Shown: positions 1-35,395 of the stretch, piece after piece
Layout of the letters: the number at the start of each line of letters is the position of its first letter
Position numbering within the stretch: position 1 is the stretch's first letter
From: Pseudoxanthobacter soli DSM 19599
GTDB taxonomy: Bacteria; Pseudomonadota; Alphaproteobacteria; Rhizobiales; Segnochrobactraceae
Reading direction: 5' to 3'
DNA length: 35,395 nt
Assembly: GCA_945898215.1 (NCBI GenBank)
Contig: CAMDHY010000037.1
Location: 1 to 35,395, forward strand
Position numbers and translations under genes: made by a program
Notes under the pieces: model-generated
The model's database searches: none
Told to the model about the DNA's origin: nothing
Seen by the model: the letters and a program-made list of their open reading frames with translations, nothing else

Positions 1-31
1 TCACGCCGCGCGAGCGGAGCGGAAGCCGCTC

Positions 32-859
32 TCACACCTCGATATTGTCGATCAGCCGCGTCGCCCCGAGCTTCGCTGCGGCGACGATGACGAGGGCTTC
101 GCCCGGCTGCGGCGCGGCGAGGTCCGAGCGGCGGCGCACCGCGACGTAGTCGACCTGCCAGCCGCGGCCGGCAAGCGCGCCCGCCGCATCCGCCTCGACG
201 CCGCCGATGCTCTCGCCGGTGCGCAGGCTAGCCGCAGCCGTCGCGAGCGAGCGCCGGAGCGCCGGCGCCTCGGCGCGCTCGGCCTCCGTCAGGTAACCGT
301 TGCGCGACGACAGCGCGAGGCCGTCGTCGGCGCGCGCCGTCTCCACCCCGACGATCTCGACGCCCATCGACAGCTGCCGCACCATCGCCTCCACGACGCG
401 CAGCTGCTGGTAGTCCTTCTTGCCGAAGACCGCGACCGCCGGGCGCACCATCAGGAACAGCTTCGCCACCACGGTGGCGACGCCGGTGAAGAAGCCGGGG
501 CGCACGGCGCCTTCCAGGATGTCGGTCAGCGCTGGCGGCGGCACGACGCGCACGGTCTGCGGCTCGGGATACATTACCGCCACCGTCGGCGCGTAGACGA
601 CGTCGACGCCGAGGGCTCCGAGCTTCGCGAGATCCGCCTCGAAGGTGCGCGGATAGCGGTCGAAGTCCTCGCTCGGGGCGAACTGCAGCGGGTTGACGAA
701 GATCGACACGGCGACGGGGCCGCCGTGGGCTTTGGCGACGCGCACGAGGTCGAGATGGCCCTCGTGCAGGTTACCCATGGTGGGCACCAGGGCGCAGGAC
801 GAACTCGCGCCCTGCGGCAGGTGGCGCCGCAGGTCGGCGACGGTGCGGACGACGTCCAT
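32..859 (-). CDS. panC: Pantoate--beta-alanine ligase
   Basis: This enzyme condenses pantoate with beta-alanine using ATP to make pantothenate (vitamin B5) in the cytoplasm. The 275-residue product has the PanC nucleotide-binding signature [10 protein letters not shown] at residues 26-35 (the HIGH-type motif), the FGKKDYQQL segment in the middle and LSSRNGYL in the C-terminal half, all typical of the family; the length is also normal. The frame stays open far upstream into panB, but the ATG at 859 gives the canonical N-terminus [10 protein letters not shown], so that start was chosen. It lies 14 bp downstream of panB and is surely co-transcribed with it. The stop codon is 31 bp from the left window edge. 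Confidence 0.97.
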
Positions 860-873
860 GATCGTGCGTCGGC

Positions 874-1707
874 TCAGGCGGTCTGTTTCTTCGGCGTGCC
901 GAAGACGTGCTCCGGCCCCGGGAAGCGGCGCGCCTTGACGTCGGCGGCATAGGCGGCGGCGGCCTCCGACATCTGCGCACCGAGCTCGGCATAGCGCTTG
1001 ACGAAGCGCGGCTTGAAGTCGTCGAACAGGCCGACGAGGTCCTCGCTGACGAGCACCTGGCCGTCGCAGGCCGGCGAGCCGCCGATGCCGATGGTGACGA
1101 TCGGCAGCTCGGCGGTGATCTGCCGGGCGATCGGCTCCAGCATCGCCTCGAGCACGACGGAGAAGGCGCCGGCCTCGCAGACGGCGCGGGCGTCGTCGCG
1201 GATCTTGATCGCCTCGGCATCCGTGCGTCCGCGGGCGCGGAAGCCACCGAGCGTGTTCACCGCCTGCGGTGTCATGCCGACGTGGCCCATCACCGGCACG
1301 CCACGCTGGGTGAGGAAGTGGACGGTCTCGGCCATCTCGGCGCCGCCCTCGAGCTTCACCGCCCCGCACCCGGTCTGCGCCATGATGCGTGCTGCGGTGC
1401 GGAAGGCCTGCTCCGGGCTCTCCTGGTAGCTGCCGAACGGCAGGTCGACGACGACGAGCGAGGTCTGCGAGCCGCGCACCACCGCGCCGCCGTGGGCGAT
1501 CATCAGCTCGGGGGTCACGGCGACGGTCGAGTCGAAGCCGTAGACGACCATGCCGAGGCTGTCGCCGACGAGCAGCACATCGACGTGTGGATCGAGGAAT
1601 TTCGCCGTCGCCGCCGTGTAGGCGGTTAATACGACGACCGGCTCACCGCCTTTCCGGGCCGCGATTTCCGGTGCGGTGACCCGGTGCGACCGTCCCGCTG
1701 CGCTCAT
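874..1707 (-). CDS. panB: 3-methyl-2-oxobutanoate hydroxymethyltransferase
   Basis: PanB transfers a hydroxymethyl group from 5,10-methylene-tetrahydrofolate to 2-oxoisovalerate, giving ketopantoate, the first committed step to pantothenate. The 277-residue protein shows the TIM-barrel family motifs [14 protein letters not shown] and [11 protein letters not shown]; Asp49 and Asp88 match the two metal-binding aspartates known in E. coli PanB (Asp45 and Asp84). KLEGG and [10 protein letters not shown] are also present. It is the first gene of a panB-panC operon and is divergent from lepA, with 196 bp between the two ATGs. That gap holds a 9-bp inverted repeat (1740-1769) that would fall in the panB promoter or leader. 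Confidence 0.97.
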
Positions 1708-1739
1708 CTTGGCTCGTCCCGGCCGCCGTCTGTTTTGTC

Positions 1740-1769
1740 CGCGGAGCGTTGGCGACCTCGCGCTCCGCG
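1740..1769. repeat. Inverted repeat in the panB/lepA divergent promoter region
   Basis: CGCGGAGCG at 1740-1748 is perfectly complementary to CGCTCCGCG at 1761-1769, with a 12-nt spacer. It lies 33 bp upstream of the panB ATG. It could be an operator for a dimeric regulator or a leader hairpin of the pan transcript; the sequence does not decide between them. Confidence 0.4.
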
Positions 1770-1903
1770 ATCACGAATTTGTAACGCTGCACTGCGGCAT
1801 ATTCAACGCCGATCGGCGGCGGCCGTTGCCATGGCACGCGAACCGCGCCGTCCAGTACGAGCGCCGCTTGGCGTGCCGGGGGTCGGGTGCTATCTGGCAC
1901 GCC

Positions 1904-3709
<1,806 letters not shown>

Positions 3710-3711
3710 GC

Positions 3712-3733
3712 GCACGCACCACAGTCTGCGTGC
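3712..3733 (+). terminator. Stem-loop immediately after lepA
   Basis: GCACGCA at 3712-3718 pairs with TGCGTGC at 3727-3733 around an 8-nt loop, starting 2 nt after the lepA stop codon. No T-tract follows, so it is only a terminator-like or 3'-end-protecting hairpin. Confidence 0.35.
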
Positions 3734-3801
3734 ACCCGCACGCCTCGGACCTCCCCGCCGAGCCCATCCGCGGGGTGGCGCTCTCGTCCATTGCCCCGCC
3801 C

Positions 3802-4134
3802 TCACCCCGTCGGGATGCGGGCTCTCGCGTTGTCGACGACGACGGTGAGGCTCGCGCGGACGATCTGCAGGACGGTGCGGTCGATGCGTGATTCGGCCAG
3901 CGCCTCCCGCATCCCCACCGTCTCCTCGACAAGGCCGAGCGTGGCGTCGAGGGCGGCGTGGGCGCGCGCGGGATCGTGCTCGCCATAGCGCGCGATCGTC
4001 TCGATGTAGGACCGTTCCAAAAGGTCGGCGATCAGAACCACCGCCGAGGTCTCGAAGGAGACGCGGTCGGCCGCAAAGTCGGCCCCGGCGTCGTTGGAGG
4101 CGTAGTTTCCCTTCATGTCGCCACCGCTCGTCAT
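3802..4134 (-). CDS. Small hypothetical protein
   Basis: I do not recognise this 110-residue protein. It is acidic, appears almost entirely helical, has no cysteine and shows no signal peptide or membrane segment. The second half carries a run of amphipathic helices with Leu/Val/Ala heptad spacing (DATLGLVEETVGMREALAES, then TVLQIVRASLTVVVDN). An internal ATG at 4116 (MKGNYASNDAG) is an equally good start and would give 104 residues. It is the last gene on the minus strand downstream of the TRAP operon, but 179 bp with a strong stem-loop separates them, so it is probably its own unit. It could be a regulator-like helical bundle; no function is claimed. Confidence 0.6.
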   Translation of the reverse strand: MTSGGDMKGNYASNDAGADFAADRVSFETSAVVLIADLLERSYIETIARYGEHDPARAHAALDATLGLVEETVGMREALAESRIDRTVLQIVRASLTVVVDNARARIPTG

Positions 4135-4251
4135 CCGGCAGGGCGCTGGAGCGGGCGTGGTCGCTCCCGCGCGGACAGAAGATCGTTACGTCGCCTGCCG
4201 CGAAACGGATCACACGACGCCGCATTTTTGTGCCGGCGGTTTCGGCGGCGA

Positions 4252-4284
4252 CCGCTCCCGGTCCGAATGGCCGGCCGGGAGCGG
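4252..4284 (-). terminator. Terminator-like inverted repeat after TRAP operon 1
   Basis: CCGCTCCCGG at 4252-4261 and CCGGGAGCGG at 4275-4284 form a perfect 10-bp stem with a 13-nt loop, starting about 30 bp past the dctP stop in the direction of transcription. There is no U-tract after it on the minus-strand transcript, so termination would need Rho or be inefficient. Confidence 0.45.
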
Positions 4285-4313
4285 AGTTTCGGCGGCGCCG
4301 GGGCGCCGGCGGA

Positions 4314-5381
4314 TCAGCTGTAGCGGTAGGGGGCGCCGGCCTTCTGCATGGTGTCGGTGTACTTCTTTAGGATCTCGACGACCTTGGCGTCGCGCGGGCT
4401 GCGCTGGGCGATCTCGTCCCAGAACTTCAGCGCCTCGTCCTCGACCTGCTTCCATTCCTCGGGCGAAATGGTGGTGAGCTCGAGCTTGCCGCCGGTGACG
4501 CGGTAGTGCGCCTCGCCCCACCAGTACCAGTGCTGACGGTAGTAGTTGGAGCTGTCCATGGAGAGCTGGAACAGCGTCTTCAGGTGCTCCGGCAGCTCGT
4601 TCCAGCGGTCGGAGTTGGCGAAGTAGGAGCCGCACCAGGCGCCCGAGATGTTGTTCGTCAGGTAGTACTTGGTGATGTCGGCCCAGCCGACGGTGTAGGC
4701 CTCGGTGGCACCGCACCAGGCGACGCCGTCGATCTCGCCGGTCTGGATGGCGACCTCGATGTCCTCCCACGGCAGCGTCACCGGCACGACGCCGAAGCGC
4801 TCGAGGAAGCGGCCGCCCGTCGGGAAGGTGAAGACGCGCAGGCCCTTGAGGTCGGCGACGCTGCGGATCGGCTTCGTCGTGACGAAGTTGCACGGGTCCC
4901 ACGAGCCGGCGCCGAGCCACTTCACGCCCGGTACCTCGGCATAGGCCTCCTCCCAGATCTGGTTGAGGCCGTAGTTGTGGAAGAGGGCGGGGATGTCGAG
5001 GCTGTAGCGCGAGGCGAACGGGAAGTAGGCGGCGAACACCGCGACGTCGACCGGCGAGGCCATCGAATCGTCGTCGCTCTGGGCGGCGTCGATGGTGCCC
5101 TGCTGCACGGCGCGGAACAGCTCGCCCTGGGGCACCAACTGGTCGGCGGTGTAGAGCTCGATCGTCATCTCGCCGTTGGCGGCCTTGTTGAAGGCCTCGA
5201 TCGACGGCTTGATGACGTGTTCGGCGAGCGCCGGGCCGGCATAGGTCTGCAGGCGCCACTTGATCGGGCTCTGCGCCTTGACGTAGGGCGCGGCGAGCGT
5301 CGTGGCGCCGACGGCGCCGGCGCCGGCGAGGCCGGCGTTCTTCAGGAACTGGCGTTTGCTGAGGCGCTTGGTCTCGCTCAT
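4314..5381 (-). CDS. dctP: TRAP transporter solute-binding protein (DctP family), Tat-like signal
   Basis: This is the periplasmic binding component of a TRAP secondary transporter. The 355-residue protein starts with a twin-arginine-like signal, SKRQFLK at residues 8-14, followed by an Ala/Gly-rich hydrophobic stretch and a probable cleavage after VKA at 36. The mature part has DctP-type features: a YAGPALAEHVIKP opening, GLRVFTFPTGG before the ligand-binding region, and AIQTGEIDGVAWCGATEAY. The first Arg of the Tat pair is Lys, a tolerated but less common variant. A strong AAGGGGAAGA Shine-Dalgarno precedes the ATG. It is the last gene of dctQ-dctM-dctP, 87 bp after dctM, with a hairpin between them. 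The ligand is unknown; a 2-oxo or hydroxy acid is one possibility, and this is inference. Confidence 0.93.
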   Translation of the reverse strand: MSETKRLSKRQFLKNAGLAGAGAVGATTLAAPYVKAQSPIKWRLQTYAGPALAEHVIKPSIEAFNKAANGEMTIELYTADQLVPQGELFRAVQQGTIDAAQSDDDSMASPVDVAVFAAYFPFASRYSLDIPALFHNYGLNQIWEEAYAEVPGVKWLGAGSWDPCNFVTTKPIRSVADLKGLRVFTFPTGGRFLERFGVVPVTLPWEDIEVAIQTGEIDGVAWCGATEAYTVGWADITKYYLTNNISGAWCGSYFANSDRWNELPEHLKTLFQLSMDSSNYYRQHWYWWGEAHYRVTGGKLELTTISPEEWKQVEDEALKFWDEIAQRSPRDAKVVEILKKYTDTMQKAGAPYRYS

Positions 5382-5399
5382 TGCTCTTCCCCTTGGTTG

Positions 5400-5416
5400 G
5401 GCCCCTCGGAGGGGCC
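5400..5416 (-). promoter_or_regulatory. Intercistronic stem-loop between dctM and dctP (TRAP operon 1)
   Basis: GGCCCCT at 5400-5406 pairs with AGGGGCC at 5410-5416 around CGG, a 7-bp all-but-one G-C stem lying 18 bp upstream of the dctP ATG. Such elements in transporter operons often uncouple the expression level of the abundant binding protein from that of the membrane subunits; here that role is inferred. Confidence 0.5.
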
Positions 5417-5468
5417 ATGGAGACGGGGACCGCAGGCCACCGTCAAAAAAGCAGGGAGCCGCCCATGG

Positions 5469-6794
5469 TCAGCGGCCGAGATAGGCGTTCGGCAGCCACA
5501 GGGCGATCTGCGGGAACACCATCAGGATGACGATGGTCAGCATCATCAGCAGCGCGAACGGGATGATCGAGCGATAGATGTCGCCGATGGTGATCTCCGG
5601 CGGCGCCATCGCCCGCATCAGGAACAGATTGTAGCCGAACGGCGGGGTGATGTAGGCGATCTGGCAGGTGATCGTGTAGAGCACGCCGAACCAGATCGGG
5701 TTGAAGCCGAGCTTCAGCACCAGCGGCAGATAGAGCGGGGCGACGATCACCAGCATCGCCGTGTCGTCGAGGAACATCCCCATGATGATGAACGACAGCA
5801 GCATCATCACGAGGATCGTCCAGGGCGAGAGATCCCAGTTGTTCAGCAGCAGGCCCTCGATCGCCTTGACGGCGCCGAGGCCGTCATAGACGGCGCCGAA
5901 GCAGAGCGCGCCGAGGATGATCCACAGGAACATGCAGCTGATGCCGAGCGTGCCGCGGCTGGTATCGGCGAGCACCTTGAAGGTCAGGCGCCCGGAGACG
6001 AGGGCGGCGAGGGTGGCGAGCAGCGCCCCCACCACCGAGCTCTCGACGAGGCTCGTATAGCCGCCGAGGAACAGCCCCATCATGACGCCGAAGACGACGA
6101 GCGGCAGGATGCCGGCGCGCAGCGCCAGGAGCTTCTCGCGCGGCGTGATCGCCGCCCGCTCCTCCGCCGGCATCGGCGGTCCGAGGTGCGGCTGCAGGCG
6201 GCAGCGGATGTAGATGTAGAGGCCGAACAGCGCCGCCATCAGGAGGCCCGGGCCGATGCCGGCGAGCCAGAGCTGCAGCACCGGCTGGCGCGCGATCATC
6301 GCATAGAGCACCAGCACGACGCTCGGCGGGATCAGGATGCCGAGGGACGAGCCGCCCTGGATGACGCCGGTGACCATCACCTTGTCGTAGCCGCGCTTCA
6401 GCATCTCCGGCAGCGCCACGGTGGCGCCGATCGCCATGCCGGCGACGCTGAGGCCGTTCATGCACGAGATCACCACCATCAGCCCGACGGTGCCGAGAGC
6501 GAGGCCGCCGCGCACCGGCCCGAACCAGATGTGGAACATCCGGTAGAGATTGTTGGCGACGCCCGACTCCGAGAACATGAAGCCCATGAAGACGAAGAAG
6601 GGCACCGTGATCAGCGGGTACCAGTTCATCACCTGGATGGCGGAATTGAACGGCAGCTCCACCGAGCCGGCGCCCCACAAGGCGAGCGCCGCCGCGGCGC
6701 CGACGAAGCCGATCACGCCGAAGACGTACTGCCCGGTCAGGAGCAGCATCATCATCGTCGCGAACATGAATAGGGTGATCAGCTCCGGCGTCAT
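5469..6794 (-). CDS. dctM: TRAP transporter large permease subunit (DctM family)
   Basis: This is the main membrane subunit that couples solute import to the sodium gradient in TRAP transporters. The 441-residue product is hydrophobic throughout, with about 12 membrane segments, and contains DctM signatures such as GGSSLGILIPPSVVLVLYAM and ITPPFGYNLFLM, plus MNGLSVAGMAIGATVALPEM. The ATG at 6794 overlaps the dctQ stop as ATGA and has a GGCGGAAAG Shine-Dalgarno inside dctQ, so translation of the two subunits is coupled. The frame is open upstream, but the extra residues overlap dctQ and are not membrane-like. It works with DctQ (6791-7318) and DctP (4314-5381). Confidence 0.95.
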   Translation of the reverse strand: MTPELITLFMFATMMMLLLTGQYVFGVIGFVGAAAALALWGAGSVELPFNSAIQVMNWYPLITVPFFVFMGFMFSESGVANNLYRMFHIWFGPVRGGLALGTVGLMVVISCMNGLSVAGMAIGATVALPEMLKRGYDKVMVTGVIQGGSSLGILIPPSVVLVLYAMIARQPVLQLWLAGIGPGLLMAALFGLYIYIRCRLQPHLGPPMPAEERAAITPREKLLALRAGILPLVVFGVMMGLFLGGYTSLVESSVVGALLATLAALVSGRLTFKVLADTSRGTLGISCMFLWIILGALCFGAVYDGLGAVKAIEGLLLNNWDLSPWTILVMMLLSFIIMGMFLDDTAMLVIVAPLYLPLVLKLGFNPIWFGVLYTITCQIAYITPPFGYNLFLMRAMAPPEITIGDIYRSIIPFALLMMLTIVILMVFPQIALWLPNAYLGR

Positions 6795-7318
6795 GCGACC
6801 GGCTTTCCGCCGATCGGCGTGCCGCGCAGGAGCGCGATGTCCTTGCAGAGGTTCGACAGCGCCTGCAGCAGCACGAGGAAGACACCGAACGTCATGATCA
6901 TCTTGATCGGCCACATCGGTGGCGCCCAGGAGGTATAGTTCTTCTGATTGTAGGTGATCGCATATTCGGTGCTGGAAAGGCCGCCGGCGATCAGCACCCC
7001 GAGATAGAAGATCACGAAGAAGATGGTGAAGGCGTCGATCATCGCGCGGGTGCGCGGCGTGCGGCTGGCGTAGATGAGGTCCATGCGCACGTGGCTGCCG
7101 AGCTGCATCGCATAGGCGCCGCCGAGCAGGTAGTAGGCCGACAGCACGAACTGCGACATCTCCAGTGCCCAGTTCACCGGCACGCCGAAGATCGCCCGCG
7201 AGGCGACGGAGTAGAGCAGGATCGCCGCGAGCAGGAAGAACAGGCCCATCGCGAAGCGACCGACGGCCTCGTTGAAGGCGTCGACGGCGCGGACGAAGGC
7301 GATGACAGCTCTAGGCAT
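6791..7318 (-). CDS. dctQ: TRAP transporter small permease subunit (DctQ family)
   Basis: This is the four-helix accessory membrane subunit that forms the TRAP permease with DctM. The 175-residue product has membrane segments at about residues 22-45, 58-75, 95-115 and 138-158. It contains family features: the SVASRAIFGVPVNWALEMSQ stretch and LGGAYAMQLGSHVRMDL, where DctQ proteins conserve a Gly-x-His-Val-Arg-hydrophobic-Asp pattern. It is the first gene of operon 1 (dctQ-dctM-dctP) and ends in an ATGA overlap with dctM. The 332 bp upstream is non-coding and must hold the promoter, but no convincing -35/-10 pair was found. Confidence 0.93.
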   Translation of the reverse strand: MPRAVIAFVRAVDAFNEAVGRFAMGLFFLLAAILLYSVASRAIFGVPVNWALEMSQFVLSAYYLLGGAYAMQLGSHVRMDLIYASRTPRTRAMIDAFTIFFVIFYLGVLIAGGLSSTEYAITYNQKNYTSWAPPMWPIKMIMTFGVFLVLLQALSNLCKDIALLRGTPIGGKPVA

Positions 7319-7650
7319 GACGTCCCGCGCCGCCGGTCGCCGCAGGGCCGCCTTCGGCGGCGGGGCCGGCCGGAACGGCAGGCGACCAGGACGGCCTCGG
7401 CCGACCCGGAGGCGAAGACGACGGACGATGCGGCAAGCCAGGCTCCCCAGTCGAGACCCGGCGATCTTTTCAGATGGAAATCAACCGTCAAGCCGCATTC
7501 GGCGGCGGGCATCCCCCCGATGGTCGAAGCGGGGCAGGCCCGCCACCGGAAGACGCCGCGACGGACGATGGTCCACAGCGTCTCCGGCGGCGTCTCGGGC
7601 CAGCGCGGCCGGCACAAGGCCGGCCGCGTCTTCGGACGCGAAGCGGCCCC
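7319..7650. other. 332-bp non-coding gap upstream of TRAP operon 1
   Basis: No protein-like reading frame was found. The gap holds the terminator-like hairpins of the upstream Cys-rich gene (7604-7640), a slightly AT-richer patch around 7465-7490 that could be the promoter area of dctQ, and a 6-bp GCCGCC/GGCGGC hairpin at 7347-7361 in the probable dctQ leader. No convincing sigma-70 or sigma-54 element was identified. Confidence 0.6.
7604..7640 (-). terminator. Overlapping terminator-like hairpins after the Cys-rich gene pair
   Basis: CGCGGCCGGC at 7604-7613 and GCCGGCCGCG at 7619-7628 form a perfect 10-bp stem with loop ACAAG. CGCGTC at 7625-7630 and GACGCG at 7635-7640 form a second stem around TTCG. 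The two share bases 7625-7628, so they are mutually exclusive. They lie 10-47 bp past the stop codon of the 7651-8373 gene; no U-tract follows. Confidence 0.45.
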
Positions 7651-8373
7651 TTACTCGCAGTGGTTCAGCGGCGGAACGCGGCCGTAGAGCTCCTTGGTGA
7701 GGATGCGCGGCGTGCCGGTGTTGGCGCCGACATAGATGGTGGCGCCGGTCCTGGCGCTGGTCTTCGGCGCCTGGCAGTTCTTGAAGAAGCTCTTCTCGCA
7801 CGGATAGGGGCCGACGATCTGGTAGCCGACCTTCGCCGTCGACGGATCGGCGGTGGTGATCGGGCAGGAGCAGACGATCTGGCCCTTGGCGACCTTGCCG
7901 AGCCCGGGGAACTCCTGGCCCTGGGTGCTGCGGAAGCAGATGCCGCCATCGCACTGGGCATAGGAGCCGGTGGAGGTCTCCGCCGGGCAGGTGTAGATCG
8001 CCTTGTCGCCGCCCTTCTTCAGAACCTCTGGCGGCAGGCTGAAGGTCGACACCATGTAGCCGTTGCCGACGCCGTCCGCGTTGATGTCGCAGACGTTGCC
8101 CTCCTTGGTGTTGAACGGCAGGCTGATGCTGTCGCCCTTCCTGACGTCGCACTTGCAGTAGGAGACGCCGTCGAAGACGAAGCAGCGCGCCGAGGCGCAG
8201 AGGGCGTAGGTCTGGTTCTCGCAGATCTGGAAGCCCTTGCTGCCGGCGGGCGTCGCCGCGTCGGTGGCGGCGAACGGGGCGGCCGGCGCCAGCACCACGA
8301 GCGCGCCGAGGAGCGCCATCGACCAGAACACGGGCCGCAGCGAATTCATTTTTGAAAACATAAATTTGATCAT
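7651..8373 (-). CDS. Secreted Cys-rich protein, paralog B (14 cysteines)
   Basis: This is a 240-residue exported protein of unknown function. It has an N-terminal hydrophobic signal (cleavage likely near PFAA) and a mature region with 14 cysteines, including ICENQTYALC, YCKC, TCPAETSTG, QCDGGICF, VCSCPIT and a C-terminal PLNHCE. The even count suggests seven disulfides in the periplasm or outside the cell. It is roughly three-quarters identical by eye to the adjacent upstream gene at 8399-9103, so the two arose by tandem duplication. Start is uncertain: ATGs at 8391, 8373, 8361 and 8349 are in frame. 8373 was chosen because AGAG lies about 9 bp before it. The first codons lie in an AT-rich patch unlike the rest of the window. 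I recall similar proteins as hypotheticals in Hyphomicrobiales. Confidence 0.8.
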   Translation of the reverse strand: MIKFMFSKMNSLRPVFWSMALLGALVVLAPAAPFAATDAATPAGSKGFQICENQTYALCASARCFVFDGVSYCKCDVRKGDSISLPFNTKEGNVCDINADGVGNGYMVSTFSLPPEVLKKGGDKAIYTCPAETSTGSYAQCDGGICFRSTQGQEFPGLGKVAKGQIVCSCPITTADPSTAKVGYQIVGPYPCEKSFFKNCQAPKTSARTGATIYVGANTGTPRILTKELYGRVPPLNHCE

Positions 8374-8398
8374 TGTTTTTTGCTCTAACATCCTGCGG

Positions 8399-9103
8399 TC
8401 ATTCGCAGTGGTTCAGCGGCGGCACCTTGCCGTAGAGCGTCTTGCTCGAGGCGCGGGCCGAACCGGTGGGAGCTCCGACATAGATCGTCGAGCCCGTCTG
8501 GTCGCTCGCGGCCTTCTGGCCGCAATACTTGAAGAAGCTCTTCTCGCAGGGGTAGGGGCCGACGATCTGGTAGCCCGTCGTCGCCGTCGACGGATCGGCG
8601 GTGGTGATCGGGCAGGAACAGACGATCTCGCCCTTGTCGACCTTGCCGAGACCAGGGAATTCCTGGCCCTGGGTGCTGCGGAAGCAGATGCCGCCGTCGC
8701 ACTGCGCGTAGGCGCCGGTGGAGGTCTCGGCCGGGCAGGTGTAGAGCGCCTGATCGCCGCCCTTGGTGAGGCTCTTCGGCAGGCTGAAGGTCGACACCAT
8801 GAAGCCGTTGCCGACGCCGTCGGCGTTCACCGAGCAGACATTGCCGCCCTTGTAGGTCAGCGGGATGCTGACGCTGTCGCCCTTCTTCACGTCGCACTTG
8901 CAGTAGGAGACGTCGTCGAAGACGAAGCACTTTGCCGTCAGGCAGAGCGCGTAGGTCTGATTCTCGCAGATGGTGAGGCCGGCGGCCGGCGGCGTCGCGT
9001 CGGTGGCAGCCGACGCGGGCGCCGCGAGCGACAGGGCGAGAAGCACGGCGACGAAGGTGGACGACAGGACGGCACGCAGGTTCGAGAGCGCGGACGCGAG
9101 CAT
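8399..9103 (-). CDS. Secreted Cys-rich protein, paralog A (14 cysteines)
   Basis: This 234-residue exported protein of unknown function is the upstream member of a tandem pair. The signal peptide MLASALSNLRAVL to about ASA at 30-32 is followed by the same 14-cysteine pattern as its neighbour: ICENQTYALC, KCF, YCKCDVKKGDS, TCPAETSTGAYAQC, GICFRSTQGQEFPG, IVCSCPITTADPST, GPYPCEKSFFKYC and a terminal LNHCE. The start at 9103 is set by an excellent AGGGGGAA Shine-Dalgarno 7 bp upstream; the frame remains open for 34 more codons, which lack a signal-like character. It ends 25 bp before the chosen start of paralog B, so they probably share a transcript. It is divergent from TRAP operon 2. No enzyme motif is visible; a structural or binding role is only a guess. 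Confidence 0.85.
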   Translation of the reverse strand: MLASALSNLRAVLSSTFVAVLLALSLAAPASAATDATPPAAGLTICENQTYALCLTAKCFVFDDVSYCKCDVKKGDSVSIPLTYKGGNVCSVNADGVGNGFMVSTFSLPKSLTKGGDQALYTCPAETSTGAYAQCDGGICFRSTQGQEFPGLGKVDKGEIVCSCPITTADPSTATTGYQIVGPYPCEKSFFKYCGQKAASDQTGSTIYVGAPTGSARASSKTLYGKVPPLNHCE

Positions 9104-9306
9104 GACGAAATTCCCCCTGGCCACGGAGTGGCGGTAACGAGGGTCTACGGTGGCAGGTGGTGAAAGTCCTCGCGGATCCGCTCCGAAAATGGAGTGTTGG
9201 CCCACCGAACAGCCGCTTATCCCTCCATTGCGAATTTTAATGAGCCCTGGCGCACCAATCCGCCGACAATCGCCGCAATCCCGACGGTGAACCAGAGGCG
9301 GACCCC

Positions 9307-10302
9307 ATGTCGAACCCGAAGCCCTTCAGCCTGCGCGCGGCCGCCCTCGCGGCGTCGCTCGGCGCCGTGCTCGCGCTCCTGCAGCCGGCGGCGGCCGAGA
9401 CGACTTTGAAGCTCGCCCACGCCTCGAGCGCCGGCAGCCTGATCAACAAGGCGGCCGAGATGTTCGCCGAGAAGCTGAAGGCGGAGAGCGGCGGCTCGCT
9501 GACGGTGCGCATCTATCCGGACGCGCAGCTCGGCGACGAGGGCCCGATCGCCGACGGCGTCGGCGCCGGCTCGATCGACATCGGCCTCGGCGGCGTCGCT
9601 GACGCGATCGACCCGAAGCTCAACGTCGTGACGCTGCCCTTCCTGTTCGCCGACGCCAAGGCGGCGCACGCCTTCCTCGACGGCCCGGTGGGCCGCGAAG
9701 TGTTCGCCACCGGCGGCGACAACGGCTTCCACATGCTGGGCGCGCTCGACTCGGGCTTCCGCCAGTTCGCTACCATCGACAAGCAGATCGTCGTGCCCGC
9801 GGACATGGCGGGCGTGAAGCTGCGCACGCCGCCGAACCCGGTGATTCTGGCCACCATGAAGGCGCTCGGCGCGCTGCCGCAGTCGATCCCGTTCTCCGAG
9901 GTCTATACGGCCCTGCAGTCGCACGTCGTCGACGGCGTCGAGCCGGAGCTACGCGATTTCTACGACCAGAAGTGGTACGAGATCGTCAAGCACGTCTCGC
10001 TGTCCAACTACATCTGGACGCCGAACTACTGGTTCATGAACAAGGCCCGCTACGACGGCCTGACCGAGGCCGAACGCGCCGCCGTCGACAAGGCCGCGGC
10101 CGAGACCACCACCTGGTACCGGGCCGAGCTCGGCGGCGTCTATGACGGCGTCATCGCCGAGCTGAAGGGCAAGGGCATCGTGATCGAGGCGATCGACCCG
10201 GCGCCCTTCCGCGCCAAGGTCGACCCGGTCTATGCCCAGTTCGGCCAGGAGTGGGGCGCCGACTTCGTCGCCAACGTCCGCAAAGCCGCCGCAGGCCAGT
10301 AA
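9307..10302 (+). CDS. dctP: TRAP transporter solute-binding protein (DctP family), Sec signal
   Basis: This is the periplasmic binding protein of the second TRAP transporter. The 331-residue protein has a Sec-type signal peptide (basic start, hydrophobic core, cleavage likely after AAA at 30) and then the usual DctP order: LKLAHASSAGS, FAEKLKAESGGSLTVRIYPDAQLGDEG, GVKLRTPPNPV with the ligand carboxylate-binding Arg, and FSEVYTALQSHVVDGVEPEL. This places it with classical C4-dicarboxylate or sugar-acid type DctP proteins, unlike the Tat-like DctP of operon 1. An AGAGG Shine-Dalgarno precedes ATG 9307. It heads dctP-dctQ-dctM-aminotransferase; two strong hairpins follow its stop. The gene context suggests an amino-bearing carboxylate as ligand, which is inference. 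Confidence 0.95.
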   Translation: MSNPKPFSLRAAALAASLGAVLALLQPAAAETTLKLAHASSAGSLINKAAEMFAEKLKAESGGSLTVRIYPDAQLGDEGPIADGVGAGSIDIGLGGVADAIDPKLNVVTLPFLFADAKAAHAFLDGPVGREVFATGGDNGFHMLGALDSGFRQFATIDKQIVVPADMAGVKLRTPPNPVILATMKALGALPQSIPFSEVYTALQSHVVDGVEPELRDFYDQKWYEIVKHVSLSNYIWTPNYWFMNKARYDGLTEAERAAVDKAAAETTTWYRAELGGVYDGVIAELKGKGIVIEAIDPAPFRAKVDPVYAQFGQEWGADFVANVRKAAAGQ

Positions 10303-10310
10303 CCGTTGCT

Positions 10311-10331
10311 GCCGGCCCGCGGCGGGCTGGC
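10311..10331 (+). promoter_or_regulatory. First intercistronic stem-loop after dctP (TRAP operon 2)
   Basis: Bases 10311-10319 pair with 10323-10331 to give a 9-bp stem (one G-U) with a CGG loop, starting 9 nt past the dctP stop. It probably protects or delimits the dctP message. Confidence 0.55.
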
Positions 10332-10349
10332 CGTCTCCCGGATCGATGA

Positions 10350-10374
10350 GCCGTCGCGCCACCGGCGCGGCGGC
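10350..10374 (+). promoter_or_regulatory. Second intercistronic stem-loop before dctQ (TRAP operon 2)
   Basis: Bases 10350-10360 pair with 10364-10374 to give an 11-bp stem with one G-U pair and an ACC loop, 30 nt upstream of the dctQ ATG. Together with the hairpin at 10311-10331 it fills the 102-bp gap between the binding protein and the permease genes. Confidence 0.55.
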
Positions 10375-10404
10375 CTTGCCGTCCCGCCATCGCCCGAGGC
10401 CCCC

Positions 10405-10923
10405 ATGACCGACACCGCCGGCTCACCGGCCGCGCCCGCCGGCAGGCCGCGCCGCGCTCTCGCCGGCCTGCTCGCCGCCGCCGGGGTCGCCGCCTTCGCC
10501 GTGACGCTCGCGAGCACGCTCGCCGGCATCCTCGCCCGCTACTTCTCCGTCGCCGGCTTCGAGTGGTCGTTCGAGCTCGCCGGTATCGCCTTCCTGTGGA
10601 CGACCTTCCTCGGCGTCGCCTACGCCGAGCTGCGCGGCGACAACGTCGCCTTCTCGCTCGTCGCCGACGCCGCCCCGCCGCGGGCCCGCCGCCTGCTCGG
10701 CGGCGTCTCGGCGCTGGCGCTGCTCGTCGTCGCGGCCGCGCTGCTCGCGAGCGGCGCCGCCGTGCTGCAGCGCTCCGGGATGGTGCCGACGCCACTCCTG
10801 CGCTGGCCGGGCGCCGTCTCCTCGCTGCCGCTGATCGTCTTCGCGGTGGCCGCCGTGCTGATCGCGCTCGCCCGCCTCGCCGGCTTCCTGCGCCGCTCGC
10901 CGGCGGAGGATCCGCGCCGATGA
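10405..10923 (+). CDS. dctQ: TRAP transporter small permease subunit (DctQ family)
   Basis: This is the accessory four-helix membrane subunit of the second TRAP transporter. The 172-residue protein has hydrophobic segments at about 17-42, 50-68, 92-112 and 133-155, and the DctQ-like stretch FEWSFELAGIAFLWTTFLGVAYAELRGDNVAFSL, where TRAP small subunits have Trp/Glu and Arg-x-x-x-hydrophobic patterns. The start at 10405 has CGAGG 6 bp upstream. An upstream TTG in the same frame would pull both intercistronic hairpins into the coding region and is unlikely. It ends in an ATGA overlap with dctM. It is very Ala/Leu-rich, which makes it diverged from the DctQ of operon 1. Confidence 0.88.
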   Translation: MTDTAGSPAAPAGRPRRALAGLLAAAGVAAFAVTLASTLAGILARYFSVAGFEWSFELAGIAFLWTTFLGVAYAELRGDNVAFSLVADAAPPRARRLLGGVSALALLVVAAALLASGAAVLQRSGMVPTPLLRWPGAVSSLPLIVFAVAAVLIALARLAGFLRRSPAEDPRR

Positions 10924-12206
10924 CGGTGGTGCTTCTCATCGGCGGCTTCATGGTCGCGCTGCTCGCCGGCATCCCCGTGGTGTGGGCGATGGGGCTCGCG
11001 AGCCTCGTCGCGCTCGCCATCGGCGACCTCGGCATGCCGCTCGCCTGGTTCGCCCAGCAGACCATTCGCGGCGCCGACTCGATCTCGCTCGCCGCCGTGC
11101 CGCTGTTCCTGTTTGCCGCCGAGCTGATGAACCGCGGCGGCCTGACGGAGCGCATCATGCGCGTCGCCGCCCACCTGTTCGGCCGCTTCACCGGCGGCCT
11201 CGGCCTCGTCAACGTGGCGACCGCCTTCGTCTATGGCGGCGTCAGCGGCTCGGCCACCGCCGACACCGGCGCCGTCGCCGGCGTGATGATCCCGGCGATG
11301 GAGGAGAAGGGCTATCCGCGCGCCTTCTCCGCTGCCGTCACCGCCGCCTCCGGCACGCTCGGCATCATCGTTCCGCCGAGCGTCGTCTTCATCATCTACG
11401 GCGTCGTCACCAACACCTCGATCGCCGGCCTTTTCGTCGCCGGCATCCTGCCCGGCGTGCTGCTCGCCGCGAGCTTCATGGTGACCACCTGGTTCATCGG
11501 CCGCCGCCGCGGCTATCGCGGCGAGGCCGTGCGGGCCGACGCCAGGACGATCGCCCGCGACACCGCCCAGGCGCTGCCGGCGCTCGCCATGCCGGTGCTG
11601 CTGCTCGCCGCCATCCTGACGGGCCTCACCACCACCACCGAGGCAGCGGCGCTCGCCGTCGTCTACGCCTTCCTCGTCGGCACGCTGGTCTACCGCGAGC
11701 TGCCGCTCGCCGCGCTGTGGCCGTCGGCGGTGGAGACGGTCGCGACCACCGGCGCGATCATGATGATCATGGCGATGGCGACGCCGTTCGCCTGGATCCT
11801 CACCGTCGAGCAGGTGCCGGCCGACGTCGCCGGCTGGCTGATCGGCCTCGATGTCTCGGACGGGGGCCGCGTCGCGCTGATCATCGCCGTGCTTTTGTTC
11901 GTCGGCCTGTGGATCGACCTCGGCCCGGCCCTGATCGTGCTGGCGCCGATCCTCACCCCCATCGCGCTCGAAAGCGGCCTCGGGCCGTTCCAGACCGGCG
12001 TGATCTTCACGGTGGCCCTCGGCGTCGGGCTGTTCACGCCGCCGGTCGGCACCAACATCTTCGTCGTCTGCAACGTCGCCCGCGTCGACATGTGGGCGGT
12101 GTCGAAGGAGCTGGTGCCGTTCTGGATCGCGAGCGCGGTCGTGCTGGCGCTGCTCGCCCTCGTGCCCGGCCTGTCGGAGTGGCTGCCGCGGCTGATGGCC
12201 GGATGA
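10920..12206 (+). CDS. dctM: TRAP transporter large permease subunit (DctM family)
   Basis: This is the main transport subunit of TRAP operon 2. The 428-residue polytopic protein carries clear DctM signatures: LFLFAAELMNRGGLTERIM, the YGGVSGSATADTGAVAGVMIP loop, SGTLGIIVPPSVVFIIYGVV and FTPPVGTNIFVVCNVA. Length and roughly 12 hydrophobic segments are normal for the family. The ATG at 10920 overlaps the dctQ stop (ATGA), and its own stop at 12204-12206 overlaps the next ATG in the same way, so dctQ, dctM and the aminotransferase form one translationally coupled chain. The frame is open upstream but out of register with real DctQ, so the 10920 start is firm. Confidence 0.96.
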   Translation: MTVVLLIGGFMVALLAGIPVVWAMGLASLVALAIGDLGMPLAWFAQQTIRGADSISLAAVPLFLFAAELMNRGGLTERIMRVAAHLFGRFTGGLGLVNVATAFVYGGVSGSATADTGAVAGVMIPAMEEKGYPRAFSAAVTAASGTLGIIVPPSVVFIIYGVVTNTSIAGLFVAGILPGVLLAASFMVTTWFIGRRRGYRGEAVRADARTIARDTAQALPALAMPVLLLAAILTGLTTTTEAAALAVVYAFLVGTLVYRELPLAALWPSAVETVATTGAIMMIMAMATPFAWILTVEQVPADVAGWLIGLDVSDGGRVALIIAVLLFVGLWIDLGPALIVLAPILTPIALESGLGPFQTGVIFTVALGVGLFTPPVGTNIFVVCNVARVDMWAVSKELVPFWIASAVVLALLALVPGLSEWLPRLMAG

Positions 12207-13444
12207 TGGAGCCGATGCGTCATCTCGTCGGCGGCATCTCCAGTGCCGGCCGCGCCCTGCCGTCCCTCGACGGCGCGCCCTTCGTCGTCACCCGCTCCGC
12301 CGGCCCCCACGTCTGGGACAGCGCCGGCCACCGCTATATCGACACCGCGCTCGGCTTCGGCGCGACCATGGTCGGCCACGGCCATCCGGCCGTGCTCGAG
12401 GCCGTGCGTGCCGCCCTCGACAACGGCCCGATGCCGGCCTTCCCGCACGCGCTGGAGGAGGAAGCCGCCGCCGCGCTCGCCGCCCGCACCGGCGCGCTCG
12501 CGGGCGTCGTCTTCGTCAACACCGGCTCGGAGGCGGTGCACCTCGCCGCCCGCATCGCCCGCGCCGTCACCGGCCGGCCGCGCATCGCCAAGTTCGCCGC
12601 CGGCTACGACGGCTGGTACGACGACGTCGCCTTCGGCAATGCCGGCGCGCCGGAGGCCGCGATGCGGGCGAACCTCCGCCCGCGCAGCGAGCGCACGACG
12701 CTCCTGCGCTACAACGACCCCGCCGACGTCGAGCAGCTGTTCACCGACGACCCCGGCATCGCCGCGGTTCTGGTCGAGCCGATGCTCGCCAACGCCGGCT
12801 GCGTCGTGCCGGAGCCCGGCTACCTCGCGCACCTGGAAAAGGTCGCTCGGCGGCACGGTGCTCTTATCATCGCCGACGAGGTGCTGATGGGCTTCCGCCT
12901 CGCGCCGGGCCTGACGAGCCACGCCTACGGGCTCGACCCGGACCTCGCCACCGTCGGCAAGGCGATCGGCAGCGGCATCGCGGTTGCCGCCGTCGTCGGT
13001 CGCCGGGATCTGATGGCGGCGGCGGAAGACGGGCGCGCCGTGCGCGCCGGCACCTACAGCGGCAACCCGGTCGCGAGCGCCGCCGTCGTCGCCTCGATGC
13101 GCCTTCTCTGCGACGCCGATTACCCGGCCCTGCTCGCCCGCGGCGACCGGCTGCGCGCCGCCCTCGCGAGCGCCCTCGCCGGCGCCGGCGTGACGGCCTC
13201 GACATCGGGGTACGGCACCGTGTTCACACCGTGGTTCACCGCCTCGCCGCCGCGCGACTACGCGGGCGCCGTCGCCTGCCTCGATCCGGCCCGGACCGAG
13301 CGCCTCCACGCGGCGCTGCGCCGGCACGGCGTGGTGACGATGCCCTCGCCGTTCGGCCGGCTCTATCTGTCGTTCGCCCACGACGATGCGGTGGAAGCGG
13401 AGATGGTAGAGGCCTTCGCGGCGGCCGCCAGCGCGCTCGCCTGA
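12203..13444 (+). CDS. Glutamate-1-semialdehyde-aminomutase-like class III aminotransferase
   Basis: This is a PLP-dependent class III aminotransferase of 413 residues. Motifs include GGISSAGRAL near the N-terminus (as in GSAM GGVNSPVRAF), VNTGSEAVHLAARIARAVTGRPRIAKF, Asp225 in IADEVLMGFR, the Schiff-base Lys253 in TVGKAIGSG, and RAGTYSGNPVASAA. Alphaproteobacteria make 5-aminolevulinate by ALA synthase, so a true HemL is not expected. The same fold group also includes beta-amino-acid and omega-transaminases. It is coupled by ATGA to dctM of the TRAP operon and abuts a convergent LysR gene by 3 bp, so it probably transaminates the compound imported by that transporter. The substrate is unknown. 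A second ATG at 12206 is an alternative start. Confidence 0.9.
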   Translation: MMEPMRHLVGGISSAGRALPSLDGAPFVVTRSAGPHVWDSAGHRYIDTALGFGATMVGHGHPAVLEAVRAALDNGPMPAFPHALEEEAAAALAARTGALAGVVFVNTGSEAVHLAARIARAVTGRPRIAKFAAGYDGWYDDVAFGNAGAPEAAMRANLRPRSERTTLLRYNDPADVEQLFTDDPGIAAVLVEPMLANAGCVVPEPGYLAHLEKVARRHGALIIADEVLMGFRLAPGLTSHAYGLDPDLATVGKAIGSGIAVAAVVGRRDLMAAAEDGRAVRAGTYSGNPVASAAVVASMRLLCDADYPALLARGDRLRAALASALAGAGVTASTSGYGTVFTPWFTASPPRDYAGAVACLDPARTERLHAALRRHGVVTMPSPFGRLYLSFAHDDAVEAEMVEAFAAAASALA

Positions 13445-13447
13445 CCG

Positions 13448-14335
13448 TCAGGCGGGCTCGGCGGCGCGCGGTGCGTCGGCGGGGTCGAGACGGCCGAAGC
13501 TGGTGCGCACGAAGGTGCGGAGCCGCCGCGCCGGGGGGCCGGCGAGTTCGGCGGTGATGACGGCGAGCTCCAGCGGCTCCAGCGCCGGCAGGCCGTCGGC
13601 GGACCCAAGCCGGCGCAGCGTCGGCGCCACCACCGATTCCGGCAGCGCCGTCACGCCGATGCCGAGGGTCACGGCGGATTCGATCGACGGCAGGTGCGAC
13701 GACGTCCAGGCGATCCGCCAGCGTCTGCCCGCCTTGTCGAGGGCGGCGAGGATGCGCGGACGGGCGCGGCAGTGCTCGGGGAATAGCGCCAGCGGCAGCG
13801 GGTCGAGCCGCTCCGGCGCCTGGGCCGTCGCGGCGCACCAGACGAGCGGCTCGCGGCGCAGAAGCTCGCCGACGGCGCTGCCCCGAACGCGGGTGACGAT
13901 GGCGAGGTCAAGGTCGCCGGCCGCCACCATTGGTTCCAGGCGCTCGGAGAAGTCGCAGATGATCTCGAGGCGGACCCGCGGGTTCTCGGCGGCGAAGCGG
14001 GTGATCAGCGCCGGCCCGAACACCGCCTGGTAGTCGTCCGGCATGCCGATGCGCAGGCGGCCGGCGACCTCCTCCGGCCACAGCGCCGCGAAGGCCTCGT
14101 CCTCCAGCGCCAGCATCCGCCGGGCGTAGCCGATCAGCGTCTCGCCGGCGTCGGTGAGGCGCACGCCGCGCGGCTTGCGCTCCAGGAGCCGGCGGCCGAG
14201 GCGCTCCTCGAAGCGCGTCACCGCGATCGAGATCGCCGCCTGCGTCTTGCCGAGGCGCGCCGCCGCCGCCGTGAAGCTGCCGGTGTCGACGACGGCGACG
14301 AACGCCGCCAGCGTCTCGGGATCGAAGTGGCGCAT
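13448..14335 (-). CDS. LysR-family transcriptional regulator
   Basis: This 295-residue regulator has the LysR winged helix-turn-helix at residues 4-63 (LAAFVAVVDTGSFTAAAARLGKTQAAISIAVTRFEERLG, read as separate conserved blocks), then a linker helix and a two-lobe effector domain from about 90 (GRLRIGMPDDYQ, LDLAIVTRV, VTLGIGVTALPE). It is convergent with the aminotransferase gene, only 3 bp apart, which suggests local control of the TRAP/aminotransferase operon, although LysR genes more often sit divergent from their targets. The likely binding site would be in the 9104-9306 gap; no clear T-N11-A site was identified. The ATG at 14335 gives the standard N-terminus. Confidence 0.94.
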   Translation of the reverse strand: MRHFDPETLAAFVAVVDTGSFTAAAARLGKTQAAISIAVTRFEERLGRRLLERKPRGVRLTDAGETLIGYARRMLALEDEAFAALWPEEVAGRLRIGMPDDYQAVFGPALITRFAAENPRVRLEIICDFSERLEPMVAAGDLDLAIVTRVRGSAVGELLRREPLVWCAATAQAPERLDPLPLALFPEHCRARPRILAALDKAGRRWRIAWTSSHLPSIESAVTLGIGVTALPESVVAPTLRRLGSADGLPALEPLELAVITAELAGPPARRLRTFVRTSFGRLDPADAPRAAEPA

Positions 14336-14353
14336 GGGTTGTGGCTCGCCCGC

Positions 14354-14375
14354 GGCTGCTAGTGCCGCGGCAGCC
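14354..14375. repeat. Inverted repeat upstream of lysR
   Basis: GGCTGC at 14354-14359 and GCAGCC at 14370-14375 form a 6-bp inverted repeat with a 10-nt spacer, 18 bp upstream of the lysR ATG and 60 bp past the SDHAF4-like gene stop. It could be an autoregulatory site or a 3'-end hairpin of the upstream gene. Confidence 0.3.
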
Positions 14376-14434
14376 CGATCAAAGCACAGCGCGGACGAGA
14401 AGCGAAACCGGTGCGAGACTCGGCGCGCGCCTGC

Positions 14435-14665
14435 TCAAAAGTCGGAGGCGAGGCCCTTTACCTCCCAGTCGCCGTAGCGCGCCGGCTCGAGGCCGCCGCG
14501 GCCGCCGATCTCGCGCGGGCGCGCTTCTTCAGCGCGGCGGCGCCGCTCTTCCGCTTCCGCCAGCGCCCGCTCGGCCGCAGCCGACTTGGGCCGCGCTGCA
14601 CCCTCGGTGGGCGTCTCGAGGGCGGTAGCGGGAGAGGCGGAGGCGGCAGGCTCGACGGGGGTCAT
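14435..14665 (-). CDS. Succinate dehydrogenase assembly factor 4-like protein (DUF1674)
   Basis: This 76-residue protein ends with the DUF1674/SDHAF4 signature: RPREIGGRGGLEPARYGDWE followed by VKGLASDF. In mitochondria SDHAF4 binds flavinylated SdhA and helps its assembly into complex II; bacterial homologues are inferred to act alike. The first 50 residues are Ala/Glu/Arg-rich and probably disordered or helical, as usual in the family. The start at 14665 is the first ATG that gives a sensible length, but it lacks a good Shine-Dalgarno, so the N-terminus is uncertain. It is divergent from htpX, an arrangement I recall from other Hyphomicrobiales, and no sdh genes lie in the window. Confidence 0.85.
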   Translation of the reverse strand: MTPVEPAASASPATALETPTEGAARPKSAAAERALAEAEERRRRAEEARPREIGGRGGLEPARYGDWEVKGLASDF

Positions 14666-14714
14666 CGCGGCACTCGATCTCGCTGATTTCGACGTCGGCA
14701 GCGGGGCCGGCAGA

Positions 14715-14746
14715 CTTGCGACTACCGGATGCGGCTCCCATCATAT
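14715..14746 (+). promoter_or_regulatory. Heat-shock (RpoH-like) promoter upstream of htpX
   Basis: CTTGCG at 14715-14720, a 16-nt spacer and CCCATCATAT at 14737-14746 resemble the sigma-32 consensus (CTTG...CCCAT-N-T). It lies about 75 bp upstream of the htpX ATG. HtpX is a known member of the heat-shock or envelope-stress regulon in other bacteria, which fits. The -10 half has one mismatch. Confidence 0.45.
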
Positions 14747-14821
14747 AGTCCGTTCCGGCCGTCGGTCACCCCGACGCCCGGACACCGACGCCATCTGACG
14801 ACCGGAGGACCCTGAGCCGCC

Positions 14822-15865
14822 ATGAACTTCGCCAAGACAGCCCTTCTCCTCGCCGCGATGACGGCGATCTTCATGGGCGTCGGCTTCATGATCGGCGGCC
14901 AGACCGGCATGATGATCGCGCTCGTCGTCGCGATCGCCATGAACTTCTTCAGTTACTGGAATTCCGACAAGCTCGTCCTGTCGATGAACCACGCCGTCGA
15001 GGTGAACGAGAGCCAGGCGCCGGAGCTCTTCGCCATGGTGCGGCAGCTCGCGGCGCGGGCCGAACTGCCGATGCCGAAGGTCTACCTCATTCAGGAAGAC
15101 CAGCCGAACGCCTTCGCCACCGGCCGCAACCCCGAGAACGCCGCGGTGGCCGCCACGACGGGCCTCCTCAACCTGCTCTCGCGCGACGAGGTGGCCGGCG
15201 TGATGGCGCACGAGCTCGCCCACGTGAAGAACCGCGACACGCTGATCATGACGATCACCGCGACGATCGCCGGCGCCATCTCGATGCTGGCGAACTTCGC
15301 CTTCTTCTTCGGCGGCAACCGCGACAGCAACAACTCGTTCGGCTGGATCGGCATGCTGGTGACGATGATCGTCGCCCCGCTCGCCGCCATGCTGGTGCAG
15401 ATGGCGGTGAGCCGCACCCGCGAATACGCTGCCGACCGCATGGGCGCCGAGATCAGCGGCAACCCGATGTCGCTCGCCTCTGCGCTGGCGAAGCTTCAGG
15501 CCGGCGCCCAGCGCCTTCAGAATGAGCCCGCGGAGGCGAACCCGGCGATGGCGCATATGTTCATCGTCAACCCGCTGTCGGGTGCCCGTATGGACGACCT
15601 GTTCTCGACCCACCCGGCGACCGAGAACCGCATCGCGGCCCTGCGCCAGCTCGCCGGCACGATGGGGGCGACGGGCGGCGGCGGTGGCGGCGCGGGCTTC
15701 GCGCCGTCGGCCGGCTTCGGCCCGTCCCGCCCCGCGGCCGGCGCCATGCCCGCCGGCGCACAGCCGTCCGGCCCTTGGGGCGGCGGTCGCCACCGGGAAA
15801 ACGTCCGCGGCCGTGGCCGCACCGTGCCGCCGAGCGGCGGCACGCGACGCGGCCCCTGGGGATGA
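14822..15865 (+). CDS. htpX: Membrane-bound M48 zinc metalloprotease HtpX
   Basis: HtpX is an inner-membrane protease that degrades misfolded membrane proteins together with FtsH. The 347-residue protein has two N-terminal membrane helices (about 5-22 and 30-48), [19 protein letters not shown], the zinc motif HELAH at 130-134 within [16 protein letters not shown], two further hydrophobic segments, and [17 protein letters not shown] with the third zinc-ligand Glu. The catalytic core ends with [19 protein letters not shown] near 280; the remaining 60 residues are a Gly/Pro/Arg-rich tail that many alphaproteobacterial HtpX proteins carry. GGAGG lies 13 bp before the ATG, a rather long spacing. 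The stop overlaps the rsmB start (ATGA). Confidence 0.96.
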
Positions 15866-17259
15866 CCGACACCTCCGCGTCCGCCAAGCCCCGCCCGTCC
15901 CACAACAAGTCAGGCTCTTCGGGAAAGTCCCGCCCGCCCGCCGTGGACGACGTTCCCGGCCTGCCGGCCCGGCGCTTCGCGGCGGCGATCGTCGGCGGTG
16001 CGCTCGCCGGCCAGCACGTCGATTTCGGCGGCGAGGCGGCCTCGCCCGCCTTCTCGCGCCTGCCCGACCGCGACCGCGCCCTCGTCCGCCAGATCGTCGC
16101 GACATCGCTGCGCCGGCGCGGCCAGATCGACGCCGCCCTGAAGCGGCTGATCGCCAAGCCCTTGCCGAAGAAGGCCGTCGACATCCGGCCGATCCTCGTC
16201 ACCGCCGCGGCGCAGATCCTCTTTATGGAGGTGCCGGCGCACGCCGCCGTGTCGCTCGCCGTGACGCTCGCCAACGCCGACCGCACCACGTCGCCGTGGG
16301 CGGGTCTCGTCAACGGCGTGTTGCGCAGCCTGGTGCGCCAGCGCGAGGCGATCCTCGCCGGCCAGGACGCGGTGGAACTCAACTTGCCGGCCTGGCTGCG
16401 CCAGCGCTGGACGGCGGCCTACGGCGCCGACACCGTCCGCGCCATCGCCGAGATGCTGCTGGTCGAGCCGCCGCTCGACGTCTCCGTCACGTCGGACGCC
16501 GCGGACTGGGCCGAGCGCCTCGGCGGCAGCGTGCTGCCGACGGGCGGCGTGCGGCTCCTCTCGCACGGCCGCATCGAGGCGCTGTCGGGCTTCGAGGAAG
16601 GCGGCTGGTGGGTGCAGGACGCCGCCGCCTCGCTGCCGGTCAAGCTCCTCGGCGACGTCTCGGGCCAGTCGGTCGCAGACCTCTGCGCGGCACCCGGCGG
16701 CAAGACCGCCCAGCTCGCCGCCGCCGGCGCCCGCGTCACCGCCGTCGACGCCTCGCCGGAACGCCTGATCCGGCTGTCGGAAAACCTCACCCGGCTGCGG
16801 CTGCCGGCGGAGCTGATCGCCGGCGACGTGCAGGACCTGCCGCCGCCGCGGATGTTCGACGCCGTGCTCCTCGACGCGCCGTGCTCGTCGACCGGCACGC
16901 TGCGCCGCCATCCCGATATCGGTTCGACCAAGGGGCCGAAGGACGTCGCCGCGCTGGCCGCCCTGCAGGGCCGGCTCCTGATGCGGGCGATCGACTGGGT
17001 GAAGCCCGGCGGCCTCCTCGTCTACGCGACCTGTTCGCTCGAGCCCGAGGAGGGCGAGGCGCAGATCGCCCGGCTCATCGCCTCCGGTGCGCCGGTGGAG
17101 CGCATGCCGGTGACCGCCGACGAGATCGGCGGGCTCACGGAGGCGGTGACGGCGGAGGGCGACGTGCGGACGCTGCCGTGTCATCTTGCCGCCGCCGACC
17201 CGCGACTTTCCGGCTGCGACGGCTTCTTCGCCGCCCGGTTGCGGCGGCTCGGGACGTAA
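15862..17259 (+). CDS. rsmB: 16S rRNA (cytosine-C5) methyltransferase, RsmB/Sun family
   Basis: This enzyme uses SAM to methylate cytosine in 16S rRNA (m5C967 in E. coli). The 465-residue protein has a basic, disordered N-terminal stretch (about 1-30), a NusB-like RNA-binding domain (about 35-160), and a Rossmann methyltransferase domain. The SAM site is DLCAAPGGK from 273. The two m5C cysteines are present: Cys341 in DAPCSSTG (motif IV) and Cys391 in [12 protein letters not shown] (motif VI). The ATG at 15862 overlaps the htpX stop by ATGA, so it is translationally coupled to htpX. The frame is open 29 codons further up, inside htpX, which is discounted. Confidence 0.95.
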
Positions 17260-17434
17260 CGGCGCCACCTGAGGCATCGCCGGGCGGCCCGACGGCGCCG
17301 CGCACGGTCGTGAACTCGGCGACGGGGTTCGCAGCGGAATTCTTGCGGTAAGGATTGCCGGCTAGAATCGGCGGCGACACGGCTGGGCGCGCTCGCGCCG
17401 CGCCGGGCACGCGAGGCGTTGGAGCGGGACGGGG

Positions 17435-19192
17435 ATGAGGCCGGGACGGGCGCGCCGGATGCGGGTGTGGAGGCTCGCCGCCCAGCGCGGTGTCGCCGCC
17501 CTGCGGGCGCGCGCCCGTGCCTTCGGCCTCGTCGGCACCGGCCTCGTGACGGCGGCGCCCGACCGGCTCTTGATCGCGCCGCAGGATATCCGCACCACCG
17601 ACCCGACGGTCGCCGCCGACATCTACGGCGGCGTCTTCGTGTTCTCGGGCCAGGTCGTCGAGGTCGGCGGGCGCTCGCCCTTCGAGGTGGAACCGCCGAC
17701 GGAGGAGTGGGAGCGGGTGCTGCACGGTTTCGGCTGGCTGCGCCACCTGCGTGCCGCCGACACCGTCATCGCCCGCCAGAACGCCCGCGCCCTCGTCGAC
17801 GACTGGATCCGCACCAGCGGCAAGCTCTCGCCGATCGCCCGCCGCCCGGAAGTCGCGGCGCGACGGCTGCTGTCGTGGCTGTCGCAGTCGCCCTTGATCC
17901 TCGACGGCTGCGACGGCGCCTTCTACGACCGCTTCCTGAAGGCGCTCGGCCGCGAGGTGCGGCGCCTGCGTGCCGGCATCGAGGACATGCCCGACACGCT
18001 GCCGCAGCTGCAGGCGCGCCTCGCGCTCGTCGCCGCCGGCGTGTCGATCTCCGGCCAGGAGCGGCTGCTGCGGGTCGCCCTGCGCGGCCTCGACCGCACG
18101 CTCGAGCGCCAGGTGCTGCCCGACGGCGGCCACGTCTCGCGCGATCCCGGCGCGGTGCTGGAGCTCCTCGTCGACCTCCTGCCGATCCGCCAGGCCCTGT
18201 CGGCGCGGGCGGTGACGCCGACTTCGACGGTGATGGGCGCCATCGACCGCATGCTGCCGATGCTGCGCTTCTTCCGCCTCGGCGACGGCACCTTCGCCCG
18301 CTTCAACGGCATGGGGGCGACGCCGCACGGGCTGCTCGCCACCGTGCTGTCCTACGACGACGCCCGCGGCGCGCCGCCACTCAACGCCAGCCATTCCGGC
18401 TACCAGCGGCTCGAAGCCGGGCGTACGGTGGTGGTCGCCGACGTCGGCCGGCCGCCGCCGATCGCCGCCAGCGGCCACGCCCACGCCGGCACCCTCGCCT
18501 TCGAGATGAGCTCGGGCCGCAACCTCTTCATCGTCAACTGCGGCGCCCCCGGCCAGATGCGCAGCGACTGGCGGCGCGCCTGCCGGCTGACCGCCGCCCA
18601 CTCGACGATCGTCGTCGAGGACGCCTCGACGGCGAAGATCGTCACGACGCCGCGGCTGGTGCGCTGGGTCGGCGCGCCGATCGTCGACGGTCCCGGCATG
18701 GTGGAGGCGCAGCGCGAGGAGGGGCCGGACGGCGTCGCCATCGTCGCCCGCCACGACGGCTACGCCCGCCGCTTCGGGCTGATCGCCGAGCGCGTGCTCC
18801 TGCTGCACGCCTCTGGCGAACTGATCGAGGGCACCGACCGCCTGAGCCCGGTCGGCAGCGGACCGCGCACCGACGCCGACCGCTTCGCCGTGCGCTTCCA
18901 TCTGCACCCGTCGATCCGCGCGAGCCGCTCGCTCGGCGGCGATTCGGTGGTGCTGGTGGCGCCGGACGGCGAGGCCTGGCGCTTCGTCGCGCTGGGCACC
19001 GAGGCGATGCTGGAGCCATCGGTGTTCCTCGCCGGCCTGCAGGGGCCGCGGCGCAGCGAGCAGATCGTCCTCTACGGCCGCGCCCGGCTGGTGCCGGAGT
19101 TCGGCTGGCGGCTCGAGCTGCAGGCGGAGGGCAAGCCGCGCGCGGCGCGCCGCACGGGCCGCGGCGGCGACGAGGGGCCGACGCTGGTGTGA
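17435..19192 (+). CDS. Heparinase II/III family protein
   Basis: This 585-residue protein resembles the heparinase II/III-like (PF07940) family found between rsmB and purH in many Hyphomicrobiales. The N-terminal half (to about 290) is helical, as in the alpha/alpha toroid domain of polysaccharide lyases (LVDDWI, RRLLSWLSQSPLIL, LPDGGHVSRDPGAVLELLVDLL). The C-terminal half is beta-rich with NASHSGYQRLEAGRTVVVADVG and SGHAHAGTLAFEMSSG, the His-containing motif of the family. No signal peptide is evident despite a basic Arg-rich N-terminus, so location is unclear. The natural substrate of this subgroup is not established. The start at 17435 has GGAG about 11 bp upstream; an ATG at 17459 is the alternative. 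Confidence 0.88.
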   Translation: MRPGRARRMRVWRLAAQRGVAALRARARAFGLVGTGLVTAAPDRLLIAPQDIRTTDPTVAADIYGGVFVFSGQVVEVGGRSPFEVEPPTEEWERVLHGFGWLRHLRAADTVIARQNARALVDDWIRTSGKLSPIARRPEVAARRLLSWLSQSPLILDGCDGAFYDRFLKALGREVRRLRAGIEDMPDTLPQLQARLALVAAGVSISGQERLLRVALRGLDRTLERQVLPDGGHVSRDPGAVLELLVDLLPIRQALSARAVTPTSTVMGAIDRMLPMLRFFRLGDGTFARFNGMGATPHGLLATVLSYDDARGAPPLNASHSGYQRLEAGRTVVVADVGRPPPIAASGHAHAGTLAFEMSSGRNLFIVNCGAPGQMRSDWRRACRLTAAHSTIVVEDASTAKIVTTPRLVRWVGAPIVDGPGMVEAQREEGPDGVAIVARHDGYARRFGLIAERVLLLHASGELIEGTDRLSPVGSGPRTDADRFAVRFHLHPSIRASRSLGGDSVVLVAPDGEAWRFVALGTEAMLEPSVFLAGLQGPRRSEQIVLYGRARLVPEFGWRLELQAEGKPRAARRTGRGGDEGPTLV

Positions 19193-19219
19193 GCCACGGC
19201 GCCCGGCCGGAGCGAGGGC

Positions 19220-19257
19220 ACGCGGGCCCCGGGCGGCCGCGCATGGCGGGCCCGCGT
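19220..19257 (+). terminator. Terminator-like inverted repeat between heparinase-like gene and purH
   Basis: ACGCGGGCCC at 19220-19229 and GGGCCCGCGT at 19248-19257 form a perfect 10-bp stem with an 18-nt GC-rich loop, 27 bp after the upstream stop. No T-tract follows. It may end the upstream transcript or lie in the purH leader. Confidence 0.4.
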
Positions 19258-19329
19258 CCCCCGGCGGTTCCGATCTCGGCGGTTCCATGCTAACGGCCAC
19301 GCCATCTTCCCCCGCCGGAGCCGAGCCCC

Positions 19330-20964
19330 ATGTCCGTCACGGTCAAACAGATCGCCACGCCTGACCGGGTGCCGCTCCGCCGCGCGCTCCTCTCCGTCTC
19401 CGACAAGACCGGCGTCGTGGAATTCGCCGCGGCCTTGGCCGCGCGCGGCGTCGAGATCGTCTCGACCGGCGGCACGGCGAAGACGATCGCGGCCGGCGGC
19501 GTCACCGTCGTCGACGTCTCGGCGCTCACCGGCTTTCCGGAGATCATGGACGGGCGGGTGAAGACGCTGCACCCGGCCGTGCACGGCGGCCTCCTCGGCG
19601 TCCGCGACGACCCCGAACACGCGGCGGCGATGGCGGCGCACGGCATCCCCGCGATCGACCTCCTCGTCGTCGACCTCTACCCGTTCGAGGCGACGGTCGC
19701 CGGCGGCGCCGCGCGCGCGGCGGTGGTAGAGAACATCGACATCGGCGGCCCGGCGATGATCCGCGCCGCCTCGAAGAACCACGCCTACCTCACCGTCGTC
19801 GTCGACCCGGCCGACTACGGCGCCGTGCTCGACGATCTTTCCGCCCACGACGGCGCCACAACCACGGCACTGCGGCGCAAGCTCGCCGCCAAGGCCTTCG
19901 CCCGCACGGCGTCCTATGACGCGGCGATCGCCGCCTGGTTCGCCGAGGATGTCGGCACCGAGAGCCCCGGCGCGGCGGAGATGCCGACCTTCGTCGCCTT
20001 CGGCGGCCGCCTCGCCGAGGCGATGCGCTATGGCGAGAACCCGCACCAGCGCGCCGGCTTCTACCGCACCGGCAGCGACCGGCCGGGCGTCGCCACCGCC
20101 CGCCAGCTGCAGGGCAAGGCGCTCTCCTACAACAACGTCAACGACACCGACGCCGCCTTCGAGCTCGTCGGCGAGTTCGACCCGGAGGTGACGGCGGCCG
20201 TCGCCATCATCAAGCACGCCAACCCCTGCGGCGTCGCCGAGGGCGCGAGCCTCATCGACGCCTACCGCAAGGCGCTCGCCTGTGACCCGGTCTCGGCCTT
20301 CGGCGGCATCGTCGCGCTCAACCGGCCGCTCGATGCCGAGGCGGCACGCGCCATCGTCGAGGTGTTCACCGAGGTGATCGTCGCGCCCGGCGCCACCGAC
20401 GAGGCGGCGGCGATCGTCGCCACCAAGAAGAACCTGCGCCTGCTCGTCACCGGCGGCCTGCCCGAGCCGCGCGCGGCCGGGCTGATGGTGCGCTCGGTCG
20501 CCGGCGGCCTGCTCGTGCAGTCGCGCGACAATGCCGTCGTCGAGGACCTCGACCTCAAGGTCGTCACCCAGCGCGCGCCGACCGAGCAGGAGTGGGTGGA
20601 CCTGCGCTTCGCCTGGCGGGTGGTCAAGCACGTCAAGTCGAACGCCATCGTCTACTCGAAGGGCGGTGCCACGGTCGGCATCGGCGCCGGCCAGATGAGC
20701 CGCGTCGATTCCGCCCGCATCGCCGCCTGGAAGGCGCGCGACGCCGCCGCGGCGGCGGGTGTAGCGCAGCCGGCGACGGTCGGCTCGGTGGTCGCCTCCG
20801 ACGCGTTCTTCCCGTTCGCCGACGGGCTGCTGACGGCCGCCGAGGCCGGCGCCACCGCCGTCATCCAGCCGGGCGGCTCGATGCGCGACGACGAGGTGAT
20901 CCGGGCCGCGAACGAGAAGGGCCTCGCGATGGTGCTGACGGGGGTCCGCCACTTCCGCCATTGA
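19330..20964 (+). CDS. purH: Bifunctional AICAR formyltransferase/IMP cyclohydrolase
   Basis: PurH catalyses the last two steps of purine synthesis: formylation of AICAR with 10-formyl-THF and ring closure to IMP. The 544-residue product has the N-terminal MGS-like cyclohydrolase domain ([55 protein letters not shown]) and the C-terminal transformylase domain with the catalytic Lys295-His296 in [19 protein letters not shown] and [10 protein letters not shown]. Length and motifs are standard. ATG 19330 has a weak GGAG upstream and the usual N-terminus. The stop is 80 bp before serC and overlaps a TTGACC that may be the -35 of the serC promoter. Confidence 0.97.
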
Positions 20965-20988
20965 CCGTGACGGGGTTGAGGCGTAGAC
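20961..20988 (+). promoter_or_regulatory. Candidate serC promoter
   Basis: TTGACC at 20961-20966 is a good -35 hexamer, 16 nt before GTAGAC at 20983-20988, a poor but acceptable alphaproteobacterial -10. Transcription would begin near 20995, just ahead of the leader hairpin. The -35 overlaps the purH stop codon. Confidence 0.35.
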
Positions 20989-20989
20989 G

Positions 20990-21044
20990 CGGCGGCGGGA
21001 CACCTCTCCCCAACGAGAGGCGCCCATCTGTGAGGATGGACACC
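20990..21044 (+). ncRNA. serC leader RNA motif (candidate cis-regulatory RNA)
   Basis: CCTCTC at 21003-21008 pairs with GAGAGG at 21015-21020 around loop CCCAAC. Then CCATC at 21024-21028 pairs with GATGG at 21035-21039, with the Shine-Dalgarno GAGG of serC (21032-21035) in its loop and edge. A two-hairpin element whose last stem overlaps the ribosome-binding site upstream of serC-serA is the described serC leader motif of alphaproteobacteria. The assignment is from memory of that motif, not a covariance search. It would control SerC translation; the ligand, if any, is unknown. Confidence 0.62.
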
Positions 21045-22217
21045 ATGACCGCTGTGAAGCCCGGCCTTCGGCCGGAGACGCCGTATTTTTCGTCCGGCCC
21101 CTGCGCCAAGCGCCCCGGATGGACGCTCGAAGCCCTCCAGGACGCCGCCCTCGGGCGCTCCCACCGGGCCAAGATCGGCAAGACCAAGCTCAAGCTCGCC
21201 ATCGACATGACCCGCGACCTGCTCGAGGTCCCGGCCGACTATCGCATCGCCATCGTGCCGGCCTCCGACACCGGCGCCGTCGAGATGGCGATGTGGACGA
21301 TGCTCGGCGCCCGGCCGGTCGACCTCCTCAGCTGGGAGAGCTTCGGCGAGGGCTGGGTCACCGACGCGGTGAAGCAGCTGAAGCTGACGGACGCCCGCGT
21401 CATCAAGGCGCCCTACGGCGCCCTCCCCGATCTCTCGACGGTGAACTTCGACCACGACGTCGTCTTCACCTGGAACGGCACCACGTCCGGCGTGCGCGTG
21501 CCGAACGGCGACTTCATCCCCGCGGACCGCGCCGGCCTGACGATCTGCGACGCCACCTCGGCGGCGTTTGCTCAAAGGCTGCCCTTCGACAAGCTCGATG
21601 TCGTCACCTTCTCCTGGCAGAAGGCCCTCGGTGGCGAGGCGGCGCACGGCATCCTCATTTTGTCGCCACGTGCGGTCGAGCGGCTCGAGACCTACACCCC
21701 CGCCTGGCCGCTGCCGAAGCTCTTCCGCATGACGAAGGGCGGCAAGATCACCGAGGGCCTGTTCGAGGGCGAGACGATCAACACGCCGTCGATGCTGTGC
21801 GTCGAGGACTATCTCGACGCCCTGCACTGGGCGAAGGCGTGCGGCGGGCTTTCCGGCCTCGTCGCCCGCGCCGACCGCAACTTCGCCGTCCTCGACGCTT
21901 TCGTCGCGGCGACGCCGTGGGTCGACTTCCTCGCGACCGTCCCCGAGACGCGCTCGAATACCAGCGTGTGCCTCACGATCGTCGATCCCGAGGTGACGGC
22001 GCTCGACGCCAAGGGCCAGGAAGCCTTCGCCAAGGCGCTCGCCGCCCGGCTCGACAAGGAGGGCGTCGCCTACGACATCGGCGCTTACCGCGACGCGCCT
22101 CCGGGCCTGCGCATCTGGGCCGGCTCGACGATCGAGACCGCCGACCTCGAGGCCCTGGTGCCCTGGCTCGACTGGGCGTTCACCCTGGAAAAGGCCGGCC
22201 TGAAGCAGGCGGCCTGA
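21045..22217 (+). CDS. serC: Phosphoserine aminotransferase (TIGR01365-like type)
   Basis: SerC converts 3-phosphohydroxypyruvate to O-phosphoserine with glutamate, the second step of serine synthesis; it can also act in pyridoxal phosphate synthesis. The 390-residue protein is of the alphaproteobacterial/Methanosarcina type rather than the E. coli type: [18 protein letters not shown] at the start, [27 protein letters not shown], and the PLP Lys193 in [14 protein letters not shown]. The ATG at 21045 was preferred over the one at 21036 because GAGG is 9 bp upstream of it and the leader-RNA stem includes that site. serA follows after 258 bp containing a large inverted repeat. Confidence 0.95.
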
Positions 22218-22253
22218 GCGGCGGCGGGCTGACGGCTCGCGCTGCGACTCGCG

Positions 22254-22376
22254 GCCCCCCCTCCCTACCCTCCCCCGCGAGGGGGGAGGGTTTTCCGCCG
22301 AGCTTCTGGCAGCCGGCTTGCCAAAACTCAAAACGTGAACCCTCCCCCCACGCGGGGGAGGGCAGGGAGGGGGGGC
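22254..22376. repeat. Large nested palindromic repeat between serC and serA
   Basis: Bases 22254-22279 are complementary to 22351-22376 over 26 bp with one mismatch (A22267 against C22363). Each arm also contains its own hairpin: CCCTCCCCC at 22268-22276 with GGGGGAGGG (22282-22290), and CCCTCCCCC at 22340-22348 with GGGGGAGGG at 22354-22362. This is a pair of inverted hairpins around a 70-nt centre, the layout of a BIME/REP-type dispersed intergenic element. It could reduce read-through from serC to serA or stabilise the serC message. Confidence 0.75.
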
Positions 22377-22475
22377 GCCGCGGCGACGACGCTCGCGACC
22401 GGCCACCACCCTCTCAAACCCATTCCCCTCACCCCGGCCGCCCGACCCCGTGGCGCCGAACCGAAGGAGGCCCCG

Positions 22476-24062
22476 ATGGCCCCGAAAGTCCTCATCTCCG
22501 ACCAGATCTCCCCCGCCGCCGTGAAGATCTTCCAGGATCGCGGTGTCGACGTCACCTACGAGCCCGAGCTCGGCAAGGACAAGGACAAGCTCGCCGAGAT
22601 CATCGGCCAGTTCGACGGCCTCGCCATCCGCTCCGCCACCAAGGTGACGGCGAAGATCATCGCCGAGGCGACGAACCTCAAGGTGATCGGCCGCGCCGGC
22701 ATCGGCGTCGACAATGTCGACATCCCGGCGGCGACAGCGAAGGGCATCATCGTGATGAACACGCCCTTCGGCAATTCGATCACCACCGCCGAGCACGCGA
22801 TCGCGATGCTGTTCGCCGTCGCCCGCCAACTCCCCGCCGCCGACACCTCCACCCAGGCCGGCAAGTGGGAGAAGAACCGCTTCATGGGCGTCGAGCTCAC
22901 CGCCAAGACGCTCGGCATCATCGGCTGCGGCAACATCGGCTCGATCGTCGCCGAGCGCGCCATCGGCCTGAAGATGAAGGTGGTCGCCTATGACCCGTTC
23001 CTGTCGGAGGAGCGGGCGCTCGACCTCGGCGTCGACAAGGTGGAGCTGCCGGAGCTGTTTTCCCGCGCCGACTTCATCACGCTGCACACGCCGATGACCG
23101 AGAAGACGAAGAACATCATCGATGCGAAGGCGATCGCGGCGATGAAGGACGGCGTCTACATCGTCAACTGCGCCCGCGGCGGGCTGATCGTCGAGGAGGA
23201 CCTGCGCGCCGCCCTCGACAGCGGCAAGGTCGCCGGCGCCGGCATCGACGTGTTCTCCACCGAGCCGGCGAAGGAGAACGTGCTGTTCGGCGCGCCGAAC
23301 CTCGTCTGCACGCCCCACCTCGGCGCCTCCACCACCGAGGCGCAGGAGAACGTCGCCCTGCAGGTCGCCCAGCAGATGGCCGACTATCTGATCGACGGCG
23401 CGGTGACGAACGCCCTCAACATGCCGTCGATCTCGGCCGAGGAGGCGCCGCGGCTGGTGCCGTTCGTGCGGCTGGCCGAGCAGCTCGGCTCGTTCGCTGG
23501 CCAGCTCACCGAGACCGGCCTCACCGGCGTGCGCATCGAGTTCGAGGGCGCGGTCGCCGGCATGAACACCCGTGCGCTGACAGCAGCGGCGCTCGCCGGC
23601 CTGTTCCGGCCGCTGCTGCAGGACGTCAACATGGTGTCGGCTCCGGTGCTGGCGCGCGAGCGCGGCATCCAGGTGGAGGAGGTCCGCCGCGAGCAGCAGG
23701 GCGCCTACGAGAGCTACATGCGGCTGACGGTGAAGACCGACACCCAGGAGCGCTCGGTCGCCGGCACGGTGTTCTCCGACGGCAAGCCGCGCCTTATCCA
23801 GATCAAGGGCATCAACATGGAGGCCGAGATCGGCCCGCACATGCTCTACGTGACGAACGAGGACAAGCCGGGCTTCATCGGCGCGCTCGGCATGACGCTC
23901 GGCAACGCCGGGGTGAACATCGCCACCTTCAACCTCGGCCGCACCGGCCCGGGCGAGGACGCGATCTGCCTTGTCGAGGTCGACGGCCCGATCCCCGCCG
24001 AGATCCTCGCCACGGTGGAGAAGCTGCCGCTGGTCCGCCAGGCGAAGCCGCTGAAGTTCTGA
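22476..24062 (+). CDS. serA: D-3-phosphoglycerate dehydrogenase
   Basis: SerA oxidises 3-phosphoglycerate to phosphohydroxypyruvate with NAD, the first step of serine synthesis and substrate source for SerC next door. The 528-residue protein is the long type: catalytic/substrate domain, [11 protein letters not shown], Rossmann motif [11 protein letters not shown] near 146-156, [11 protein letters not shown], and the catalytic His in CTPHLGAST. These are followed by an allosteric substrate-binding domain and a C-terminal ACT domain (about 455-528, [20 protein letters not shown]). The ATG at 22476 follows a near-perfect AAGGAGG. The ACT domain implies serine or other amino-acid feedback, by family knowledge. 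The frame is open upstream into the repeat and was not used. Confidence 0.97.
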
Positions 24063-24085
24063 GGGGCGGTGAAGGCGCGACGTCT

Positions 24086-24117
24086 CACCCTTCTCCCGCG
24101 CGAGCGGGAGAAGGGTG
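24086..24117. repeat. Palindromic repeat, CCCTTCTCCC family, copy 1
   Basis: Bases 24086-24099 pair perfectly with 24104-24117 (14 bp) around a GCGA tetraloop, 24 bp past serA. The inner motif CCCTTCTCCC/GGGAGAAGGG recurs at 24734-24764, on the other side of the hicBA pair. It may act as a 3'-end hairpin for serA; there is no T-tract. Confidence 0.7.
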
Positions 24118-24201
24118 GCGCGAAGCGCCGGATTAGGGCGCGCGGCGAAGCTGCGCGGTCTGTGCTAGAGTACAGCGTCGTTGGATTGCAGGATTTTCCT
24201 T

Positions 24202-24441
24202 ATGGCCCGTCCGATCGTCGTCCGCGCCGACTGGGATCCAGAGGCAGAGGTTTGGGTTGCCGGCAGTGCCGATCTGCCCGCGCTCATCACGGAAGCCGAG
24301 AGCATCGAGGCGTTGCGGGCCAAGCTGCAGGTGATGATCCCGGAACTTCTCGAGTTAGATGGTGCAGCCGACGTAGGGAACGTACCGATTGAGATCGTCG
24401 CCTACGCCAGGGACACCGTCGGCATGGGGTCAGCGGCATAG
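24202..24441 (+). CDS. HicB-like antitoxin (DUF1902 type)
   Basis: This 79-residue protein matches the DUF1902/HicB-like partial RNase-H-fold antitoxins: VRADWDPEAEVWVAGSADLP, ALITEAESIEALRAKLQVMI and a final IEIVAYARD strand. It should bind and block the toxin encoded 87 bp downstream. No DNA-binding domain (helix-turn-helix or ribbon-helix-helix) is visible, so autoregulation would need the complex or another factor. The ATG at 24202 has AGGA 8 bp upstream; an upstream in-frame ATG at 24181 is less likely. A 12-of-16 quasi-palindrome at 24160-24175 just upstream is a possible operator. The antitoxin-first order is the reverse of classical hicAB. Confidence 0.82.
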   Translation: MARPIVVRADWDPEAEVWVAGSADLPALITEAESIEALRAKLQVMIPELLELDGAADVGNVPIEIVAYARDTVGMGSAA

Positions 24442-24455
24442 CTTGGTTAAACAAG
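24442..24455. promoter_or_regulatory. AT-rich quasi-palindrome in the hicB-hicA gap
   Basis: CTTGGTTAAACAAG is symmetric at 12 of 14 positions and starts directly after the antitoxin stop. The following 25 bp are AT-rich (TTGACG at 24458, TATATT at 24471) but those two hexamers are only 7 bp apart and do not form a standard promoter. It may be an operator or part of an internal promoter for the toxin gene. Confidence 0.3.
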
Positions 24456-24528
24456 GGTTGACGGTAACACTATATTTAGTCCGCCTGAGTCTAACGTCCG
24501 CCAGCAAAGGCTTCTGACGGAGTGCGCT

Positions 24529-24723
24529 ATGGTGGACTATGCGCCTGAGGTTCGCAGATTGCTGCTTTCGGCAGGCTGGGAACGGCTGAGGTCCGCTAAG
24601 GGGGATCACGCAATTTGGTGGGACCCGAGATCAGGCGTTAGGGCCACCGTCGACAGCAAGATCAAATCTCGTCACACAGCCAACGAGATTCTAAAACAGG
24701 CTAAGATTGGCAAGAAGTTCTGA
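24529..24723 (+). CDS. hicA: HicA-like mRNA interferase toxin
   Basis: HicA toxins are small dsRBD-fold RNases that cleave mRNA. The 64-residue product has the family layout: VRRLLLSAGWERLRSAKGDHAIWW with the probable catalytic His27 in GDH, a central WDPRSGVRATVDSKI strand pair, and the conserved end SRHTANEILKQAKIGKKF. GGAG lies 7-10 bp before the ATG at 24529. It pairs with the DUF1902-type antitoxin upstream as a type II toxin-antitoxin module. The surrounding DNA (24440-24700) is visibly poorer in G+C than the flanking genes, a sign of recent acquisition. It is convergent with the porin gene, separated by a long palindrome. Confidence 0.88.
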   Translation: MVDYAPEVRRLLLSAGWERLRSAKGDHAIWWDPRSGVRATVDSKIKSRHTANEILKQAKIGKKF

Positions 24724-24733
24724 GCCAGCAGCT

Positions 24734-24764
24734 TCCCTTCTCCCAGCAAGGCTGGGAGAAGGGA
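24734..24764. repeat. Palindromic repeat, CCCTTCTCCC family, copy 2 (bidirectional terminator-like)
   Basis: Bases 24734-24747 pair perfectly with 24751-24764 (14 bp) around an AAG loop. It lies between the convergent stops of hicA (24723) and the porin gene (24804), where a bidirectional terminator is expected. It shares the CCCTTCTCCC core with the repeat at 24086-24117. Confidence 0.7.
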
Positions 24765-24803
24765 GACGATCGCGATCGTCGACGAAGTCTTGCGATGAAA
24801 CTC

Positions 24804-26006
24804 TCAAAAATCCCGCTGCACCCGGAGCATGCCGACCAGCCCGCTGCGGTCGGCGCCGCGATCTGGCTGGACGTACTTCCACTCCACCTCGGTGCCGATC
24901 TGCAGGCCCTTCACCGGGCGGAAGACGATGTTGCCCTGCAGGTCGATGTTGGAGAAGTCGGTCCCCGGGTTCGGCGCCTGCACGTCGAGATAGGAGGCGC
25001 CGAGTGCCGACGACCACTCCGACGTCCAGTAGTGGATGCCGCTCGCGCCGATCGCCCACGCGCTGGTGAGCTTGAGGTTGCCGTTGCGAACGACGCCGTC
25101 GACCACCGACGGACCCTGCGCCTGCGGCCCGACATATTGCAGCGCGCCGTCGGCGTAACCGCCCTGGATGCCGATGCGGTCGCCCTTGGCGAGCATCGGC
25201 AGGTTGACGATCAGGCCGGCGCCGACCGCAAAGCCGAGCTCGGAGTCGGCGCGGCCCGTCGAGGTGCGCACCTCGTGGGTGGCCGCCATCAGCTGCGCGA
25301 CGCCCCAGTCCTGCTTCAGGTTGATGTTGGCGACGACGTCGGGAACGCGCACGCCGCCCTGGCTGGTGATGCCGGCGGCCGACTGGATGCCGAAGCGGCG
25401 ATAGACGGCGTCTTCGAGCGCCAGCGTCGCCGAGAAGCCAGAGCCGAAGTCGGCGGTATAGCCGACGAGGTTGGTGGCGAAGTCCGGGTTGCCCATCCCC
25501 GCCATCTTGAAGACGGTGTTGAAGGTGTCGCCGAAATAGAGGTCGTAGAACGACGCGGCGCGACCGGCGGTCAGGCCGCCGAACTGGATGTAGGCGTTGC
25601 GGATGAAGACGGCGGTGTCGGGAGCGTTGGTGTCAGTGGTGAACCAGATCTCGCTATAGGTGCGCAGCAGGCCGTATTCGGTGTTGGTGCGCGAGTCCTG
25701 GTAGAGGTAGCCGCGCGCCCGGAAGACGTAGCCGTCGGAGTTGCGCGAATAGAAGCCGGGGCCGCCATAGGCCTGGTCGCTGCCATAGACGCGGTAGTCG
25801 GCGCGGACGCGGCCCATGACGCGGAAGCAGGTCTCGGTGCCGGGCACGTAGAGGAACCCGGAGCCGAACGCGTCGCAGACGCGCACATAGTCAATCGGCT
25901 CGGCCTCGACCGGCATGTCGGCCGCGCCGGCCGGCACGAGGCTGGCCGCCGCAGAGGCAAGGGTGGCAGCGAACAACGTCGCCGCCCGGCGGATGGTCCG
26001 TCGCAT
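24804..26006 (-). CDS. Outer-membrane porin, Hyphomicrobiales Porin_2 family
   Basis: This is a general-diffusion trimeric beta-barrel porin of the Omp2/RopA type. The 400-residue precursor has a basic signal peptide with cleavage likely after AGA (about 29). The mature start is the very conserved ADMPVEAEPIDYVRVCDAFG followed by FLYVPGTETCFRVMGRVRADYR, with two cysteines that probably form a disulfide. The rest alternates amphipathic strands rich in Gly, Tyr and Asn, and ends in the C-terminal Phe (VQRDF) required for BAM-dependent insertion. The ATG at 26006 has GAGGA 6 bp upstream and is preferred over a GTG at 26021. It is alone on the minus strand, downstream of the MscS-like gene's start region's far end. 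Confidence 0.94.
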   Translation of the reverse strand: MRRTIRRAATLFAATLASAAASLVPAGAADMPVEAEPIDYVRVCDAFGSGFLYVPGTETCFRVMGRVRADYRVYGSDQAYGGPGFYSRNSDGYVFRARGYLYQDSRTNTEYGLLRTYSEIWFTTDTNAPDTAVFIRNAYIQFGGLTAGRAASFYDLYFGDTFNTVFKMAGMGNPDFATNLVGYTADFGSGFSATLALEDAVYRRFGIQSAAGITSQGGVRVPDVVANINLKQDWGVAQLMAATHEVRTSTGRADSELGFAVGAGLIVNLPMLAKGDRIGIQGGYADGALQYVGPQAQGPSVVDGVVRNGNLKLTSAWAIGASGIHYWTSEWSSALGASYLDVQAPNPGTDFSNIDLQGNIVFRPVKGLQIGTEVEWKYVQPDRGADRSGLVGMLRVQRDF

Positions 26007-26136
26007 GGTGTGTCCTCGCACGGCTGGGGGCGGTCGACGCCACCCGATCCGAAACAGCAGACCTCGAAGACGTAACGTGGAGATGACGCCACCGGCGCGC
26101 GCGGCGCCGGGATCGTAGCCGGTCGACGGGTGCGCA

Positions 26137-28488
26137 TCAGGCGTTGCCCAATTGCATCACCGGCGCCTCGTCGTCGCCCGCCCGCGGGGCGCGGAGCGCG
26201 TCGGAGGCGGGCCGTTCCGCCGCCGCCCGGCGCCGTCCGACCACTTCCAGCGGGATCGGCAGGGCCCGACCATCCGGTCCGATGGGCAGTGCCACCGTCT
26301 GGGTGTTGAACGGGATCTCGATGCCTTCCGCATCGAAGGCGCGCTTGATTCGGCCGTTGAACTCGCGGGTGATTGTCCACTGGCTGCCGGCGAGGGTCTT
26401 GATGCGCGTCTTGACGATGAGCGCCGACGGACCGAACGCATCGAGCCCGAAGATCTCGAGGTCGCCGAGGAGCAGCGGCGAGAACTGCGGGTCGGCGCGC
26501 AGCTCCTCACCGAGACGCTTCAGCACCGCCATCACGCGGTCGATGTCCTCCTTGTAGGCGACGCCGACGTCGAAGACGGCGAAGGCGAAGCCGCGCGTCA
26601 GGTTCTTCACCCGGTCGACGCTCGAGAACGGGATGACGTGCACGGTGCCGGAGAAGTCGCGCAGACGGATGGTGCGGATGGTCATTGCCTCGACTGCGCC
26701 GGAGTTGCCGTTGAGGTCGACGACGTCGCCGACCTGCACCTGGTCCTCCATCAGGATGAACAGGCCGGTGATGACGTCCTTGACCAGCGTCTGCGCCCCG
26801 AAACCGACGGCGAGGCCGATGACGCCGGCGCCGGCGAGCAGCGGGCCGATGTCGACGCCGATCTCCGACAGCACGATCAGCGTCACCATCAGGAGGATCA
26901 CCACCATCACGACGTTGCGCAGGAACTGCAGCAGCGTGCGGCCGCGCTGGCCGAGCGCCTTGCGCGGCGAGGCGGCATTGAGCCTGCCCTCGATGGCGAT
27001 GTTGGCGAGTTCCCAGGCGATGAAGCCGCCGGCGAAGACGACGAGGATGCGCGTCAGCACCATGACGAGCGTCGTGCCGGCGTCCGACTGCACGAAGGCG
27101 AGCACGCCGAGGTGCCAGCCCTCGAGCAGCGCGACGATGCCGGCGACCCACAGGAGCACCACCACCAGCCGCTTCAGGAGCCCCCGGTAGCGCTCGCCGC
27201 GCGGTGTCGCCAGCACCGGCACGCCGAGATCGGAGCGCTCGAGCACGGCGCCGGCGCGGTTGGCGAGGAGTGGCACCAGGGCGAGCACCAGCACCGTGAC
27301 GAGTGTGCCGCGGACGAGGAAGACGAAGCCGCCGGAGATCTGCAGGGCGAACACCGCCGTCACCAGCACGATGCAGAGGATGGCGATGCGGTGCCAGTGG
27401 GCGGCGAGCCGCCGTGCCGGCACCGAGTACCACCGTCCGTCCGGCACCCGCTCGGCGAGCCAGCGGGCGAACGGCCGCCGCCAGCGCAGGACGAAGCGGA
27501 TCGCCACGACGGCGACGAGCACGCCGAGGATGAACAGCAGGCCCCAGCGCACCGCCGGCGTCAGGCCGAACAGCCACAGCGAACCGACGAACAGGTAGCC
27601 CCAGATGGCGAAGGCGGCGGTGCGCACCAGCGACTTGTGCAGGCGGATCGCCGTCTCGTCGGCGGCGGGCACCGCGCGCAGCGCCGGCGTCCGCGGCGCC
27701 AGCACCATGCGCACCATCGCAGACAGCACGCCGGTGGCGGCGCCGGCATTGAGGATGGTGAGCGCCAGCGCCTCCACCGGCCGGCTCGGCTGCAGGGCGC
27801 CGAGCGCCAGGAAGCCGCCGGCGACGAAGGCACCGATCGGCAGCAGGTCCAGCACCAGGCGCGTCAGCGCCATCATCACCCGCGCCGGCCAGGAGGCGCC
27901 GGCGGCGCGCCGGCCGAGCATGTCGCGCAGCCGCCCGAGCAGCCAGGCGACGACGAACCCGGCGAGGACGGCCGCTCCGATCGCCCCGGCGAGGCGGACC
28001 GCGCCGTCGAGGGCCGCGACGCGCGCGACGGGATCGGAGAGGGTGGCGACAACCTCGTTGCCGACCGCCGGCAGGGCGGTGACGGCGAATTCGAGCCGGC
28101 CGATCGCTTCCTGCACGCCGGAGAACACCGAAGCGGCGTAGGCGACGGCGGCAGCGCCGACGGTGGAGAAGTCGGCGGAGGAATCGGCGGAGGAATCGGC
28201 GGAGCCGTCGCCCTGCGCGGCCGTGAGCAGGCGCAACCGCTGCACCAGTTCCGCCCGCCGCTCCGGGTCCTCGATCTCGGCCACCAGCGCGTCGACCTCG
28301 GCGGCTGAGGGCGCCGCGGTCTCGGCCTCCGCAGCCGGTGCAGTGGTCGGCAGAACCGTCTGGGCCCGGGCAGGTGCGGCAGCCCCGAGGGCGATCTGCA
28401 GGCCCAGCAGACAGGCGAGGATGAGGCAGGCGGGGAGGTGGTGCAGCGGCGGGATCGAGGCAACGGGCGGGCAAAAACGGACCGACAT
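26137..28488 (-). CDS. MscS-family mechanosensitive channel, YbiO-like
   Basis: This large MscS-type channel opens under membrane tension to release solutes after osmotic downshock. The 783-residue protein has a signal peptide (cleavage near ARA/Q at 42), a periplasmic region with VDALVAEIEDPERRAELVQRL similar to E. coli YbiO, about ten membrane helices, and the MscS pore and beta domain near 545-610 (AGAGVIGLAVGFGAQTLVKD, ILMEDQVQVGDVVDLNG). It ends with a cytoplasmic alpha/beta domain (TREFNGRIKRAFDAEGIEIP). The ATG at 28488 has AGGAG 10 bp upstream. A 12-bp tandem repeat encodes GSADSSADSSAD in the periplasmic part. It is divergent from the CDF gene with 207 bp between starts. Confidence 0.93.
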   Translation of the reverse strand: MSVRFCPPVASIPPLHHLPACLILACLLGLQIALGAAAPARAQTVLPTTAPAAEAETAAPSAAEVDALVAEIEDPERRAELVQRLRLLTAAQGDGSADSSADSSADFSTVGAAAVAYAASVFSGVQEAIGRLEFAVTALPAVGNEVVATLSDPVARVAALDGAVRLAGAIGAAVLAGFVVAWLLGRLRDMLGRRAAGASWPARVMMALTRLVLDLLPIGAFVAGGFLALGALQPSRPVEALALTILNAGAATGVLSAMVRMVLAPRTPALRAVPAADETAIRLHKSLVRTAAFAIWGYLFVGSLWLFGLTPAVRWGLLFILGVLVAVVAIRFVLRWRRPFARWLAERVPDGRWYSVPARRLAAHWHRIAILCIVLVTAVFALQISGGFVFLVRGTLVTVLVLALVPLLANRAGAVLERSDLGVPVLATPRGERYRGLLKRLVVVLLWVAGIVALLEGWHLGVLAFVQSDAGTTLVMVLTRILVVFAGGFIAWELANIAIEGRLNAASPRKALGQRGRTLLQFLRNVVMVVILLMVTLIVLSEIGVDIGPLLAGAGVIGLAVGFGAQTLVKDVITGLFILMEDQVQVGDVVDLNGNSGAVEAMTIRTIRLRDFSGTVHVIPFSSVDRVKNLTRGFAFAVFDVGVAYKEDIDRVMAVLKRLGEELRADPQFSPLLLGDLEIFGLDAFGPSALIVKTRIKTLAGSQWTITREFNGRIKRAFDAEGIEIPFNTQTVALPIGPDGRALPIPLEVVGRRRAAAERPASDALRAPRAGDDEAPVMQLGNA
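28171..28206. repeat. Three 12-bp tandem repeats inside the MscS-like gene
   Basis: Three near-identical 12-bp units (28171-28182, 28183-28194, 28195-28206) of the form RTCGGCGGAGSM encode four-residue units DSSA/DGSA in the periplasmic linker. The unit is a multiple of three, so copy-number change would keep the frame. Confidence 0.75.
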
Positions 28489-28695
28489 CGGGACAAAGGC
28501 TCCTGAAGCCCCCCGACGCAAAGCCCCGACGGCCCGATCGGGTTCCCGCCCCGCGGGCGAATGTCGGCCCCGCATCCCCCGCTGCATCGGCGACGATCAT
28601 CGTCGCCGCGCTTGACAGTCCGCCCGTCTCGCCGTCAATCGGCGCGCGGCGCCCTCCCCCCGGCTCTGCCCGTTGCAAGAGGTCGGCTACTGGCG

Positions 28696-30117
28696 ATGAC
28701 GAGCGTGGACGGCTCGCACATGGGCGCGGCGGTGAGCCGACGCAAGCAGCGCGCGGTGGCGATCTCGATCGCCGTCTCGCTGGTGCTCGCCGTCGCCAAG
28801 GGCATCGTCGGGCTCGCCACCGGCAGCCTCGCGATCCTCTCGGACGCGGCCCAGACCGTCCTCGACCTCGGCACCAGCGCGCTGACGTTCTACGCCGTGC
28901 GCGTCGGCGACAAGCCGGCCGACAGCGACCACCACTTCGGCCACGCCAAGGTGGAGAGCGTCGCAGCCCTGATCGAGACCGGGCTCCTCATCGCCACCGG
29001 CATCGCCTTCGTCGTGGAGGCCGGCAAACAGCTCTTCTACGGCGGCGAGCCGTTCGAGGTGACGTGGTGGGTCGCCGGCCTGTTCGTCGTCTCGATCGTC
29101 GCCGACTTCTTCCGAGCCCGCATGCTGAAGCGCGTCGCCCGCGAGACCGGCTCGGAGGCGCTCGAGGCCGACGCCCTCAACTTCACCACCGACATGGTGA
29201 GCTCCGGGCTCGTGCTGCTCAGCCTCGCCGGCATGTATTTCGGTCTGCCGGCGGCCGACGCCCTGGTGGCGCTCGTCATCGCCGGCTTCATCGGCTGGAA
29301 CGGCATCCGGCTTGCCCGGCGCACCATCGACACCCTCGTCGACACGGCACCCGCCGGCGTCGTCGAGACGATCGAGAAGCTCGCCGAAGACAGCGAGGAC
29401 GTTCTGGCGCTGCAGCGGGCACGGGTGCGCCTGTCCGGCGCCACCCTGTTCGCCGCCGTCGACGTCACCGTCCGCCGGACGCTGCCCTTCGACCGCGTCG
29501 ACGCCATCAAGGCGCGCTTCGAGGACGCGGTCCGCAGTGCCTATCCGAACGCCGACGTCACCGTCACCGCCCACCCGGTGGCGCTCGACGACGAGACCGT
29601 GTTCGACAAGGTGATGCTGATCGCGGCGCGGCGCGGGCTCGCCGTCCACCACGTCACCGTGCAGCACCTCGCCAGGCCCGACGAAAGCAGCGAGCAGCTC
29701 TCCGTCAGCCTCGACCTCGAGGTCGATGGCGCCATGAGCTTCTCGACCGCCCACGACGTCGCGAGCGGCCTCGAGACGGCGGTTCGGCGCGAGCTCGGCG
29801 AGGACATCGAGGTGGAGAGCCACATCGAGCCGATGCTGACGGCGGGCCTTGACGCGCGCGACGCCGGCGCCGTCACCCGCATGACATTCTCCGGCATCCT
29901 CTCGGAGCTCGCCGCCGAGACCGGGCGGCTCGCCTTCGTCCACGACGTGCGCGTGCGGGTGAACGACGAGGGGCTGTTCGTCACCTGCCACTGCTTCGCG
30001 CAGCCGGGCCAGACCGTCGCCGAGGTGCACGACGCCGTCGATGCGCTCGAGCGCGGCTTCCGCGGCCGTGTGCCCGAGGTGCGGCGGATGATCGTCCACG
30101 CCGAGCCGCGCGGCTGA
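28696..30117 (+). CDS. Cation diffusion facilitator family transporter with three C-terminal domains
   Basis: CDF proteins export divalent metals in exchange for protons. This 473-residue protein is much longer than the usual 300. The membrane part (about 25-210) has six helices and VGDKPADSDHHFGHAKVE between TM2 and TM3, a CDF hallmark. Metal site A positions read QTVLD in TM2 (Gln53, Asp57) and NFTTD in TM5 (Asn162, Asp166); FieF/YiiP has Asp-x3-Asp and His-x3-Asp. After one normal cytoplasmic dimerisation domain (about 217-295) there are two further ferredoxin-like segments (about 298-385 and 396-473, each with HHVTVQHL or VHDVRVRV openings). Metal specificity cannot be read. The start at 28696 is the first ATG with a CDF-like N-terminus. 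Confidence 0.9.
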   Translation: MTSVDGSHMGAAVSRRKQRAVAISIAVSLVLAVAKGIVGLATGSLAILSDAAQTVLDLGTSALTFYAVRVGDKPADSDHHFGHAKVESVAALIETGLLIATGIAFVVEAGKQLFYGGEPFEVTWWVAGLFVVSIVADFFRARMLKRVARETGSEALEADALNFTTDMVSSGLVLLSLAGMYFGLPAADALVALVIAGFIGWNGIRLARRTIDTLVDTAPAGVVETIEKLAEDSEDVLALQRARVRLSGATLFAAVDVTVRRTLPFDRVDAIKARFEDAVRSAYPNADVTVTAHPVALDDETVFDKVMLIAARRGLAVHHVTVQHLARPDESSEQLSVSLDLEVDGAMSFSTAHDVASGLETAVRRELGEDIEVESHIEPMLTAGLDARDAGAVTRMTFSGILSELAAETGRLAFVHDVRVRVNDEGLFVTCHCFAQPGQTVAEVHDAVDALERGFRGRVPEVRRMIVHAEPRG

Positions 30118-30164
30118 GCCGGACGGCCGTTCACGAAGATTGGATGACGGCGACCGCGTTCGAA

Positions 30165-30193
30165 TTGGAAAAGCGCGTGCCGCGGCGCTAGAC
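30165..30193 (+). promoter_or_regulatory. Candidate promoter of the diheme cytochrome gene
   Basis: TTGGAA at 30165-30170, a 17-nt spacer and CTAGAC at 30188-30193 approximate the alphaproteobacterial TTGAC-N17-CTATAT pattern. Transcription would start near 30200, 25 bp before the ATG. A GGAGA Shine-Dalgarno follows at the right place. Confidence 0.35.
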
Positions 30194-30225
30194 CGCTTCC
30201 GCCCCTGCGCGGAGAATCAAGACAA

Positions 30226-31086
30226 ATGAGCGCATCCCGGCCCTCGGCCGCCCTCCTCGCCGCCACGCTTGCCGTGACTTTCCTGCCCGCCACCGCCGGC
30301 GCGGAGACGCCCGTCGAGCGCGGCGACTATCTCGTCAACTCGATCCTCGCCTGCGGCAACTGCCACACGCCGATGGGGCCGGACGGGCCGCAGGCGGGCA
30401 TGACGCTCGCCGGCGGCACGAGGTTCGAGGCGCCGCCGTTCACGGTGCACGCCTCGAACATCACCCCGGACACGGCCACCGGCATCGGCGCGTGGAGCGA
30501 CGCGGACCTCAAGACCGCGATCGTCGGCGGCGTCCGCCCCGACGGCGTGCCGCTCGCGCCGATCATGCCCTACGCCTTCTACCGGGTGATGACCCCGGCC
30601 GACCTCGAGGGGCTGGTGGCCTACCTTCGCACCGTCGCGCCCGTCGCCCACGCCGTGCCGCCGCCGGAGTACCGCCAGATCATCCGCGCCGAGCCGCCGC
30701 CCGGCTTCGAGCAGCCGGCCACCGCCGCCGACCTCTCGACCCCCGAGGGGCGCGGCAAGTACCTTGTCGGCATCGGCCACTGCATGGAGTGCCACACCAG
30801 CCGCGGCCCGCACAGCGAGCCGGCGTTCGCCACCGGCTTCGGCGCCGGCGGCATGGAGTTTCCCGGGCCTTGGGGCGTGTCGGTGGCCGCCAACATCACC
30901 GCGAGCAAGGCGAAGGGCCTCGGCGACTGGACGGATGCCGAGATCGCCCGCGCAATCACCGAGGGCGTCGGCCGCGACGGCGCCAGACTGAAGCCGCCGA
31001 TGGGCTACGGCTTCTACGCGAAGCTGAAGCCCGGCGACGTCGCCGACATCATCGCCTACCTGCGCACGGTGCCGGCGGTGGAGTGA
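30226..31086 (+). CDS. Periplasmic diheme c-type cytochrome
   Basis: This 286-residue exported electron carrier has a Sec signal (cleavage after AGA at 26) and two covalent heme sites: CGNCH at 43-47 and CMECH at 186-190. The two halves repeat the same plan: RGDYLV/RGKYLV before the heme, ASNITPD/AANITAS after it, then IGAWSDADLKTAI/LGDWTDAEIARAI and a C-terminal VAYLRT/IAYLRT. This looks like the cytochrome subunit family of membrane alcohol or aldehyde dehydrogenases, but with two rather than three hemes and no dehydrogenase gene nearby. The partner is unknown. Distal ligand Met candidates are IMPYAFYRVM and PMGYGFYAKL. It is convergent with the next gene, 38 bp apart. Confidence 0.93.
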   Translation: MSASRPSAALLAATLAVTFLPATAGAETPVERGDYLVNSILACGNCHTPMGPDGPQAGMTLAGGTRFEAPPFTVHASNITPDTATGIGAWSDADLKTAIVGGVRPDGVPLAPIMPYAFYRVMTPADLEGLVAYLRTVAPVAHAVPPPEYRQIIRAEPPPGFEQPATAADLSTPEGRGKYLVGIGHCMECHTSRGPHSEPAFATGFGAGGMEFPGPWGVSVAANITASKAKGLGDWTDAEIARAITEGVGRDGARLKPPMGYGFYAKLKPGDVADIIAYLRTVPAVE

Positions 31087-31124
31087 GCGGCAGCGCGGCA
31101 GCGGGAGACCGGCCGCCGCCGGGC

Positions 31125-31643
31125 TCACCACAAGAGCTTGATCACCGGCGTCTGCCCGCGCCCGCAGATGTAGCAGCACCCGCGGCAATCGCGCCTTCCA
31201 TCATAGCCCACGCCCCAATAGGAGCGGGTGTTGCCGGCCACCCATGCGCCGTAGCAGATCTTCTCGTTCTTCCGGCAGGAGATGTTGATCGTGGACTTCT
31301 TGCTGTTCGGGAGGACGTAGACACGATTGGCGCTTGGCCACACCCAGTTGCGGTTCTGCGAATAAAGCTGCAGCTCGACGCGTCGACCGCTGCGGTTCTG
31401 GATGTTCCACCGCAAAGTGTTGTTCTTCTTGGCGACGGCGGTCTTGACCGGGGTCTCGGCGGTCGGGCGCGGCTCGCCGACGCTCGCTGCAGCACCGCTC
31501 GGCGCCGGGCCGGTGGCCGGGCAGGTCTGGCCCGCCGGGCAGGCGGAAGCGCCCACCTCCGTCGCCGACGCCGCCACCCCCGTCAGGCAACAGGCCAGCA
31601 ACACGGTCCAGAGCAGCGCCGTGATCTTGGATGGGCCGGTCAT
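31125..31643 (-). CDS. Small secreted Cys-rich protein of unknown function
   Basis: This 172-residue protein has an N-terminal signal. Cleavage after ASA at 27 is likely; LLAC at 15-18 could instead be read as a weak lipobox. A low-complexity Ala/Pro/Thr linker (about 30-72) leads to a compact C-terminal domain of about 100 residues with TLRWNIQNRSGRRVELQLYS, NWVWPS, ISCRKNEKICYGAWVAGNT, YWGVGYDG, and a DCRGCCYICGRGQTP cysteine cluster. I recall this domain as hypothetical in Hyphomicrobiales; no function is known to me. GGAGGAGA sits 6 bp before ATG 31643, fixing the start. It is 62 bp upstream of nothing it obviously serves; the glycosyltransferase stop lies 62 bp before it on the same strand. 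Confidence 0.85.
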   Translation of the reverse strand: MTGPSKITALLWTVLLACCLTGVAASATEVGASACPAGQTCPATGPAPSGAAASVGEPRPTAETPVKTAVAKKNNTLRWNIQNRSGRRVELQLYSQNRNWVWPSANRVYVLPNSKKSTINISCRKNEKICYGAWVAGNTRSYWGVGYDGRRDCRGCCYICGRGQTPVIKLLW

Positions 31644-31705
31644 TTGTCTTCTCCTCCGAACGGGCACACCCATCCTGAGGCCAAACCGAGCCGCGGTAAA
31701 CGCTG

Positions 31706-33844
31706 TCACGTCGTTGCGGTGGCCCGCCGCTTGTTGCCCGCCGGCCGCCGCGCCACGCCGTGCTCTGTCTTCGCCCAGAAGTGCGGGCGGCGGACGAGGT
31801 CGACGACGGCGAGCGCGAGCGCGAAGAAGTGCAGCCACCAGTAGACCGGCAGCCAGATGAGCGCGAGCGTCCGGATGGCGCTCGGTCGCATCCTGAGTGC
31901 CGCCAGCGCGAGGAGTGCCATCGCCGCCTGGCCGCCGAAGAAGGCGGTGGCGACGAGGGCGAAGCGCAGATCGCCGGCGAAGCTGCCGTCCGGCCCGAAC
32001 GGCAGCGCACCGAAGCTGTAGCCGGCGACGAGGAACCACGACAGCGGATAGGCGACGACGGTGACGAGGGCGCCGATCAGCTGCAGCGCCAGGGCCACCA
32101 GCCCGTCGATGCCGACGCCGCGGGCGAGACCCGCGAGGTCACGCCCGTGCACGAGCGCTGTCTGCAGCCAGCCCTTGTACCAGCGCGAGCGCTGCTTCAG
32201 CCACGCGGCCACCTCGAGCGGCGCCTCTTCGTGGGTGGTCGAGGCGATGACGGTGGAGGCATAGCCGCGGCGAGCGAGGCGGACCGCGAGGTCGGCGTCC
32301 TCGGTGACGTTGAAGGCGTCCCAGCCGCCGACGGCGAGCAGCGCCGAACTGCGGAAGTGGTTGGAGGTGCCGCCGAGCAGGAACGGCAGCCGGTGGCTGG
32401 CGAGCCACGGCAGCATCGCGTCGAACAGCATCGCGTATTCGAGCGCGAACATCGCCGTCACCCAGGTGTCGCCGGCGTGGTCGGTGGCAAGCCGCGCTTG
32501 CACGCAGGCGAGGTCCGGCCCGGCAGCGGCGAACGTCTCTGCGGCGCGGCGCAACTGGTCTGGGTCGGGCCGGTCCTCGGCGTCGAAGATTGTCACCAGG
32601 CCGCCGCGGGCGAGCGTCAGGCCGACGCCGAGGGCCTTCGGCTTGGTCAGCGGCCCGATCTTCGGCACCATCAAGACGTCGAAGCGGCAGGCGAGCGGGT
32701 GGCGTTCGACGGCGGCGATCGTCTCGCGGTCGGTCGCCTCCAGCAGCAGCTTGAGGTCGAGCTTGTCGGCCGGGTAGTCGAGGGCGCAGAGCGCCGGCAG
32801 CAGCCGCGGCACGACGCGGGCCTCGCGGTGCAGCGGCACGAGTACCGTGTAAACCGGCAGATCGACATCGGCGAGCGGATGGGCCGGCGGCTCGAAGCCC
32901 CCGGCGACCCCCGCGAACGCGGCCGCAACGCGCAGCGCCGCGAACCCGACGAAACAGACGGCGGCGAGGCAGACCGTGAGGCCGAGGATCGTCACGGGGG
33001 CGAGGGTGGCCGCCCCGACCCAGGTCGCCGCGGCGAGCCCGAGCACAACGGCCTGCCGGCGCGTCACCGTCGTTTCCGCCCCGCAGCCGCCGGCGGCGGA
33101 CCGGAAGGCGGCGAGGGCCGCCTCGACTCTACGGGTGCCGACGAGCCGCAGTGCCGGCCGGCGCAGGGCGTCGGGCGCGGCGGACGCCGCGGCACCCACC
33201 GTGCCGGTGGCGTCGGAGCCGCCGTCGTCCAAGCCGGACCCGTACGCCTCGGCGACGATGCCCGCGTCCCCCGGACCGGGGACGTCCGCCGCCGCCGCCA
33301 GGGCGGCGGCGAATTCCTCCGGATCGGCGAGGCGGATGCGGCGGGCGGCCGCTGGCTCGACGGCGAGGATACGCGCGAGGTCGCCGAGGCGCGCCGGGTT
33401 CGCCGGAACCGCCACGATCGGGCCGTGCTCGCCGTAGCCGACGGCGATCAGCGTCACCGCCTCCCCGTCGGGACGGTCGACGCGGACGAAGCGGCCGGCG
33501 CCGGCGGCGAGGTCCTCGGCCGTCGCCACGCCGACACCGAGGGTAGCGGCCATCAGTTCGAGCTGCGTCGGGGGCGCGGAGACGGGTCCCGCGGGCGCGA
33601 ACTCGCCGCGCGCGGGCATCGAGGGCTCGGCGTCCGACACGGACGTCCGGGGTGCGTCAGCCGTCGGCGCACTGGGATGCTGCAGATAGGTCGTCGCGCG
33701 ATGGGACGATGGGGAACTCGGCGGCGGAGCGTCCGCGCCGAGGGCAGGAATGGCACCGATACCGAGGCGCCTGCGGGCGGCGCCGCGCACGGCACCCCCC
33801 TGCCCAGGCCCGCCGGAACCGTGCCGCCACGCCTTCACACGCAT
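31706..33844 (-). CDS. Membrane glycosyltransferase family 2 protein with MshEN-like N-terminal domain
   Basis: This processive-type GT2 enzyme of about 712 residues probably polymerises or transfers sugars at the inner membrane for exopolysaccharide. The N-terminal part (about 90-185; LMAATLGVGVATAEDL, LAVEPAAARRIRLADPEEFA) looks like a T2SSE/MshEN domain, a fold that can bind cyclic-di-GMP. Then come two membrane helices, the GT-A domain (YTVLVPLHREARVVPRLL, DAED at 421-424, TED at 514-516, QRSRW at 551-555) and C-terminal helices, as in BcsA-like synthases. No PilZ domain or BcsB partner is present. The start is uncertain: ATG 33844 is preferred over 33916 as there is a purine-rich GGGGGG just before it, but neither is strong. 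Confidence 0.87.
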   Translation of the reverse strand: MRVKAWRHGSGGPGQGGAVRGAARRRLGIGAIPALGADAPPPSSPSSHRATTYLQHPSAPTADAPRTSVSDAEPSMPARGEFAPAGPVSAPPTQLELMAATLGVGVATAEDLAAGAGRFVRVDRPDGEAVTLIAVGYGEHGPIVAVPANPARLGDLARILAVEPAAARRIRLADPEEFAAALAAAADVPGPGDAGIVAEAYGSGLDDGGSDATGTVGAAASAAPDALRRPALRLVGTRRVEAALAAFRSAAGGCGAETTVTRRQAVVLGLAAATWVGAATLAPVTILGLTVCLAAVCFVGFAALRVAAAFAGVAGGFEPPAHPLADVDLPVYTVLVPLHREARVVPRLLPALCALDYPADKLDLKLLLEATDRETIAAVERHPLACRFDVLMVPKIGPLTKPKALGVGLTLARGGLVTIFDAEDRPDPDQLRRAAETFAAAGPDLACVQARLATDHAGDTWVTAMFALEYAMLFDAMLPWLASHRLPFLLGGTSNHFRSSALLAVGGWDAFNVTEDADLAVRLARRGYASTVIASTTHEEAPLEVAAWLKQRSRWYKGWLQTALVHGRDLAGLARGVGIDGLVALALQLIGALVTVVAYPLSWFLVAGYSFGALPFGPDGSFAGDLRFALVATAFFGGQAAMALLALAALRMRPSAIRTLALIWLPVYWWLHFFALALAVVDLVRRPHFWAKTEHGVARRPAGNKRRATATT

Positions 33845-34080
33845 CCCCCCATACGCTGCCTGGAAGTGTGGCAGACCCGGACCGGCAGTGCAATCGTAGG
33901 CTGTTGCGCTCCGCATGAGAATCTTTGACGCGAAGTGCTCAGGGTCGCCCGCGCGCGCCGTTCTCTCGCCCCAGCCGGCCTGCTAAGGGTTCCGCCGCGG
34001 ACGGCGCCGGTGGATGTGTGCCGCGACGAACCCGTCGCCGCCATCGTTGCCCTGGTCCGCAGCCGAGGGGAGACCAAGAC

Positions 34081-34716
34081 GTGAGCCAGTCCTTCCTGCG
34101 CGATGCCGCCGTTCCGCCGCGCCGCGGCACGCTCGTGCTCGCTCACGGGGCGAGTGCGGCGATGGATACGCAGTTCATGCAGCGCTTCGCCGTCCATGCC
34201 GCCAAGGCGGGGCTCGACGTGGTGCGCTTCGAGTTCGGCTACATGGCGCAGCGCCGGATCGACGGCGTGCGACGGCCGCCGCCGAAGGTCGAGACCCTGG
34301 TGCCGGAGTTCGTCGCAGCCATCGAAGCCGTGCTTGCGGAGAGCGAGGGGCCGGTGCTGATCGGCGGCAAGTCGATGGGCGGACGGATCGCCGCGATGGT
34401 CGGCGGCCTGCCGGATCTCGACCCGCGCGTGAAGGCCGTCGTCTGCCTGGGCTACCCCTTCCACCCGACCGGACAGCCGGAAAAGCTGCGCCTCGGACCC
34501 CTGAAGGCGCAGCGCATCCCGACGCTCGTCGTTCAGGGCACGCGCGATCCCTATGGCGACGAAAAGGAGGTGGCGACCTACACGCTGCCGCCGCTCGTGA
34601 CGATCGTCTGGAGCGAGAACGGCAACCACGACCTCGCCCCGACGGGCGCGTCGCCGGCGACGTGGAACGGCAACATCGAGGCGGCGGCGAAAGCGGCAGC
34701 CGGGGTGCTGGGGTAG
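34081..34716 (+). CDS. Alpha/beta hydrolase (KANL3/Tex30-like family)
   Basis: This 211-residue cytoplasmic alpha/beta-hydrolase resembles the small KANL3/Tex30 or YcjY-like hydrolases. It has the oxyanion-region LAHGAS, the nucleophile elbow GGKSMGGR with Ser98, Asp156 in GTRDPYG, and His183 in NGNHD, a complete catalytic triad. KLRLGPLKAQRIPTLVVQG before the Asp is typical. No signal peptide is seen. The start is a GTG at 34081, chosen because GGGGAGA lies 9 bp upstream and the first residues (SQSFLRDAAVPPRRGTLVLA) lead straight into strand 1; the frame continues upstream without a better start. The substrate is unknown. It is divergent from the glycosyltransferase gene, 236 bp between starts. 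Confidence 0.9.
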   Translation: MSQSFLRDAAVPPRRGTLVLAHGASAAMDTQFMQRFAVHAAKAGLDVVRFEFGYMAQRRIDGVRRPPPKVETLVPEFVAAIEAVLAESEGPVLIGGKSMGGRIAAMVGGLPDLDPRVKAVVCLGYPFHPTGQPEKLRLGPLKAQRIPTLVVQGTRDPYGDEKEVATYTLPPLVTIVWSENGNHDLAPTGASPATWNGNIEAAAKAAAGVLG

Positions 34717-34806
34717 GGGCGGGTCCGACCACAGATGGTTACCGCACCCGTGAAGCCTTCATCGAGCTGACCTTTCGCGATAACGTGTTTCGCACAGGAG
34801 GCACCG

Positions 34807-35076
34807 ATGCCTGCAAAGCCCTTCCAGTTGAACGACGACGTCGTCGATCTGGTGCGCGCCGAGATAGACGGCGAGCGCTTCAAGACGGAAAGCGACGTCG
34901 TCCGCGAGAGCCTGATCGCGCTCAAGCAGCGCGACAAGTCGTTCGAGGCTTGGCTGCGCGAGGCCGTGGTTCCAATTGCCGAGGAGATGAAGGCGCACCC
35001 GGAGCGGGCGCTGAGCTTCGAGGAGGTACAGGACTCTCTCGATCAACATCACCGAAAGCGATTGCAGTCTCAATAG
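34807..35076 (+). CDS. parD: ParD-like ribbon-helix-helix antitoxin
   Basis: This 89-residue protein looks like a type II antitoxin of the ParD/CopG group. Residues 1-45 have the ribbon-helix-helix pattern (FQLNDDVVDLVRAEIDGERF, then ESDVVRESLIALKQRD), used to bind operator DNA as a dimer. The acidic C-terminal half (EEMKAHPERALSFEEVQDSL) would wrap the toxin. An AGGAGG Shine-Dalgarno 5 bp before the ATG is one of the best in the window. It is followed after 9 bp by a ParE-type toxin gene. By family knowledge the antitoxin represses its own promoter in the 34717-34806 gap, where no clear palindrome was confirmed. Confidence 0.88.
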   Translation: MPAKPFQLNDDVVDLVRAEIDGERFKTESDVVRESLIALKQRDKSFEAWLREAVVPIAEEMKAHPERALSFEEVQDSLDQHHRKRLQSQ

Positions 35077-35085
35077 AGCTGCCCG

Positions 35086-35385
35086 GTGCTCCGGGTTGTT
35101 TTTTCAGAGCGGTCGCGCCAGCAGCTGCTCGAACTCTACGACTTCATCGCAGACGCTTCTTCGGCCGAAAGCGCTCACCGCTTTACGTCTGCGCTCAACA
35201 AGCATTGCCACTCGCTCGCCGAGTTCCCGTTCCGCGGCGTCTCCCAAGACCACGTTCATCCCGGCCTGCGCACGCTCGTCTTCCGCGGCCGTGTCACGAT
35301 CACCTACAGCGTCGACGCTGACACCGTGACGATCCTCGGCATCTTCTATGCCGGTCGAGATTGGCAGGGTGGCGTGGAACTCTGA
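35086..35385 (+). CDS. parE: ParE/RelE-superfamily toxin
   Basis: This 99-residue protein has the RelE/ParE fold pattern: FSERSRQQLLELYDFIADAS helix region, helix 2 (AHRFTSALNKHCHSLAEFP), then the strand block GVSQDHVHPGLRTLVFRGRVTITYSVDADTVTILGIFYAGRD in short conserved steps ending in the typical IL-x-IFYAGRDW. ParE toxins inhibit DNA gyrase; RelE relatives cut mRNA. The motif RTLVFRGRVTITYSV favours ParE. The start is GTG at 35086, 9 bp after the parD stop, with GAG about 8 bp upstream; no ATG fits. The gene is complete, ending 10 bp from the right edge of the window. It forms a second toxin-antitoxin module alongside hicBA. Confidence 0.87.
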   Translation: MLRVVFSERSRQQLLELYDFIADASSAESAHRFTSALNKHCHSLAEFPFRGVSQDHVHPGLRTLVFRGRVTITYSVDADTVTILGIFYAGRDWQGGVEL

Positions 35386-35395
35386 CGTGCGTTCG

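Follow-up and report, generated by a model that had tools for sequence, protein, structure and literature searches.

Tandem duplicates of an exported 14-cysteine protein in Pseudoxanthobacter soli and a tentative role for their scattered family as an environment-facing binding module

Two adjacent genes in a 35,395-nucleotide stretch of DNA from Pseudoxanthobacter soli DSM 19599 (hereafter the window) encode related proteins of exported type, and these belong to a real family that carries no name in the libraries searched and matches no solved structure at the search sensitivity applied. Our leading explanation, which we hold tentatively, is that tandem duplication produced the pair from a disulfide-locked protein that has spread horizontally, faces the environment and most likely serves as a binding module. 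According to this proposal, the gene for a single-domain protein of ∼200 residues would have been doubled in tandem, probably in the lineage of the window, and its products would be exported and then oxidized outside the cytoplasm, probably by DsbA/DsbB. Up to seven disulfides, nested within each of two six-cysteine units and completed by a pair at the C-terminus, would then lock a beta-rich scaffold with a few helices, which would act at the cell surface or after release as a stable binding module directed toward other organisms or their polymers. The proposal draws on the two genes, their export-like leaders, the conserved cysteines, the patchy spread of the family, the constraint on its sequence and the presence of DsbB, and from these we infer the disulfides, the final location and the binding role.

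Both genes lie on the minus strand. Gene A (positions 8399-9103, protein P0001) is an open reading frame of 234 amino acids, most of whose length is covered by relatives, and gene B (7651-8391, P0002) encodes an exported paralogue of 246 amino acids. The gap between the stop codon of gene A and gene B is 7 bp if gene B starts at 8391; alternative in-frame ATG starts lie at 8373, 8361 and 8349. A promoter and terminator scan found none. A preliminary description of this DNA, made from the letters and open reading frames, had reported two adjacent tandem genes with export-like leaders, a shared plan of 14 cysteines and about three-quarters identity, and each of these points was borne out. The proteins have exactly 14 cysteines each at corresponding positions, BLASTP aligned them with 164 of 237 residues identical (69%, E 7e-117), and their mature parts are 77% identical in the alignment. 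The same description had held that the copies are under selection; we obtained a dS of 0.50 and a dN of 0.21 (ratio 0.42, NG86), and therefore the divergence of genes A and B occurred under protein-level constraint. GC3 is 0.92 in both genes and 0.945 and 0.955 in two neighboring genes, and the total GC of genes A and B (0.667 and 0.645, respectively) is slightly below the 0.705 of the window. In the source genome (4.78 Mb, 224 contigs, 97% complete), genes A and B were the only copies found.

The family alignment has 36 rows. All but one derive from 33 genomes or records that were searched, one of these being a plasmid record rather than a whole genome; the remaining row is the sequence at locus L004, whose genome lay outside the search. 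Its motifs are a YALC-type start, CxC, ST, CDGGxCF-FPG and a CxCP-type motif, together with an export-like leader, and both window proteins fit them. No Pfam-A, NCBIfam, PHROG or PADLOC model passed its cut-off with P0001 or P0002 (the best was TerY_C at 13.9 bits, with a cut-off of 28.4), the 16 members of the first alignment (A1) had no Pfam match, and a profile search of PDB sequences gave nothing credible (best E 1.8). Thus, as had been proposed from the letters alone, no recognized domain was found, and a match to a characterized family, which would have spoken against this, did not appear in the libraries searched. Likewise, in the portions of the literature available, no paper was apparently devoted to this 14-cysteine family and none contained the motif CDGGICF. 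Proteins exported by bacteria in which so many cysteines are conserved, with some gained or lost in pairs, are generally uncommon.

The cysteines of P0001 stand at residues 46, 54, 59, 68, 70, 90, 123, 135, 140, 162, 164, 186, 194 and 233; P0002 has the identical plan, shifted by 11-12 residues relative to P0001, and all 14 cysteines of each protein lie downstream of its signal-peptide-like N-terminus. In gene A (minus strand), a first six-cysteine unit, C46-C90, is encoded at 8834-8968, a second, C123-C186, at 8546-8737, and a C-terminal segment, C194-C233, at 8405-8524. On the basis of cysteine positions and the alignment, the corresponding parts of gene B, on the same strand, are C57-C101 (8089-8223), C135-C198 (7798-7989) and C206-C245 (7657-7776). 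The cysteine spacings are 8-5-9-2-20 in the first unit and 12-5-22-2-22 in the second, a likeness that 0.3-0.6% of random placements attained in tests devised with the data already known and that might hint at an internal duplication, but profile comparison of the first half with the second by hhalign was negative (E 0.074, probability 0.8%).

Seven cysteines (C54, C70, C123, C140, C162, C186 and C233) are invariant in 36 of 36 rows. C59 and C68 go missing together in nine of the 36 rows, and neither is ever lost by itself. In four of those nine, C46 and C90 are both gone as well, and L011 lacks C46 alone; C135 and C164 are jointly absent from two rows (L076 and L078) and never singly. C194 occupies its own column in 24 rows, and the other 12 have a cysteine offset by 1-2 residues. 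With this offset cysteine counted, the full set of 14 is present in 24 of 36 rows, so the loss of cysteines from most homologues, which had been named as a result that would count against the shared plan, is not what the family displays. These counts vary slightly with the alignment chosen: in A1, C186 of L015, L016 and L017 lay one column group off, and later alignments place a cysteine there. Several rows carry extra cysteines outside the plan, and in some rows that have lost cysteines there are others at different places, as in L015, with 12 in the region. The highest number in the region examined is 20, in a Dadabacteria member (L011:3567-4481), the row that lacks C46 but keeps C90.

Because structural disulfides predict such paired loss, the covariation suggests the pairs 59-68, 46-90 and 135-164. 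The pair 54-70 would follow by elimination, and this arrangement suggests that the first unit is nested (C1-C6, C2-C5 and C3-C4). For gene A, we propose the pairs 140-162 and 123-186 by analogy and 194-233 by elimination. Taken together, up to seven disulfides probably lock each protein. Each change in a cysteine pair may be a single event, and the covariation therefore rests on few events (three paired changes); for example, the loss of C59 and C68 is compatible with one origin in the tree, and 70% of bootstrap trees need one. The seven-disulfide module of the preliminary description is thus likely as a whole, with covariation for only three of its pairings, each from few events.

By eye, the N-termini of both proteins resemble signal peptides, at residues 1-32 in gene A (9008-9103, minus strand), with cleavage after ASA, and at residues 1-41 in gene B (8269-8391, minus strand). 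Leaders across the family appear Sec-like in most rows (by eye, uncounted). Those of L005, L006 and L007 end in LTGC, which we take to be lipobox-like, and those of L028 and L072 carry what is presumably a twin-arginine-like motif, both judged by eye. Export of the 14-cysteine proteins is well supported by these leaders, and it appears to be kept across the family while anchoring varies. In L028 and L072, the member with the twin-arginine-like leader forms a two-gene unit (L028:6535-8591; L072:5165-7505) with a two-domain ResA/MauD-like thioredoxin directly upstream, separated by 62 intergenic bases in L028. The L028 thioredoxin scored 105 bits with ResA (cut-off 170) and 79.8 bits with MauD TIGR02661 (cut-off 188.6), and between the two loci it is the only similar ORF besides the family gene and LysR regulators. 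In the window genome, DsbB (PF02600) gave two matches over cut-off. Together, the leaders, the thioredoxin neighbor and DsbB point to cysteines oxidized outside the cytoplasm. One further row, from Paraburkholderia sp. UYCP14C (L004:2721-4133), is without the leader of its close relatives and overruns their stop, and it looks frameshifted or decayed.

A scan of genome contigs returned 14 relatives, whose titles name Paraburkholderia (three), Trinickia, two "Deltaproteobacteria" MAGs, Binatus, Dadabacteria, Methylococcales, Methylococcaceae, Pseudoalteromonas, Shewanella and two lake MAGs, labeled Actinomycetota and Alphaproteobacteria; one more relative was found on a Caballeronia megaplasmid. 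Judged by these titles, the family extends beyond a single order. Members are sparse wherever genomes were counted, in sets that include the center genome, partly overlap and sample the larger groups. They occur in nine of 397 genomes of the order of the window genome (an earlier search with P0001 had found 2 in 41 relatives), in one of 398 of its phylum and in one of three of its family, the last two being its own genome only. Elsewhere, we counted five of 69 genomes in the family of G069, four of 299 in the family of G801, seven of 251 in the order of G803, one of 198 in the phylum of G806 and one of 274 in the class of G807, the last two again being the center genome only.

The family is usually single-copy, with one member in 31 of 33 genomes or records. 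Side-by-side copies, from which a function under selection had been argued, are thus no general trait of the family; they occur only in two, namely the window genome and G811, a lake MAG labeled Alphaproteobacteria in which the copies (L017:182-1886) are 55% identical; the two pairs occupy different parts of the tree. A near relative of one of these L017 copies (L016:1538-2413) lies on a contig binned as Actinomycetota, where mis-binning or a chimeric contig is possible. Genes A and B are mutual nearest rows, followed by L029, from the same order, and then Paraburkholderia. The tandem duplication likely arose in the window lineage; the tree support is not strong, and the join between genes A and B is drawn open. 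The tree crosses taxonomy, in that members from the order of L009 are split among different groups: L074 and L075 group with Pseudoalteromonas and Shewanella (support 97/81), L076 and L078 with Binatus and the "Deltaproteobacteria" MAGs (support 94/89), and L077 and L079 stand apart. The simplest reading of this pattern of sequences is horizontal spread of the family.

The first AlphaFold2 model, from alignment A2, had a pLDDT of 82.2 and a pTM of 0.80, and its five models scored 82, 82, 72, 60 and 50. Because this spread made it shaky, a second model was made with the divergent member L015 in front (pLDDT 85.6, pTM 0.80, five models 82-86). Both are beta-rich with a few helices; the alignments behind them share 16 rows, and the models are not independent. 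Structure comparisons covered the PDB and BFVD. Foldseek of the first model against the PDB gave 0 matches at E 1e-3, and VIA-align, the only comparison of the second model with the PDB, gave 0 of 998 chains at Z of at least 2 for the first model and 0 of 999 for the second. In BFVD, both models retrieved A0A481YSG1 first and A0A6J5QU59 second, and the third match had an E of 0.18 or weaker. Thus, the profile and structure-prediction searches that had been recommended yielded no solved fold, and their two best BFVD matches are viral proteins with modest TM.

A0A481YSG1 is an uncharacterized protein of Marseillevirus LCMAC101. It is of similar length (200 amino acids) and matched one model with E 8.5e-7, TM 0.51, rmsd 5.0 and 22% identity over 201 columns and the other with E 1.4e-5, TM 0.44/0.47, rmsd 8.5 and 16% identity. 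However, its TM is at or under ∼0.5, it is absent from the results of the sequence scans, and it was compared by structure match alone. A0A6J5QU59, from an uncultured Caudovirales phage, matched the two models with E 1.0e-4 and 2.3e-5, but with TM 0.36-0.42, rmsd 8.5-9.4 and 13-14% identity, again as a structure match only. The resemblance of the predicted folds to viral proteins is therefore reproducible but modest (TM 0.36-0.51, rmsd 5.0-9.4). LCMAC101, whose Marseille-like genome measures 763 kb, comes from deep-sea sediment (PMC6401483). Profile, protein and pattern scans of IMG/VR viral contigs recovered no relative of the 14-cysteine family; loosening the pattern brought up six contigs, but the family profile, run with hmmsearch on their open stretches of at least 50 residues, matched none of them. 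Searches of phage records with P0001 and P0005 found no relative. With L015 as query, four weak pieces appeared at E 3, spread over four records from two Escherichia phages and annotated there as tail fiber or hypothetical protein; we took them as chance. A broader version of our proposal, possible but on balance doubtful, is that these proteins have a new disulfide-locked extracellular fold that recurs in scattered bacteria, in a protist-infecting giant virus and in a tailed phage, exchanged because it is useful in encounters among bacteria, protists and viruses. If the viral resemblance were true homology, the family would link bacteria with a giant virus and could make it practical to study how a module passes between hosts that differ widely. 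The 14-cysteine protein is small and likely soluble, and testing it would be inexpensive.

Neighbors were compared by BLASTP (E 1e-6) of ORFs of at least 80 residues in the flanks of 33 loci and in 20 kb of the window. Across these, many of them with short flanks or flanks cut by contig ends, no partner was found at a kept position across lineages. LysR regulators lie near members in six loci (window included), one ORF group is common to five loci (L031 and four of one genus) and two further groups occur in four loci each, all at varied distances. The runs common to L035, L036, L080 and L081, and to L008 and L012, reflect synteny between closely related genomes. The survey of copy number and neighbors that had been suggested thus settled on a usually single copy and provided no recurrent partner. 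Beside the Paraburkholderia franconis member, a YncE/PQQ-type beta-propeller gene (L007:6341-7333) lies on the other strand.

A binding module is our best guess, ahead of antagonism or defense against grazers, because the proteins combine apparent export, paired cysteines and a sparse spread with the lack of a recurring partner. Across the 36 rows, conservation of 90% is reached by no column of His, Trp, Lys or Arg and by a single acidic one, D136 (34 of 36), which mildly favors binding or structure over an enzyme; against this reading, the conservation of the QCDGGxCF and ST motifs would suffice for an active site. A secreted antagonist or anti-predator factor acting on competing microbes or grazing protists is a somewhat unlikely alternative. 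It would suit a patchy, horizontally spread, environment-facing family whose predicted fold is similar to that of a protein from a Marseillevirus-like giant virus, and a marseillevirus was isolated from Acanthamoeba (PMC11936420). However, no gene at a kept position is a candidate immunity gene, no effector or toxin family was matched, and the viral look-alike is uninformative on action. The same resemblance could mean that the family is phage- or virus-derived cargo that performs no steady function for the bacteria carrying it. Its rarity and scatter would agree with this, as would the fact that the sole fold matches in the PDB and BFVD are viral, but we judge such an origin decidedly unlikely: the scans of IMG/VR and of phage records described above gave no member, a dN/dS of 0.42 speaks against idle cargo, and a Pfam scan of nine flanking proteins found no phage gene.

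The remaining alternatives take their cue from the cysteines or from neighboring genes. In one of them, which is fairly unlikely, the family would be a metal or redox protein of the extracytoplasmic space whose cysteines bind metal or shuttle electrons instead of forming structural disulfides. The CxC and Cx4C motifs and the thioredoxin adjoining the gene in L028 and L072 would fit, but the cysteines are lost in spaced pairs, no His is conserved, and the other loci compared, some of them short, have no ORF similar to that thioredoxin at BLASTP E 1e-6. The methylamine dehydrogenase light chain has two Trp residues that form its cofactor, and in the mau system this many-disulfide subunit comes with a twin-arginine-like leader and the MauD thioredoxin. 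A small subunit of a quinone-cofactor dehydrogenase of this kind, with a MauD-like helper, would account for the many cysteines, for the leader and the thioredoxin neighbor (under the TIGR02661 cut-off) in L028 and L072, and for the beta-propeller beside the L007 member (TIGR03866 47.7 bits, cut-off 287.3). Yet no Trp column exceeds 9 of 36, and therefore there is no tryptophan-derived cofactor; unlike the light chain (Me-amine-dh_L), the 16 members of A1 have no Pfam match and the family has no recurring heavy chain; and none of the other loci compared carries an equivalent of the L007 propeller. We rejected this reading, which is largely refuted by the missing Trp and is scarcely credible. 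In the window, the pair sits between two TRAP transporter sets (4317-12203), each pointing away from it: DctQ (6794-7318), DctM (5472-6914) and DctP (4317-5381) on the minus strand, and DctP (9307-10299) and DctM (10563-12203) on the plus strand. This placement, together with a DctP-like ORF ∼2.4 kb from the member in L031, might indicate a periplasmic partner of DctP/Q/M. We consider a role of this sort highly unlikely and rejected the link, because beyond L031 no ORF like the window TRAP genes lies near the other members compared and both sets have their own DctP.

Three other neighborhoods contain recognizable genes. Near the Paraburkholderia piptadeniae member, ORFs that look transposase-like by eye lie a few kb to either side (L005:1052-1642 and L005:9577-10014). 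In L034, a trypsin-like gene (L034:6197-7324; 23.4 bits, cut-off 20.6) is convergent with the family member, and a gene for formaldehyde-activating enzyme (Fae; L009:6746-7630) adjoins the Methylococcales member.
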